DNA of 64,000 bases from Noviherbaspirillum sp. L7-7A (GTDB lineage Bacteria; Pseudomonadota; Gammaproteobacteria; Burkholderiales; Burkholderiaceae_D), in NCBI RefSeq assembly GCF_019052805.1, contig NZ_JAHQRJ010000001.1, forward strand, positions 1,302,001-1,366,000, read 5' to 3'. Below, piece by piece: positions 1 through 64,000 of this stretch. Each line of letters begins with the position of its first letter. Position 1 is the stretch's first letter. The notes beneath the pieces were generated by a model. That model was not told the origin of the DNA and did not search any database. It worked only from the letters and a program-made list of their open reading frames with translations. The translations under genes were made by a program, and so were the position numbers.

Positions 1-35
1 GTTCGGTTCATCGTCGACGATCAGGATTCTTGCGC

Positions 36-39
<4 letters not shown>
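1..39 (-). CDS. Response regulator, N-terminal fragment (truncated by window edge)
   Basis: Only the first 13 codons are in the window. They read MSARILIVDDEPN, the beta-1 strand and acidic pocket (DD) of a CheY-type receiver domain. The ATG at 39 overlaps the stop of the upstream sensor kinase by an ATGA junction, so the two are translationally coupled and very probably a cognate two-component pair. The output domain lies outside the window; in related acetate-responsive systems it is a LuxR-type helix-turn-helix, which cannot be checked here. Confidence 0.8.
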
Positions 40-2759
<2,720 letters not shown>

Positions 2760-2760
2760 G

Positions 2761-2970
2761 CTACGGCCCGTCGTCGGCGTCGCGCCCGAGCACCAGCGCG
2801 ATGCCGGCAATCAGCAGGGCCCACGCAACGAACAGATACAGGTACAGCGCCGGTATGCCGGCCAGCGTGCCGAGCCGGCCGAACAGGGCCAGGAGCGGAT
2901 AGTTCAGCAGCAGCCCGCCCGCCGCGAACAGGGCCAGGAGCCGCTCCGCAGTCAGGCCAGGCCGCTCCAT
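2761..2970 (-). CDS. Small two-helix membrane protein of unknown function
   Basis: A 69-residue protein starting MERPGLTAERLLALF, with two hydrophobic stretches (about residues 8-30 and 35-58) and a short acidic tail GRDADDGP. It sits between actP and the symporter-type kinase with almost no spacing on either side, so it is surely cotranscribed. An in-frame TTG at 2976 overlaps the actP stop and could be an alternative start adding two residues. I recognise no family. Position suggests a helper of either the permease or the kinase, but nothing in the sequence shows which. Confidence 0.7.
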   Translation of the reverse strand: MERPGLTAERLLALFAAGGLLLNYPLLALFGRLGTLAGIPALYLYLFVAWALLIAGIALVLGRDADDGP

Positions 2971-2972
2971 GC

Positions 2973-4655
2973 TCAATGCCCCGAGGCGCCGGATGCGCCG
3001 ATGCCGGTTTCCGAGCGCACCGTCTGGGCCTCGAAGCCGGCCCGGTCGCGCTGCGCCCGCTCGCTATTGTCCATCAGCGAAAACAGCCAGATGCCGACGA
3101 AGCCCGCGGTCATCGAGAACAGCGCCGGCGAGGTATAGGGAAAGATCGCGTCCTTGTTGTGGAACACGTCCACCCAGACCGACTTCGACAGCACGGTCAA
3201 CACCACGGCGGTGATCAGCCCGAGAAAGCCGCCCAGCGCCGCGCCGCGGGTGGTGCAGTTCCTCCACAGCACCGACATGAACAGCACCGGGAAGGTGGCC
3301 GAGGCCGCGACCGCGAAGGCCAGCGACACCATGAAGGCAATGTTCTGCTTCTCGAACACGATGCCCAGCACCACCGCAATCAGGCCCAGCGCCACGGTGG
3401 TCACCCGCGACACCCGCAGCTCGTCCTGGCTGGTGGCGGTGCCCTTCTTGATCACCACCGAATACAGGTCATGCGACACGGCGGAGGCGCCCGACAGCGT
3501 CAAGCCGGCGACCACGGCCAGGATGGTGGCGAAGGCCACGGCCGAGATGAAGCCGAGGAAGACATTGCCTCCGACCGCGGTGGCCAGATGCACGGCCGCC
3601 ATGTTGTCGCCGCCCAGCAGCTTGCCGGCCGCGTCCTTGAATACCGGATTGGTGGAGACCAGCACGATGGCGCCGAAGCCGATGATGAAGGTCAGCAGGT
3701 AGAAGTAGGCGATCCAGGTGGTGGCCCAGAACACCGACTTGCGCGCCTCCTTGGCGCTGGGCACGGTGAAGAAGCGCATCAGGATGTGCGGCAGGCCGGC
3801 GGTGCCGAACATCAGCGCCATGCCGAAGGAGATGGCCGAGATCGGGTCCTTGATGAAGCCGCCCGGCCCCATGATGGACTGCTGCTTGGGATGCACTTCC
3901 ACCGCCTTGGCAAACAGCGCCTCGGGGCTGAAGTTGAACTGCCATAGCACCATGAAGACCATGAAGGTGGCGCCGCCCAGCAGCATGATGGCCTTGATGA
4001 TCTGCACCCAGGTGGTGGCCGTCATGCCGCCGAACAGCACATACACCATCATCAGCGTGCCGACGATGACCACCGCCACCCAGTACTCCAGGCCGAACAG
4101 CAGCTTGATGAGCTGGCCGGCGCCGACCATCTGCGCGATCAGGTAGAACGCCACCACCACCAGCGTGCCGGCCGCGGCGAAGAGGCGGATCGGCGTCTGC
4201 TCGAAGCGATAGGCCGCCACGTCGGCGAAGGTGAAGCGGCCGAGATTGCGCAGCCGCTCGGCCATCAGGAAGGTCAGCACCGGCCAGCCGACCAGAAAGC
4301 CGATCGAATAGATCAGGCCGTCGTAGCCGTTCAGGTAGACCGCCGCCGAGATGCCGAGGAAGGAGGCGGCCGACATGAAGTCGCCGGCAATGGCCAGCCC
4401 GTTCTGGAAGCCGGTGATGCCGCCGCCGGCGGTATAGAAATCCGCAGCCGACTTGGTCTTGGCGGCGGCCCATTTCGTGATGAACAGGGTAAAGACCACG
4501 AACACCGCGAACATGGCGATCGCGGTCCAGTTGGTGGGCTGCTTGACCGTCTGCCCGAGCGCGTCGCCGGCGGCCAGTGCCTGGCTGCCGGCCATAACCA
4601 GCAGCGCCGCAGTGGCGGCATGCATCGGGCGAGTGAGGCGAACAGGGCGGCTCAT
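2973..4655 (-). CDS. actP: Cation/acetate symporter ActP
   Basis: A 560-residue sodium:solute symporter of the ActP (YjcG) type, importing acetate and other short monocarboxylates with a cation across the inner membrane. A signal-like first helix ending in QALAA is followed by about 13 membrane helices. The conserved block around residues 65-110 ([13 protein letters not shown], then [16 protein letters not shown]) is characteristic of the family. Its ATG overlaps the stop of yjcH by four bases (ATGA), the usual yjcH-actP arrangement. Downstream it abuts the small membrane protein and the symporter-like kinase, so transport and sensing appear to be one transcription unit. Confidence 0.93.
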
Positions 4656-4957
4656 AAGGCCTTCTCCCGGATGCTGGCTGTGAGTTCGTCGAACTCGCCG
4701 TTGGCGCGCCGGACATAGATGCCGGTGATGATCACGGTAAAGGCGATCACGAACAGTCCGATCGGTATGCCCCAGGTCATCACGCCTGCGCCGATGCGGG
4801 TCGAGAGAAAGTCGCGATTGAAGGCAATCAGCAGGATGTAGCCGTAGTAGACCACCAGCATGATGACGGCGAGCGTCCAGCCATAGCGAGAGCGGCGGGA
4901 CACCAGCCTGTGGTACTCCGGGTTTGCCTTGATGCGTTGAACGAGATCATCTTCCAT
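4652..4957 (-). CDS. yjcH: DUF485 membrane protein YjcH
   Basis: A 101-residue DUF485 protein with two membrane helices (about residues 24-46 and 58-80), the usual cotranscribed companion of ActP. The start MEDDLVQRI at 4957 is set by an AAGGAAG Shine-Dalgarno about 5 bases upstream and by homology in the family to the motif [16 protein letters not shown]. Upstream in-frame codons back to 5026 lack a ribosome site and look non-coding. This is the first gene of the acetate cluster, so the operon promoter should lie in 4958-5200; no clear -35/-10 pair was found there. Its molecular role is not established. Confidence 0.9.
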
Positions 4958-5205
4958 TTTTCTTCCTTCGTCTTGGCAGCACCGGACCCGGCATGGCGCT
5001 GAGGCCGGCCGCTGCGGAACTGACATGGAGGCCGGCCCGGTCGGGCAGGCAGGCGATGAATGCAGGCGCCTTGTTTCAAGCTAAAGGCCGGACAGCCAAA
5101 TGTATTTGACCTGTCGCAAAATTTACTGAATGTGGCCGATTAGCGACGCACGAAAGCTGTCGCAGGCTGGGCGGATGCGGAAATTTGATGTGCTGCGAGG
5201 CGCGC

Positions 5206-5751
5206 TTACGGAAAGAAGTAGCTGACCTTCATCGATACGAAGTCGACACCGCTGTTGGGATGCTTGATGCCGCCATTGGAGTAATGCTGGATCGACAGGC
5301 CGACGCTGGCGCGGGGGCTGAAGATATAGCCGATGCCAAGCTTGCTGCCGAATTCGAAGGCGGTGGAAAGCCGGTCGCCGTTGTTGTTGTAGAGCTCGGA
5401 AAGCACATGCGCGCCGATGCCGGCCTCGCCGTAGAACTTGCTGCCCGGTTTTTGGAACCGGAACATCGGGGTGATGCCGATCTCGTTCAGGTTCTGGTGC
5501 TGGCCCGGCTGGTTGTTGTAGCGGGTACCGCGCCAGTGAGCCAGGTCCAGGTTCCAGTAGCCATTGATGGCGAGATTGTCCGATTCATGCAGCGCTTTCT
5601 GAAAATTCCAAAGGAGGCTGCCTCGCGCCATCTGGACCCGGCTGCCGGCGCCCGCTTCGAACGACATGCCGTCAACGGCATGGACAGGCAGCGCGGCGCA
5701 GCACAGGGCAAGGCCGTAGAGGCGGGCAATGGGCAATTGGTTCACGTGCAT
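5206..5751 (-). CDS. pagL: Lipid A 3-O-deacylase (PagL family)
   Basis: A protein of about 181 residues with a signal peptide (cleavage likely after LPVHA) and a C-terminal aromatic end (VSYFFP) typical of outer-membrane beta-barrels. The PagL active-site region is visible near the C-terminus as IQHYSNGGIKHPNSG, containing the His-Ser pair of the catalytic site, with a Glu of the triad likely further on or replaced by a nearby acidic residue. PagL removes the 3-O acyl chain of lipid A in the outer leaflet. Two start ATGs two codons apart (5757 and 5751) are possible. It stands alone, with its 5' end facing the divergent nuclease gene. Confidence 0.85.
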   Translation of the reverse strand: MHVNQLPIARLYGLALCCAALPVHAVDGMSFEAGAGSRVQMARGSLLWNFQKALHESDNLAINGYWNLDLAHWRGTRYNNQPGQHQNLNEIGITPMFRFQKPGSKFYGEAGIGAHVLSELYNNNGDRLSTAFEFGSKLGIGYIFSPRASVGLSIQHYSNGGIKHPNSGVDFVSMKVSYFFP

Positions 5752-5971
5752 CTCCATTGGGAAGCGTCGGACGTTCTTGTTTGTTAGTGTTGGTGCAGTG
5801 CATTAACGTTGTTATTTTTGCATGGCAATCTCGCCTGAAGCTTGATCCTTTCGATCTTCAACGTTTGTCGGAGCACACGCAAGGATTGCCTTTTTTCATG
5901 GCGGTGCGCGGCAGTGTCGGTGCGCCGATGGCATAATGCCCGGCCGATCTGCCGTTTTCCTTCCTGCCGTC

Positions 5972-6886
5972 ATGCGTTCCCGCGTCTCTTCCGTTGGCCT
6001 GATCCTGCGACCCAGCCCGGCTTCCGGTTTCTGCTATCCCGACCATATCGACCGTGCCAGCCTCGATGCCTTGCCGCGGCTGCCGGGCGTGTACCGATTC
6101 ATCGGCCACGACGGCTGGCCGGTGTATATCGGCAAGAGCGTCTGCCTGCGCAGCCGGGTGCTGTCCCACCTGCGCACGCCCGAGGAAGCCGCCATGCTGC
6201 GCGACACGGCGCGGGTGGAATTCGAGCGCACCGCGGGCGAAGTCGGCGCGCTGCTGCTGGAATCGCGCCTGATCAAGCAGATGCAGCCTGCCTACAATGC
6301 GCTGCTGCGCATGGTGCGCGATACCTGCGCGCTGGCGCTGGACCAGCATGCGGCGCAGCCGGTGATCCGCGGCTCGGGCGAGCAGGCGCCGGGTCGCATG
6401 CTGTACGGCCTGTTCGGCTCGCGCGCCTCGGCGCTGGAAGGGCTGCGGGCGCTGGCGCGACGGCATGGACTGTGCCCGGCGCTGCTGGGGCTGGAAAACC
6501 AGGTCGGCAAGCGCGGTTGCTTTTCGCGCCAGCTGGGCCGCTGCAATGGCGCCTGCATCGGCACCGAAAGCGCCGCGGCGCATGCAGCGCGCCTGCGCGA
6601 GGCGCTGGCCGCCATGCAGCAGGCGGTGTGGCCCTTTCCCGGCGCGGTGGGCATCGTCGAGCGCGGCGCCGGCCTGCGCCAGGTGCATGTGGTCGACCGC
6701 TGGGCCTACCTCGGCTCCCTCGATGGACGCCGCCGGCGCCTGGCCGGCAAGGGAAAGGAGCCGCCGCGGCTGGTGGATATCGATACCTACAAGATCCTGG
6801 CCGCGCCGCTATTGGGCGGCGCGATGGAACTGGTGCATTGCACCGTCAGCGGCGGCGTGGTGAGCTTCGGGCCGGAAACGGCCTGA
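5972..6886 (+). CDS. cho: Excinuclease Cho / UvrC N-terminal-like GIY-YIG endonuclease
   Basis: About 304 residues. The GIY-YIG nuclease fold is seen in PGVYRFIGHDGWPVYIGKS followed by LRSRVLSHL, then a Glu-containing segment (GEVGALLLESRLIKQMQPAYN), as in the 3' incision half of UvrC. A later cysteine cluster (GCFSRQLGRCNGAC) is typical of Cho. There are no UvrB-binding, RNase H or HhH regions, so this is the stand-alone repair nuclease that makes an alternative 3' incision, not UvrC. I prefer the start at 5972 (MRSRVSS); an upstream ATG at 5936 adds 12 residues with no better ribosome site. Confidence 0.87.
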   Translation: MRSRVSSVGLILRPSPASGFCYPDHIDRASLDALPRLPGVYRFIGHDGWPVYIGKSVCLRSRVLSHLRTPEEAAMLRDTARVEFERTAGEVGALLLESRLIKQMQPAYNALLRMVRDTCALALDQHAAQPVIRGSGEQAPGRMLYGLFGSRASALEGLRALARRHGLCPALLGLENQVGKRGCFSRQLGRCNGACIGTESAAAHAARLREALAAMQQAVWPFPGAVGIVERGAGLRQVHVVDRWAYLGSLDGRRRRLAGKGKEPPRLVDIDTYKILAAPLLGGAMELVHCTVSGGVVSFGPETA

Positions 6887-6920
6887 GTCCGGCGCCGGCC
6901 AGGCCGCGCGCCGGCGCGTT

Positions 6921-8312
6921 TCAGACGTCGATGAAGCGCATGCGGAACGGGCGTCCCTTGATGTTGCCGGCGGCCAGCCGCTCGGCAGCCTTCTCGGCAA
7001 TGCCGCGCTCCAGCGCGACATAGGTAATGAACTCGAACACATTGATCTTGCCGACCTGTTCCTTGGCAAGGCCGGCATCGCCGGTCAGCGCGCCCAGCAG
7101 GTCGCCGGGGCGCAGCTTGTCCTTCTTGCCGCCCTGGATGCACAGGGTGCGCATGGGCGGCTGCAGGCGCCCGCCGGCGGCTGGCGTCAATCTTTCCAGC
7201 GCTTCCCATGTGACGGGCGCATTCTGGTCCTGCTCGATCGCCTTGACCCATTTGCGTTCGCCCGGCCCGACCAGCGTCAGTGCCAGGCCGGCTTCCTTGC
7301 CGCGTCCGCTGCGGCCGATGCGATGGATATGGACGTCGGCGTCGCGCGAGATATCGGCATTGATCACCGCTTCCAGTTGTTGAATGTCCAGGCCGCGGGC
7401 GGCGACGTCGGTTGCCACCAGCACCGAACAGCTTCGGTTGGCGAACAGCACCAGGATCTCGTCCCGTTCGCGCTGTTCCAGCTCGCCGTACAGCGCCAGC
7501 GCCGTGTAGCCCTGCGCCCGCAGCGCATCGGCCAGCTCGCGGCAATGCGCCTTGGTATTGCAGAATGCCAGCGTCGACTGCGGCCGGTAGTGGTCCAGCA
7601 GCGCGGCCACGGCCGCGCCGCGCGCGTTTGGCTCGGCGCCGATCTCGACGAAGCGCTGCACGATGCCGCTGTCGTCATGGCGCGACTCCACCCGCACTTC
7701 CACCGGGTCGCGCAGGAAGGGCGCGGTGGCCTGGCGGATGTCGTCCGGGTAGGTGGCGGAAAACAGCAGGGTCTGGCGGCGTTCCGGCGTCATCGAGACG
7801 ATGCCCGACATCTCTTCGTAAAAGCCCATGTCGGTCATGCGGTCGGCTTCATCCAGCACCAGGGTCTGGACGGTGGAAAGATCGATTGTCTGGCGCTGGA
7901 TATGGTCGGCCACCCGGCCTGGCGTGCCCACCACGATATGCGCGCCATGCTCCAGCGACGCGATCTGCGGCCGCATCGGCACGCCGCCGGTCAAGGTCAG
8001 CACCTTGATGTTGGCCGCAAAGCGCGCCAGCCTGCGCAGCTCGTTGGCGACCTGGTCGGCCAGCTCGCGGGTTGGGCACAGCACCAGGCCCTGCACCGCA
8101 AACCAGGCCGGATTCAGGCGCTGCAGCATGCCGATGCCGAAGGCGGCGGTCTTGCCGCTGCCGGTGCGGGCCTGGGCGATGAGGTCGCGGCGGTCGAGCA
8201 CCGCCGGCAGGCTGGCGGCCTGGATCGGCGTCATTTCGTGGTAGCCAAGCTGGGTGAGATTGGCGAGCATGGCGGGCGACAGCGCAAGGCTTGAAAAGGA
8301 ACTTGAATTCAC
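6921..8312 (-). CDS. dbpA: ATP-dependent RNA helicase DbpA
   Basis: A 463-residue DEAD-box helicase. Visible motifs are Q motif (GYHEMTPIQ), Walker A (ARTGSGKT), PTRELA, TPGR, DEAD (VLDEADRM), SAT, and the C-terminal helicase motifs ATDVAARGLD and HRIGRSGR. The last ~75 residues form the DbpA RNA-binding domain, which targets hairpin 92 of 23S rRNA during 50S assembly. The start is a GTG at 8312 giving VNSSSFSSLALS, matching the usual DbpA N-terminus. The open frame continues upstream but that part overlaps the divergent antitoxin gene and is not helicase-like. Single gene, convergent with cho. Confidence 0.9.
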   Translation of the reverse strand: MNSSSFSSLALSPAMLANLTQLGYHEMTPIQAASLPAVLDRRDLIAQARTGSGKTAAFGIGMLQRLNPAWFAVQGLVLCPTRELADQVANELRRLARFAANIKVLTLTGGVPMRPQIASLEHGAHIVVGTPGRVADHIQRQTIDLSTVQTLVLDEADRMTDMGFYEEMSGIVSMTPERRQTLLFSATYPDDIRQATAPFLRDPVEVRVESRHDDSGIVQRFVEIGAEPNARGAAVAALLDHYRPQSTLAFCNTKAHCRELADALRAQGYTALALYGELEQRERDEILVLFANRSCSVLVATDVAARGLDIQQLEAVINADISRDADVHIHRIGRSGRGKEAGLALTLVGPGERKWVKAIEQDQNAPVTWEALERLTPAAGGRLQPPMRTLCIQGGKKDKLRPGDLLGALTGDAGLAKEQVGKINVFEFITYVALERGIAEKAAERLAAGNIKGRPFRMRFIDV

Positions 8313-8451
8313 GGCGGGAAAAGGGTAGGGACGGCGGGATGCGCAGTGTAACAGCCGGCAGCCAGGCAGCGGCGAAAGAGCCGCATTGCTGCGCTGTCCA
8401 GTTTGAAACCGGCATTTTCCGTGCTTGTCTTGCTTTTCCTGTTTGTCTTGG

Positions 8452-8480
8452 TTGACACGGTTCACCTGGGCCGCTACATT
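8452..8480 (+). promoter_or_regulatory. Near-consensus sigma-70 promoter of the RES toxin-antitoxin operon
   Basis: TTGACA at 8452-8457 and TACATT at 8475-8480 are separated by exactly 17 bases, a perfect -35 and a 5/6 match -10. A GGGAGG ribosome site at 8493-8498 and the ATG at 8505 follow at proper distances, so the untranslated leader would be only about 18 bases. Such a strong promoter directly before an antitoxin gene fits autoregulated toxin-antitoxin control. Confidence 0.8.
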
Positions 8481-8504
8481 CCTCCCATACCCGGGAGGCC
8501 CTTC

Positions 8505-9203
8505 ATGTCCTATCACCACACACCCGGCGCATCCGCCGCCGACTCCAGCGCCGCCGCCACCTTGCTGGCCGAGGCGGTGTCGGACTTCCTGCAAACCGGC
8601 GCGGCCAATGCGCCGCGCAGCGCCGACTCCTTCCTGCGCGCCTATTCGACGCTGGCGCGCTCGGTGCCGAAAACCCGCCGCCGGGCGCTTTACCAGGTGA
8701 TGAGCCAGGCGCTGCTTGCCGCGGCCGAAAAGGAAGGCCTGGCGGACCCCGCTCCCGCTTCCCCTGCCAGCCGGCAGGAAACGCAGGGGGGTGCCGGCCC
8801 AAACCCGGCCGACAGCGATTTCATGGCCAGCCTGCGCAGCCAGGAGTCGCAGCGGCGCCGGGAAGACATTGCCGCCGGCCGCCTTCTGGGTTCGGCCGGG
8901 ATGCGCGAACGCCTGGGCATCTCGCGCCAGGCGCTGAGCGCGGCGGTGCGGGCGCAGCGACTGTTCGTGCTGGCCGGCCCGTCCGGCGATTTTCTCTACC
9001 CGGCTTTCTTTGCCGATGACCGGCATGACCGCACCGTGCTGGAAAAGGTCTCGCGCGCGCTGGGCAGCCTGCCGGGCGGCGCCAAGTGGGAGTTCTTCAC
9101 CACCCCCAGGCTGTCGCTGGGGAAAAAGACCCCGCTGCAGGCGCTCGCGAAGGGACAGGTGGAAGAGGTGCTGGCCGCTGCCGCCGCCTTCGCCGATGCA
9201 TGA
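8505..9203 (+). CDS. Antitoxin with Xre/MbcA/ParS-type toxin-binding C-terminus
   Basis: 232 residues. The C-terminal ~60 residues (TPRLSLGKKTPLQALAKGQVEEVLAAAAAF) fit the DUF2384 toxin-binding domain of Xre/MbcA/ParS antitoxins, where a G-K-TPL-L--G--E pattern is usual. The middle part (MRERLGISRQALSAAVRAQRLFVL, about residues 130-155) looks like a helix-turn-helix. The N-terminal ~100 residues are Ala-rich and unlike known antitoxins, making the protein longer than usual. The start at 8505 is set by a GGGAGG site. Its stop overlaps the start of the RES gene (ATGA), the coupling expected for an antitoxin-toxin pair; it should neutralise the toxin and repress the operon. Confidence 0.75.
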   Translation: MSYHHTPGASAADSSAAATLLAEAVSDFLQTGAANAPRSADSFLRAYSTLARSVPKTRRRALYQVMSQALLAAAEKEGLADPAPASPASRQETQGGAGPNPADSDFMASLRSQESQRRREDIAAGRLLGSAGMRERLGISRQALSAAVRAQRLFVLAGPSGDFLYPAFFADDRHDRTVLEKVSRALGSLPGGAKWEFFTTPRLSLGKKTPLQALAKGQVEEVLAAAAAFADA

Positions 9204-9799
9204 CGGCGGCGCCGCGCACGCGCCGCCTGGGCCTGCCCAGCCTGCCTGAACAGCTTCCCCTCGTCACCCTGGCGCCGGCCGCGCTGGTGCGCATCTCTCG
9301 CTACGACAGCGGCGAGCCGCATTTCGGCCGCACCGGCGGCAACCGCTTCGACGACCCCGACCGCCGGTACGGCACCTGCTATTTCGGCCTGAGCCTGGCG
9401 CTGGCAATGGCCGAAACCCTGCTGCATGACGCGGTGGCGGTGCGCGGCCAGTTCCTGCTGCATCCGGACAGCATTGCCAGCCGTTTCGTGATTGCCTTCA
9501 GCGGCCGCCCCTTGCGGCTGGCCGACCTGACCGGCGCCAGCCTGAAGCGCCTGGGCGGCCATGCGGCGCTATCGGGGAATGCCTCCTACCGGCTGCCGCA
9601 GAAATGGTCGCAGGCCATCCATCGCCATCCGGATGCGGTCGACGGTTTTGTCTACATGTCGCGCCATTTAAATACCGAAAGGGCGGTGGTGCTGTTCGAC
9701 CGCGCCGGCCCGCGGTTGCGAATGGCCGGCGCAACGCCGCTGGTGCAATGTGCCGGACTGGCAGACGCGGCGCGCATGCTGGGCATACGCGCCGCCTGA
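9200..9799 (+). CDS. RES-domain toxin (NAD-degrading family)
   Basis: 199 residues with a RES domain: the conserved Arg (VRISRYDSG, about residue 31), the tyrosine in GTCYFGLS (about 61) and the glutamate in LALAMAETLLHD (about 72) form the pattern that names the family. RES toxins are structurally related to ADP-ribosyltransferases and known members deplete NAD+. The start ATG at 9200 overlaps the antitoxin stop by four bases. No downstream gene belongs to the operon: the next gene is convergent. The identity of the pair rests on both the RES motif and the neighbour; activity is inferred from the family. Confidence 0.8.
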   Translation: MTAAPRTRRLGLPSLPEQLPLVTLAPAALVRISRYDSGEPHFGRTGGNRFDDPDRRYGTCYFGLSLALAMAETLLHDAVAVRGQFLLHPDSIASRFVIAFSGRPLRLADLTGASLKRLGGHAALSGNASYRLPQKWSQAIHRHPDAVDGFVYMSRHLNTERAVVLFDRAGPRLRMAGATPLVQCAGLADAARMLGIRAA

Positions 9800-9812
9800 A
9801 CCCTCCAAACGC

Positions 9813-10718
9813 TTACTTGTACGGCCTTGGCTGCCACCAGGGCACGAAGTCCGGCATGTCCTTCGACACGGTTTCAGTGAATGCCGGCGGCCGCTTTTCC
9901 AGGAAGGAGTTGATGCCTTCCCTGGCGTCGGCGCTGCGTCCGCGGGAGTAAATGGCGCGGCTGTCCACCTTGTGCGCTTCCATCGGATGGTCCGCGCCCA
10001 GCATGCGCCACATCATCTGGCGTGCCAGCGCGACCGACACCGGCGCCGCATTCTCGGCAATCTCCCTGGCCAGCGCGCGCGCCGTCTCCAGCAGCGCGTC
10101 CGGCGCCACCACCTTGCGCACCAGGCCGCCTTCCAGCGCTTCCTGCGCCGGGAAAACCCGCCCGGTCATGGTCCATTCCAGCGCCTGGCTGATGCCCACC
10201 ACCCGCGGCAGGAACCAGCTCGAGCAAGCCTCCGGCGTAATGCCACGGCGGGCAAAGACGAAGCCGAAACGGGCGTCGCTGGACGCGATGCGGATGTCCA
10301 TGGGCAGCAGCATGGTCGCGCCCACGCCCACCGCCGGGCCGTTGATGGCCGCGATCACCGGCTTTTTCGATTCGAAGATGCGCAGCGACACCCGGCCACC
10401 GCCGTCTCGCACCGACTCATGGCTGTAGTCGATGCCGCCGTCCGGCCGTGTCGGCGTTCCCTGCTTGTCGGGACGGTCGGGGCGGGCAGCGAAGTCGAAG
10501 GTCCTGGCGCCCTGCGACAGGTCGGCGCCAGCGCAGAAGCCGCGTCCGGCGCCGGTCACGATGATGGCGCGCACCTCGTCGTCGGCGTCGGCGCGGTCGA
10601 AGGCGGCGATCAGCTCTTCCATCATCGTGCCGGTGAAGGCATTGAGCCGGTCCGGCCGGTTCAGCGTCAGGGTCAGGATATGCTCGCTCACTTCGTACAG
10701 CAGGGTTTCATAGTGCAT
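9813..10718 (-). CDS. Enoyl-CoA hydratase/isomerase family protein
   Basis: 301 residues of the crotonase fold. The oxyanion-hole segments are visible as AGRGFCAGADL (about residues 60-70) and INGPAVGVGATM (about 125-136). Active-site acids appear within the ITPEACSSW region. It is longer than the usual ~260 because of an insert between the two segments (PDRPDKQGTPTRPDGGIDY). The start at 10718 is set by an AAGGAG site 6 bases upstream. It is a single gene, divided from sbcC by 74 bases on the same strand. It hydrates or isomerises an enoyl-CoA; the natural substrate cannot be told from sequence. Confidence 0.85.
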   Translation of the reverse strand: MHYETLLYEVSEHILTLTLNRPDRLNAFTGTMMEELIAAFDRADADDEVRAIIVTGAGRGFCAGADLSQGARTFDFAARPDRPDKQGTPTRPDGGIDYSHESVRDGGGRVSLRIFESKKPVIAAINGPAVGVGATMLLPMDIRIASSDARFGFVFARRGITPEACSSWFLPRVVGISQALEWTMTGRVFPAQEALEGGLVRKVVAPDALLETARALAREIAENAAPVSVALARQMMWRMLGADHPMEAHKVDSRAIYSRGRSADAREGINSFLEKRPPAFTETVSKDMPDFVPWWQPRPYK

Positions 10719-10792
10719 GACGGTCTCCTTTTGCTTGTTGAAATATCCGTGTGATGCCAGTTGAAAAAACCTTTCCATCTATGGTGCCGGCC

Positions 10793-13700
10793 TTATCCCT
10801 GCGCAATCGCCAGCTCGCTGCTGCCGGCGGCGCTGCGCCGCACCAGGATGCGGGTGGCGATGCGCTCGGTCATCTCCTGCACGTGGGTGATCACGCCGAC
10901 CTTGCGACCCAGCGCCTGCAGGCCATCCAGCGCATCCATTGCCACCCGCAGGGTATCGGCGTCCAGGCTGCCGAAGCCTTCATCGATGAACAGCGACTCG
11001 ACCCGCACGCGGTTCGACGACAGCGAGGCCAGGCCCAGCGCTAGGGCCAGCGACACCAGGAAGGACTCGCCGCCCGACAGCGAATGCACCGAGCGCAGTT
11101 CCTCGCCCATGTCCTGGTCCACCACCATCAGAGCAAGGGTGTCGCGCACCCGCTCCAGGCGGTAGCGCCGCGCCAGTTCGGCCAGGTGCCGGTTGGCATA
11201 GCCCAGCAGCACGTCCAGGGTGAACTGCTGGGCATAGTTGCGGAATTTCTTGCCGTCGGCCGAGCCGATCAGCTCGTTCAATTGCGCCCAGCGACGCTGC
11301 ACCGTTTCCTGCGCCTCGATCAACAGCAGCATCTCGGCCGCGCCGCGGCGGCGGGCATCGTCCTGCTGCAGCGCCAGTTGCAGGGCGGTGGCGCGCTGAT
11401 GCAGCGCCGAGCGGGCATGGCCGGCCTGGTCCAGCAGCAGGCGCAGGGCGGCGGCATCCTCGGTGGCGGCGCGCCAGCTTTCCTCGCCAGCCGCCAGGTG
11501 CGCTTCGCGTTGCGCCTGGCGCTCCCGCGCCACCGCCTCGGCGCGCTCGGCGGCCGAGTCCAGCGCCTGCAGCGCATGGCGCTCGGCCTGCATCCAGGCG
11601 GCATCGGCCTGCAGCAAGTCCAGCAGCGCAGCATCTTGCAGCGCCAGGGCATGCCGTTCCTGGTATTGCGCCAGCCAGTCGGCCAGCCGGTTCGCCGCCT
11701 CGCTCGACGCCGCACCCAGTTCGGCCAGCCGGCCGCGCGCCATGTCCAGCGCCTCGGTGCAGCGGCCCACTGCCAAGGCTGCCTGCTGGCAGGCCTCGTT
11801 TTCCTGCTGCTGGCGCATGCGGGCCGCCTGCAACGCGGCCTGCATGGCGGCTTCCACCTCGCGTACCGGCCGGCCGTCGAACAGCGCGGCCCGGTCGGCT
11901 GCCAGCGCCTTGCCGGCCTGGTCCAGCATGGTCCAGGACTGGGTGGCGCGGCCGGCCTCGGCGCGCGCGGCTTCCGTTGCCTGGTGCAGCGCCTGGACCT
12001 CCATTTCCAGCGCGGCCACCTGCACCTGTCCTTCGCCGGCCACCCTGGTGGCGGCAAGGAAGGACTGGGCATGGCGTGCGCAGCGCTCGTGGAATCGGGC
12101 CGGGTCGGCACGCCAGGCGTCCTGCCAGCCGGCGTCCAGCGGAAGCGCATCCAGCGCGTCCAGACCGTCCTGCAGCCGGGCCGCCAGTTCCTGCTCCCGT
12201 TCCTGCGCAGCTGCGCTTGCCTGGCTGGCGGCCGCCAGTTCGAGCCGGCCGGCGGTGATGGATTCGGTGGCGCCAGCCAGACGGGCGCCGGCCTGGTCGA
12301 GCGCCTGCTGGGCGGCGTCGCGGACTGCCGCAGCCCGCCGCAGCGCCTGCTCGGCCGCATCAAGCTCCTGCAGCCTGCGCTGCTTGTCCTGGCGCTGCAG
12401 GACCAGCCATTGCTGGCGCTCCTGCTCCGGAACCATGGCGAGTCCGTCCGGGATGGCCAGCAGCGGATGGGCGGCCCACTGTGCGCGCCGCTCGCGCTGC
12501 GGCGCTTCCAGCGCGCGCAGTTCGGCTTCGGCGGCCTCGGCCTGCTGGCGAGCAGCGGCCAGCAGGGCGCGCTCGGCGGCCTGGCTGTCGCGGTTTTCCT
12601 GGGCAGCCAGGCGGCGCGCTGCGCGGTCGGCGCGCAGGCTCGCCAGGAGGTTGTCGAAGCGCGGGTCGGCAGCTCGGTAGGGGTGCTCCTCGGCGCCGCA
12701 GACCGGGCAGGGCGCGCCATCTTCCAGGCTGGCCCGCAGCTGTTCCGCAGTCTCGCCGCAGGCCGCCTCGGCCAGCTTCAGCGCATGCTCGGCCTGCTCC
12801 AGGCGTGCGTCCAGTGCCGGCTGCGCCCGGGATGCCTGTTCCAGCCGGCTCGCGGCCTGGGCCGCCGCCACGGTGTGGTGTTCCAGGCTGGCGCGCAGCG
12901 CCGCCTGGCGTGCATCCGCCTCGAACAGTGCCGACCAGAGGCGTTCGGCATCGGCCAGCTGTTCGCGTTCCCGCTGCAGGGCGTCGCGTGCGGCGGCGAT
13001 ATCCTGCTGTTCGAATTCACGCAGCCGCAGCACGGCTGCGTCGCGCTGCGCCAGCGCCTGCTGCTGGGTGGCGCTGGCCAGCCGCAGCGATTCCGCCTGT
13101 GCCTGCTCTGCCTGCCGCGCCTTGTCCAGGCGGGCAGCGGCGGCGCCGGCTGCCTCGCGCGCCGCGGCATGCTGGACCGCCTGCTGCCGGGCCTGGCCAA
13201 ACAGGGTGTCCCAGCGCTGCCAGCCTTCGGCCAGCGGCGCCAGCCGCTCATGGCTGGCCAGCCATTCCCTGGCCTGGCGCAGCCGTTGCGCCGCCTGTTC
13301 CAGTTCCTGCCCCCGCGCCTGCTGCTTCTGGCGCGCCGCGGCCACGGCCTCGTGCGCCTGGCTGGCCTGGCGGGCCGCTTCGGCCAGGCCAGGCTGCTGG
13401 TCGGCGATGCGTACATCGAGCGCCTTGGCCTGGTCCAGCCTGACCGCCTCGGCCGACTGCGCCAGTTCCAGCCCATGCAGGCTGTCGCTTGCAGCCGCCA
13501 GCCGCTGCCGGGCGGCAGCCACCGCGGCTACCGACTTTTCCAGGCTCTGTTCATGCTGGGTCTGCGCCTGACGGGTGCGCTCGGCGTCGGTCATCAGGCG
13601 CCGTCCCTCGTCCACTAGCGGCCGCGCCGGCTGCACCGACTCGACCAGCCGCAGCCGTTCCCGGCGTGGCTGCGCCAGGTCGCGCCGGGCCAGGCTGTCT

Positions 13701-14551
13701 GCCAGCGCGGCGGCCGCCTGCTGCTCGGCCAGCAGCAGGCGGTCGGCTTCCTCGCGCCAGCGCAACTGGCGCGCCAGCCGGTCCAGCCCGGCATCGGCGC
13801 CAGCCAGCTGGCCGACCGCCTCCACCAGATCAGTGTCAACCCGCGCCCGCTCTTCCTGCGCCAGCGGACGCTGGTCGGCCAGCCGCTCTTCCAGCCGCTT
13901 GGCGCGCGCCAGTTCTTCCTTGGCCCGCTCGTAGGCCCGGCGCGAAATCTCGGTATAGATCTGGTTGCCCGTCAGGGTTTCCAGCAGTTCGCCGCGCTCG
14001 TTGTCATCCGACTTCAGGAAAGCGGAAAACTCGTTCTGGGCCAAGAGCACGGCACGGGTGAACTGCTCGAACGACAGCCCGATGCGCTGCGCGATCTCGG
14101 CCTTGACTTCGGAATTGGTGCCGCCGATGGGCTGCTGTTCCGGCAGGCGCAGCAGCGTCATGGCGGTTTTCTGCAGGCTGCCGTCGGCCTTGGAGCGCGC
14201 CCGCCGCACGCTCCAGCGCGAGCGGTAGGCCAGGCCGTCATTGCCGATGAAGTCGACCTCGGCATAGCCGTCGGCCGCGCCGCGCCGCAGCAGGTTGCGG
14301 GTGTCGTAGGGCGTCACCACCTCGCCGCGCACATCGGGCAGGGCAATGCCGCGGGTGCCGGCGCGCAGGAGGCGCGGCGTGGCATCGTACAGTGCCACGC
14401 ACAGGGCGTCGAGCAGGGTGCTCTTGCCGGCGCCGGTCGGGCCGCTGATGGCGAACAGGCCGGACGACTGCAGCGGCTCGCTTTCGAAATCGACGCAGAA
14501 CTCGCCGGCCAGCGAAGCCAGGTTCCTGCCGCGTATGGCCAGTATCCTCAT
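10793..14551 (-). CDS. sbcC: Exonuclease subunit SbcC (Rad50-like ATPase)
   Basis: 1252 residues, the size of large proteobacterial SbcC. An N-terminal ABC half has Walker A (GPTGAGKST, residues 37-45). Two very long Ala/Gln/Glu-rich coiled coils flank a zinc hook CPVC near residue 613. The C-terminal ABC half carries the signature LSGGESFLVSLALALG and Walker B LFIDEGFGSLD. With SbcD it forms an ATP-dependent nuclease that opens DNA hairpins and processes blocked ends. Its start overlaps the sbcD stop by four bases. The high Ala/Gln/GC content creates long open frames on the other strand that are not genes. Confidence 0.95.
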   Translation of the reverse strand: MRILAIRGRNLASLAGEFCVDFESEPLQSSGLFAISGPTGAGKSTLLDALCVALYDATPRLLRAGTRGIALPDVRGEVVTPYDTRNLLRRGAADGYAEVDFIGNDGLAYRSRWSVRRARSKADGSLQKTAMTLLRLPEQQPIGGTNSEVKAEIAQRIGLSFEQFTRAVLLAQNEFSAFLKSDDNERGELLETLTGNQIYTEISRRAYERAKEELARAKRLEERLADQRPLAQEERARVDTDLVEAVGQLAGADAGLDRLARQLRWREEADRLLLAEQQAAAALADSLARRDLAQPRRERLRLVESVQPARPLVDEGRRLMTDAERTRQAQTQHEQSLEKSVAAVAAARQRLAAASDSLHGLELAQSAEAVRLDQAKALDVRIADQQPGLAEAARQASQAHEAVAAARQKQQARGQELEQAAQRLRQAREWLASHERLAPLAEGWQRWDTLFGQARQQAVQHAAAREAAGAAAARLDKARQAEQAQAESLRLASATQQQALAQRDAAVLRLREFEQQDIAAARDALQREREQLADAERLWSALFEADARQAALRASLEHHTVAAAQAASRLEQASRAQPALDARLEQAEHALKLAEAACGETAEQLRASLEDGAPCPVCGAEEHPYRAADPRFDNLLASLRADRAARRLAAQENRDSQAAERALLAAARQQAEAAEAELRALEAPQRERRAQWAAHPLLAIPDGLAMVPEQERQQWLVLQRQDKQRRLQELDAAEQALRRAAAVRDAAQQALDQAGARLAGATESITAGRLELAAASQASAAAQEREQELAARLQDGLDALDALPLDAGWQDAWRADPARFHERCARHAQSFLAATRVAGEGQVQVAALEMEVQALHQATEAARAEAGRATQSWTMLDQAGKALAADRAALFDGRPVREVEAAMQAALQAARMRQQQENEACQQAALAVGRCTEALDMARGRLAELGAASSEAANRLADWLAQYQERHALALQDAALLDLLQADAAWMQAERHALQALDSAAERAEAVARERQAQREAHLAAGEESWRAATEDAAALRLLLDQAGHARSALHQRATALQLALQQDDARRRGAAEMLLLIEAQETVQRRWAQLNELIGSADGKKFRNYAQQFTLDVLLGYANRHLAELARRYRLERVRDTLALMVVDQDMGEELRSVHSLSGGESFLVSLALALGLASLSSNRVRVESLFIDEGFGSLDADTLRVAMDALDGLQALGRKVGVITHVQEMTERIATRILVRRSAAGSSELAIAQG

Positions 14552-15780
14552 GCGCCCGTCTCCTCATCCATGCCAAGCATCAGTTCGGTGAAGGCCGCAA
14601 GCTGCTCGGGCGGCGCCTCGGCATCGAACTTCTGCCGGTACAGCCGGCGGAAGATCTCGTCCGGCTGCAACTGGTCGAGCTGGTCCAGCGACAGCGCGGC
14701 GCCGTCTTCCGCGCCGCGCACGGGCAGGCTGGTGTCGATCCGGGCCAGGCGCGCATGGCGGCCTTCCAGCGCGGCTTCCACCTTGGCCCGCAGGCCGGGT
14801 TCGGGCGCATCCAGCCGCACCCGCACTTCCAGGTAGGGCGGTACGCCTTCCCCGCCTGGCGGCAGCGCCCGCAGTGCGGCCAGCACGTCTTCCACCGGCG
14901 CCGGCTTCAGCGGCACCCGCAGCAGGTCCACCGCGCGCGGCACCGGCAGCGGCAGGATCTCGCCGGCGCGCTCGCCATCGAGATCGACCCGCAGCACCTG
15001 ATGGTTGTAGTTCACCTCGGAAAAAGACAGCGGCAGCGGACTGCCGCTGTAGCGCAGATGCGCCTGCCTGCCCACCATCTGTGCCAGGTGCAGATGGCCC
15101 AGCGCCGCATAGGCGATCTCGGGGCCGAACATCGAGGCCGATAGCGCCTCGCTGCCGCCAATCACGATGCGCCGCTCGGAGTCCTCGGACGCGGCGCCGC
15201 CGGTCATATGGCAATGCCCCAGCGCAATGATGGCCTGGCCGGCCTGCCGGCAGGCCAGCGCATGCGCCAGCGCCTGCCGGTACAGCAGCGCGATGCCTTC
15301 GGTATAGCCGTCCGTGGCGCCATCCACCTTCGGCACGTCGCCCGGCCGCAGGAACGGTACCGCCAGGCACCAGGCCACTGCCTGGCCGCTGCGGTCCTTC
15401 AGCGGCACCACCAGCCTGTCGTAGTCGATGTTGCCGTTGGCGTCGCGCACCACATGGCCGACCAGGCTGACGTCGAGTTCCTCCAGCAGCGGCGCCGGCG
15501 CTTCCAGCCGGCCGGCCGAGTCGTGGTTGCCGGCAATGATCACGATATTGAGGTGCGGCGCGGCCGACTTGGCGCGGCGCAGGAAGCGGTACAGCTGCTT
15601 TTGCGAGGTCGCCGACGGGTTGGCATTGTCATAGACGTCGCCGGCAATGAGCAGCGCCTCCACCTGTTCGGCCACGATGGTGTCGATCAGCCAGTCAAGG
15701 AAGGCCTGGTGTTCATGGAAACGCTCGAAACTGTGCAGGGTCTGGCCGAGGTGCCAGTCTGAAGTGTGCAAGAAACGCAT
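14548..15780 (-). CDS. sbcD: Exonuclease subunit SbcD (Mre11-like nuclease)
   Basis: 410 residues of the calcineurin-like phosphoesterase fold. Metal-binding motifs occur in order: HTSDWHLG (residues 5-12), AGDVYDNANP, AGNHDSAGR, GHCHMTGG and GHLHLAQ. The ATG at 15780 was chosen because MRFLHTSDWHLG is the canonical SbcD N-terminus; eight upstream in-frame codons are unlike the family. It is the first gene of the sbcDC operon and is coupled to sbcC by an ATGA overlap. It supplies the manganese-dependent nuclease centre of the complex. Confidence 0.94.
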   Translation of the reverse strand: MRFLHTSDWHLGQTLHSFERFHEHQAFLDWLIDTIVAEQVEALLIAGDVYDNANPSATSQKQLYRFLRRAKSAAPHLNIVIIAGNHDSAGRLEAPAPLLEELDVSLVGHVVRDANGNIDYDRLVVPLKDRSGQAVAWCLAVPFLRPGDVPKVDGATDGYTEGIALLYRQALAHALACRQAGQAIIALGHCHMTGGAASEDSERRIVIGGSEALSASMFGPEIAYAALGHLHLAQMVGRQAHLRYSGSPLPLSFSEVNYNHQVLRVDLDGERAGEILPLPVPRAVDLLRVPLKPAPVEDVLAALRALPPGGEGVPPYLEVRVRLDAPEPGLRAKVEAALEGRHARLARIDTSLPVRGAEDGAALSLDQLDQLQPDEIFRRLYRQKFDAEAPPEQLAAFTELMLGMDEETGA

Positions 15781-15874
15781 TACGGGGAAATCCTGGGTTG
15801 GCATCGGACGGCAGCCGGAACAAGTCGTCCGGCCGCAGCGCTGCCATTGTAATCCCGCAGTGAAAAGGAACGTG

Positions 15875-15907
15875 GATTGAAAAAATTACCGGCAGCACGC
15901 TGCCGGT
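15875..15907 (-). terminator. Rho-independent terminator after the proline-rich small gene
   Basis: The inverted repeat ACCGGCAG / CTGCCGGT (arms 15888-15895 and 15900-15907, 4-base loop) is followed, in the minus direction, by AATTTTTTC. It lies 24 bases past the stop of the gene at 15931-16179, so it ends that transcript. Confidence 0.75.
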
Positions 15908-15930
15908 TTGCGCATGGCGCTGGGGTGCCG

Positions 15931-16179
15931 TCAGTGCAGCCAGGCGCTTGCCCCCATCTCCGGCAGTGGAGGCATTTCGGGGGTGGAAGGCTGCGGCACG
16001 ATGCCTGGGCCGGACGGTGAATCCGGGCTGATCGGGTCCTGTTCCGACGGCGGCATCTCCGGCTGCGGCTCATAGCCGGGGTTGATTTCCGGTTGTGGCG
16101 ACGGCACGTTGGGCACCTCGGGTGGAATGTCGCCGGGGTTCTGATGCAGTCGCAAGGCGGTGGTCGGTGGTTGAAACAT
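15931..16179 (-). CDS. Proline-rich small protein of unknown function
   Basis: 82 residues with roughly one quarter proline and many E/Q/S/N, e.g. PQPEINPGYEPQPEMPPSEQ, and no hydrophobic segment or signal peptide. The start MFQPPTTALRL at 16179 is set by AGGAGG six bases upstream, a very good ribosome site, and the gene is closed by its own terminator; this makes it a real gene despite its low complexity. It is likely disordered and soluble. I do not recognise a domain. Neighbours (sbcD on the same strand downstream, trxC divergent) give no functional hint. Confidence 0.7.
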   Translation of the reverse strand: MFQPPTTALRLHQNPGDIPPEVPNVPSPQPEINPGYEPQPEMPPSEQDPISPDSPSGPGIVPQPSTPEMPPLPEMGASAWLH

Positions 16180-16322
16180 AGGCCTCCTGGTGCAAGATAG
16201 GGAAAGAAGCGGCATCGAGCCTGCGCCGTGTGGCGGTTATCAAGCATTTACCGCGCCAGCACTGAACCGTAACCGGCGCCAGTCGTCCTACTCGGACCAA
16301 ACCCTTGGAAGGAAAGCATGCA

Positions 16323-16772
16323 ATGAGCGAGTCCCTGCATATCGTTTGTCCCCATTGCAATACCGTAAACCGGGTGCCGACCGCGCGGCTGGAGATGCAT
16401 CCCAGTTGCGGCAAGTGCAGCCGGCCCGTGTTTGCCGGACATCCGGTGGAACTGAATGCGCAGTCATTCGCGCAGCAGGTTGGCCGCAGCGACATTCCGG
16501 TGCTGGTGGATTTCTGGGCGCCCTGGTGCGGGCCATGCCGGGCGATGGCGCCGGCCTATGCCCAGGCGGCCCGGCAGCTTGAACCCGGTATCCGGGTTGC
16601 CAAGCTCAATACAGAGGAAGCGCAGGAACTGGCGGCGCGCCATGCCATCCGCAGCATTCCGACGCTGGCGCTGTTTCATCGGGGCCGCGAGGTGGCGCGG
16701 CAGGCTGGTGCAATGGATGCGGGCAGTATTGTTGCCTGGGTGCGGCGGCATACGGGGCGGGATGCTGTGTGA
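16323..16772 (+). CDS. trxC: Thioredoxin 2 (TrxC)
   Basis: 149 residues. The N-terminal zinc-binding extension that separates TrxC from TrxA is present: C9-x2-C12 and C29-x2-C32. The thioredoxin domain follows with the redox centre APWCGPCRA and the cis-proline segment SIPTLALF. It reduces disulfides in cytoplasmic proteins and is often raised by oxidative stress (OxyR) in other bacteria; no OxyR site was identified here. The start at 16323 is preceded by GGAAGG at about 10 bases. A REP-like paired palindrome begins directly after its stop codon. Confidence 0.93.
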   Translation: MSESLHIVCPHCNTVNRVPTARLEMHPSCGKCSRPVFAGHPVELNAQSFAQQVGRSDIPVLVDFWAPWCGPCRAMAPAYAQAARQLEPGIRVAKLNTEEAQELAARHAIRSIPTLALFHRGREVARQAGAMDAGSIVAWVRRHTGRDAV

Positions 16773-16773
16773 G

Positions 16774-16887
16774 GTAGGGCGGAATACCCCGCAGGGGCAT
16801 TCCGCCATGGTCGATCAAGGAAGTCGGCCGATAACGCCATCGCGGTTTGCGAAATCGGTGCAATGCCCTGCGGGTATTGCACCCTAC
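16774..16887. repeat. REP-like paired palindromic repeat, copy A
   Basis: A 114-base element bounded by GTAGGG and CCCTAC. Each end is itself a hairpin: the left arm folds as GGCGGAAT...ATTCCGCC around ACCCCGCAGGGGC, and the right arm as GTGCAAT...ATTGCAC around GCCCTGCGGGT. The two hairpins are inverted relative to each other. The same architecture recurs at 43282-43397. It starts within two bases of the trxC stop, as REP/BIME elements often do, and may also attenuate or stabilise the trxC mRNA. Confidence 0.8.
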
Positions 16888-17019
16888 CAAAGAAGTTGCC
16901 GTTGCGCGTAACGACCCTCGCCTTAGGCGTTCATCTTCCCCCGACGCGACGCGGTGAACACAAAACTGAACTGCGATGCCAGCCGCTGCGCAACCACGAA
17001 CCACAGCCGCCCCAACACG

Positions 17020-17489
17020 CTACAGGAAACGGTCCAGTATCTTCCGGCTCTGCCGATCCAAACCATGCAGGTCGCGCAGCAGGAAATGAATGCCGTGACT
17101 GTCCGAAATCAGCAGGGTATCGGCGCTGATGCGGCGGATGTCTTCCTCGCCGCGCAGCACGAAGCTGGTGTCGCCGCGATCAGTGCTGACCTGCCAGGTC
17201 GACGGCGTTGCATAGCTGGATACCGAGCGGATCGCCCGGATCTCGGGCATGAATTCCCGTCCCTGCAATTCCTCCTCCAGGAGCGCCCGCGTCGCGGCCG
17301 GCAGCGCGCCGAGCGACGGTATCCACGCCACTTCCTTGCCATCCCGGTCATCAGCGAGATGCCTTCGTCCGGCGCCTGGATCGGAAAGGCGCGCACCGGC
17401 GCCACGCCCACATGCTGCTGGCCCTCGGCGGTCGTCAGCACCAGCTTGCCGAAGCTGTCGCGGGAAAGCTGCAGTTGATCGCTGTCCAT
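17020..17489 (-). pseudogene. DUF1854 protein of cyanophycin cluster, disrupted by one frameshift
   Basis: The start MDSDQLQLSRDSFGKL (17489, with AAGGAG upstream) runs in one frame to GISLMT. The rest of the family (DGKEVAWIPSLGALPAATRA ... DSHGIHFLLRDLHGLDRQ) continues in another frame to the stop at 17020. Restoring a single base near 17349-17350 would give ISLIDRDGKEVAW and an intact ~156-residue protein. DUF1854 genes accompany cyanophycin synthetases and the ABC transporter next door; the biochemical role is not known to me. The ABC gene stop is 2 bases upstream of this start, so they form one unit. Either a true loss or a base-calling error; the rest of the reading frame is uneroded. 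Confidence 0.8.
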
Positions 17490-17491
17490 GC

Positions 17492-19765
17492 TCACTCCTT
17501 TTCCCGCGTGTCGTCGATGTCGCGGTCCACATTGCGCGCCTGCGCCTGGTACAGCCGGTAATAGGCGCCTTGCCTGGCCATCAGCTCGTCATGCGGCCCT
17601 TGCTCCACTACCTGGCCGCGGTCCATCACCACCAGCCGGTCGGCCCGCTGCAGCGTCGACAGCCGGTGCGCGATGGCGATCGTGGTGCGGCCTTTCACCA
17701 GGTTGTCCAGCGCCTTCTGGATTTCCTTTTCGGTCTCGGAGTCGACCGAGGACGTCGCTTCATCCAGGATCAGGATGCGCGGGTCGATCAGCAGCGCCCG
17801 CGCAATCGAAATGCGCTGCCGCTCGCCGCCGGACAGGCCCTGGCCGCGTTCGCCCACCATCGAGTCGTAGCCATGCGGCAGGCGCAGGATGAACTCGTGG
17901 GCATGGGCCGCGCGCGCCGCCGCCATGATCTCGGCGCGGGTCGCATCCGGCTTGCCGTAGGCGATGTTCTCGGCAATCGTGCCGAAGAACAGGAAAGGTT
18001 CCTGCAGCACCAGGCCGATGTTGCTGCGGTAGTCGGCAACGGCAAAGGAGCGGATGTCCACGCCGTCGAGCCGTATCGAGCCTTCCGCCACGTCGTAGAA
18101 GCGGCAGATCAGGTTCACCAGCGTGCTCTTGCCCGAGCCGCTGTGGCCGACCAGGCCGATCATCTCGCCCGGCGCGATGGTCAGGTTCACACCGCGGTTG
18201 ACCGCCCGGTTGCCGTAACGGAAACCGACGTCGCGCACTTCGATCCGGCCTTCCACCCGCTCCAGGCGGGCCGGCTGTGCCGGGTCCGGTACGCTGGAGA
18301 CATGGTCCAGGATGTCGAAGATGCGCTTGGCGGCCGACGCCGATTTCTGGGTCACGGACACGATGCGGCTCATCGAGTCCAGCCGCGAATAGAAGCGGCT
18401 GATATAGGCCAGGAAGGCGGTCAGCGTGCCCACCGTGATGTCGCCGCGCGAGACCTGCCAGATGCCGAAGGCCCATACCACCAGCAGGCCCAGCTCGGTC
18501 ATCAGCGACACCGTCGGCGAGAACAGCGACCAGATCCGGTTGATCCGGTCATTCACGGCGAGATTGTGCTTGTTGGCCAGGCGGAAGCGCGCCGCTTCCC
18601 GCTTTTCCTGGGCAAATGCCTTCACCACGCGGATGCCCGGTATCGTGTCGGCCAGTACATTGGTGACCTCGCCCCAGACCCGGTCGATTTTCTCGAAGCC
18701 GGTGCGCAGCCGGTCTCGCACCACATGGATCAGCCAGGCAATGATGGGCAGCGGCACCAGCGTCACCAGCGCCAGCCACGGGTTGATCGAGAACAGGATG
18801 GCCGATGTCATCAGGATCATCAGCACGTCGGTGGCGAAATCGAGCAGGTGCAGCGACAGGAACACGCAGATCCGGTCGCTCTCGCTGCCGATGCGCGCCA
18901 TCAGGTCGCCGGTACGCTTGCCGCCGAAATATTCCAGCGACAGCCGCAGCAGGTGTTCATAGGTCGTGGTGCGCAGGTCCGCGCCGATGCGCTCCGACAC
19001 CAGCGCCAGGATATAGGTCTTGGCCCAGGTCAGGCCCCAGGCCATCAGCGCCGCGCCCAAGAGGCCCAGCAGGTACATGCCGACCACCGCCGGGTCGATG
19101 CGCTGGCCGTTCTGGTAGGGGATCAGCACATTGTCCATCAGCGGCATGGTCAGGTAAGGCGGCACCAGGCTGGCCGCCGTGCCCAGGAGCGTCAGCAGGA
19201 AACCGGCCAGCAGCTGGCCGCGATACGGCCGGGCAAAGCGCCACAGCCGGAACAGGGTCCAGGTGGAAGGCGGCGTGTGGATGACCTTGGTGCAGACCGG
19301 GCAGACATCCTGGTCCGGCTCCAGCGGCGCCTTGCAGCTCGGGCAGACGGTCTGCTCGTCCGACTCGACTTCCAGCCCGTCGAGATGGCTTTGAAGGCGC
19401 AGCTGGAACTGATCGATGATCCGCATTGCCAAAAGGTTCATGCCCAGCGTGAAATGCCACGCCGCCAGCCGGCCGGCCGGCGTCACCAGTTCCAGATGGC
19501 CAACGCCGGCATGGTCATGATGCTCCAGCGTCATCCCGGGTTCGAATGCCCAGTCGCGCCATTCCGGTTCGCCCGGCGCGCGGGCAAGAATGCGGCGATC
19601 GGTCAGAACGACAATGCCGTCGGCGAAATGGTGCTGGGCGTCGAGGTCAACCGTAACCCAGGTAACAACGTTCTCCCCGGCGGCGAGACGTTTTTCTACA
19701 ACATCCCGCCACGGCTCCGGCAAGTCGCTAGCGGATCGGTCGGGGAGTGGCAATACGGTGGTCAT
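17492..19765 (-). CDS. ABC exporter (fused permease-ATPase) of the cyanophycin cluster
   Basis: 757 residues. Residues 1-130 form a small domain found ahead of the transporter (PH-like, judged by pattern GIVVLTDRRILARA). A zinc ribbon follows with CPSC at 141-144 and CPVC at 155-158. Then comes a type-I exporter membrane domain (about 170-470, six helices) and an ATPase with Walker A (GHSGSGKST, 540-548), signature LSGGE (644-648) and Walker B (ILILDEA, 664-670). It is a half-transporter and should homodimerise. It is divergent from the cphA pair and coupled to the DUF1854 gene. Homologues are annotated as cyanophycin-associated, but the cargo is unknown. The extra N-terminal domain and ribbon are unusual for an MsbA-like exporter. 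Confidence 0.88.
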   Translation of the reverse strand: MTTVLPLPDRSASDLPEPWRDVVEKRLAAGENVVTWVTVDLDAQHHFADGIVVLTDRRILARAPGEPEWRDWAFEPGMTLEHHDHAGVGHLELVTPAGRLAAWHFTLGMNLLAMRIIDQFQLRLQSHLDGLEVESDEQTVCPSCKAPLEPDQDVCPVCTKVIHTPPSTWTLFRLWRFARPYRGQLLAGFLLTLLGTAASLVPPYLTMPLMDNVLIPYQNGQRIDPAVVGMYLLGLLGAALMAWGLTWAKTYILALVSERIGADLRTTTYEHLLRLSLEYFGGKRTGDLMARIGSESDRICVFLSLHLLDFATDVLMILMTSAILFSINPWLALVTLVPLPIIAWLIHVVRDRLRTGFEKIDRVWGEVTNVLADTIPGIRVVKAFAQEKREAARFRLANKHNLAVNDRINRIWSLFSPTVSLMTELGLLVVWAFGIWQVSRGDITVGTLTAFLAYISRFYSRLDSMSRIVSVTQKSASAAKRIFDILDHVSSVPDPAQPARLERVEGRIEVRDVGFRYGNRAVNRGVNLTIAPGEMIGLVGHSGSGKSTLVNLICRFYDVAEGSIRLDGVDIRSFAVADYRSNIGLVLQEPFLFFGTIAENIAYGKPDATRAEIMAAARAAHAHEFILRLPHGYDSMVGERGQGLSGGERQRISIARALLIDPRILILDEATSSVDSETEKEIQKALDNLVKGRTTIAIAHRLSTLQRADRLVVMDRGQVVEQGPHDELMARQGAYYRLYQAQARNVDRDIDDTREKE

Positions 19766-20030
19766 TCTGCGGCAAACTCCATGCGCACCGCTGGCGGCAC
19801 GCAGTTTTGTTAGAAAAAGTAAGGAGACTTGTTCCGTTGAAACGGGATGGCAATATAACCCATCCGAGGAATCATATGTCCGAGAGGCAATTATTTACGG
19901 TATTCTTCCGGTCCAGCGGACTGGCTGGCGGCGGTCCGGGAGTATACAGCCTTATGGAGCACCTGGTTGCCGCAATCATGGGCACACCTTAACCGAGCAT
20001 GACGGCAGCCGGTCCGTCAAGAATCAGACG

Positions 20031-22202
20031 ATGATGAAAAAGAAAGAATTGGTATTTCGCCGCGTGACCCATCTGCGCGGCCCGAACATCTGGACCTACC
20101 GGCCCGTGATCGAAGCCTGGGTCGATATCGGCGAGCTGGAGCAGTTTCCCTCCAACAAGATCCCCGGATTGTACGAGCGCCTGACCGGCTGGCTGCCTAC
20201 CCTGGTCGAGCACCGCTGCGGCGTCGGCGAGCGCGGCGGCTTCCTGGAACGGCTGCGCGAAGGCACCTGGGCGGCCCATATCCTGGAGCACGTGGTGCTG
20301 GAGCTGCAAAGCCTGGCCGGCATGCCGACCGGCTTCGGCAAGGCCCGCGAGACCTCGGAATCGGGCGTCTACAAGGTGGCCTTCCGCACCCGCCAGGAAG
20401 AAGTCGGCCGCGCCGCACTGGAAGCGGCGCGCGGGCTCCTGATGGCCGCCATCGAAGACCGTCCCTATGACGTCGCCGCCGCCATCGGCGGCCTGCGCGA
20501 AATGGTGGACAGCATCTGCCTCGGGCCCAGCACCGCGCATATCGTCGATGCCGCCACCGAGCGCCGCATCCCGTCGATCCGGCTTAACGACGGCAACCTC
20601 GTGCAGCTTGGCTATGGCGCGCGCCAGCGCCGCATCTGGACCGCCGAAACCGACCGCACCAGCGCCATCGCCGAGGGCATTTCCCGCGACAAGGACCTGA
20701 CCAAGTCGCTGCTGCAGAGCTGCGGCGTGCCGGTACCGCAGGGCCGCCTGGTGGACGACCCGGCTGACGCCTGGGACGCCGCCGAGGACATCGGCCTGCC
20801 GGTGGCGGTCAAGCCCTACGACGGCAACCATGGCCGCGGCGTGTCGCTCGACCTGACCACCCGCGAGCAGGTGGAAGCCGCCTTCGAACTTGCCAGCCGC
20901 GAAGGCAGCGGCGTCATTGTCGAACAGTCGATTTCCGGCGTCGAGCACCGGCTGCTGGTGGTGGGCAAGCGGGTCGTCGCCGCCGCCGCCGGCGAAACCA
21001 CTGCCGTGGTGGGCGACGGCAAGTCCACCATCGCCGAGCTGATCGAGTCGCAGGTCAACACCGACCCGCGCCGCGGCGAGGACGAGGAATTCCCGCTGGA
21101 GCCGCTGAAGCTGGAAGAGGGCGACGAACTGTCGCTGCAGCTGGCCCGTCAGGGCCGCTCGCGCGCCACCGTGCCGGCCGCCGGCGAAAAGGTGGAACTG
21201 CAGCGCAACGGCAACGTGGCCTTCGACGTCACCGACCGGGTTCATCCGGACACGGCTGCGCTGGCCAGCCTGGCCGCCCGCGTGGTCGGCCTTGACATCG
21301 CCGGCATCGACCTGGTGGTTGAAGACATCTCCAGGCCGCTGTCGGAACAGCGCGGCGCCATCATTGAAGTCAATGCCGGGCCGGGCCTTCTGGCCCATAC
21401 CAAGCCCGCCACCGGCCAGCCGCAGCCGGTTGGCGCGGCCATCGTCGACCACCTGTTCGCCGCCAACGACGATGCCCGCATCCCGGTGGTGGGCATCACC
21501 GGCAGCCGCGACACCAGCCGCATCGCGCGCCTGATCGGCAAGATCCTGTGCGCCAGCCACCGCCACGTCGGCGTGGCCTGCGCCGACGGGCTGTTCCTCA
21601 ATAATCGCCAGATCCGCAAGGACAATTGCGCCAGCTGGGAAGCCGGGCAAAGCCTGCTGATCAACCGTTCGGTGCAGGCGGCGGTGATGGAAAACGGCAA
21701 TCGCGTGATCCTTGGCGAAGGCCTGGCCTATGACCGCTGCAGCGTCGGCGTCGTGACCGACGTATCGGGGCTGGAGCAGCTGGCCGACTTCGACATCCTC
21801 AACCGCGACCAGCTCTATAACGTGGCCCGTACCCAGGTCGACGTGGTGCTGCCGGACGGCGTGGCTGTCCTCAATGCCGCCGACCACCAGGCGGTGGAGA
21901 TGGCCGAACTGTGCGATGGCGACGTGATCTTCTATGCGCCTTCGGCGTCGCTGCAAGTGATTGCCGCGCACCGTGACGATGGCGGCCGCGCCGTATTCGC
22001 CCGCGATGGCGATGTGGTGCTGGCCAGTGGCAAGAATGAGCATGCGGTGTTGACGGGCGCCTTGTCGCTGGGCGGCGCCGACCTGCCGCCGGACAGCGTG
22101 CTTGCCGCGGTCGCCAGCGCCTGGGCGCTGCAGATTCCGGCCGAGCTGATCTGCGCCGGCCTGCGCACTTTCGGCGCCGAGGCGCAACGGATCAAGCATT
22201 AA
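20031..22202 (+). CDS. Cyanophycin synthetase paralogue with degenerate Mur-ligase domain (CphA2/CphA'-like)
   Basis: 723 residues. It has the CphA N-terminal domain (to about 160), an ATP-grasp domain (about 215-475, with KPYDGNHGRGVS and a metal-binding EVNAGPG) and a Mur-ligase-like region. At the P-loop the expected GTNGKTT reads GSRDTSR (491-497), so the second ATPase site should be dead. The C-terminal Mur-ligase lobe is also missing, making it ~130 residues shorter than the neighbour. This is the pattern of CphA2-type enzymes, which in cyanobacteria use beta-Asp-Arg dipeptides, and of betaproteobacterial CphA' proteins. Two start ATGs (20031, 20034) lack a clear ribosome site. The next cphA starts 43 bases on. 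Confidence 0.88.
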   Translation: MMKKKELVFRRVTHLRGPNIWTYRPVIEAWVDIGELEQFPSNKIPGLYERLTGWLPTLVEHRCGVGERGGFLERLREGTWAAHILEHVVLELQSLAGMPTGFGKARETSESGVYKVAFRTRQEEVGRAALEAARGLLMAAIEDRPYDVAAAIGGLREMVDSICLGPSTAHIVDAATERRIPSIRLNDGNLVQLGYGARQRRIWTAETDRTSAIAEGISRDKDLTKSLLQSCGVPVPQGRLVDDPADAWDAAEDIGLPVAVKPYDGNHGRGVSLDLTTREQVEAAFELASREGSGVIVEQSISGVEHRLLVVGKRVVAAAAGETTAVVGDGKSTIAELIESQVNTDPRRGEDEEFPLEPLKLEEGDELSLQLARQGRSRATVPAAGEKVELQRNGNVAFDVTDRVHPDTAALASLAARVVGLDIAGIDLVVEDISRPLSEQRGAIIEVNAGPGLLAHTKPATGQPQPVGAAIVDHLFAANDDARIPVVGITGSRDTSRIARLIGKILCASHRHVGVACADGLFLNNRQIRKDNCASWEAGQSLLINRSVQAAVMENGNRVILGEGLAYDRCSVGVVTDVSGLEQLADFDILNRDQLYNVARTQVDVVLPDGVAVLNAADHQAVEMAELCDGDVIFYAPSASLQVIAAHRDDGGRAVFARDGDVVLASGKNEHAVLTGALSLGGADLPPDSVLAAVASAWALQIPAELICAGLRTFGAEAQRIKH

Positions 22203-22245
22203 AGCCGGCATGGCCGGACAGTCAATACGGGACAGGATCAAATTT

Positions 22246-24819
22246 ATGGAAGTATCAAGAATCCGGGCGCTTCGCGGCCCCAACCTCTGGAGCCAGCACA
22301 CCTCTATCGAGGCAGTCATCGAGTGCGCACCGCAGGAATGCGACATCGCCCGCATGCAGGGTTTCGAAGACCGGCTGCGCGCCCGGTTTCCCTGCCTGCC
22401 CATGCTGCAGCCCAGCGGCCATCATGACGCCGTCTCGCTGGCGCATGTGCTGGAACTGACCGCGCTGAGCCTGCAGGCCAATGCCGGCTGCCCGGTCACC
22501 TTCAGCCGCACCACGCCGACGCTGGAAACCGGCATCTTCCAGGTGGTGGTGGAATATAGCGAGGAGGAAGTTGGCCGCCTGGCGTTCGACCTCGCCATCG
22601 AACTGTGCCAGGCGGCGAACGACGACCTGCCGTTCGACATCGACGGCGCGCTCGCCCGCCTGCGCGAACTCGACGAGGACATCCGTCTCGGACCCAGCAC
22701 CGGCTCCATCGTCGATGCCGCCGTCGCCCGCAACATTCCCTACCGCCGCCTCACCAGCGGCAGCATGGTGATGTTTGGCTGGGGCAGCCGGCAGCGCCGC
22801 ATCCAGGCAGCCGAAATGGACCGCACCAGCGCCATCGCCGAGTCGATCGCCCAGGACAAGGAACTGACCAAGAAGCTGCTGGCGGCGGCCGGCGTGCCGG
22901 TGCCGCGCGGCGGCATCGCCACCACGCCCGAGGCGGCCTGGGCGCTGGCCCAGCAGGTTGGCCTGCCGGTCGTTACCAAGCCCAAGGACGGCAACCAGGG
23001 CAAGGGCGTCACCGTCAATATCGACAGCCAGGAAAGCCTGCTGCGCGCCTTCGCCAGCGCCAGCGAATACGGCGATGAAGTCATCGTCGAGCGCTATCTC
23101 GCCGGCGACGATTTCCGCCTGCTGGTGGTGGGCAACAAGCTCGTCGCCGCAGCCCGGCGCGACCCGCCGCAGGTGGTTGGCGACGGCGAGCATACCGTGC
23201 GCCAGCTGGTCGACCTGATCAACAGCGACCCGCGGCGCGGCACCGGCCATGCCACCTCGCTGACCCGCATCCGTTTCGACGACATCGCGCTGGCGCGCCT
23301 GGCCGCACAGGGCTACCAGGCCGACTCGGTGCCGGCCCGCGGCCAGCGCGTGATGCTGCGCAATAATGCCAACCTGTCCACCGGTGGCACCGCCACCGAC
23401 GTGACCGACGATGTGCATCCATCGGTTGCCGCCTGTGCCGTGGAAGCGGCGCGCATGGTGGGTCTGGATATCTGCGGCGTCGACATGGTCTGCGACAGCG
23501 TCCTGAAGCCGATCGAGGAGCAGGGCGGCGGCATCGTCGAGGTCAATGCCGCGCCCGGACTGCGCATGCATCTGACGCCGTCCTATGGCAAGGGCCGCGC
23601 AGTCGGGGAAAGCATCATCGAGGACATGTTCCCTGCCGGTGAGGATGGCCGCATCCCGGTGGTGGCCGTGACCGGCACCAACGGCAAGACCACCACGGTG
23701 CGCCTGATCACCCACCTCCTCAGCAGTGGCGGCCTGCGTACCGGCATGACCAATACCGACGGCGTCTATATCGAAGGCCGCCGGATCGACAGCGGCGACT
23801 GCAGCGGCCCCAAGAGCGCCCGGAACGTGCTGATGCACCCGGACGTGGACGCCGCCGTGTTCGAGACCGCTCGCGGTGGCGTGTTGCGCGAAGGCCTTGG
23901 GTATGACCGCTGCCAGGTGGCGGTCGTGACCAATATCGGCAGCGGCGATCATCTGGGCCTGAATTACATCACCACTGTCGAGGATCTCGCGGTCCTGAAG
24001 CGGGTGATCGTGCAGAACGTGGCGCAGAACGGCATGGCGGTGCTCAACGCCGCCGATCCCATCGTCGCATCGATGTCGGAAAACTGCCCCGGCCAGGTGA
24101 CGTATTTTGCCGCCGACCGGCATCACCCGGTCATGACCATGCATCGGGCGCAGGGCCTGCGGGTGGTGTTCGTCGATGGCCGGGACCTGGTGGCTGCCGA
24201 AGGCATAGGCGAAATGCGCATCCCGCTGGCCGAAGTGCCGATCACGCTGGGCGGCACGCTGGCTTTCCAGGTCGAGAATGTGATGGCCTCGGTGGCCGCC
24301 GCCTGGGCCGTTGGCATTTCTTGGGAAAAGATACGCGCCGGCCTGCGTTCCTTTTCCAACGACAGCGACAATGCACCCGGACGCTTCAACATGTTCCGCT
24401 ACCGCGGCGCCACCGTGATCGCCGATTACGGCCACAACCCGGATGCGATGCTCGCGCTGGTGAAGGCAGTGGAAACCCTGCCGGCACGCCGCCGCTCGGT
24501 GGTGATCAGCGGGGCAGGGGACAGGCGTGACGAGGATATCCGCCAGCAGACCCGCATCCTGGGTGACGTGTTCGACGATGTGCTGCTGTACCAGGACCAA
24601 TGCCAGCGTGGCCGGCAGGATGGCGAGGTGATTGCCTTGCTGCGGGAAGGGCTGGAAGGCAGCCGCCGCACCAGCGCCGTCAGGGAAATCCGCGGCGAAT
24701 TCGTCGCCATCGATACCGCTCTGGGCAGTTTGGGGGACGGTGATCTCTGCCTGATTCTGGTGGACCAGGTCGATGAAGCGCTGGCACATATCGCCGCACG
24801 AGTGGCGGAGGCAGCGTAA
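22246..24819 (+). CDS. cphA: Cyanophycin synthetase CphA
   Basis: 857 residues, the normal CphA size. Domains in order: N-terminal domain (1-160), ATP-grasp (about 200-465) with KPKDGNQGKGVT and EVNAAPGLRMH, and a complete Mur-ligase with P-loop GTNGKTTT (477-484), conserved ETARGGVLREGL and a C-terminal lobe with ADYGHNPDAM. It alternately adds Asp (ATP-grasp site) and Arg (Mur-ligase site) to build cyanophycin granules in the cytoplasm. The start at 22246 has an ACAGGA site 9 bases upstream. It is second in a two-gene operon closed by the hairpin at 24851-24888. No cyanophycinase lies in the window. Confidence 0.93.
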   Translation: MEVSRIRALRGPNLWSQHTSIEAVIECAPQECDIARMQGFEDRLRARFPCLPMLQPSGHHDAVSLAHVLELTALSLQANAGCPVTFSRTTPTLETGIFQVVVEYSEEEVGRLAFDLAIELCQAANDDLPFDIDGALARLRELDEDIRLGPSTGSIVDAAVARNIPYRRLTSGSMVMFGWGSRQRRIQAAEMDRTSAIAESIAQDKELTKKLLAAAGVPVPRGGIATTPEAAWALAQQVGLPVVTKPKDGNQGKGVTVNIDSQESLLRAFASASEYGDEVIVERYLAGDDFRLLVVGNKLVAAARRDPPQVVGDGEHTVRQLVDLINSDPRRGTGHATSLTRIRFDDIALARLAAQGYQADSVPARGQRVMLRNNANLSTGGTATDVTDDVHPSVAACAVEAARMVGLDICGVDMVCDSVLKPIEEQGGGIVEVNAAPGLRMHLTPSYGKGRAVGESIIEDMFPAGEDGRIPVVAVTGTNGKTTTVRLITHLLSSGGLRTGMTNTDGVYIEGRRIDSGDCSGPKSARNVLMHPDVDAAVFETARGGVLREGLGYDRCQVAVVTNIGSGDHLGLNYITTVEDLAVLKRVIVQNVAQNGMAVLNAADPIVASMSENCPGQVTYFAADRHHPVMTMHRAQGLRVVFVDGRDLVAAEGIGEMRIPLAEVPITLGGTLAFQVENVMASVAAAWAVGISWEKIRAGLRSFSNDSDNAPGRFNMFRYRGATVIADYGHNPDAMLALVKAVETLPARRRSVVISGAGDRRDEDIRQQTRILGDVFDDVLLYQDQCQRGRQDGEVIALLREGLEGSRRTSAVREIRGEFVAIDTALGSLGDGDLCLILVDQVDEALAHIAARVAEAA

Positions 24820-24850
24820 GAGTAAGCAGTAACCACCCAGCTTTAGGAAA

Positions 24851-24888
24851 ATCAGAAACGGACGACCGCGAGGTCGTCCGTTTCTGAT
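24851..24888 (+). terminator. 17-bp perfect hairpin ending the cphA operon
   Basis: Arms ATCAGAAACGGACGACC (24851-24867) and its exact reverse complement (24872-24888) flank the loop GCGA. It lies 31 bases beyond the cphA stop. The stem carries A- and T-rich ends (GAAAC / GTTTC), so it can act as a terminator in either direction, although the free T-tract beyond it is poor. Confidence 0.7.
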
Positions 24889-25276
24889 TGCTGCATGAAG
24901 GCGATTATCCTGAAAATGCAACTATCAAATTTAAATCTTACAAAAAGCAACCACCAAACACCAACACCGAACTACCAGAAAAAGGGGCTGAATAAGGGCG
25001 AGGGTAGTGCTGAACAATGAAGAAAATCCAGCCGGGGAAAAATCGCCCGAATTTTTTTAAAGGCCAAAAAAGAATTAACACAAAACATTTCTCAGGCCAT
25101 TTCCACGTGTCGCGTGATGACGGTTAACAGTGATAGTAAACAATGGCTTATATCCAGATTTATTGACAATGCACATGCAATACCGAAGCGCATTCCTTAT
25201 AATGGCAAATCAGTGAGGTGGACCGACATTGAATTGATTTTACGTTTTCAGATTCCAACAGGAAAATTGATTCGCC
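24889..25276. other. AT-rich intergenic region before the recombinase gene
   Basis: About 390 bases with clearly lower GC than the flanks (runs such as ATCAAATTTAAATC and AATTTTTTTAAAG). No open frame with coding character and no RNA gene was recognised. The AT-rich composition and the position before a recombinase suggest acquired DNA or a promoter region. Confidence 0.5.
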
Positions 25277-26302
25277 ATGAAAAGCTCGCTATTCGACACT
25301 GGTCATTTCTGGGCTTCCGACCCCATGACCCCGTTCAAGGCATTCATTGCATCTCCCGAGTTTGTGGAACTCGGAAGGCGGGTGCCTGCCTATCGCGATC
25401 CCGACAAGAAAGCGCAGCCGCTCCGTCCCGCGACCATCCAGGTCTACACCCTGATGTTCGGCAAATTCCACCGTTGGATGCGCGAGCACGGCAAGACGCT
25501 CTATACCGTCAATGACAACGACATCCTGCAATTTCTCGACAGCCGCCAGGCTGACGAAACCGGCGTCGCGGAGCAGCTTAAAAGTACGATACGGGTGAAG
25601 TATGTACGTATGCTGGAACGGGTCTTCCAGCATCTGGAAGTCTCGCCCAATCCCGCCCAGAGCACCGCATTCCAGATCTACAAGACCAAGGGAGCGAGTG
25701 GCAAGGACCTGGAAATGGTGGTGATGGACGATACGCAGCAGCAGGCCTTCATGCGCGCACTGCCAGTGGCCAATGCAACGCCCGCCGGCTGGAAACGCAG
25801 GCGCGACCGCGCAATGCAGGCACTGATGCTGGGCGCCGGGCTGACTGTTGCTGAAGCCATGCATGCAAAGATGCGGGATATCGGTTCCCTGGACAGCACG
25901 GGCTCATTGCCCGTTACCGTCAGGCCTGAGTCCGCCCACAGCACGACGCGAGAGCACAAGACGCTGCTGCGTCCCTTTGCTTTGGCCGAGGTCATGCAGT
26001 GGGTGGAGGAACGGAAAAAGCTGGATATACCGGGCCAGTTGCTGTTTCCCGCCTCGCTCTCCACCGGCAAGCCGCTGGACAAGGCCACCGTGTACCGCCA
26101 GGTCAAGAAAACCTTTGAGCGCGCCGGCCTGGAAATGCCGCGGCAAGGCGGCCGCACGCTGCGCAACACGTTTGCTGTGCGTGAGCTTGAAAAGGAATCG
26201 GTGGAGCTGGTGGGACAGTTACTGGGCCTGGAGCGCCAGCGGTCCACGGAGGCTTATCTGAACGCGGGGCGGCGCAAGGCCAGGTCACAGCGGCTGAGTT
26301 GA
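25277..26302 (+). CDS. Tyrosine recombinase/integrase family protein with degenerate active site
   Basis: 341 residues: an N-terminal SAM-like core-binding domain (about 45-130) and a C-terminal catalytic-fold domain (about 155-335). Family landmarks align, but key residues differ. Box I, normally GLRxSE, reads GAGLTVAEAM and lacks the first Arg. Box II, normally HxLRH, reads GRTLRNTFAVREL and lacks both His. The LGH motif is LGLERQ. The nucleophile region STEAYL keeps the Tyr, and one Arg (LRN) remains. It may bind DNA without recombining, or belong to a divergent subfamily. Start at 25277 chosen by an AGGA site; M17 (25325) is an alternative. No att repeats were identified. Confidence 0.75.
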   Translation: MKSSLFDTGHFWASDPMTPFKAFIASPEFVELGRRVPAYRDPDKKAQPLRPATIQVYTLMFGKFHRWMREHGKTLYTVNDNDILQFLDSRQADETGVAEQLKSTIRVKYVRMLERVFQHLEVSPNPAQSTAFQIYKTKGASGKDLEMVVMDDTQQQAFMRALPVANATPAGWKRRRDRAMQALMLGAGLTVAEAMHAKMRDIGSLDSTGSLPVTVRPESAHSTTREHKTLLRPFALAEVMQWVEERKKLDIPGQLLFPASLSTGKPLDKATVYRQVKKTFERAGLEMPRQGGRTLRNTFAVRELEKESVELVGQLLGLERQRSTEAYLNAGRRKARSQRLS

Positions 26303-26470
26303 ATCGGATTATGACAGCAGCATTGCGAGGAATCAGGAGGAGGGCGCACGCTGATGGGCGGGCGCCCAGGCAATCAGGCCAGACGTGTTGAGCGCCGCCA
26401 TCGCAATGTCTTGCTTATTGCCTTTTTGAATGCGCCAGCATGGATGAAATTACGTCTCCGGGCAAGGTGA

Positions 26471-27076
26471 CTAGACCTTCTTGTACCAGACCGTGAACGA
26501 ATCATTTATATCTGCGAGCCGTGGCTCATTCAATTCCCTGGCCAAATCCTTATACGGAAATTCCGCCACGAGTTCGGGAGCGAATGGCGTGATTGTGCCG
26601 GCTGCATACTGGTTGGTGGTTTCGCTGAACAGGCCAGTCAGGTCATTGTCCCGCGCAATTTCGATCTGCCTGGCTCGCATGGCTTTCCCGATTCCCTGGC
26701 CTCTGAACGAAGGAATGACGGCGATTCCGGCGCTGCGCATGGTCTCTTCGGATACTTCGCCGCGGTCGCTGAGAAAGCGCATTTCAGCTGCGACGACCCG
26801 TGCGTGAATCTTGCCCACCGCCTGCATCGACGCGTTACATCCGCGCTCGCCGAGACGTTCGACGTGTTGCCAGTACTCGGCCGCCGTCTGTGCGGCACAT
26901 TGACCTATGACCCTGTCACCTAGTGTTGCCACGAGTGACATGGCTGGATCGGGTGGTGGAAAGGCAACGGTAAAGTCAATGCCGGGAAGTTTAACGCTGA
27001 GGGTTTCATCGCTCCATGCTTCTCGCATGAACAAGATGTCCGGCACGCCCACTCTCATGCTGATTTTGTTATCCAT
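26471..27076 (-). CDS. GNAT-family N-acetyltransferase
   Basis: 201 residues. The acetyl-CoA pyrophosphate loop is visible as RGQGIGKAMR following the beta-4 strand IAVIPSF (about residues 118-136), the hallmark of GNAT enzymes; the downstream segment ARDNDLTGLFSETTN matches the beta-5/alpha-4 part. The N-terminal 60 residues are less typical. The acceptor substrate cannot be predicted. It stands alone on the minus strand between the recombinase gene and an insertion sequence, in the accessory part of the window. Confidence 0.75.
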   Translation of the reverse strand: MDNKISMRVGVPDILFMREAWSDETLSVKLPGIDFTVAFPPPDPAMSLVATLGDRVIGQCAAQTAAEYWQHVERLGERGCNASMQAVGKIHARVVAAEMRFLSDRGEVSEETMRSAGIAVIPSFRGQGIGKAMRARQIEIARDNDLTGLFSETTNQYAAGTITPFAPELVAEFPYKDLARELNEPRLADINDSFTVWYKKV

Positions 27077-27283
27077 CTCGCTTTTCTCCGTTTGGGTGCA
27101 AATAATATTGAGCTAGTCGCTGCCCGATCACAGAGTTGTGGATGGCCGCAACGACGGGCGCCTAAGTGGGAGAAGCAAGACAAAGGTTCCGACAAGGCGT
27201 GGGGGTGCAGGGCTCAAGAAGACCCCTTCGAACCCATAAACGAAACCTTATTTTACATAATGCAAATTATGGGTAGTTTGGCC

Positions 27284-28928
27284 TGTCACGGCAAAGTTGT
27301 AATGTCCGCTTCTAGCAAAGTTGAAATGTCCGTTTTTCCCTGAAGCAGCGCATTCTTGCGGCTCACAGGGAGATCGCGATGAACAACGCTGGGAGTATCA
27401 CGATGACGATGCGCGCGCTGGATCAGCTCAAAGTAATTCAGCAAGTCGTTGATGGTGGCCTAAAGCCTGGACAGGCCGCCAGCCGACTTCAGTTGAGTGT
27501 GCGCCAAGTCCGGCGATTGGTACGACGCTACGAAGCGCAAGGCGCTATGGGTTTAGTGTCGCGACGCTACAATCGGCCCAGCAATAATCAAATCGACGCA
27601 GAACTCGCGCAAGTTGCCCTGATGATTGTCCGGGAACGCTATGCTGATTTCGGGCCGACCCTCGCATGCGAGAAGCTGCGTGAGCTACACGGCATTGATC
27701 TGTCGAAGGAAACCGTCCGCAAGCTCATGTCCGCCGTCGGTCTGTGGGTTCCACGCAGCCAGCGGCCGGCACGGATTTACCAGCCGCGCAACCGCCGGCA
27801 TTGTTTTGGCGAGCTAGTCCAGATTGATGGCAGCGACCACCACTGGTTTGAAGATCGGGGACCGGCGTGTACTTTGCTGGTCTACGTGGACGATGCCACC
27901 AGCCAGCTCTTGCAGCTGCATTTCACCCGGTCGGAATCAACCTTCAGCTATTTCGAGGCGACGCGTGCCTATATCGAACAGCACGGCAAGCCGCAGGCCT
28001 TCTACAGCGACAAGTACAGCGTCTTCCGCGTCAACCAGAATAACGCCGCTGGCGGCAATGGCCATACCCAGTTTGGCCGAGCGCTGTTTGAGCTCAATAT
28101 TGAGGGCATTTGCGCCAATTCGAGCCAGGCCAAGGGCCGTGTAGAACGCGCCAACCTGACCCTCCAGGACCGCCTGGTGAAGGAACTGCGGCTGCAAGGC
28201 ATTGCCGACATGGCCGCCGCCAATGCTTATGTGCCGACCTTCATTGCCGACTATAACCGACGCTTTGCCAAGCCCGCCCGCAACGATTTCGATGCGCATC
28301 GTGCGATTCGGCCCGATGAAATGCTGGATCTAATCTTCACGGTCCGGGAGCCGCGCCGGGTCTCGCACAGCTTGACGGTGCAATATGCCAAGGTGCTTTA
28401 TTTGTTGACTGACACGCCTGCCAGTCGGCGCCTCATTGGCAAGTACATCGATATCTATGAGTATCCCGACGGGCGCATTGAGCCGCGAGCCGATGGGACC
28501 GCCCTCCCCTATACTGCTTACAACCGTCTTTCTGAAATCACCAATGGTGCCATTGTCGAGAACAAGCGGCTTGGACATGTCCTCGAGATTGCCCAGTTAG
28601 TCCAGGACCAACGAGATAATCGACCCAGCCGGGTGGCACCGTCGCGCAGCCATCGTGGCATCGGGCCGATTTCCAAGAAGCTTATGCCCGGCAAAAAGTC
28701 GCAACGATCGCTTACTGCGGCAGATATTGCGCTTGCGATTGAACAGCGTGCAAAGCGCAAAACGAACGGCTCGCTTACAGAGGCTTAAGAATGATTTTAG
28801 GGGCTTAACACAGCGATTCTTCCGCTCTCGCGGCTGCGTGCTTTTAACAGCTTGAGAAGCAAAATCCAACTGCAAAAGCGGACATTTCAACTTTGCCGGC
28901 AAGCGGACATCTGAACTTTGCTTTGACA
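27284..28928 (+). mobile_element. Complete ISNCY/IS1202-like insertion sequence, 1645 bp
   Basis: The element runs from TGTCA to its inverted TGACA. Each end carries two tandem copies of an 18-base motif close to GCAAAGTTGAAATGTCCG: left copies at 27291-27308 and 27315-27332, right copies (inverted) at 28879-28896 and 28904-28921. These are presumably transposase binding sites. Outside the ends, TTGGCC occurs at 27278-27283 and again at 28929-28934, a fitting 6-bp target duplication. One intact transposase gene fills the interior, so the copy looks recent and potentially active. Confidence 0.85.
27379..28788 (+). CDS. ISNCY-type DDE transposase
   Basis: 469 residues. An N-terminal helix-turn-helix (LKPGQAASRLQLSVRQVRRLV, about 28-48) precedes an integrase-core domain with the acidic triad in QIDGSDHHW (about 150), FYSDKYSVF (about 212) and QAKGRVERANLTLQD (about 255). 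A Lys/Arg-rich C-terminus follows. The start ATG at 27379 has an AGGGAG site 7 bases upstream. The size and the GSDHHWFED pattern match the IS1202/ISNCY transposases rather than IS3 or IS481. The gene is intact. Confidence 0.88.
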   Translation: MNNAGSITMTMRALDQLKVIQQVVDGGLKPGQAASRLQLSVRQVRRLVRRYEAQGAMGLVSRRYNRPSNNQIDAELAQVALMIVRERYADFGPTLACEKLRELHGIDLSKETVRKLMSAVGLWVPRSQRPARIYQPRNRRHCFGELVQIDGSDHHWFEDRGPACTLLVYVDDATSQLLQLHFTRSESTFSYFEATRAYIEQHGKPQAFYSDKYSVFRVNQNNAAGGNGHTQFGRALFELNIEGICANSSQAKGRVERANLTLQDRLVKELRLQGIADMAAANAYVPTFIADYNRRFAKPARNDFDAHRAIRPDEMLDLIFTVREPRRVSHSLTVQYAKVLYLLTDTPASRRLIGKYIDIYEYPDGRIEPRADGTALPYTAYNRLSEITNGAIVENKRLGHVLEIAQLVQDQRDNRPSRVAPSRSHRGIGPISKKLMPGKKSQRSLTAADIALAIEQRAKRKTNGSLTEA

Positions 28929-29033
28929 TTGGCCTGGGTGAGACAGACGGAATAACCTGCGCCATTCCCTGCGTCCTTTATTATTGGCAGCCTCCAACAG
29001 GCTCCTTGCGCTAACCAAGCTCGACGATCGGTA

Positions 29034-29063
29034 AAACAAAAGGCCCGCGAAGTGCCGCGGGCC
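29034..29063 (-). terminator. Rho-independent terminator after the small lipoprotein gene
   Basis: On the minus strand GGCCCGCG-(6 bases)-CGCGGGCC (29042-29063) is followed by TTTTGTTTT. It lies about 64 bases past the stop of the lipoprotein gene at 29127. Confidence 0.8.
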
Positions 29064-29126
29064 ATCACCTCATGGAAAGAATCGGGCTAAACCTGCTTGA
29101 CGCGTTTTCCGCCCGTCGCTCCCGCT

Positions 29127-29339
29127 CTATTTGCTGGTACCGGTACCAGTGGTGCCGGTGCTCCCGCTGGTGCCACTGGTACCGGTACCCGCCGTGCCAC
29201 CACCGGCGGCCGTACTGCCAGAGGTTCCGCTGCCGCCAGCGGCAGTGCCAGTATCAGCGCTGCGGTTGCAGCCACCCAGGACAAGCATGAGCGCCGTGGC
29301 CGCCAGCATCACACGGGCGCTGTTGGTAGAAACTTTCAT
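29127..29339 (-). CDS. Small Gly/Thr/Ser-rich lipoprotein
   Basis: 70 residues. A signal peptide ends in a lipobox LVLGGC (Cys about residue 24), so the protein is lipidated. The mature part is almost only G, T, S and A (TGTSGTSGSTGTTGTGTSK) and must be unstructured. The start MKVSTNSARV at 29339 has AAGGA seven bases upstream. The region encoding the C-terminal repeat contains a 17-bp inverted repeat. A dedicated terminator follows. Function unknown; similar short Gly-rich lipoproteins occur singly in related bacteria. The IS lies downstream, 198 bases from its stop. Confidence 0.75.
   Translation of the reverse strand: MKVSTNSARVMLAATALMLVLGGCNRSADTGTAAGGSGTSGSTAAGGGTAGTGTSGTSGSTGTTGTGTSK
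29136..29189. repeat. 17-bp inverted repeat inside the lipoprotein gene
   Basis: GGTACCGGTACCAGTGG at 29136-29152 is the exact reverse complement of 29173-29189, with a 20-base spacer. It lies in the 3' part of the coding region and could form a strong mRNA hairpin just before the stop codon. The arms are themselves near-palindromic (GGTACCGGTACC). Confidence 0.8.
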
Positions 29340-29821
29340 CGTTGATCCTTTCATTGATAAATGAAGTCCGTGCAGCCGCCTTGCATCCTGAAAATTTCCA
29401 CAATGGCAAAGTTGCTGTCCGTTCGACGGAATTCAGCTTATCCTGTTCCGGCACAGTGTCGGTCACACCTCAATACACTGATCTCGATCAACGCTCCATT
29501 GGGCTTCTACCGCCTGTGAAGGGCTGGCACGGCGGGACCGCTCGTAATGGTTGATCTCCCGTCCCCACCACGCCTGAAAACCGATGCTTTAAAGCCATTC
29601 AGTAAGCTACGCAGGGGGTGTTTCTGGAAGTTTTGGTTTTCGCGTTTCCGGTAGTTTGGAAATCTTCGTTCGATAATTGCATTTTGTTCGTCATCGTTAA
29701 CATCCCGGATTGATATGTGAAATGGGGTTACAAACCTGCTCCCTGTTACAAGAGTTCGCCTCCAATGCGTAACGCGGCACTGCGACCTCCGACCAATCAC
29801 TGAAAATCCCCAGCAGCCAAC
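29340..29821. other. Intergenic region without recognisable gene
   Basis: About 480 bases between the divergent lipoprotein and AAA ATPase genes. Short open frames in it have no ribosome site and no family resemblance. I see no RNA gene, repeat or clear promoter pair. Confidence 0.5.
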
Positions 29822-30985
29822 ATGCTCACCACCCTTGCAATCGCGAATTACCGCTCCATTCGCGACCTCGTCATCCCGCTCAACCAGCTCAACATCATCA
29901 CGGGCCCCAACGGCAGCGGTAAATCCAGCCTTTACCGCGCCCTTCGCCTGTTGGCGGATACCGCCCAGGGCCGGCTGGTCGCGTCGCTGGCGGGCGAAGG
30001 TGGCTTGCAGTCGACCTTATGGGCCGGACCGGAAACCATTTCCAGTGCGGTCAAACAAGGGAAATACCCGGTACAGCCCGCCCGGCGCACCGAGCCGGTC
30101 AATCTCAAGCTTGGTTTCTGCACCGGGCAATTGGGATATGCGATAGATCTCGGTCTGCCCTCGCCTTCCAACTCCATGTTCGGTTTCGATCCAGCTATCA
30201 AGCAGGAATGCATCTGGAGCGGTGCCTGCCTGCGGCCAGCCGCATTGCTCGTCGAGCGCAAGAACTGGGTCGTCAGCACCCGGACTGATGACGGCTCATG
30301 GCGCCAGATGACGGAAACCCTGTCGTCATTCGACAGCATGCTCGCTGAGCTGGCCGACCCCAAAGCCGCTCCCGAAATGCTGGCGCTGCGCGAGCAGATC
30401 CGCTCCTGGCGTTTTTATGACAATTTACGTACCGATATCGAAGCGCCAGCGCGCCGCGTTCAGATCGCCACGCATACGCCGGTCCTGACAGGAGATGGCG
30501 CCAGTCTTGCGGCCACCTGGCAAACCATACGCGAGATCGGCGACGAGGCCGCCCTTAACAACGCGGTGTCGGATGCCTTCCCAGGTGCACGGGTAGGCGT
30601 CCAGCAGGTCGGCAACGGCCTTGAAATCCTCATGTGGCAACATGGACTTCTGCGCGCGCTTACGGCGCCGGAACTGTCCGAAGGCACGTTGCGCTATCTC
30701 CTGTGCATCGCCGCCCTGCTCTCTCCCAGACCGCCTGCCCTGATGGTGCTGAACGAGCCCGAAACCAGCCTCCACCCAGACCTGTTGCCGGCGCTGGCGC
30801 GGCTGATCATCAAGGCTTCCCAGGACAGCCAGATCGTGGTCGTTTCCCATTCCACCCGCCTGGTCGCGGCGCTCGAACGGGAAGGCGGCGGCTTCACGAT
30901 GACACTGGAAAAGGAACATGGTGAAACCCTGGTGCATGGCCTCCATACGCTGGAGCGGCCTGCCTGGCGCTGGCCCAAGCGCTGA
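29822..30985 (+). CDS. AAA-family ATPase (RecF/OLD-like, AAA_21 type)
   Basis: 387 residues. It starts MLTTLAIANYRSIRDLVIPL, the typical RecF/OLD opening, then Walker A GPNGSGKSS (about 29-37). The C-terminal half has the ABC-type signature region LSEGTLRYLLCIAALL, Walker B LMVLNEPETSLHPDLLP and the switch His in VVVSHSTRL. It has no nuclease (Toprim) or coiled-coil arm and no partner gene, so it is not a full OLD or Gabija system. It may serve in DNA metabolism or as a stand-alone ATPase; its role is unknown. It lies beside the IS-containing stretch but has ordinary GC content. Confidence 0.75.
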   Translation: MLTTLAIANYRSIRDLVIPLNQLNIITGPNGSGKSSLYRALRLLADTAQGRLVASLAGEGGLQSTLWAGPETISSAVKQGKYPVQPARRTEPVNLKLGFCTGQLGYAIDLGLPSPSNSMFGFDPAIKQECIWSGACLRPAALLVERKNWVVSTRTDDGSWRQMTETLSSFDSMLAELADPKAAPEMLALREQIRSWRFYDNLRTDIEAPARRVQIATHTPVLTGDGASLAATWQTIREIGDEAALNNAVSDAFPGARVGVQQVGNGLEILMWQHGLLRALTAPELSEGTLRYLLCIAALLSPRPPALMVLNEPETSLHPDLLPALARLIIKASQDSQIVVVSHSTRLVAALEREGGGFTMTLEKEHGETLVHGLHTLERPAWRWPKR

Positions 30986-31249
30986 TTGCCGTTTCGCCTT
31001 CACGCCAGCCCAACTGTTTCTGGTATCGCAATAGTGCATTGTGGCAGGCAGGCTCAATCCACGCTGTCCCACTCCCTACAATGGCTGGCGTTGCCTGATG
31101 CAGGAAGGAAACCCCTTCATGCAGCAATGGATGCGTTCAAGAGGATTTTCATTCCAGCCGCTATCGGACGCATTGCATCGGCAACGGCTCGCGCTGCCGC
31201 AAGACGCTGCGCGGCGTTCAAACATACAGCATCAGATGGGATAGCGAAG

Positions 31250-32296
31250 ATGAAAAAAGCAGTAGCAGGACTGGCCGTGCTGACAGCCATTTCCGGTGGC
31301 GCCGCGGCGCAGACCAGCGTATCCGTATATGGCGTGATGGACATCGGCATCGCCAGGCGCGATGACAGCAACCCCGCCGGCAAGACCACCTCGATGGAAA
31401 GCGGCCAGCAGTCCGGCAGCCGCCTCGGATTTAAAGGTCGTGAAGACCTCGGTGGCGGCATGGCGGCCCAATTCGTGCTGGAGAGCGGCATCAATCTCGA
31501 CAGCGGCACCTCCGGACAAGGCGGACGCCTGTTCGGGCGCCAGGCCTGGGTGGGACTCGACGGTCAGTTCGGTGGCCTGAAACTCGGTCGCCAGCAAACC
31601 GTGCTCTATACCGCGCTCGACAGAATCGATCCGTTCCACATCAATCTCGCCGGTAATTCACAGAAGGTCTTTGGCTACGGCACCTACGCCGCCGATCCTT
31701 TCCTGCGGGCCGACAACACCATTGCCTACAGCACGCCGACGGTGGCCGGGCTGGTCGGCACGTTGAGCTACAGCCTGGGTGAACAGGCTGGCGACTATTC
31801 CGCAAAGCGCAGCACCGGCCTGGCCCTGAGCTATGGAAACGGCCCGCTGAACCTGCAGCTGGCTTACCTGAAAGCCAACACGGTCAACGCGCCTGCCGGT
31901 TTTGGTACGTCAAACGGCGACAATCGCGCGCTGCTGGTGGGCGGTACCTATGACTTCGGGCTGGCGACTGCGCATCTGGGCTACGCCGAGAACCGCCTCG
32001 GCAGCATCGCAGCCGGCGGCAACGACCGCAACCTGCTCGCCGGCGTGACCGTGCCAGTGGGTGCGGCAGGCAGCGTGATGGCTTCCTTCATCCGCAATGA
32101 GCTGACCGACCTTGCAGAAGGCCGCAGCGACCAGTATGCGCTGGGCTATTCCCACAAGCTGTCCAAGCGCACGAATGTCTACACATCGGTGTCATACACC
32201 AGGAATGACAGCGATGTGGCGCTGAACACCTACCGTGGCGAGCAGTTCGGCCAGAGCGTGCGCCTGTTCAACGTAGGCGTGCGGCATTCTTTCTAA
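31250..32296 (+). CDS. Gram-negative trimeric porin (Burkholderia OmpC-like)
   Basis: 348 residues. The signal peptide ends in GGAAAQ, and the mature protein starts TSVSVYGVMDIGIAR, a standard opening of betaproteobacterial 16-strand porins. The loop-rich barrel includes SRLGFKGREDLGGGMAA and ends in VGVRHSF, with the C-terminal Phe needed for BAM-mediated insertion. It allows diffusion of small solutes through the outer membrane. The start at 31250 is followed by a Lys-rich n-region; the ribosome site is weak (GCGAAG). A strong terminator follows. Confidence 0.92.
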   Translation: MKKAVAGLAVLTAISGGAAAQTSVSVYGVMDIGIARRDDSNPAGKTTSMESGQQSGSRLGFKGREDLGGGMAAQFVLESGINLDSGTSGQGGRLFGRQAWVGLDGQFGGLKLGRQQTVLYTALDRIDPFHINLAGNSQKVFGYGTYAADPFLRADNTIAYSTPTVAGLVGTLSYSLGEQAGDYSAKRSTGLALSYGNGPLNLQLAYLKANTVNAPAGFGTSNGDNRALLVGGTYDFGLATAHLGYAENRLGSIAAGGNDRNLLAGVTVPVGAAGSVMASFIRNELTDLAEGRSDQYALGYSHKLSKRTNVYTSVSYTRNDSDVALNTYRGEQFGQSVRLFNVGVRHSF

Positions 32297-32340
32297 GCTG
32301 AGTGCAAACGATTGTGCATTCGCACCGTCGTGCCCCTGAA

Positions 32341-32369
32341 AGCCGTCGGTGATGCCGACGGCTTTTTTA
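32341..32369 (+). terminator. Rho-independent terminator of the porin gene
   Basis: AGCCGTCGG (32341-32349) pairs with CCGACGGCT (32355-32363) around a 5-base loop and is followed by a run of T. It lies 45 bases past the porin stop. Confidence 0.9.
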
Positions 32370-32483
32370 TGGAATGAAAGGGAGCGAGTTCTGCAGGAAC
32401 TCCGCCGAACTGAGTATGTAGACCGATACCGCCGATACCACTGCGGGCACGAGAGCAATAACGCCTGATTGATATTTACGCAT
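32367..32483 (-). CDS. Possible 38-residue membrane peptide
   Basis: MRKYQSGVIALVPAVVSAVS continues to a stop at 32367: a basic start, one hydrophobic helix (about residues 8-28) and a short tail. A GGGGAA ribosome site lies about 6 bases before the ATG. It overlaps the T-tract of the porin terminator by a few bases and is convergent with the porin. Single-helix peptides like this are easily missed, but chance is not excluded; there is no family match that I know. Confidence 0.35.
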   Translation of the reverse strand: MRKYQSGVIALVPAVVSAVSVYILSSAEFLQNSLPFIP

Positions 32484-32606
32484 GTTGGTTCCCCAGTTCG
32501 ATGGTGGAAGAATAGCCATTGCGCAGAAATGTTGATATCGGACAACCACCCGTCATGTTGTAGGACAGTTGGCATCCGGGTGTCGGCCGGTGTGAACAAC
32601 CTGCCT

Positions 32607-33626
32607 TCAGCCAAAGCGCCCATTCAAGCGAAACTGCTCCGTAGCGTTCACCAGCGCCGCCGCAATGCTGGGCTCGGACGCAGCGTGGCCTGCATCGCCG
32701 ACGATGTCCAGCCGCGATCCCGGCCAGTTCGCATGCACCCGCATTGCACTGACCGGCGGGCAGATCATGTCATAACGCCCCTGCACGATGCAGGCCGGCA
32801 GATGGCTGATCCGTTCGATGTTGTTCAGCAGCGCCTGCGGCTCCATGAAGCCGGCATTCAGGAAGTAATGCGCCTCCAGCCGGGCAATCGCAAGGCAGGC
32901 AGCATCGCTGTCCGCGTCCGCTTCTGGATGCGGATACAGGTAAGCGCAACGGCTTTCATACAGGCTCCAGGCCCGCGCCGCGCGCAACATGGCATGCGTA
33001 TCGTTACCGAACAGGCGTTCGGCGTAGGCATTGAGCAGATCGCCCGGTTCGAATGGCAGCACCTCGGCGGCGAAGGCTGCATGGTGTTCTGGGAAAAACT
33101 TTCCCATCCCGGTCATGAACCAGTCGATTTCCTCCTGGTCGCACAGGAACACACCGCGCAGGATGAACCCGCTGCACCGCTCGGGATGACGCTCTCCGTA
33201 GGCCAGGGCCAGGGTTGCGCCCCAAGAGCCGCCAAACACCAGCCAGCGCTGGATACCCAGCATTTCCCGCAACTGTTCAATGTCGTCGACCAGGAACGGC
33301 GTCGTGTTGTCGCGCACCTCCCCCAGTGGCGTGGACTGGCCTGCGCCACGCTGGTCGAACAGCACGATGCGGTAATGGGCCGGATCGAAAAACCGCCGGT
33401 GACGCGGCGACAGCCCGCCGCCCGGCCCGCCATGCAGGAACAGCACCGGCTCGCCGCCCGGATTGCCACACTCTTCCCAGTAGAGGGTATGCAGCCTGTC
33501 GACTGGCAAGGTGCCGCTCCGATACGGCTCGATCGGCGGAAAAAGCACGCTTTCCAATGCGTTGCCGGCAGTTCCGGGCAACCTGGAAACGCCTTCCTGC
33601 CTACTCGTGTTATCAAGAGTGTTCAT
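32607..33626 (-). CDS. pip: Prolyl iminopeptidase
   Basis: 339 residues of the alpha/beta-hydrolase fold, family S33. Visible are the oxyanion loop HGGPGGG (about 70-76), DQRGAGQS, the nucleophile elbow GGSWG (Ser about 144), the acid in QGRYDMICP and the His in GDAGHA. It removes N-terminal proline from peptides in the cytoplasm. The start MNTLDNTSR at 33626 fits the family, though the N-terminus is about 20 residues longer than in the shortest homologues. It is a single gene, divergent from ftsK across 218 bases. Confidence 0.9.
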   Translation of the reverse strand: MNTLDNTSRQEGVSRLPGTAGNALESVLFPPIEPYRSGTLPVDRLHTLYWEECGNPGGEPVLFLHGGPGGGLSPRHRRFFDPAHYRIVLFDQRGAGQSTPLGEVRDNTTPFLVDDIEQLREMLGIQRWLVFGGSWGATLALAYGERHPERCSGFILRGVFLCDQEEIDWFMTGMGKFFPEHHAAFAAEVLPFEPGDLLNAYAERLFGNDTHAMLRAARAWSLYESRCAYLYPHPEADADSDAACLAIARLEAHYFLNAGFMEPQALLNNIERISHLPACIVQGRYDMICPPVSAMRVHANWPGSRLDIVGDAGHAASEPSIAAALVNATEQFRLNGRFG

Positions 33627-33844
33627 GGTCGGTGAATAGTCAGTTAACAAGACCCTTTTCGAGTCCGCGTGATCATGGGTTTCGGGTAAACTGCCTGCTT
33701 TCCACTGAACAGGATACAGAAGTCTATCGCTCTCTCGGGCGTTAATCGCGCATTCGAGATGCTATCTCATGTCTGCCGCTCCACTCTCCCGAACACTGAT
33801 ACCCAGGTAACACCGGGCTATAGGACTCCATCGCAATCCGAAGT

Positions 33845-36466
33845 ATGCAAATCGCTGTTTTTTCCTTCTTTGGCTGGTCGGTTTTATGGGTGCTGCCCTT
33901 GCTTGCGCGCCTGGCCGGCGGCCTGCTGGGCAAGGGCCCCGGCGCACGCGGCCGCGGATCGATCCGCCTCTGGCTGGGCACCCTGCTGATTCTCTGCGCC
34001 AGCAGCGCGCTTGAAGCCAAATTACGCGGCCAGCCCGAAACCGGCCCCACGCCAGCCGCGTTCGGACATTGGCTGGCCGGCGGGCTGACGCACGCCTTTG
34101 GCGGCCTCTTCGGCGTGCTGTTGCTGCTGGCGGCCATGGCGCTGGGCCTGTTCTGGCTGTTTGGCCAGCCGGGCGCCAGGGCTGAAACGGAGGAGGACGC
34201 GGCGCCACGCGGACCGGCCCTGCCGGGCGACACGCTGCTGCCGCGCCGCACCCTGTCAGCCGAGCCGCCACCGGTACGGTCGAATCCGGGCAGCCTGCGT
34301 GCGGCCACGACGCCGCCGCCGCGCAAGCACCAGTCATGGACGCTGCCGCCACCGATTCCGCCGCAGGAAACCGTCGCTGGCCGCCGTCAGGCACAGCCCG
34401 TGGCCGCCCCTGAAAAGCCCGTAGCCCGGCCGACGCCACGCGCGCCCAGCGCCTGGGATCCGGTGGAAAGCCTGCGTCCCACCGAGGCGATGCTGGCCCG
34501 CGCACGCGCCGAGGAACTGGCGGCGCGCCGCGAACGCGAGCGGCGCGAAGCGTTGCGCCAGTCCCGGCCGACGGTACAGTCCATGCCCGTATCGTCCAAT
34601 ACGGCCAGGCCGGTTACCCAGGCGATGGTTACACCGTCCATTCCTCCCGCAGCAGCAAGCGGCATCATTTCGGTCGCCCATCCAACGTCGCCAGAGGAAG
34701 AAACGATCGACAGCAGCCTGTTCCTGCCGCCCGGCTTTGGCGAAGTCATCGACAGCAGCGAATTCCTGCCGCCCGGCTTTTCTGCCGCGGCATCGCCGGC
34801 CGCATGGCACACCGAGCCAATGCCGGCGCAGGATATTCCCGTTATCGACAGCAGCGACCTGTTTCTCGGTGCCGAGATGCCTGCGCTGGGCGCCGCCACC
34901 CACGGGCCGGCAGGCACAGCATCGCCAGCCGTATCGACGACCCCGGCGGTATCCATCCCGCCCGTTGCGCCGCCACGGCGACCGCAGACCATGCCCCTTC
35001 CCGGCCTGACGCTCCTGGACGCCGCCGACGGCACCACCATCGATATCTCGGCGGAGGAACTGGAGCAGACCGGCCAGCTGATCGAGCAGCGCCTGAAAGA
35101 ATTCAAGGTGCCGGTCTCGGTGCTCGGCACCGGCGCCGGCCCGGTGATTACCCGCTATGAGGTCGAGCCGGCGACCGGCGTGCGCGGCGCGCAGATCGTC
35201 GGCCTGATGAAGGACCTGGCACGCGCGCTGGGCCTGACCTCGATCCGCGTGGTGGAAACCATACCCGGCAAGACCTGCATGGGCCTGGAACTGCCCAACA
35301 CCCGGCGGCAGATGATACGGCTGTCGGAAATCCTGGAGTCCGACGCCTACCGCGGCTCGCATTCCCACCTGACCATTGCGCTGGGCAAGGACATTACCGG
35401 CAGGCCGGTAGTCACTGATCTCGCCAGGGCGCCGCACATGCTGGTGGCCGGCACCACCGGCTCGGGCAAGTCGGTGGCCATCAATGCGATGATCCTGTCG
35501 CTGCTCTACAAGGCCACGCCCGAGGATGTGCGCCTGATCATGATCGACCCCAAGATGCTGGAGCTGTCGGTTTATGACGGCATTGCCCACCTACTGGCGC
35601 CGGTGGTGACCGACATGAAGCTGGCGGCCAATGCGCTGTCCTGGTGTGTGGGCGAGATGGACCGGCGCTATCGCCTGATGTCCGCGCTGGGCGTACGCAA
35701 CCTGGCCGGCTACAACCAGAAGATTCGAGACGCCGCCCATGGAGGCCGCAAGGTCCCCAATCCGTTTTCCCTGACCCCGGACGCACCGGAGCCGCTGGAA
35801 CCGCTGCCGATGATCGTGGTGGTGATCGACGAACTGGCGGACCTGATGATGGTGGCCGGCAAGAAGATCGAGGAACTGATCGCCCGCCTCGCGCAGAAGG
35901 CCCGCGCCGCCGGCATCCACCTGATCCTGGCCACGCAGCGGCCGTCGGTGGACGTGATCACCGGCCTGATCAAGGCCAACATTCCGACCCGGGTGGCGTT
36001 TCAGGTATCGTCCAAGATCGATTCGCGCACCGTACTGGACCAAATGGGCGCTGAGGCCCTGCTCGGCCATGGTGACATGCTGTTCCTGCCACCGGGGTCT
36101 GGTTATCCGCAGCGGGTACATGGCGCTTTCGTCTCGGACCAGGAAGTGCATCGGGTGGTGGAACACCTGAAGCAGTTTGGCGAACCGGATTACGAGGAGG
36201 CAGTGCTGGCCGGTCCGGCGGTTGCCGAGGAAGCGTCCGATATGCCTGCAGCGGATGCCGATGCGGAAGCCGACCCCCTTTATGACGAGGCGGTGGCCTT
36301 TGTAATACGCAGCCGCAAGTCGTCCATCTCGGCGGTGCAGCGGCAGCTGCGGGTGGGTTACAACCGCGCCGCGCGGCTGGTGGAACAGATGGAGGCGGCG
36401 GGGGTCGTGTCTGCGATGTCGAGCAATGGAAGCCGGGATGTGTTGTCGCCGCCGGGCGTGGAGTAA
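33845..36466 (+). CDS. ftsK: DNA translocase FtsK
   Basis: 873 residues. The N-terminal part has about three to four membrane helices (residues 4-28, 41-55, 75-107). A Pro/Ala/Arg-rich linker (110-390) carries three copies of an IDSS-based repeat. The motor follows: alpha domain (about 400-510) and RecA-like beta domain with Walker A GTTGSGKS (536-543) and Walker [15 protein letters not shown]. The C-terminal gamma winged helix (about 805-865: [21 protein letters not shown]) reads KOPS. It pumps DNA at the septum and activates XerCD. This is a rather short FtsK, so a second FtsK may exist elsewhere in the genome. Confidence 0.93.
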
Positions 36467-36533
36467 AACCGGCCCGGCGGCGTCGAAAAGCTAACCCCTT
36501 TCTTCGTCGCCATCGGGAAAAACATTTCTTCCT

Positions 36534-37703
36534 TTAATGGTTGTGGTCCGCGCTTTTGCGGAGCGCTTCCTGCTTTTCTTCGTATTTTGTGCTGACTGGT
36601 CCGTTTTTCAGGAGCGAAAGGTAACTTCGGTCCTTGGCGTCGTAGAACGTTTTAACAGCATCAGTGAAAGCCACTTTTGCATTCGGGTTGCCTTCCTTTC
36701 CCCAAGCACCGCGGACAGCGCGCTGCATGCTTTCGTCAGAGAGAACAGTGTCGTAATCGATGCCATGCAGATTTATCGAAAAATCGCTGCGAGCCCCATT
36801 TCCTTGCAAAAAAAAATGATCTCCAGCATATCCTTTTCAGCTCGGTCAGCGCGTTTGCGCAATTGGCCGTGCATCATACAGGCCAGCGAAAGAGCGGTAT
36901 GGCCCTCGGGAGTTTGCTGATTGATGTCAAAAGGCGGGGGAGCGCTTTTGTCGGCGTGCCGTAGATACTTAAGTAAAAATGCAACGTTTTGTTCTCCTTT
37001 GCTTGCCCCTGCCAGGACTGCCTCCATCAATGGGTTTCGGTTCTTTTCGCCGCACTCGTTCATGTGAGCACCGCTCTTCACGAGTATCCGAACCATGGTG
37101 TGGGTACTGCTTCGTATCGCCCATATGAGAGGGGTCAGGCCGTGGCTCTTGATAGTGTGGGTACTCTTTCATGTTCGAGCGAGTTCGGGACTTCAGCGCT
37201 TTGATAAGCTGCGAGGCGACCTCGGCATCATTTCGAGGAAAAGCGTCGCGCGTTCTGCCATTACAGTCCGCCACAATCCAGCCATTCGCTAATTGGTCAA
37301 TCGCCTCTTCGATCATTTGAGATACCGAATTGACGGGACGGGGAGAATAGAAGCTGCCAAAAGTCTCAAGATCAGTATCTGGTGGATTTCCGGGAGTTGC
37401 GGGCGGCGTCGTCACGTCATTGCCGGAGCCTGTGCAGTACTGCCGGCTAGTCGAGGAAGTTGGAAGGAACGACTTCTCCTGGTGGGGTTTTGAAAAGAGC
37501 ATAGCTTCGCTGGTAGGACTCGCTTGCTTCAGCATCAGGTTATGGAAGGGGTCGATCTGTAACTGTTCAGCCTGCTCGTTGGTGATCCGACTTATTCCTG
37601 TTCTCCTCTGATGCACCGCCTCATTCCCCGGATAATTTTTGTTGACTGAATCACTCATTCCCTTATCTTTCAGTCGATTAATTATCATTTCTAGGCTAGA
37701 CAC
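36534..37703 (-). pseudogene. Ankyrin-repeat protein gene broken by two frameshifts
   Basis: Three consecutive frames make one protein. The N-terminal part (about 175 codons, polar, from 37703 or the inner ATG for MSDSVNKNY) runs to KSRTRSN. After a shift near 37160 the ankyrin part follows: HGLTPLIWAI, MVRILVKSGAHMNECGEKNR, NPLMEAVLAGA and EGHTALSLACMMHG. After a second shift at nine consecutive A (36808-36816) comes the tail SINLHGIDYDTVLSDES to the stop at 36534. Removing one A joins the last two frames exactly. GC is lower than in neighbours. Ankyrin proteins with polar N-termini are often secreted effectors, but that is inference. It is probably a pseudogene; slippage at the A9 run is possible. 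Confidence 0.7.
36808..36816. repeat. Homopolymer run of nine A inside the ankyrin gene
   Basis: Nine A on the plus strand (nine T in the coding sense) sit exactly where the frame changes. With eight, the codons for IIFLQGNGARSDF are continuous. Such runs are sites of slipped-strand mutation, transcriptional slippage or sequencing error. Confidence 0.85.
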
Positions 37704-38156
37704 TGGCCTCTGGAGTCAGTATGGCTTTGGACAGAGTCCGTTCCTTTTGTTGTGCCGGCATTTCGGGCCCGGCCTCAGCGCAAGCGCCATACAGCAACGC
37801 CCGACCTGGAATTCGCTTAAGGGACTTTCCCTGAAGAGGCAGCTTTTTAGCAATGATCAACCGCCGCAGCCAACCAAGGGCTTGGTGACAGTGATCACGC
37901 TTGTCGCGAAAAAACCCGTGGCGTAACAGCCGTCGTCTAACAATCTGACCGGTAGGATGGCGGCGCCATACCTGCCCAGGATGCGCAATCATCAAAACAG
38001 CTGATCACGGCAGCGACGAGACCAACCGAAGCAGCAACAACTTATGTGTTGACGGATCTCCAGTCCTGAAAACGGCATTTGCGGCATAAGGACGGGATAC
38101 GGTTTCGACAGCCGTAGTTGAACTGTTTTTTTAACCTTTATCTGCCGAAAGCATCC
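37704..38156. other. Intergenic region, no supported gene
   Basis: About 450 bases between the divergent ankyrin pseudogene and the TorD-like gene. Open frames of ~95 codons occur on both strands but lack ribosome sites and family resemblance. It probably contains the formate dehydrogenase chaperone promoter; no clear -35/-10 pair was found. Confidence 0.4.
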
Positions 38157-38828
38157 ATGCAGAGTGATGAGCGAAAATTCCCAGCGCCTCCTGGCGAGGT
38201 ATCCGGTACTGGATTATTTGAGAATGCACGGAATGAAGGCGTTCTCCTGCCAGCCGAAGAGAGGGCGCGCGCTTTTTTTTACAGCCTGCTGGCTACCTTG
38301 GTGCTCTCCCCGCCTTCCGCCGACCTGCTGGATGCGCTCGCCAATGCGGACCCAATCGCTGGCGGGGCCGGGGAGCTTGAATCGGCCTGGGAACAACTGG
38401 TGCTGGTTGCCAGCATCATGGACGCTGATGCGGTGGGCGATGAGTTCAATGCGCTGTTCGTTTCAACCGGGACGCCGTTGATCAATCCTCATGCGTCGCT
38501 TTATCTGTCAGGTTTCATGATGGACAGGCCATTGGCGTCGCTGCGTGAGAGGCTGCGCGAATTCGGGCTGGCGCGGCGGGCCGGCGCCTTCGAACTGGAA
38601 GATCACCTCGGCTCGCTATGCGAAACCATGGCGCTGCTAATACGCCAGGGCCGACCGCTCCCGGTGCAGAGAGCTTTCTTCGACGAGCAGATTGCCGAAT
38701 GGGCGCAAGCCTGCCTGGACGATATACGAAATGCGGAAGGGGCCAATTTCTACCGCCACGTTGCGCAATTAACCGGCGCTTTCATGGCAGTGGAACGCGA
38801 GGCGTTCGAAATGACCGGGGCTGACTAA
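38157..38828 (+). CDS. TorD-family molecular chaperone for formate dehydrogenase
   Basis: 223 residues, all-helical by pattern. The TorD/DmsD landmark is visible in LINPHASLYLSGFMMDRPLASLRERLREFGL (longer than I can quote as one motif; key residues are the N-P-H-A-S-L-Y core at about 100-108) together with LEDHLGSLCETMALLIRQG. These chaperones bind Tat signal peptides and guide molybdenum-cofactor loading of periplasmic oxidoreductases. The natural client is the formate dehydrogenase 2 kb downstream. Unusually, a low-GC gene on the opposite strand separates chaperone and operon. Start at 38157 (MQSDERK) preferred; 38118 is possible. Confidence 0.83.
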   Translation: MQSDERKFPAPPGEVSGTGLFENARNEGVLLPAEERARAFFYSLLATLVLSPPSADLLDALANADPIAGGAGELESAWEQLVLVASIMDADAVGDEFNALFVSTGTPLINPHASLYLSGFMMDRPLASLRERLREFGLARRAGAFELEDHLGSLCETMALLIRQGRPLPVQRAFFDEQIAEWAQACLDDIRNAEGANFYRHVAQLTGAFMAVEREAFEMTGAD

Positions 38829-38904
38829 GGCAGAAGCAGGATTGTCGTCAGCCGCCGCAATCTTCCAACGGCGCCGCTATGGCAAGGTATATTCCTTTAA
38901 TGTG

Positions 38905-39924
38905 TTAATTAAAAAAGCAGAAGTCAACATTTCCATTTTTCATTCCCCTGTCGATGTCTGCAATTTTTTCAGCTTTGCTTTCCCAGCTGACGCTCTTTCG
39001 AAGCGCGATACATTCTGCCGCACCTTTGAATGCCTGGTCCAAAACATCGACTGCCGTGGTGATTACGACGCCAGTCCATTTATCTTTTAAACTGAAATTC
39101 GGACTCAGGTAAAAGAGTTTTTTGTTTTTAGTAGCGGAAATCATAGGTTCCGTGATATGGGATTCAGCAAATTCGAACTTTGATTGAAATGCTTCAATGA
39201 ACTGCAGTTCGAATTTCTCAATGTCTTTACTGTCGAATTTGCCTAAGAAGTCGTTGAGCTCAAAGGTAAGGTCTATTAGCTTCCCCTCGACGTCTTTCAG
39301 TTGAAGATCCGCTCCGGATAACTCTTTCCGCTTGCCTGCTTTGTTTTTTTGCATTTTATCAATGCCTGAAACGAACTGATCGAACATCCGGTTCGTCGCC
39401 TTTTTCACAAGCTTTTCCTGCAGCTTGGCGGACAATTCTTTTAATTCTGCAACAGGATAAGGGGAATTTCCGGGCATTGCCCGATTAGCTGATTCATCGA
39501 AAAGAGTGCGAAGCGCCTGTTGCAATTGAGCCTCAGAAAAGGATTCAAGAATTACCGCCAGATCCTCGTCCAAGGCTCCCAAGCTGTCCACCTTTTTTAA
39601 CTCGCTCAGGCGGCATGCAAGCTCTTGCAACAATTTTTTGTCCACTTTCCTATCACCAGAACTGGCGCAAAGCGATTTCACGCTGCCGAGAATCTGGAAT
39701 TTTCTGTAGGTCATTCCCAGCCCAAGCCTATCCGCGATGGACTGGATCGTTCGGTCAAAAAGGCTGTAGGGGCTTTTCGCTTCATGGGCCTGTGCTGCCC
39801 TGTGCTCGCGCTCCAACGAGCTTGGGATAGTCTCCTCCTCCATGCCAGCCAAGGCTTTGCAGTTGCTAACGAAAGTGGTGTGCGACGTGAACATGGTTGC
39901 CTCAGATGAAGTTGATTCCGACAT
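38905..39924 (-). CDS. Low-GC orphan protein of unknown function
   Basis: 339 residues from MSESTSSEATMF (39924; an upstream in-frame ATG at 39957 is less likely). The N-terminal ~40 residues are Ser/Thr-rich. The rest is predominantly helical and charged (KLQEKLVKKATNRM, KDVEGKLIDLTFELNDFLGK), with no membrane helix and no domain I recognise. GC and codon use (many AAA, GAA, TTT) are far from the neighbours, which marks recent acquisition. It lies head to head with the Tat-leader gene and tail to tail with the torD-like gene, i.e. inserted into the formate dehydrogenase cluster. The polar N-terminus could be a secretion signal, but this is speculation. Confidence 0.7.
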   Translation of the reverse strand: MSESTSSEATMFTSHTTFVSNCKALAGMEEETIPSSLEREHRAAQAHEAKSPYSLFDRTIQSIADRLGLGMTYRKFQILGSVKSLCASSGDRKVDKKLLQELACRLSELKKVDSLGALDEDLAVILESFSEAQLQQALRTLFDESANRAMPGNSPYPVAELKELSAKLQEKLVKKATNRMFDQFVSGIDKMQKNKAGKRKELSGADLQLKDVEGKLIDLTFELNDFLGKFDSKDIEKFELQFIEAFQSKFEFAESHITEPMISATKNKKLFYLSPNFSLKDKWTGVVITTAVDVLDQAFKGAAECIALRKSVSWESKAEKIADIDRGMKNGNVDFCFFN

Positions 39925-40166
39925 CACGTAACGCCGGATCAGAAGTTGGTCCTTCACGGCGCTGTTCGTACCCTGGGGAAACCGTTGCCGGGCTCACCAC
40001 TAGAATTTACAAGAATGCTTGCAATTTCTGCACGCTTGCCCCCCGCACGAGCACCGCTAACTCCAGCACCACGCCAGGCTCAACCGAGAAAAGCGAGCGG
40101 CATGGCTCTTGCATTTGCCCGGTCACGCCTGTTGATAACAGCAAAGCCTACTGCACTCCGCCCCCC

Positions 40167-40382
40167 ATGACAGACACATCCGATTCCGGGAAGGCCCGTC
40201 GCGGCTTCCTGATGACCAGCGCCAACGCCGGCTTGCTGGGTGCCACGCTCGCCCTGTTTTCCCGCGCCGCGCCGATTCAGGCCGCCCAACAATTGGCCGC
40301 CGCCAGGGACGAGCCTACCCCCAGCGGCTACCACGAAACCGATCACATCCGTAAGTACTACGCCAAAGCGCGCCAATTCTGA
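40167..40382 (+). CDS. Formate dehydrogenase region Tat-target small protein
   Basis: 71 residues with a twin-arginine motif ARRGFLMTS followed by a hydrophobic stretch (GLLGATLALFSRAAP) and a short mature part ending HIRKYYAKARQF. This short Tat-leader protein is a known member of betaproteobacterial fdh operons; its function is not established, although it may help assembly or export of the catalytic subunit. It starts the operon proper, 8 bases upstream of the catalytic subunit gene. The start at 40167 gives the standard 20-residue n-region. Confidence 0.85.
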   Translation: MTDTSDSGKARRGFLMTSANAGLLGATLALFSRAAPIQAAQQLAAARDEPTPSGYHETDHIRKYYAKARQF

Positions 40383-40390
40383 GGCTGCCC

Positions 40391-43267
40391 ATGACCCTGC
40401 TCCGTAAAACCGGTGATACTGTCAAGCGTTCCACCCTGGTGCCACGAAGCCTCAGCCAGGGCGTGCCCCAAGGCCTGACCCGACGTGCCTTCCTCGCCCG
40501 CGCCGGGCTGACGGCCGGCGGCGGCCTGCTGGCGCAGCAGTTGCCGCTGCGCGTCATGCAGCCGGCGCAGGCGCAGACCACCCATGCGCCGCCCGACCAG
40601 GGCAAGCCCGAGGTCAAGCACACCATCTGCAGCCACTGCTCGGTTGGCTGCTCGGTGGAAGCGGTTGTGCAGAACGGCGTATGGGTGCGGCAGGACACGG
40701 CATTCGACTCGCCCATCAACCTTGGCGCCCATTGCGCCAAGGGCGCTTCCGTGCGGGAGCACGGCCATGGCGAGCACCGGCTGCGTTATCCGATGAAGCT
40801 GGTCAATGGCAAGTACCAGCGCATTAGCTGGGATCAGGCGATCAATGAAGTTGGCGACAAGCTGCTGCAGCTGCGGCAGCAGGCGGGGCAGGATTCGATC
40901 TTCTGGATAGGCTCGTCCAAGCACAACAACGAGCAGTCCTATCTGCTGCGCAAGTTCGTCTCGATGTGGGGCTCCAACAATACCGACCACCAGGCCCGAA
41001 TCTGTCACTCCACCACGGTAGCCGGCGTGGCGCAGACCTACGGGTATGGCGCCATGACCAATTCCTTCAATGACTTAAGCCACAGCAAGGCGGTGCTGTT
41101 CATCGGCTCCAATCCGGCCGAGGCGCATCCGATCTCGATGCTGCACTTCCTGCATGCGAAGGAACTGGGCGCGAAGATGATCGTGATCGACCCGCGCTTC
41201 ACCCGCACTGCCCGCTTTGCCCATCACTATGTACGCATCCGCCCAGGCACCGATATCGCGCTGGTCTGGGGCATTCTCTGGCATATCTTCGAGAACGGCT
41301 GGGAGGACAAGGAATACATCGAGCGCCGCACCTACCGCATGGACGAGGTGCGCAAGGAAGTGGCGAAGTGGACGCCGGAAAAAGTCTCGGATGTCACCGG
41401 CGTGCCCGAGGCCACGGTGAAGAAGGCGGCCGAGATGCTGGCAACCAACCGGCCGTCGTCGGTGGTGTGGTGCATGGGCATTACCCAGCACCATGTGGGC
41501 ACCGCCAATGTACGGGCGCTTTCTATCCTGCAGCTGGCGCTGGGCAATATCGGCGTGGCCGGCGGCGGCGCCAATATTTATCGCGGCCACGACAATGTCC
41601 AGGGCGCAACCGACGTCGGCCCCAACCCGGATTCCCTGCCCGGCTACTACGGCCTTGCCGAAGGCGCATGGAAGTATTTCGCGCGGGTCTGGGATGTGGA
41701 CTACCAATGGCTGCAGGGTCGCTTCGCCAGCAAGGCGCTGATGGAAAAGCCCGGCATGACCGTGTCCCGCTGGTTCGATGGCGTCAATGAAAACAAGCAG
41801 TTCGTGGACCAGCCCAACAGCCTGAAGGCCGTGGTCTACTGGGGCCACGCGCCCAACAGCCAGACCCGCTTGCCGGACATGAAGCTGGCCATGCAGAAGC
41901 TCGATTTGCTGGTGGTGATCGATCCCTACCCGACCATGACCGCGGCCATGCATGGCAGGAAGGATGGCGTCTATCTGCTGCCGGCCACCACCCAGTTCGA
42001 GACCCAGGGCTCGGTGACCTGCAGCAACCGCTCGGTGCAGTGGCGCGAGCGGGTGATCCATCCGCTGTTCGAGTGCAAGACCGACCACGAGATCATGTAC
42101 CTGTTTGCCAGGAAGTTCGGCTTCGCCAATGAACTCTGCAAGCACATCAAGGTGGTCGACAACGAGCCGGTGATCGAGGACATCCTGCGCGAGATCAACC
42201 GCAGCGTCTGGACCATAGGTTACAGCGGCATCTCGCCCGAGCGGCTGAAGCTGCACATGGAGAACAAGCACACCTTCAATCCAACCACGCTGCTGGCCGA
42301 ATACGGGCCGTGCAAGGGCGATTACTACGGCCTGCCCTGGCCGTGCTGGGGCACGCCGGAGATGAAGCATCCGGGCACGCCCATCCTTTACGACATTTCC
42401 AAGCCGGTGGCCGAGGGCGGGCTGCCGTTCCGGGCGAACTGGGGCGTGGAGCATGACGGCCTGCCGCTGCTGGCGGCAGATGGCTCGAGCAACAGGGACA
42501 GCGAGATGCAGTTCGGCTATCCCGAGTTCGACCATGTGCTGCTGAAGAAGCTGGGCTGGTGGAATGAACTGACGCCCGAGGAGCAGAAGCAGGCCGATGG
42601 CAACAACTGGAAGACCGATATGTCGGGCGGCATCATTCGCGTGGTGATCGCGCACGGCTGCGCGCCGTACGGCAATGCGCGCGCCCGCTGCCATGTGTGG
42701 AATTTCCCCGACCCGGTGCCGGTGCACCGCGAGCCGCTGGTCAGTCCGCGGCGCGACCTGGTGGCCGCCTATCCGACCTATCCGGACAAGGCCGCGTTCT
42801 GGCGCCTGCCCACGCTCTACAAGTCGGTGCAGGACATCAATTTCGCCAAGGACTATCCACTCATCATGACCTCCGGCAGGCTGGTGGAGTACGAGGGCGG
42901 CGGCGACGAGACCCGTTCCAATCCCTGGCTTGCCGAGTTGCAGCAGGCCATGTTCGTTGAAGTCAATCCGCATGACGCCACCCAGCTCAATGTCCAGACC
43001 GGCAAGTTCGTCTGGGTGGAAACGCCTACCGGCGCGCGCCTGAAAATTACCGCCTTCGTCACGCCGCGGGTGCCGGCCGGGCTGGTCTGGATGCCCTATC
43101 ACTTCGGCGGCTGGTGGATGGGCGAGGATCAGCGGGGCAACTACCCGCCTGGCGCGGCACCCATCGTGCTGGGCGAGGCGGTCAACACTGGCTGGACCTA
43201 TGGCTATGACGTGGTAACGATGATGCAGGAGACCAAGGTCTCGCTGTGCCGTCTGGTGACGGCCTGA
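40391..43267 (+). CDS. fdhA: Formate dehydrogenase, catalytic (molybdopterin) subunit
   Basis: 958 residues. The Tat signal LTRRAFLARAGL (29-40) sends the folded enzyme to the periplasm. A 4Fe-4S cluster is bound by C80-x2-C83-x3-C87 and C115. The metal ligand that is selenocysteine in E. coli FdnG is a cysteine here (C205 in ARICHSTTVAG). The family's active-site His-Ser context and the C-terminal molybdopterin-dinucleotide domain (LIMTSGRLVEYEGGGDETR) are present. It oxidises formate to CO2 and passes electrons to the Fe-S subunit. It lies 8 bases after the Tat-target gene. A REP-like element, not a promoter, separates it from fdhB. Confidence 0.94.
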   Translation: MTLLRKTGDTVKRSTLVPRSLSQGVPQGLTRRAFLARAGLTAGGGLLAQQLPLRVMQPAQAQTTHAPPDQGKPEVKHTICSHCSVGCSVEAVVQNGVWVRQDTAFDSPINLGAHCAKGASVREHGHGEHRLRYPMKLVNGKYQRISWDQAINEVGDKLLQLRQQAGQDSIFWIGSSKHNNEQSYLLRKFVSMWGSNNTDHQARICHSTTVAGVAQTYGYGAMTNSFNDLSHSKAVLFIGSNPAEAHPISMLHFLHAKELGAKMIVIDPRFTRTARFAHHYVRIRPGTDIALVWGILWHIFENGWEDKEYIERRTYRMDEVRKEVAKWTPEKVSDVTGVPEATVKKAAEMLATNRPSSVVWCMGITQHHVGTANVRALSILQLALGNIGVAGGGANIYRGHDNVQGATDVGPNPDSLPGYYGLAEGAWKYFARVWDVDYQWLQGRFASKALMEKPGMTVSRWFDGVNENKQFVDQPNSLKAVVYWGHAPNSQTRLPDMKLAMQKLDLLVVIDPYPTMTAAMHGRKDGVYLLPATTQFETQGSVTCSNRSVQWRERVIHPLFECKTDHEIMYLFARKFGFANELCKHIKVVDNEPVIEDILREINRSVWTIGYSGISPERLKLHMENKHTFNPTTLLAEYGPCKGDYYGLPWPCWGTPEMKHPGTPILYDISKPVAEGGLPFRANWGVEHDGLPLLAADGSSNRDSEMQFGYPEFDHVLLKKLGWWNELTPEEQKQADGNNWKTDMSGGIIRVVIAHGCAPYGNARARCHVWNFPDPVPVHREPLVSPRRDLVAAYPTYPDKAAFWRLPTLYKSVQDINFAKDYPLIMTSGRLVEYEGGGDETRSNPWLAELQQAMFVEVNPHDATQLNVQTGKFVWVETPTGARLKITAFVTPRVPAGLVWMPYHFGGWWMGEDQRGNYPPGAAPIVLGEAVNTGWTYGYDVVTMMQETKVSLCRLVTA

Positions 43268-43281
43268 TGCATCCGCCTGAT

Positions 43282-43397
43282 GTAGGGCGTAATACCCCGA
43301 AGGGGCATTACGCGCAACGAGCGGTCCCGGCAAGACGCGGCATTCGCCACTAGTGTTACGGCTCGCCGCGCAATGCCCTTCGGGAATTGCACCCTAC
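43282..43397. repeat. REP-like paired palindromic repeat, copy B
   Basis: A 116-base element bounded by GTAGGG and CCCTAC, with the same two inverted hairpins as copy A at 16774-16887. The left arm is CGTAAT..ATTACG around ACCCCGAAGGGGC; the right arm is GCAAT..ATTGC around GCCCTTCGGGA. It sits between fdhA and fdhB inside an operon, where it could set relative expression by protecting the upstream message or attenuating. Confidence 0.85.
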
Positions 43398-43440
43398 GAA
43401 AGCGGCCGGTCTGATCGGTACGAAGCAGCAAGGAGCAAGC

Positions 43441-44124
43441 ATGGCAACCAGGATGAAATTCATTTGCGACACCGAGCGCTGCATCGACTGCAACGGCTGC
43501 GCAACCGCCTGCAAGAACGAGAACGAGGTGCCGTGGGGCATGCACCGGCGCCGGGTGGTGACGGTCAACGACGGCATGCCGGGCGAGGCGGCGATTTCGG
43601 TGGCCTGCATGCACTGCACCGACGCGCCCTGCATGGCGGTATGCCCGGTGGACTGCTTCTACCATACGGCCGACGGCATCGTCCTGCACAGCAAGGACCT
43701 GTGCATAGGCTGCGGCTACTGCTACTACGCCTGCCCGTTCGGCGCGCCGCAATTTCCCAACCCCGGTGCCTTCAATCACCGCGGCAAGATGGACAAGTGC
43801 ACCTTCTGCTCGGGCGGCCCGGAACCTGACAACTCCGAAGCCGAGTTCCAGAAATATGGCCGCAACCGCATTGCCGAAGGCAAGCTGCCGGTCTGCGCCG
43901 AGCAATGCGGCACCAAGGCGCTGCTGGGCGGCGATGCCAGCATCATTGCCGACATCTATCGCCAGCGGGTGGAGACCCGCGGCTACGGGCCGGAGCTGTG
44001 GGGCTGGGACATCGCCTATGAGACCAAGCGCAACGGCGGCAAGGTGGAAAACAAGGGCGAAGGCCCGCGCCGGAACCAGATCCCGAACGACTTCCAGAAC
44101 AACCCGCGAAAGTTTCCGACATGA
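43441..44124 (+). CDS. fdhB: Formate dehydrogenase, iron-sulfur (beta) subunit
   Basis: 227 residues with four ferredoxin-type cysteine groups: CDTERCIDCNGCATAC, CMHCTDAPCMAVCP, CIGCGYCYYACP and CTFC...C..C, binding four 4Fe-4S clusters. It carries electrons from the catalytic to the cytochrome subunit. It has no own signal and would be exported with FdhA. The start at 43441 has AAGGAG 9 bases upstream. There is no long C-terminal membrane anchor as in E. coli FdnH. The stop overlaps the next start (ATGA). Confidence 0.93.
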   Translation: MATRMKFICDTERCIDCNGCATACKNENEVPWGMHRRRVVTVNDGMPGEAAISVACMHCTDAPCMAVCPVDCFYHTADGIVLHSKDLCIGCGYCYYACPFGAPQFPNPGAFNHRGKMDKCTFCSGGPEPDNSEAEFQKYGRNRIAEGKLPVCAEQCGTKALLGGDASIIADIYRQRVETRGYGPELWGWDIAYETKRNGGKVENKGEGPRRNQIPNDFQNNPRKFPT

Positions 44125-44336
44125 GCCGCGCCCGACTACTCGCCATTGCGCTGATGGCAAGCGCCCTCTCCGGCTGCCTGGAAGTGGAACAGCATCCACC
44201 CTGGGTGCATGGCTATTACGACGGCAAGCCCGACAACATGCCGTCGCAACGGCATTACCACGGCGACCGCATGGCCTGGAATGCCGCCATCGACAACCGC
44301 AACCGCCGCCAGAACGAATACAACCGCATGCCCTGA
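44121..44336 (+). CDS. Small lipoprotein encoded inside the formate dehydrogenase operon
   Basis: 71 residues. Signal peptide MSRARLLAIALMASALSGC has a lipobox LSGC with Cys at 19. The mature part is rich in H, N, R, Y and W (HPPWVHGYYDG, RNRRQNEYNRMP). It is coupled to fdhB by an ATGA overlap and followed 38 bases later by the cytochrome gene, so it is a fixed part of the operon. I know of no function; a periplasmic accessory of the dehydrogenase is a fair guess. Confidence 0.7.
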   Translation: MSRARLLAIALMASALSGCLEVEQHPPWVHGYYDGKPDNMPSQRHYHGDRMAWNAAIDNRNRRQNEYNRMP

Positions 44337-44374
44337 ACCGGGCAAGAACAGAACCGTAGAACAGGAGAGCCGCC

Positions 44375-45469
44375 ATGCATCCATACCCGACCCGGCACAG
44401 CGTTCCGGCCGCCTGGCTTCTTGGCATGCTGCTGCAGCTGGCCGTGGCGATGTCCTGGGCCGCGGTGCCAAATGAAAAGGCGGTGCCGGCCTATGCCGAG
44501 GAACAGACCATCCTGCAGGTGGAAAAGGACACGCCGCAGCCCGGCATGGGCAGTACGGACTCGGGACGCCGCCACATCGACCGTCATTACGTGCAGCCGT
44601 TTGGCCTGCAGCCGGAAATGGATGTGCTGCTGCAGCGAGGCGGCAATACCTGGCGCACCTTGCGCAACGGGCCGATCGCCACCATTGCCGGCACCATCCT
44701 GCTGGTGGTGCCGCTGCTGATCTTCGGCTTCTACCGGGCGGTAGGCCCGGCACGGCTGGACCGGCCCGAGTCGGGCCGCAGGATACAGCGCTTCACGCTC
44801 TGGGACCGGGTGATCCACTGGGCCACCGCCTTCAGTTTCCTGGCGCTGGCGCTGACCGGGCTGATCATCATGTATGGCAAGCAGCTGCTGCTGCCGCTGA
44901 TGGGCCATAACGCCTTTTCCTGGCTGGCGATTCTTTCCAAATACTTGCACAACTTCGTCGGGCCGCTGTTCATCGCGTGCTCCGTGCTGATGTTCTTCAC
45001 CTTCCTGCGCGAAAACATTTTCAGGCGCTGGGACTGGGAATGGATCAAGAAAGGCGGAGGCCTGGTCAGCCACAAGCATGTGCCGGCCGGCTACTTCAAT
45101 GCGGGAGAAAAACTCTGGTTCTGGGGCGGCGTGGCGCTGCTGGGCATCATTGTCTCGGTGTCCGGGCTGGTGCTGGACTTCGTCAACTTCCGGCAGACCC
45201 GCTATGTGCTGCAGTGGGCCAACTACCTGCATGTCGGCGGCGCCGTGATCTATATCGCCGCCAGCATGGGCCATATTTTCATCGGCACCTGGGGCACGCC
45301 GGGCGCCTATGACGCGATGCGGCACGGCACGGTGGACGAAGCCTGGGCGGCCAGCCACCACGCACTCTGGTATGAAGACGTGAAAGCCGGCAAGGTAACC
45401 GCGCCGCATGGCCGGCATGCAGGTCATGTTCCGCCGGCACAGCCGACAAGGGGTAGCGATTATGCATGA
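44375..45469 (+). CDS. fdhC: Formate dehydrogenase, cytochrome b (gamma) subunit
   Basis: 364 residues. A cleavable signal (to about residue 30) and a periplasmic segment of ~75 residues precede the four-helix cytochrome b core (about 105-310). Heme-ligand histidines are visible in RVIHWATAF, KYLHNFVG, YLHVGGA and MGHIF. It anchors the enzyme on the periplasmic face and passes electrons to the quinone pool. A His-rich C-terminal tail (HGRHAGHVPP) is unusual. The stop overlaps the next lipoprotein gene start by eight bases. Confidence 0.92.
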   Translation: MHPYPTRHSVPAAWLLGMLLQLAVAMSWAAVPNEKAVPAYAEEQTILQVEKDTPQPGMGSTDSGRRHIDRHYVQPFGLQPEMDVLLQRGGNTWRTLRNGPIATIAGTILLVVPLLIFGFYRAVGPARLDRPESGRRIQRFTLWDRVIHWATAFSFLALALTGLIIMYGKQLLLPLMGHNAFSWLAILSKYLHNFVGPLFIACSVLMFFTFLRENIFRRWDWEWIKKGGGLVSHKHVPAGYFNAGEKLWFWGGVALLGIIVSVSGLVLDFVNFRQTRYVLQWANYLHVGGAVIYIAASMGHIFIGTWGTPGAYDAMRHGTVDEAWAASHHALWYEDVKAGKVTAPHGRHAGHVPPAQPTRGSDYA

Positions 45470-46085
45470 TCGAACTGCCGTGCTGGGCTGCCTTGCCCTG
45501 AGCGTCCTGCTGCTAGGCGGCTGCGGGGAGCGCGCCGCCGGCAACCGCAGCGAAGCCACGCAGACCGGCTTTCCAGGCCAGCTCGCCGCCGGTAGCAAGT
45601 CCAGTGGCGAAATCATGGAACGCTCGCGCGACTCCACCAGGAGCCAGATGCCGAGCGGCACGCCGGGCATCCCCGAAGGCGCGGGCGGCACCACCAGCGG
45701 ACCGGCCATGGGCGGCACCTCGCCAGGCGCCGCAGTGGCGGGCGATGCGCCCAAGGGAAAGATGGCGGGCGAGACCGCCGCTGCCGGCCCCGCTTCGGCT
45801 CCTGCCAAGCCCGGCGCAGCCGAAGAAGCGGCTGCCAGGGCGCAAAAGGAAAAACAGGAGCTGGCGGCATCGATGGATGAAGTGACCCGGCGCTGGCGCG
45901 CCGACGCAGCGAAGAACGGCTGGAAGGCCTATCCGGCCGTTGGCCATGATGCCGTCGCCGGCATTGCCGCCTCCGGCGCACAGGAACAGAGCCGTGCGGT
46001 GGCGCCGCCGGTGCATAGCGAAAAGTCCGGCAGCGCCGCGCCCAGTGAGGACGTGAAGAAGCCCAAGGAACCTGGTGCAAAGTAA
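45462..46085 (+). CDS. Ala/Gly/Pro-rich lipoprotein at the end of the formate dehydrogenase operon
   Basis: 207 residues. Signal peptide with lipobox LLGGC (Cys about 21). The mature protein is low-complexity (G, A, S, P, K) with one helical stretch AAARAQKEKQELAASMDEVTRR (about residues 119-140; written here in part). The start at 45462 lies 8 bases inside the end of the cytochrome gene, showing coupling. I do not recognise a family. A spacer or anchor in the periplasm is possible. Confidence 0.65.
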   Translation: MHDRTAVLGCLALSVLLLGGCGERAAGNRSEATQTGFPGQLAAGSKSSGEIMERSRDSTRSQMPSGTPGIPEGAGGTTSGPAMGGTSPGAAVAGDAPKGKMAGETAAAGPASAPAKPGAAEEAAARAQKEKQELAASMDEVTRRWRADAAKNGWKAYPAVGHDAVAGIAASGAQEQSRAVAPPVHSEKSGSAAPSEDVKKPKEPGAK

Positions 46086-46109
46086 GGGCCTAAGCCTGGA
46101 GGAAGCCGC

Positions 46110-46541
46110 ATGCTGATGGCTGAGCTGCCGCTTGCGGTGCTGATGCGCTGGCGACCCGCGACCAGCCCGTGGGACCATGCCCGCTGGCGACCGGAAGCAG
46201 TCAGCGTGGACCGTTCCGATGCCAGTGCGGCAGTGCGCGCGGTCACGCACGACACCCGACTGCTGCGCGGCGTGATGCTGCAGCTCTATCCCGACGAACA
46301 CGACGGCTATTTCGAGAACTGGGCCGCGCCCGAACCCAAGGTCTTCCTGCTATGGCGGGTGGATAGCGACGAGCCGGCAATCATATTGGCCTCCGTCAGC
46401 TACGCCGAAGGCACCCGCATGCTCGATTCCGGCGACCTGGCCGACGGCATCGGCATGCCCGCCGACATTCACGCCTGGCTGGGCAGCTACCTGCTGCGCC
46501 ACTACGAGCCGCCCGCCCGCGGCAGGCGCAACCACGGCTGA
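46110..46541 (+). CDS. DUF3305 protein of the formate dehydrogenase cluster
   Basis: 143 residues matching the DUF3305 pattern (LPLAVLMRWRPATSPWDHARWRPE at the start, key W/R residues; VFLLWRVD and ILASVSYAEGTRMLDSG further on). DUF3305 proteins travel with formate dehydrogenase and usually with a DUF3306 gene, which is absent here. Function unknown; probably maturation. It is the last gene of the operon, 24 bases behind the lipoprotein gene. Confidence 0.8.
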   Translation: MLMAELPLAVLMRWRPATSPWDHARWRPEAVSVDRSDASAAVRAVTHDTRLLRGVMLQLYPDEHDGYFENWAAPEPKVFLLWRVDSDEPAIILASVSYAEGTRMLDSGDLADGIGMPADIHAWLGSYLLRHYEPPARGRRNHG

Positions 46542-46831
46542 GCAGCGTCAATGCAGTCAACGCTATGGCGCTATCCGCTTCACGCGCTTCCCCAGTCTGC
46601 TGGCGCTTATCAAGCGCAGGAAGCTCGACAATACTTGCGCAAGCTCATCACAGGGATCTGTCCGTTGCTTCATCATTAACGGCTGACAATTGCCAACTGT
46701 CCTATGGCGATTCGTTTTCCCTTCCTACCCCAAGTTCGGCGTTTGTCCTACTGCCCGTTTGCCCATCATTGCCTACATTGGAGCCTCGCACCCAGCGTGG
46801 TGCTCTTAACACGACCCAACAAGGAGTGAAC

Positions 46832-47350
46832 ATGAGGAAGACTTCAATTGCAGCATTGATTGCAGCGATGGCATTCGCAGGATCGGCAATGGCGCAAAGC
46901 ACGGGCGGCGGCACTGGCGGAGGCATGGGCAGCAGCCCAAGCTCCAGCAGCGGCGCGGCAATGACCGGCGGTAGCGGCGGCAGCACCTCGGGCAGCACTT
47001 CTGGCAATTCCGGCATGAGCGGCGGCGCCGGCACGTCCGGCGGCTCTGGCATGAGCGGCGGCGCATCCGGCATGAGCGGCGGTTCCGGCGCCTCGGGCGG
47101 CACCGGTTCCTCGGACATGAGCGGTGGCTCCGGCACTTCCGGAAGCAGCGGCAGCGGCGGCTCATCGGGCATGGGCGGCGGCTCCGGCATGTCGGGCAGC
47201 GGCGGCTCTTCCGGCATCAACAGCGGCTCGTCGGGCATGAGCGGCGGCTCCGGTAGCGGCACTTCCAGCACCATGGGCGGCACCGGCGCGGGCTCCTCGG
47301 GCATGGGCTCGGGCAGCTCTTCCGGTGGCAGCAGCGGTGGCAGCCGTTAA
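46832..47350 (+). CDS. Secreted Gly/Ser-rich repeat protein
   Basis: 172 residues. The signal peptide MRKTSIAALIAAMAFAGSAMA is followed by a mature part made almost only of G and S with regular Met, in units like SGMSGGSG and SGGSGMSGGA. AAGGAG lies five bases before the ATG and a terminator follows the stop, so the gene is real. Codons for Gly and Ser are mixed (GGC, GGT, TCC, AGC), so selection acts on the amino acids and not just the DNA repeat. Function unknown; similar Gly/Ser-rich exported proteins are common in related bacteria and tend to be disordered. Confidence 0.8.
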   Translation: MRKTSIAALIAAMAFAGSAMAQSTGGGTGGGMGSSPSSSSGAAMTGGSGGSTSGSTSGNSGMSGGAGTSGGSGMSGGASGMSGGSGASGGTGSSDMSGGSGTSGSSGSGGSSGMGGGSGMSGSGGSSGINSGSSGMSGGSGSGTSSTMGGTGAGSSGMGSGSSSGGSSGGSR

Positions 47351-47376
47351 TCACGCTGTATAGCAGTCAGCGAGCC

Positions 47377-47407
47377 AGCCGCCCCTCGCAAGAGCGGGCG
47401 GCTTTTT
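47377..47407 (+). terminator. Rho-independent terminator of the Gly/Ser-rich gene
   Basis: AGCCGCCC (47377-47384) pairs with GGGCGGCT (47396-47403) and is followed by TTTT. It is 27 bases past the stop codon. Confidence 0.9.
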
Positions 47408-47547
47408 ATCGCCAGGCGGAAAGGCAATATCGGGTGTGCTGCCGGATCGCCGAGTGCGCCGGCACCGTCGTGCCTTGGCGAGCCTGAGCAGCAGGAACCA
47501 GGATTACTCCGTCTGCAAGCGTCCGAAACGCTTCAGGCCTGCGTGCC

Positions 47548-48243
47548 CTACTCCAGCCGCCGCAACGCCTCCGACACCTCGCCCCGGAACCGCACCAGCT
47601 GTTCAAGCGACTGGCTGACCGGCATGAAGGCTGCCCATAGCATGTTGGTCAGCTGCCCCGCAGTGGTCTCGATATCGGGCTTGTTGCGGTTCACCATGTA
47701 ATCCCACAGCACATGCTCCATCGAGCCATAGACCATGTCGCGCAGCAGCGGCAACGGCATGTCCTGCCGGATTTCACCGTCACGTTGTGCTGCCGCAAGC
47801 ACCTTCATCAGCGGCGCGGTATAGCGCCGCTTGAGCTCGGCAATCAGGTCGGCGAATTCGGCATCGGCGCTGCGTCCTTCGGACAGCACCAGCTTGCACA
47901 TGCCGGTGCCGTCCTGCATCAGCGTGACCAGGTGCTTGTGCACCACGAAATGCAGCCGGGCCCGCGTGCCCACCACCAGCGGCACTTCCCGTTCCAGCAC
48001 CAGCGAGATCTCGTCATACCAGCCCTTGATCACCTGCATGCACAGGTCGCGCTTGCTGCTGAAGTAGGAAAACACCGTGGCTTCCGAAATGCCCAGTTCG
48101 CGCGCAATGTCGAGCGTGGTGGAGTTTTCATAGCCGTTGTCGGAAAAGACCTGGCGCGCCACGGCCAGGATCTCCCTGACGCGCCGCTCGGACCGGGTGC
48201 CCAGCACTTCGCGCTTGCGGCTGCCTTTCAATGGCGTATTCAT
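47548..48243 (-). CDS. TetR-family regulator next to the liu operon (LiuQ candidate)
   Basis: 231 residues. The TetR DNA-binding domain is at about 20-68, with recognition region TTLDIARELGISEATVFSYF followed by SSKRDL. The C-terminal ligand domain is not specific. It lies 39 bases downstream of the carboxylase alpha gene on the same strand and is probably cotranscribed. In betaproteobacteria leucine-degradation genes are reported to be under a TetR regulator (LiuQ) rather than the MerR-type LiuR, so this is the likely regulator. The effector would be an acyl-CoA intermediate. No operator was identified. Confidence 0.8.
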   Translation of the reverse strand: MNTPLKGSRKREVLGTRSERRVREILAVARQVFSDNGYENSTTLDIARELGISEATVFSYFSSKRDLCMQVIKGWYDEISLVLEREVPLVVGTRARLHFVVHKHLVTLMQDGTGMCKLVLSEGRSADAEFADLIAELKRRYTAPLMKVLAAAQRDGEIRQDMPLPLLRDMVYGSMEHVLWDYMVNRNKPDIETTAGQLTNMLWAAFMPVSQSLEQLVRFRGEVSEALRRLE

Positions 48244-48282
48244 GGAATGTCGTCTGGCTCCTGTAAGACGGGCACGGCGGTG

Positions 48283-50292
<2,010 letters not shown>

Positions 50293-50306
50293 GGTTTCTC
50301 CAGTTC

Positions 50307-51092
50307 TTATTCCAGCCAGGATGGCTTGCGCTTTTCAAGGAAGGAGCGCACGCCTTCGCGTCCCTGTTCCGATGCGCGGATGTCGGCAATGCGTACCACG
50401 GTGTTCTGCACCAGCGCGTCCGTCAGCGGCTGCGCCGCCACATCGTTGACCAGGCGCTTGGCCGCGGCCACGGCATCCGGACTGGCTGCCAGCAGCGACT
50501 TCAGCAGCGCGGCGACGGTGTCGTCCAGAACGTCGGCCGGCACGCATTCGTGCACCAGCCCCATGCGCTGCGCCGCCGCGGCCGAAAACCGTTCCGCCGT
50601 GATGAAGTAGCGGCGCGCTGCCTGCGCGCCCATGGCGCGGATCACGTAAGGCGATATCGTGGCCGGGATAAGGCCAAGCTTCACTTCCGACAAACAAAAG
50701 TGGGCCGCATCGGCCGCCACCACGATGTCGCAGGCAGTTGCCAGGCCCATGCCACCGGCATAGCAGTCGCCCTGCACTCGCGCCACCACCGGCTTGCCGC
50801 AGTCATGGATGGCGCGCAGCATCGCCGCCAGGCCTGCCGCATCGGCCAGGTTTTCCTCCCGGCTGTAGCCTGCCATCTTCTTCATCCAGTTCAGGTCGGC
50901 GCCGGCGCAGAAGGCCACGCCGCGCGCGGCCAGCACCACGGCGCGCACCGAGGCATCGGCATCCAGCGCCCTGAATGCCTGGGTCAGCTCGGCAATGCTG
51001 GTCTCGTTGAAGGCATTGCGCACGTCGGGCCGGTTCAGCCAGACGGTGGCAACCGCCTGCTCCTGCCGTATTTCCAGTGTCTGGTAATCCAT
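50307..51092 (-). CDS. liuC: Methylglutaconyl-CoA hydratase (enoyl-CoA hydratase family)
   Basis: 261 residues, the standard crotonase length. Oxyanion-hole segments: ARGVAFCAGADLNW (about 58-71) and QGDCYAGGMGLAT (about 107-119). It hydrates 3-methylglutaconyl-CoA to HMG-CoA. Assignment within the family relies on operon position between the carboxylase subunits (9 bases behind liuB, 14 before liuD). A ribosome site AGGAGAC precedes the ATG at 51092. Confidence 0.9.
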   Translation of the reverse strand: MDYQTLEIRQEQAVATVWLNRPDVRNAFNETSIAELTQAFRALDADASVRAVVLAARGVAFCAGADLNWMKKMAGYSREENLADAAGLAAMLRAIHDCGKPVVARVQGDCYAGGMGLATACDIVVAADAAHFCLSEVKLGLIPATISPYVIRAMGAQAARRYFITAERFSAAAAQRMGLVHECVPADVLDDTVAALLKSLLAASPDAVAAAKRLVNDVAAQPLTDALVQNTVVRIADIRASEQGREGVRSFLEKRKPSWLE

Positions 51093-51101
51093 CGCGTCTC
51101 C

Positions 51102-52709
51102 TTACATGCGGAACAGGCCGAACTTCGTCTCCGGCACCGGCGCATTCAGCGCGGCCGAGAGGCCCAGGCCCAGCACCATGCGGGTGTCGGCCGGATCGAT
51201 CACGCCATCGTCCCACAGCCGGGCGCTGGCATAGTAGGGATGGCCCTGGTGCTCATACTGCTCCTTGATCGGCGCCTTGAACGCGCCCTCTTCCTCGGCG
51301 CTCCAGCTGCCGCCGCGGGCCTCGATGCCGTCGCGCTTGACGGTGGCCAGCACGCTGGCTGCCTGTTCGCCGCCCATTACCGAAATGCGGGCATTGGGCC
51401 ACATCCAAAGGAAGCGCGGCGAGAATGCCCGGCCGCACATGCCATAGTTGCCGGCGCCAAAGCTGCCGCCGATGATCACGGTGAACTTGGGCACGGCGGC
51501 GGTGGCCACCGCGGTCACCATCTTTGCGCCATTCCTGGCAATGCCTTCATTCTCGTACTTGCGGCCGACCATGAAGCCGGTGATGTTCTGCAGGAAGACC
51601 AGCGGGATCTTGCGCTGGCAGCACAGCTCAATGAAGTGCGCGCCCTTCAGGGCCGACTCGGAAAACAGGATGCCGTTGTTGGCGATGATGCCAACCGGCA
51701 TGCCGAAGACATGCGCGAAGCCGCAGACCAGGGTGGTGCCGTAGCGCGCCTTGAATTCCTGGAACACGCTGCCGTCAACGATGCGGGCAATCACCTCGCG
51801 CACATCGAAGGGCTTCCTGGTATCGACCGGGATCACGCCGTACAACTCGTGGGCCGGATACTTCGGTTCCACCGCGTCGCGCAGCAGCATGTCGGGCGAC
51901 TTCTGCCGGTTCAGGTTGGAGACGATGGTGCGGGCCAGCGACAGCGCATGCAGGTCGTCCTTGGCGAGATGATCGACCACGCCCGAAAGGCGGGTATGCA
52001 CGTCGCCGCCGCCCAGGTCCTCGGCACTTACCACTTCGCCGGTAGCCGCCTTCACCAGCGGCGGACCGCCGAGGAAGATGGTGCCCTGTTCCTTGACGAT
52101 GATGGACTCGTCGCTCATCGCCGGCACATAGGCGCCGCCCGCGGTGCAGGAACCCATCACCACCGCGATCTGCGGTATGCCCTCGGCCGACATGTTGGCC
52201 TGGTTGTAGAAGATGCGGCCGAAGTGGTCGCGGTCGGGGAACACGTCGTCCTGGTTGGGCAGGTTGGCGCCGCCGGAGTCAACCAGGTAGATGCAGGGCA
52301 GCTTGTTCTGGATCGCGATTTCCTGCGCCCGCAGATGCTTCTTTACCGTCATCGGGTAGTAGGTGCCGCCCTTGACGGTGGCGTCGTTGCAGACGATCAC
52401 GCATTCGATGCCTGCCACGCGGCCAATGCCGGTGATGATGCCGGCCGACGGCGCGGCATTGTCGTACATCTCGTAGGCCGCGAGCTGCGACAGTTCGAGG
52501 AAAGGCGTGCCGGGGTCGAGCAACATCTGCACCCGGTCGCGCGGCAGCAGCTTGCCGCGGGCGGTGTGCTTGTCGCGTGCCGCGGCGCCGCCGCCCTGCG
52601 CGATGGCCGCGACCTTCTGCTTCAGGTCGTCGACCACGGCCCTCATGGCCGCGGCATTGGCCTGGAATTCCTCGGAGCGGGGATTGAGCTTGGATTCAAT
52701 GCTGTTCAT
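51102..52709 (-). CDS. liuB: Methylcrotonyl-CoA carboxylase, carboxyltransferase beta subunit
   Basis: 535 residues, the usual size. It has two crotonase-like carboxyltransferase lobes: [17 protein letters not shown] with [16 protein letters not shown] in the N-lobe, and [15 protein letters not shown] with [18 protein letters not shown] in the C-lobe. The NITGFMVG and GANLPNQ segments are typical of methylcrotonyl-CoA carboxylase rather than propionyl-CoA carboxylase. It transfers CO2 from carboxybiotin on LiuD. It starts 30 bases after liuA. Confidence 0.93.
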
Positions 52710-52739
52710 CGCGTCATTCTTCCTTAATGATTGTGCGGC

Positions 52740-53936
52740 TTACCGGGTCTCGGCAAACAGTTCGCGGCCGATCAGCATGCGGCGGATCTCGCTGGTGCCG
52801 GCGCCGATCTCGTAGAGCTTGGCGTCGCGCCACAGCCTGCCCACCGGATACTCGTTGATGTAGCCGTTGCCGCCCAGCGCCTGGATCGCCTCGCCCGCCA
52901 TCCAGGTTGCCTTCTCCGCCGAATACAGGATCGCGCCCGCCGCATCCTTCCTCAACGCGCGCACCGCCTCCGGCGTCCTGGCCCGGTCGCAGGCCTGGCC
53001 CACCGCATACACATACGCCCGGCAGGCCATCATCGTGGAATACATGTCGGCCAGCTTGCCCTGCATCAGCTGGAATTCCCCGATCGGCTGGCCAAACTGC
53101 TTCCGGTCATGCACATACGGCACCACCGCATCCATGCAGGCCGACATGATGCCCAGCGGCCCGCCCGACAATACCGTGCGCTCGTAGTCCAGCCCCGACA
53201 TCAGCACGTTCACGCCGCGCCCCAGCCCGCCCAGCACATTCTCGGCCGGCACCTCGCAGTCCCGGAACACCAGCTCGCCGGTGTGCGAGCCGCGCATGCC
53301 CAGCTTGTCGAGCTTCTGCGCCACCGAGAAGCCCTTGAAGTTCTTCTCGATCAGGAAGGCCGTCATGCCGCGCGGGCCAGCCTCGATATCGTTCTTGGCA
53401 TACACCACCAGCACGTCCGCATCCGGGCCGTTGGTGATCCACATCTTGCTGCCGTTGAGCACCCAGCGGTCGCCTTTGAAGTCGGCGCGCAGCTTCATCG
53501 ACACCACGTCCGAGCCGGCATTGGGTTCGGACATGGCCAGCGCGCCGACATGCTCGCCGGAGATGAGCCTAGGCAGGTACTTGGCCTTCTGCTCGTCGCT
53601 GCCGTTGCGGCGGATCTGGTTGACGCACAGGTTGGAATGGGCGCCGTAGGACAGGCCGACCGAGGCCGAGGCGCGCGAGATTTCCTCCATGGCCACGATG
53701 TGGGCCAGGTAGCCCATGGCGCTGCCGCCGTACTCTTCGTCCACCGTGATGCCCAGCAGGCCCAGCTCCCCCATCTTTTTCCACAGGTCCATCGGGAACT
53801 GGTCGGTGCGGTCGATCTCGGCGGCGCGCGGCGCAATCTGGTCCTGCGCGAACTGCTGCACCGTCTCGCGCAGCGCGGCGATATCTTCGCCATGGTCGAA
53901 GGTTAAACCCGGGAGATTGAGGAATGTTTGTGCCAT
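52740..53936 (-). CDS. liuA: Isovaleryl-CoA dehydrogenase
   Basis: 398 residues of the acyl-CoA dehydrogenase fold. The catalytic Glu lies in [15 protein letters not shown] (about residue 250), the position characteristic of isovaleryl-CoA dehydrogenases. The FAD-binding segments [11 protein letters not shown] and [20 protein letters not shown] are present. It oxidises isovaleryl-CoA to 3-methylcrotonyl-CoA, passing electrons to ETF. It is the first gene of the liuABCD operon. The 330-base gap to the divergent gene must contain the promoter. Confidence 0.94.
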
Positions 53937-54265
53937 GACTGCGGTGTCCTGTGGTTAAAGGTGCGGGAATGCGGTCAGGCGCAACAAGCGAAGGTGACCG
54001 CACGGTTTTCTGAGTATAGCTCACAGAACTGAAATTTTGGCAGTAATCATTCGACAAAGATTCGCTTGCCATTAGGCTTTGATCGAACATACAATCGGCT
54101 GCACTTAATTGAGCCTTACTCAAAGATTGCCAGCCTACGATGTTTTCCGGCAAGGCGGCGCGGCTTGATTAACGCCTTGCGGCAACCATGCACGAGCGGC
54201 GGACAACAAGAACAGCGGCGCCGGTTTCGCATGACCCATCACACGCACATCAACGGAGACATTGC
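53937..54265. promoter_or_regulatory. Divergent control region between liuA and a binding-protein gene
   Basis: About 330 bases, relatively AT-rich in the middle (ACTGAAATTTTGGCAGTAAT). Both flanking genes read outward, so two promoters must be here. I found no pair of boxes good enough to name and no convincing palindrome for the TetR regulator. Confidence 0.5.
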
Positions 54266-55480
54266 ATGCACCAGTTCACCAGGACGCTCTGCGCGGCCGC
54301 CCTCATCGCAGCAGGCATCAGTTCGGCATCGGCCCAGGTCAGCGACGACGTCGTCAAGATCGGCATCCTGACCGACATGTCGGGCCTGTATTCCGACCTG
54401 TCCGGCAAGGGCTCGGTCGTGGCCGCCAAGATGGCCATCGACGACTTCGGCAAGACCGTGCTGGGCAAGCCGATCGAACTGGTCAGCGCCGACAGCCAGA
54501 ACAAGGCGGACGTCGCCTCGGCACGCGCCCGCGAATGGGTGGACCAGCAGAAGGTCGACGCGCTAATGGACCTGGTGCCGACCAACGTGGCGCTGGCGGT
54601 GATGGAAGTGGCGCAGCAGAAGAACAAGGTGGCCATCGTGGTGGGCTCGGCCTCCAGCACGGTGACCAATGAGAAATGCACCGCCACCAGTGCGCACTGG
54701 ATGTACGACACTTATTCCAGCTCGGTCGGCACCGGCCGCGCGCTGATGAAGCGCGGCGCCGACAGCTGGTATTTCCTCACTGCCGACTATGCCTTCGGCA
54801 AGTCGCTGGAAAAGGATGTGTCGGATGTCGTGGCCGCCGGCGGCGGCAAGGTGCTGGGTTCGGTGCGTCATCCGCTCAATGCCAGCGACTTCTCCTCCTT
54901 CCTGCTGCAGGCACAGACCTCCAAGGCCAAGGTCATTGGCCTCGCCAATGCCGGCGGCGACACGGTCAATGCGGTCAAGCAGGCGGGCGAATTCGGCATC
55001 GCCTCCAAGGGGCAGCTGGTGGCGCCTCTACTGATGTTCATCAGCGACGTGCATGCGATTGGCCTGAACTATGCCCAGGACATGTACCTGACCGAAGGCT
55101 TTTACTGGGATACCAATAACGAGACCCGCGCCTGGTCGCGCCGCTTTTTCGAGATCCAGAAAAAGATGCCCACCATGGCGCAGGCCGGCATGTATTCCGC
55201 GGTCACCCATTACCTGAAGGCGATCAAGGCCGCAGGCACCGATGAAACCGGCGCGGTGATGAAGAAGATGCGCGAGCTGCCGATTTCCGACGTGGTGATT
55301 CCCAAGGGCACGCTGCGCGCCGATGGCCGCGTGGTGCATGACATGCTGCTGTTGCAAGTGAAGAAACCGGCCGAGTCCAAGGCGCCATGGGACTACTACA
55401 AGGTCATCGGCACCGTGCCCGGCAATGAAGCATTCCGGCCGCTGGCCCAGTCCGGCTGCCCGCTGGTCAGGCAGCAGTAA
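54266..55480 (+). CDS. ABC transporter substrate-binding protein, branched-chain amino acid type
   Basis: 404 residues. The signal peptide ends AGISSASAQ, and the mature protein starts [20 protein letters not shown], the usual opening of Peripla_BP_6 (LivK-like) proteins. Two-lobe repeats such as [19 protein letters not shown] are visible. It binds an amino or organic acid in the periplasm. No permease or ATPase gene lies beside it, so it is an orphan binding protein. It is divergent from the leucine operon and followed 73 bases later by an acyl-CoA ligase, suggesting a role in uptake of branched-chain or related acids. Confidence 0.88.
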
Positions 55481-55553
55481 GGTTTTTTTGCAATGCTGGG
55501 CGGGCCGTGCATGCCGCGCGGCCTTTACTGGCAATGGATCACAGGAGATTTTC

Positions 55554-57233
55554 ATGCAGCAGGCAAGCTACGTCCACGGCGCCTATGATGTGCCGTTGAT
55601 CGGCGAGACAATCGGCGCCTTCCTGGACGGCGTGGCAGAGCGCCATGGCGACCAGCCCGCATTGGTGGTAGCGCATCAGAACGTGCGCTGGACATACCGG
55701 CAATTCCACGAGCGCGTCAACCGGCTCGCTGCCGGTTTGCAAAAGCTCGGCTTGAACCCCGGCGACCGGATCGGCATCTGGGCGCAGAACTGCGCCGAAT
55801 GGGTGCTGACCCAGTTCGCCACTGCCAAGGCCGGCCTGGTAATGGTCAACATCAACCCGGCCTATCGCCGCTCCGAACTGGAATATGTGCTGGACAAGGT
55901 GCAGTGCAGCGCGCTGATCCTCTCGCCCAGCTTCAAGACCAGCGACTACATCGGAATGCTGCAGGACGTGGTGCCTGAAATTCATCACAGCGCGCCGGGT
56001 GCGCTGAAGTCGGCGCGGCTGCCGCATCTGCGACATGTGATCCGGCTGGGCAAGGACAACACGCCCGGCATGCTGAACTTCGATGCGGTGCTGGAATCGG
56101 CAAGCGCCGACGACCTGGAACAGATGGAGCGCGTCGCCGCCACCCTGCAGTTCGATGATGCGGTCAATATCCAGTTCACCTCCGGCACCACCGGCGCGCC
56201 CAAGGGCGCGACGCTGACCCATCACAACATCCTCAATAACGGCTTCTTCATCGGCGAGGCAATGCGCCTGACCGAGAAGGACAGGCTATGCATCCCTGTG
56301 CCGCTGTATCACTGCTTCGGCATGGTACTGGGCAACCTGGCCTGCGTGACTCATGGCGCGGCGATGATCTATCCCGGCGAAGGCTTCGACGCCAAGGCGG
56401 TGCTCGACACGGTGCAGTCGGAAAAATGCACCGGCCTGCACGGCGTGCCGACCATGTTCATCGCCATCCTTGACCATCCCGACTTTGCCAGCTATGACCT
56501 CTCCGGCCTGCGCACCGGCATCATGGCCGGCTCGCCCTGCCCGATCCAGGTGATGACGCGGGTCATCGAGCAGATGCACATGAAGGAAATCACGATTGCC
56601 TACGGCATGACCGAGACATCGCCGGTGAGCTTTCAGAGCTCGGTGGACGATCCGGTCGACCTGCGAGTATCCACCGTAGGCCGGGTGCATCCACACCTGG
56701 AAGTCAAGATCGTCGACGCCGACGGCCGCATCGTGCCGCGCGGCGAAAAGGGTGAACTGCTGACCCGCGGCTACTCGGTGATGCTGGGCTACTGGGGCGA
56801 CGAGGAAAAGACCCGCGAAGCGATTGATTCGGCGCGCTGGATGCACACCGGCGACCTGGCCGTAATCGACGACAACGGCTTCTGCAGCATCGTCGGCCGC
56901 TCCAAGGACATGGTGATCCGCGGCGGCGAGAACATCTATCCCCGCGAGGTGGAGGAATATCTCTACCGCCATCCCAAAGTGCTGGACGTGCAATGTGTCG
57001 GCGTGCCGGACCCGAAATATGGCGAGGAACTATGCGCCTGCATCATCCTGCGGCCGGGCATGCAGGCGGATGCGGATGAGATCCGGGCTTTCTGCAATGG
57101 GCAAATCGCGCATTACAAGATCCCGCGCTATGTGCGTTTCGTGGAAACCTTCCCGATGACGGTGACGGGGAAGATACAGAAATTCATGCTCCGCAAGCAG
57201 GTGGCAACGGATCTGGGGCTGGGGGCGGAGTAA
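55554..57233 (+). CDS. AMP-binding acyl-CoA synthetase
   Basis: 559 residues of the ANL superfamily. Visible are the P-loop-like [16 protein letters not shown] (about 207-222), YGMTETSP (about 349), the hinge region [11 protein letters not shown], and the C-terminal catalytic Lys in [10 protein letters not shown]. It activates a carboxylic acid as acyl-AMP and then acyl-CoA. Sequence suggests a medium- or branched-chain acyl substrate; the proximity to the leucine/isovalerate operon and a binding protein fits a short branched acid. The start at 55554 has ACAGGAGA upstream. Ends at a strong terminator. Confidence 0.87.
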
Positions 57234-57253
57234 CGCTAACCACTGGCACCGCG

Positions 57254-57287
57254 GCACGCATGCAGTGATGCATGCGTGCTTTTATTT
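57254..57287 (+). terminator. Rho-independent terminator of the acyl-CoA synthetase gene
   Basis: GCACGCATGCA (57254-57264) and TGCATGCGTGC (57269-57279) form an 11-bp stem with a GTGA loop, followed by TTTTATTT. Confidence 0.92.
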
Positions 57288-57383
57288 CTCCGAAATTACC
57301 TAGGATGCAATGCAATCCAGTCCGACTATTACATCCTTGTAGCAGAGAAGTTCAAGCGTGGAGAGCCAATCTCCAACGCCCCA

Positions 57384-57725
57384 TCAAATTTCTTCCTCCG
57401 GCAGCCGCTTCGGGCTTTCCTGCCTGTGCCCCTGCACCTTGCCCTTGATCTTCTGCACCTGGCGCTCCAGCTTGTCGACCATCAGGTCGATCGCTGCATA
57501 CAGGTTTTCCGCATAGCTTTCGGCATGAATCACGTCGCCCTTGATGCGCAGGTTTGCTTCCGCGCGCTGACGCTTTTCCTTCTCTGCAGGCGCTTCGACG
57601 CCAAGGATCACGGCCACGTCGATGACCTGATCAAAATGGCTCACAACGCGGTCCAGCTTGGTTTCCACATACTCCCGGATCGCGGGAGTCAGGTCGATGT
57701 GGTGTCCGGTAATCAATACATTCAT
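57384..57725 (-). CDS. hpf: Ribosome hibernation promoting factor Hpf
   Basis: 113 residues, short-form HPF/YfiA family (sigma-54 modulation protein). The start MNVLITGHHIDLTPAIREYV and the segment AEANLRIKGDVIHAESYAENLYAAIDLM are typical (family core at 3-100); a short charged tail follows. It binds 30S and promotes 100S dimers at low growth. In most relatives this gene follows rpoN; here rpoN is not adjacent, so this is either a moved gene or an extra copy. It stands alone, with a GAGAA ribosome site before the ATG at 57725. Confidence 0.9.
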   Translation of the reverse strand: MNVLITGHHIDLTPAIREYVETKLDRVVSHFDQVIDVAVILGVEAPAEKEKRQRAEANLRIKGDVIHAESYAENLYAAIDLMVDKLERQVQKIKGKVQGHRQESPKRLPEEEI

Positions 57726-58063
57726 GAAGTTCTCCTATTCCAATCTGGAGCAAGTAGGAGTTGAACCCATGGAATAGGTTCATCCCGCTTGCCCTACTGC
57801 TTGATGAAAGGCAAATCGTTTTCTGAAATACAGATTCCATGATCAGAACCGGCAATTCGCCTCTTCACCATGGGCGGCAACGCAGACGTTGTCAAGCCAG
57901 GATTTGGCACTACCGGGCGCTATCCCATCCCTGGGTGCAAGCGGCATCAGGAAAGTACCTCTTCTCCCGCAACCAGGCCATCCTTCCTCTGCCCCTTGCA
58001 TCCGGCAGCCCCGGTTGTACACTGACCGGCATACCTCGGAACGGAAGCCTTCGCGCAAGGGCT

Positions 58064-60640
58064 ATGGACATCCAGCAACACGAGCGGCGTCGACTCGAAT
58101 TTCTGCTGTCGCTGGACGTGCTCGATACCGACCCCGAAGAAGCGTTCGACCGTATTGCCGAGTCCGCGGCCAGCCTTTGCAATACGCCGATGGCTGCCAT
58201 TACCTTGCTGGACGAGCAGCGCCAATGGTTCAAGTCTTCGGTCGGGCTTGAACTGAAGCAGACGGAAAGATCAATCGCTTTCTGTGACCAGACGATACGC
58301 GGCAGCCAGCCATTCATCGTCACCAATGCAGCCGAGCATCCGCTATTTGCGGGCAACCCTCTGGTCACGGGTCCTCCGGGGCTGCGCTTCTATGCCGGCT
58401 GCCCGCTGATTTCCCGCAACGGCTATGCACTTGGCGCGCTGGCGGTGATGGACACGGTGCCGCGCACGCTGGACGAAACCCGCATCCGCATGCTGCGCAT
58501 GCTGGCGGACCAGATCATGGTGCTGATCGAGCTGCGCCAGCGCAATCGCGAGCTGGAACGCACCGCTGCAGAATTGCGCTGGATGAACCAGGAAGTCAGG
58601 CAGTTCTCGGACCATCTGAAGCAGGCGCAGCGCATTGCCGGCATAGGTAGCTGGGAAGTGCGACTCGGCACCGGCCGCCTGCACGGCACGGAAGAGTTCT
58701 ACGCCATCCTCGGCATGCCCGCAAGGGTGGGCGGCACCATGACAACAAAGGCCTTGATCGCAAGGGTGCCCGAACCCGATCGCGTTCGTCTGCTGCGGCG
58801 TTTGCGTGCCATGGTGCGTGATCGCAAGCCCATGCAGCTGGAACACCGCATCGTGACGGAAAACGGCGGAATTAGTTACGTCATGCAGCGGGCGGAACTG
58901 CGCGACGAGAACGATGGCGCCACCATCGCGGGCACGATGCAGGACATCACGCAGCATAGGCTGAGCCAGGAAAAATTAAGGCTTTTCCATACCTGCATGT
59001 CACGCGTCAACGAGGTGGTGATGATTACCGACGCCAGCCCGCTTGATGAGCCGGGTCCGCGGGTGGTGTTCGTCAACGACGCCTTCGAGCGCCTGACCGG
59101 TTACACGGCACAGGACATACTCGGCCGTTCCCCGCGCCTGCTGCAGGGTCCGGAGACCAGCCGGGCCGAGCTCGATCGTATCCGTGCAGCGCTGGAGCGT
59201 GGCGAGCCGGTCTATAGCGAAGTCGTCAACTATGGGAAGCAGCGCCAGCAGTACTGGCTGGCGCTGACCATCAGTCCCATTGCGGATGACGGCGGCAAGA
59301 TCAGCCACTTCGTCTCGATCCAGCGCGACATCACCAAAGGCAAGCTCGCCGAGCAGCAGATCGAACAGCTCGCCTTCTATGATCCGCTGACGCGCCTGCC
59401 CAACCGGCGCCTGCTGCTGGACCGTTTGCGGCTAGCGCTGAATGCCGTCAAGCGCAGCGGCCGGACCGGTGCGCTGCTGTTCATCGACCTCGACAACTTC
59501 AAGAGCCTCAATGACACGCTGGGGCATGACAAGGGGGACCGCCTGCTGGAGGCGGTCGCGCGCCGTCTGGAAGGCTGCGTGCGCAAGTCCAATACCGTGG
59601 CACGCCTCGGCGGCGATGAGTTCGTGATCATGATCGAGGACATTGCAGCCGACCCGGTCATGGCCGCTACGCATGCAGAACTGGTGGTGCGCAAGATCCT
59701 GAATGCATTTACCCGGCGCTTCGAGCTGAACGGCATCGAGTATCACTGCACGCCCAGCGTGGGCGTAGCCCTGTTCGACCGGCACATCAACGCGGTCGAT
59801 GAATTGCTCAAGCAGGCCGATCTGGCGATGTACCATGCCAAGGCGCTGGGCCGCAATACGGCCTGTTTCTTCGATCCCGACATGCAATCGGCGATCAATG
59901 CGCGGGTGGCGCTGGAGCGTGAACTGCGCGCGGCACTCCATCAGCATCAGTTCGAGCTGCATTACCAGCCGCAGGTCGACAGCGGCGGCCACATCGTTGG
60001 TTACGAGGCGCTGATCCGCTGGCGGCATCCGCGTCATGGCCTCGTTTATCCGCAGGCCTTCATACCGCTGGCCGAAGAGACCGGGCTGATCAGGGGGATT
60101 GGCCGCTGGGTATTGCAAAGCGCCTGCAGACAACTGGCCAACTGGTCGGCGCGACCGGACCATGCGCACCTGACGATTTCGGTCAATGTAAGCGCTGGCC
60201 AGTTCGGGCATGCGGAATTCATGCAACAGGTGCTGGCTGCAATTGCTTCCACGGGCGCCGATCCCTTCCTGCTCAAGCTTGAACTGACGGAAAGCGTGCT
60301 GGTGAAGAACCCGGATGACACCATCGCCAAGATGGCAGGCCTGAAGGACCATGGAATACGCTTTGCACTGGATGACTTCGGGACCGGCTATTCATCATTG
60401 TCCTATCTGAAGCGGCTGCCTCTGAACCAGATCAAGATCGACCAATCCTTCGTCAGGGACGTGCTGGTGGATGCGAACGACGCCGCGATTGTGCGAACCA
60501 TACTTGCGCTGGGCCAGATACTCGGGCTGGATGTGATCGCCGAAGGCGTCGAGGTCGAAGCGCAACGCGAATTCCTCGCACGCCATGGCTGCCATGGCTA
60601 TCAGGGTTATCTGTTCGGCCACGCGCGCCGGGTGGCCTGA
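58064..60640 (+). CDS. Cyclic di-GMP protein with GAF-PAS-PAS-GGDEF-EAL domains
   Basis: 858 residues, no membrane helix. Order: GAF (about 15-160, with SIAFCDQTIRGSQPFIV), two PAS-type sensors (about 195-300 and 310-425; the second has VFVNDAFERLTGYTAQDILG), GGDEF (about 440-600, intact RLGGDEFVIM) and EAL (about 610-855, with YEALIRW, ELTESVLV, DDFGTGYSSLSYLKRLP and DVIAEGVE). Both catalytic motifs look intact, so it could make or break c-di-GMP; which dominates is open. The start ATG at 58064 gives MDIQQHERRRLEFL, a typical GAF-linked N-terminus. It is a single gene. Confidence 0.9.
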   Translation: MDIQQHERRRLEFLLSLDVLDTDPEEAFDRIAESAASLCNTPMAAITLLDEQRQWFKSSVGLELKQTERSIAFCDQTIRGSQPFIVTNAAEHPLFAGNPLVTGPPGLRFYAGCPLISRNGYALGALAVMDTVPRTLDETRIRMLRMLADQIMVLIELRQRNRELERTAAELRWMNQEVRQFSDHLKQAQRIAGIGSWEVRLGTGRLHGTEEFYAILGMPARVGGTMTTKALIARVPEPDRVRLLRRLRAMVRDRKPMQLEHRIVTENGGISYVMQRAELRDENDGATIAGTMQDITQHRLSQEKLRLFHTCMSRVNEVVMITDASPLDEPGPRVVFVNDAFERLTGYTAQDILGRSPRLLQGPETSRAELDRIRAALERGEPVYSEVVNYGKQRQQYWLALTISPIADDGGKISHFVSIQRDITKGKLAEQQIEQLAFYDPLTRLPNRRLLLDRLRLALNAVKRSGRTGALLFIDLDNFKSLNDTLGHDKGDRLLEAVARRLEGCVRKSNTVARLGGDEFVIMIEDIAADPVMAATHAELVVRKILNAFTRRFELNGIEYHCTPSVGVALFDRHINAVDELLKQADLAMYHAKALGRNTACFFDPDMQSAINARVALERELRAALHQHQFELHYQPQVDSGGHIVGYEALIRWRHPRHGLVYPQAFIPLAEETGLIRGIGRWVLQSACRQLANWSARPDHAHLTISVNVSAGQFGHAEFMQQVLAAIASTGADPFLLKLELTESVLVKNPDDTIAKMAGLKDHGIRFALDDFGTGYSSLSYLKRLPLNQIKIDQSFVRDVLVDANDAAIVRTILALGQILGLDVIAEGVEVEAQREFLARHGCHGYQGYLFGHARRVA

Positions 60641-60650
60641 CGCTCCATGG

Positions 60651-61019
60651 ATGGCAGGACTGATCTACCTTGATCCGCTCCGCAAACCAGGTTACGGACC
60701 GGGCGTGCCGCGTTACGCGGTGCATTTTCTCGAATCCACCTTGAGAGGCGATGTGCCAAGCAGTTTTGATCACCAACTCGTTCACGATGAAATGCTGGAG
60801 ACCCTGGCCGGCGGCGGCCCTGAAGAGGATGCTGTGCAGCGCGTAGCATGGGTGAAACACATAGCCGATCAGATTCACACCATTGATCCCAATGGTCCCA
60901 GCTTCCCCGCTGGGAACATCATCTCAATCGGAGAGGTGTTCGAATTCACCGTGGAGGTAGGAAAATGGCGCAGCGAACACGCTGGCGCCAAGGTCGATCC
61001 CATCATGCCACCAGCATGA
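60651..61019 (+). CDS. Hypothetical protein, 122 residues
   Basis: Starts MAGLIYLDPLRKPGYGPG 10 bases after the c-di-GMP gene stop. It is acidic, soluble, with a plausible amino acid mix (VPRYAVHFLESTLRGDVPSS; HTIDPNGPSFPAGNIISIGE). I do not recognise a domain. It lacks a strong ribosome site. It may be translated by coupling to the gene upstream. Alternative frames on the minus strand look worse. Moderate to low support. Confidence 0.45.
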   Translation: MAGLIYLDPLRKPGYGPGVPRYAVHFLESTLRGDVPSSFDHQLVHDEMLETLAGGGPEEDAVQRVAWVKHIADQIHTIDPNGPSFPAGNIISIGEVFEFTVEVGKWRSEHAGAKVDPIMPPA

Positions 61020-61092
61020 CAATGGTGTAGCGGCTGCAGGTTCTCCGGCCATTACGCCATGAGCCCACATCCGCAGTCGCTCATGGCGTTTC

Positions 61093-62073
61093 CTACACAC
61101 CGCCGGTGGCATACCTCGCCACCGGCTCTTCCCCCGCCAGCGCCTTCAGCAGATTGGTCGTTGCCAGCTCCGCCATTGCATGCCTGGTCTCGTGCGTGCC
61201 CGAACCCACATGCGGCAGCGGCGTTACCTTGGGATGGCGGCGCAGCGGTGAGTCCAGCGGCAGCGGCTCGGTGGCGAACACGTCCAGGCCGGCTGCGCGG
61301 AGGTGCCCGCTGTCCAGCGCCGCCAGCAAGGCGTTCTCGTCGACGATGGCACCGCGCGCGCCGTTGATGAAGATGGCGCCTGGCTTCATCGAAGCAAACT
61401 GCCGTTCCCCCATCAGGCCGCGGGTTTCATCCGACAGCGGCAGCGTCACCACCACGATATCGGACTGCGCCAGCACGGTCTCCAGCGGCGCATGCCGGGC
61501 GCGGCCTGCGAGCTCGGGCAGTTCATGCGGGCGGCGCGCATGGTACAGCACCGGCATGCCGAAGCCCAGCGCGCCCCGGCGCGCCACTGCCTGGCCGATG
61601 CGGCCATAGCCCAGTATGCCCAGCGTCTTGCCATGCACGTCCCAGCCGAACAGGTCCGGACCGATATTGCCTTTCCAGCCGCCTTCCCGCACCAGCTGCG
61701 CCAGGTCGACCAGGCGGCGGCTGCAGGCCATCACCAGGCCGAACAGGGTATCCGCGGTGGTTTCCGTGAGCACGCCGGGCGTGTGGCACAGGATGATGCC
61801 GCGCTCATGCAGGGCCGGCAGCGCATAGTTGTCCACGCCAACCGAAATGCTGGAGATGACTTCCAGCCGCGGCGCACGGGCCAGCATGGCTGCATCTACC
61901 GGAAATACCGAGCCGATCATGCCCTGCGCATTTGGCAGCGCTGCATCGAAGGCGGCGCGCTGTGCCGGAATGCTGGGATCGGCCACCGTGACCTCGTGCA
62001 GCGCGCTGATGCGCGCCAGCTGGTCCGGCGGCAACGCGCGAAATGCCAGTACCTGTTTTCGTTCCGTATTCAT
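61093..62073 (-). CDS. D-isomer-specific 2-hydroxyacid dehydrogenase
   Basis: 326 residues. The NAD(P)-binding motif GYGRIGQAVARR follows LGIL (about 152). Catalytic residues are visible: Arg in NGARGAIVDE, Glu in DVFATEPLPLDS and His in LPHVGSGTHETR. It reduces a 2-ketoacid such as glyoxylate or hydroxypyruvate, or oxidises the 2-hydroxyacid. The start at 62073 (MNTERKQVLAFRAL) has GGGGACA upstream. It lies 59 bases behind a TPP-dependent enzyme gene on the same strand and probably works in the same pathway. Confidence 0.88.
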   Translation of the reverse strand: MNTERKQVLAFRALPPDQLARISALHEVTVADPSIPAQRAAFDAALPNAQGMIGSVFPVDAAMLARAPRLEVISSISVGVDNYALPALHERGIILCHTPGVLTETTADTLFGLVMACSRRLVDLAQLVREGGWKGNIGPDLFGWDVHGKTLGILGYGRIGQAVARRGALGFGMPVLYHARRPHELPELAGRARHAPLETVLAQSDIVVVTLPLSDETRGLMGERQFASMKPGAIFINGARGAIVDENALLAALDSGHLRAAGLDVFATEPLPLDSPLRRHPKVTPLPHVGSGTHETRHAMAELATTNLLKALAGEEPVARYATGGV

Positions 62074-62132
62074 GCCTTGTCCCCTGTCTGTGTCGTTGTG
62101 TGGTTGTGCGGTTGTATTGTCATCGGAAGGCA

Positions 62133-63827
62133 TCAGTCCTTCAGGCGCATCGCGGGCGTGATCTGGCGCGGGTCGGTGCGCAGCTCCAGCAGCGCCGGCC
62201 TGCCGCTGGCGCGAGCCCGTTCGAAGGCGGCTTCGAACTGGTCGGCCGATTCGACAAGCTCGCCAAAGGCGCCGAAGGAATGCGCCATCGCGACGAAGTC
62301 GGGGTTGTGGATGCCGGTGGCGCTGATGCGGCCCGGAAAGCGCTTTTCCTGGTGCATCCGTATCGTGCCGTACATGCCATTGTTGACCACGATGACGATG
62401 CAGGGCGCGCCGTATTGCACTGCAGTTGCCAGCTCCTGCGGGTACATCAGGAAGCAGCCGTCGCCGGCGAAGCAGACCACGTCGCGTTCCGGATGGCGCA
62501 GCTTGGCAGCGATCGCCGCCGGAAAGCCATAGCCCATCGCGCCGCAGGTGGGCGCCAGCTGGGTGCGGTTCCGGCGGTAACGGTAGAAGCGGTGCAGCCA
62601 GACGCTGTAGTTGCCGGCGCCATTGGTCAGGATGGCTTCGTCGGGCAGCGACTGGTCCAGCATGTTGACCACCCGTCCCATGTCGACGCCCTGGTAGGCC
62701 GGATCGACCGCCGGCACTTCGGTGAAGGCCAGATAGTCGCTGCGGGCCGCGCTGGTCCATGCATTCCATGCCAGATGCGCCGTCGGGCGCAGCCGGCGCA
62801 GCATCGCGGCGGCATTCCTCACGCCGGCATTGATCGCCAGCGCCGGCTGATAGACCCGGCCCAGTTCGTTGGCGTCGGCATGGATATGCACCAGCCGCTG
62901 CGCCGGATGCGGCACGCTCAGGTGGGTGTAGCCGTCGGTGGTGATGTCGCCCAGCCGGGTGCCGACCGCCAGCACCAGGTCGGCCTGGCGCACCCGCTCG
63001 GCCAGGCGCGGATTGATGCCCAGGCTCATGTGGCCGGTGTACTGGTCGTTGCGGTTGTCCATGATGTCCTGGCGGCGGAATGCGCAGGCCACCGGCAGGT
63101 TCCAGGCGGCGGCGAACGCGGCCAGGTCGGCAGCGGCCTGGGCGCTCCAGTTCGATCCGCCAACGATGACCAGCGGCCGCTTTGCCTTGGCAAGTTCGGC
63201 CGACAGCGCCGTTTCCTGCTCGGCCGAGGCGGCGCTTGCTACCGGCACATAGGCCGGCGCATCGGTCACAGCGGCGCTGCCGTCCAGCACGTCTTCGGGC
63301 AGTGCCAGCACCACCGGGCCGGGACGGCCGGAGGTGGCGCACTGGAATGCGCGTGCCACGAATTCCGGTATGCGGCGGATGTCGTCGATCTCGGCCACCC
63401 ACTTCGCCAGCGGGCCGAACATCTGCACGTAGTCGACTTCCTGGAAGGCTTCGCGGCCACGGTGCTCGCGCGCCACCTGGCCGATGAACAGGATCATCGG
63501 CGTCGAGTCCTGGAAGGCGATATGCACGCCGCAACTGGCATGGGTGGCGCCGGGGCCGCGTGTGACGAAGCAGATCCCGGGCCGGCCGGTCAGCTTGCCG
63601 TCGGCTTCGGCCATGTTCGAGGCCGCGCCCTCGTGCTTGCTGACGATGGTGTCGATCTCCGGCGTGTCATGCAGCGCATTGAGCACGTCGAGGTAGCTCT
63701 CGCCCGGCACGCAGTAGAGGCGGTCCACGCCGTGGATGCGCAGGGCATCCACCAGGATGCGGCCGCCGCTGCGCTGCGTCGCTTCGGTATTGTTGCCGGA
63801 GGACTTGGAAGAATCGCTAGTGTTCAT
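62133..63827 (-). CDS. TPP-dependent enzyme of the acetolactate synthase/decarboxylase family
   Basis: 564 residues: N-terminal pyrimidine-binding domain with the catalytic Glu in VPGESYLDV (about 42-50), a central domain (about 195-320) and a C-terminal PP domain with the metal-binding motif GDGCFLMYPQELATA...VNNGMYG (about 440-475). There is no regulatory small-subunit gene beside it and no FAD-specific landmark, so it is probably not the housekeeping IlvB. The neighbouring 2-hydroxyacid dehydrogenase suggests conversion of a 2-ketoacid. Exact reaction unknown. It is the first gene of a two-gene unit; its promoter should lie in the last 170 bases of the window. Confidence 0.85.
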   Translation of the reverse strand: MNTSDSSKSSGNNTEATQRSGGRILVDALRIHGVDRLYCVPGESYLDVLNALHDTPEIDTIVSKHEGAASNMAEADGKLTGRPGICFVTRGPGATHASCGVHIAFQDSTPMILFIGQVAREHRGREAFQEVDYVQMFGPLAKWVAEIDDIRRIPEFVARAFQCATSGRPGPVVLALPEDVLDGSAAVTDAPAYVPVASAASAEQETALSAELAKAKRPLVIVGGSNWSAQAAADLAAFAAAWNLPVACAFRRQDIMDNRNDQYTGHMSLGINPRLAERVRQADLVLAVGTRLGDITTDGYTHLSVPHPAQRLVHIHADANELGRVYQPALAINAGVRNAAAMLRRLRPTAHLAWNAWTSAARSDYLAFTEVPAVDPAYQGVDMGRVVNMLDQSLPDEAILTNGAGNYSVWLHRFYRYRRNRTQLAPTCGAMGYGFPAAIAAKLRHPERDVVCFAGDGCFLMYPQELATAVQYGAPCIVIVVNNGMYGTIRMHQEKRFPGRISATGIHNPDFVAMAHSFGAFGELVESADQFEAAFERARASGRPALLELRTDPRQITPAMRLKD

Positions 63828-64000
63828 GAGCCATCGCCTTCAGGATAAGTTGCTGTTGCCGCGCTCGATGCGCGTGGATGTTCCGTTCTCGGTGCCGAAT
63901 TGTCATGGATGCCGGTCGCGCATGCATGGGATTTTCCGCATTTCTGCCATGCATCAATCCACGAGGCGGCAATCAGTCCGCCAGCGACGCATCGGGCCAG
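63828..64000. other. Upstream region of the TPP-enzyme gene, cut by window edge
   Basis: 173 bases without a recognised gene. An A/T-rich stretch (GGATTTTCCGCATTTCTGCC) is present; no certain promoter boxes on the minus strand. Confidence 0.35.

Follow-up and report, generated by a model that had tools for sequence, protein, structure and literature searches.

Reciprocal loss of catalytic sites in tandem cphA genes of Noviherbaspirillum and its order: a candidate split cyanophycin synthetase

Two neighbouring cphA homologues were found in the window, the whole 64,000-nucleotide stretch of the Noviherbaspirillum sp. L7-7A genome analysed here, and in the tandem pairs read across the order the catalytic sites of CphA1, the synthetase of the bacterial nitrogen-storage polymer cyanophycin, were divided between the two genes. 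The upstream product, named CphA' after what we take to be the usage of the literature on tandem cphA genes, keeps the cutting site of the N domain, and the downstream product, CphA, keeps the two building sites, those of the G and M domains. On this sequence evidence, the pair is probably a split cyanophycin, or cyanophycin-like, synthetase in which CphA' cuts for CphA, a polymerase that makes no primers of its own.

In the proposed mechanism, both genes would go back to a CphA1 with three sites that was duplicated once in tandem. CphA would be the polymerase, its G domain adding Asp and its M domain adding Arg, with no primer-making site. CphA' would no longer synthesise; with the zinc-type endo-cyanophycinase site retained in its N domain, it would cut nascent chains into short primers for CphA, acting either in trans or as part of a mixed oligomer. 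As the cutting site lies on one protein and the building sites on the other, both must probably work together, and a mixed CphA'-CphA oligomer is plausible. Metal binding, cleavage, the primer function, a physical complex and cyanophycin as the product are all inferred by us from sequence.

Layout and site residues of the two genes

The two genes were compared with the Synechocystis enzyme SuCphA1 (Su; PDB 7lg5/7txu), with residue roles from PMC9262961 and PMC9427784. The features are the following.

20031-22202, + strand: CphA' gene, 723 aa, with N domain, ATP-grasp G domain and dead Mur core, without the Mur C-lobe
20217-20291, + strand: N-domain endo-cyanophycinase motif C63-x19-H83-I-L-E86-H87, intact (Su C59, H79, E82, H83; motif as in PMC9262961)
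20820-20840, + strand: G-domain phosphate loop DGNHGRG, kept, with Su H267 present
20991-20993, + strand: Gly321 where Su has Arg323, the Asp beta-carboxylate ligand being gone (role from PMC9427784)
21216-21221, + strand: deletion point of the Su S396-T397-G398 loop (Asp site)
21390-21392, + strand: Leu454 where Su has Arg458, the Asp alpha-carboxylate ligand being gone
21501-21521, + strand: Mur P-loop, destroyed (GSRDTSR; GTNGKTT in the partner)
21828-21842, + strand: R600...D604 of the Mur core (Su S603, E607), near-invariant in CphA' (polymer contacts from PMC9262961)
22246-24819, + strand: CphA gene, 857 aa from the homology-supported start (the ORF opens at 22210), with G and M sites complete except for H267Q and the N site lost
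22393-22458, + strand: degenerate N site of CphA, C62-x16-HVLEL, the H57 and C59 alignment columns being empty

A sequence-only reading of this DNA had placed the CphA' open reading frame as listed, with its Mur P-loop altered to GSRDTSR and its Mur C-lobe absent, and all of this was confirmed. Pfam models for the cyanophycin-synthetase N domain and for ATP-grasp matched both CphA' and CphA, whereas the Mur_ligase_M and Mur_ligase_C models had no match in CphA' at E 0.001 and both matched CphA. When compared by phmmer, residues 13-720 of CphA' matched residues 7-727 of SuCphA1 with 450 bits, and the match stops about where the Mur lid (Mlid) of TeCphA1 begins, at residue 724 (PMC9427784). The NCBIfam equivalog TIGR02068 (cut-off 850) was missed by CphA' (704.6 bits) and passed by CphA (982.8 bits), and both passed the subfamily model NF010623 (cut-off 877) with 1028.7 and 1247.8 bits, respectively. 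The best-matching named relative for CphA' was Noviherbaspirillum soli, at 98% identity.

The C-x19-HxxEH site of the CphA1 N domain is complete in CphA' (C63, H83, E86, H87) and broken in CphA. In the G domain, CphA' retains the positions that serve ATP, Mg and chain-end binding (K220, K261, H267, R309, D431 and E450 in SuCphA1 numbering; roles from PMC9427784). Of the Asp-binding set of CphA1 (R323, N394, S396, R458), it keeps N395, with G321 and L454 at the two arginine positions and S396 deleted. The M-domain set (P-loop K499/T500, D585/H586, Mlid) is reduced to GSRDTSR with Glu and Gln at 585 and 586, and the lid is missing. On the complete N site of CphA', the sequence-only reading had been silent.

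The partner starts 43 nt after the CphA' stop (22202 to 22246) and carries the Asp-binding G site of CphA1 as well as its M-domain P-loop, D585/H586 and Mlid. It had been described as intact, which did not hold: the metal site of the N domain was without H57 and C59 in 157/157 paired CphA, and in the CphA of the window position H83 is a Leu. Remnants of the N site were still seen in many paired CphA, with H79 in 120/157 and E82 in 128/157. In addition, 155 of the 157 carry H267Q, a position at which a change from His to Ala reduces or abolishes activity in the cyanobacterial enzymes tested (PMC9262961, PMC9427784). A Gln at 267 was also found in a Chryseobacterium CphA1 and in other CphA copies, so the change is probably tolerated. 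H267Q was rejected as a hallmark of the pair, since it occurs in the unpaired Chryseobacterium CphA and in extra CphA copies.

Distribution of the sites over tandem pairs

A set of 160 loci was read, 80 from the family of the window genome, drawn from at least 106 CphA'-bearing genomes, and 80 from elsewhere in the order, drawn from at least 106 genomes with a match; matches below 350 bits were left unused. The 80 outside loci comprised 74 with CphA', five with a solitary CphA1 and one with CphA at a contig end (L220). The CphA counts exclude L226, where CphA is split over two frames, and the N site was not evaluable in L199, where CphA' ends at the contig end. The residues scored were C59, H79, E82 and H83 for the N site, R323, S396 and R458 for the Asp pocket, and K499, T/S500, D585 and H586 for the M site.

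With the window included, the N site was complete in 154/154 evaluable CphA' and in 0/155 CphA. The reverse was found for the Asp pocket of the G domain (0/155 CphA' vs 155/155 CphA), and the M site was present in 12/155 CphA' compared with 155/155 CphA. In a set thinned at 80% G-domain identity, to which gammaproteobacterial paired proteins were added, the respective numbers for CphA' and CphA were 78/78 and 0/56 (N site), 0/78 and 56/56 (Asp pocket), and 7/78 and 56/56 (M site). A division of labour within the pair, as proposed by the sequence-only reading, is thus strongly supported, but along another axis: it separates cutting from the two building sites, and the number of ATPases is not what divides the genes. 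Likewise, the ATP-grasp motifs had been called kept, which is right for the residues serving ATP, Mg and the polymer carboxylate (154/154 evaluable CphA') and wrong for the Asp set, with R323, S396 and R458 lost in 155/155.

Two further copies followed the same rule. The second CphA' of genome G140, from its second pair (L265), is without the G-domain ATP loop, the omega module and the M site, and keeps every scored N-site residue. A gammaproteobacterial CphA' (L244) carries H267L and E450A, and its N site is intact. The N site is the sole catalytic site that every evaluable CphA' retained.

All three sites were present in 18/18 rows of a chosen comparison set of unpaired CphA1, made up of the five solitary CphA1 of the order, plasmid-borne enzymes of Deinococcus, Rhizobium, Ruegeria and Sphingobium, eight unpaired gammaproteobacterial enzymes and Su. 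Outside this set stood Tm (Tatumella TmCphA1, presumably PDB 7lgn), a Chryseobacterium CphA1 (L253), the divergent gammaproteobacterial L241 and the extra CphA copies of genus g18, which adjoin a cyanophycinase; in all of these, the N site is missing without any CphA'. The idea that every unpaired CphA retains the N site was consequently rejected. Among the unpaired gammaproteobacterial CphA read, 8/9 had all three sites, the ninth being L241, which is without the N site. The C-x19-HxxEH site has been reported complete in 83% of nr70 CphA1s (PMC9262961). A scan of named genomes for related loci gave two loci, and 23 plasmid records were matched, none of them cyanobacterial.

Constraint and history of the pair

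Over 153 pair loci, the median identities by domain (N, G, M) were 0.66, 0.67 and 0.48 in CphA' and 0.64, 0.73 and 0.70 in CphA. The corresponding median dN/dS values, which come from non-independent comparisons with high dS, were 0.28, 0.34 and 0.55 for CphA' and 0.27, 0.27 and 0.28 for CphA. The N domain was better conserved than the M domain in 2990/3003 comparisons among thinned CphA', in 49/1540 among thinned CphA and in 30/153 among the chosen classical enzymes. The N-site residues are near-invariant in CphA'. Near-invariance (99% or more) was found at 9/236 positions of its Mur core, including 603 and 607, and S603 and E607 are the two Mur-core positions of SuCphA1 that contact the polymer of the N site (PMC9262961). 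By these measures, constraint in CphA' tracks the sites: it is stronger for the N domain than for M.

In a quick G-domain tree of 73 rows, built without bootstrap, CphA' and paired CphA formed two sister clades (SH-aLRT 100 and 98), with the classical enzymes apart (99). The CphA' of the window grouped with the other CphA' in this quick tree (monophyletic, 26 rows, SH-aLRT 100). One duplication would account for both clades. Position 214 (Su numbering) is Glu in 152/156 CphA' and 157/157 paired CphA, and Val in 12/18 classical rows.

A full-length CphA' with an M site was found at L148, L149, L151, L152, L154, L158, L168 and L171, and by the four-residue test the site was also present in the CphA' of L114, L179 and L197 and in the fragment of L199. 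All these M-bearing CphA' are already without the Asp pocket, and their partners are already without the N site. Therefore, the exchange of N and G sites probably came first and the loss of the M site later. Under a losses-only scheme on the quick tree, the M site was lost at least 16 times (11/154 intact), and the count of N-site losses in evaluable CphA' was 0. Gene conversion could in principle have produced the M-bearing full-length CphA', which would then not represent the ancestral state.

Gene context and proposed function of the pair

In 154/154 other pairs measured, as in the window, CphA' lies upstream of CphA and on the same strand; the gap between the two genes in those pairs has a median of 53 nt. 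At the locus, the pair is accompanied by a divergent ABC transporter gene, behind which lies a DUF1854 gene. In the window, these are the following.

17492-19765, - strand: divergent ABC exporter-type protein, NCBIfam NF052233 'cyanophycin metabolism-associated ABC transporter'
17020-17532, - strand: DUF1854 protein, NF052234 'cyanophycin metabolism-associated', with its frame interrupted in the window

Among the matches listed, 105 of the 145 genomes of the family held both cphA genes, one held CphA' only and one CphA only, these last two being incomplete assemblies. An error in the sequence as the source of the P-loop change, which the sequence-only reading had left as a way out, is unlikely, given those 105 genomes with both genes among the matches listed and the M set kept in 12/155 CphA'. 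Sequencing error and pseudogene were both rejected as explanations of a state common to many genomes of the order.

According to PMC9262961, CphA1 carries in its N domain a slow, metallopeptidase-like endo-cyanophycinase with the motif C-x19-HxxEH, which makes primers. In the same work, a SuCphA1 inactivated at both its G and its M site renders TmCphA1 primer-independent in trans, the solubilised N domain of SuCphA1 alone also lets TmCphA1 work without primer, and N-G+M+/N+G-M- heterodimers are active, somewhat less so without primer (PMC9262961). The tandem pair resembles a natural version of this N-G+M+/N+G-M- laboratory experiment. If it is a split synthetase, neither CphA' nor CphA would work properly alone, and the pair may amount to a two-part enzyme with chain number and chain length separately tunable.

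CphA' shares with CphA1 the N-G-M order and the cutting motif of the N domain; unlike CphA1, which has up to three sites per chain, it is without the Asp pocket, the M site and the Mlid, the sites being divided here over two genes. The downstream CphA is like TmCphA1 in having G and M sites and no N site, whereas TmCphA1 needs added primer and has no N-site partner described in the excerpts of PMC9262961. Neighbouring copies of cphA are already known outside cyanobacteria (PMC10687191, citing Fuser and Steinbuchel 2007), as are the neighbouring 'CphA1, CphA2' of Sideroxydans (PMC5178258), both resembling our pair in the adjacency of the genes; in Accumulibacter, the expression of both cphA copies was summed (PMC10687191, PMC5178258). 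Reciprocal site loss is absent from the descriptions in the excerpts of those two papers, and a division of the N cutting site and the ligase sites between neighbouring cphA genes was not found in the open-access literature searched. A word-start search of PMC9262961 returned 'tandem' and 'proteobacteria' 0 times. The reciprocal split of the sites is apparently new as far as the searched papers go.

Several observations count against a split synthetase of this kind, among them the H267Q change and the N-site remnants of paired CphA, and the N-site losses in enzymes that have no CphA'. The ATP and polymer residues kept in all evaluable CphA' would be unneeded by a pure cutter; this site may bind the ends of chains, serve to complete the G-domain dimer, in which one protomer extends its residue 215 to the neighbouring site (PMC9427784), or take another acceptor. 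According to one review, overexpression of the R. eutropha H16 homologues, whether in the native host or in E. coli, yielded no cyanophycin (PMC8560796; original Adames 2013), and a second review states that wild-type H16 contains none (PMC11362209). If both H16 genes were present together and correspond to the same pair, this would count against a simple primer model, or against the product being cyanophycin. The H16 reports are compatible with a product that is short, exported or of another kind.

It is possible, if doubtful, that CphA' is mainly the missing cyanophycin degrader of betaproteobacteria, with an endolytic N site whose products are finished by isoaspartyl peptidases. Betaproteobacteria account for 903 of 1614 cphA1-bearing complete genomes, and 2.8% of the 903 have a recognisable cyanophycinase, for which unknown isozymes have been suggested (PMC10206079). 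Among the matches listed, a cyanophycinase (TIGR02069) scored over the cut-off in 7/102 DUF1854/pair genomes, compared with 9/9 classical-only genomes and 5/185 genomes without CphA; three of the seven DUF1854 genomes have extra CphA copies beside the cyanophycinase. The best match in the window genome reached 50.7 bits, under the cut-off of 126.6. However, the N site of SuCphA1 works slowly, and its products are mostly 4-mers rather than dipeptides (PMC9262961), so the mobilisation of a store would need a higher activity. The classical-only genomes, moreover, belong to two families, so the associations with cyanophycinase and DUF1854 are not phylogenetically independent events, despite the small p values of Fisher tests. 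A degrader role is compatible with a primer role, and the odds of the two overlap. A split synthetase, if true, would be one testable account of both the rarity of cyanophycinase and the lack of cyanophycin from the R. eutropha genes.

A different or short product, made without cyanophycin granules and handled by the linked ABC exporter and the DUF1854 protein, is an unlikely reading that draws on the gene context. DUF1854 was detected in 102/300 genomes of the order, all 102 with CphA; among the matches listed, it was present in 102/106 CphA genomes outside the classical-only group and in 0/9 within that group. These 106 include 82 read as pairs, the rest being taken from match lists or contig ends and one (G159) assigned from a single weak match, and the nine comprise five that were read (L221, L222, L224, L225, L227) and four assigned by genus and matches. 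An ABC gene like that of the window (E 1e-20) was divergent from the pair at 79/80 loci of the family and 61/80 other loci, and was seen at none of the five classical loci among the latter. The rarity of cyanophycinase and the H16 results point the same way. Against it, CphA carries the catalytic residues for the addition of both Asp and Arg, and recombinant R. eutropha with the Synechocystis enzyme does accumulate cyanophycin (PMC11362209).

It is more speculative, and improbable, that the DUF1854 protein, the ABC exporter, CphA' and CphA form a module for secreted cyanophycin oligopeptides with no granule store. CphA would then build Asp/Arg chains, CphA' would cut them to a few beta-Asp-Arg units, and the exporter would secrete these. 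Such a module, if true, would explain the mostly missing cyanophycinase as well as the failure to obtain cyanophycin from the H16 genes.

The resemblance of CphA' to CphA2 suggested by the sequence-only reading turned out to be weak: compared by bit score, CphA' matched CphA1 structures with 450 bits, and 8fxh and 7ta5, shorter chains that we take to be CphA2 (the cyanobacterial dipeptide polymerase), with 215 and 190 bits. It is very unlikely that the CphA' G domain polymerises beta-Asp-Arg dipeptides as CphA2 would. Like CphA2, CphA' has no active Mur part, the CphA2 enzyme working with a single active site and its Mur part unused, and CphA' retains the ATP and polymer residues of the G domain. 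In contrast, the residues holding the carboxylates of the acceptor Asp are lost, including R458, missing in 156/156 CphA' and located beside the acceptor alpha-carboxylate in TeCphA1 (PMC9427784); the N motif kept by every evaluable CphA' is absent from CphA2 according to the excerpts of PMC9262961; and in L265 the G-domain ATP loop itself is gone. Membership of CphA' in CphA2, as distinct from the chemistry of its G domain, was rejected on the N motif and the score pattern.

It is hardly credible that CphA' is a pseudoenzyme, whether in decay or with a purely structural role: the M catalytic set is lost in 143/155 and the Asp pocket in 155/155, but the near-invariant N-site residues, the lower dN/dS of the N domain than of the M domain and a partner that is nearly always present among the matches listed all speak against decay.

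Another partition of the CphA1 domains was observed in N-M proteins without a G domain, in Legionella adelaidensis (L248) and in the third homologue of the window genome (L004). Unlike CphA', these keep M and are devoid of G; both lie beside isoaspartyl peptidase genes, and L248 is also beside a cyanophycinase gene.

The third CphA-like protein of the genome and an N-M protein in Legionella

Besides CphA' and its paired CphA, a third CphA-like protein is encoded in the same genome, about 10 kb past the end of the window, at a locus referred to as L004.

L004:907-2742, third CphA-like protein, 611 aa

The N-terminal stretch of this protein is CphA-like with the endo-cyanophycinase (N) site lost, the Mur ligase is complete, with both GTNGKTTTT and the C-lobe present, and the ATP-grasp (G) domain is absent. 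Compared with CphA', it is a mirror image. An ORF resembling isoaspartyl aminopeptidase was detected immediately 5' of its gene.

A protein with N and Mur ligase (M) domains and no G domain was also found on a plasmid of Legionella adelaidensis.

L248:3977-5845, N-M protein without G domain

The N-site residues and the Mur ligase site are intact in this protein, and genes for cyanophycinase and isoaspartyl peptidase stand in a row with its own gene.

The G-domain phosphate loop and additional CphA copies

In the phosphate loop of the G domain, His267 (SuCphA1 numbering) is replaced by Gln in 155 of the 157 paired CphA proteins, the loop of the window CphA (22246-24819) being DGNQGKG. An unpaired CphA of Chryseobacterium likewise carries Gln at this position, as do the extra CphA copies of genus g18, in which the N sites are lost or degenerate. 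Three genomes of this genus (L257, L258 and L266) each carry two such copies, clustered with cyanophycinase, in addition to the CphA'-CphA pair.

A plasmid protein of Microvirga ossetica annotated as CapA family bears a CphA-like ATP-grasp domain with the phosphate loop KKGKG, and a partial Mur core from which the P-loop lysine is absent.

L247:2515-5529, protein annotated CapA family

Genes flanking the pair in the window

17020-17532, minus strand, DUF1854 gene, frame-interrupted
25277-28788, 3' of the CphA'-CphA pair, integrase-like ORF and transposase-like ORF

A one-base difference from the nearest relative (L116) interrupts the frame of the DUF1854 gene, for which other genomes have full-length matches; the interruption may reflect either an error in sequencing or genuine loss. 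Downstream of the pair, the two ORFs, whose translations were read by eye only, look as if they formed the edge of a mobile island.
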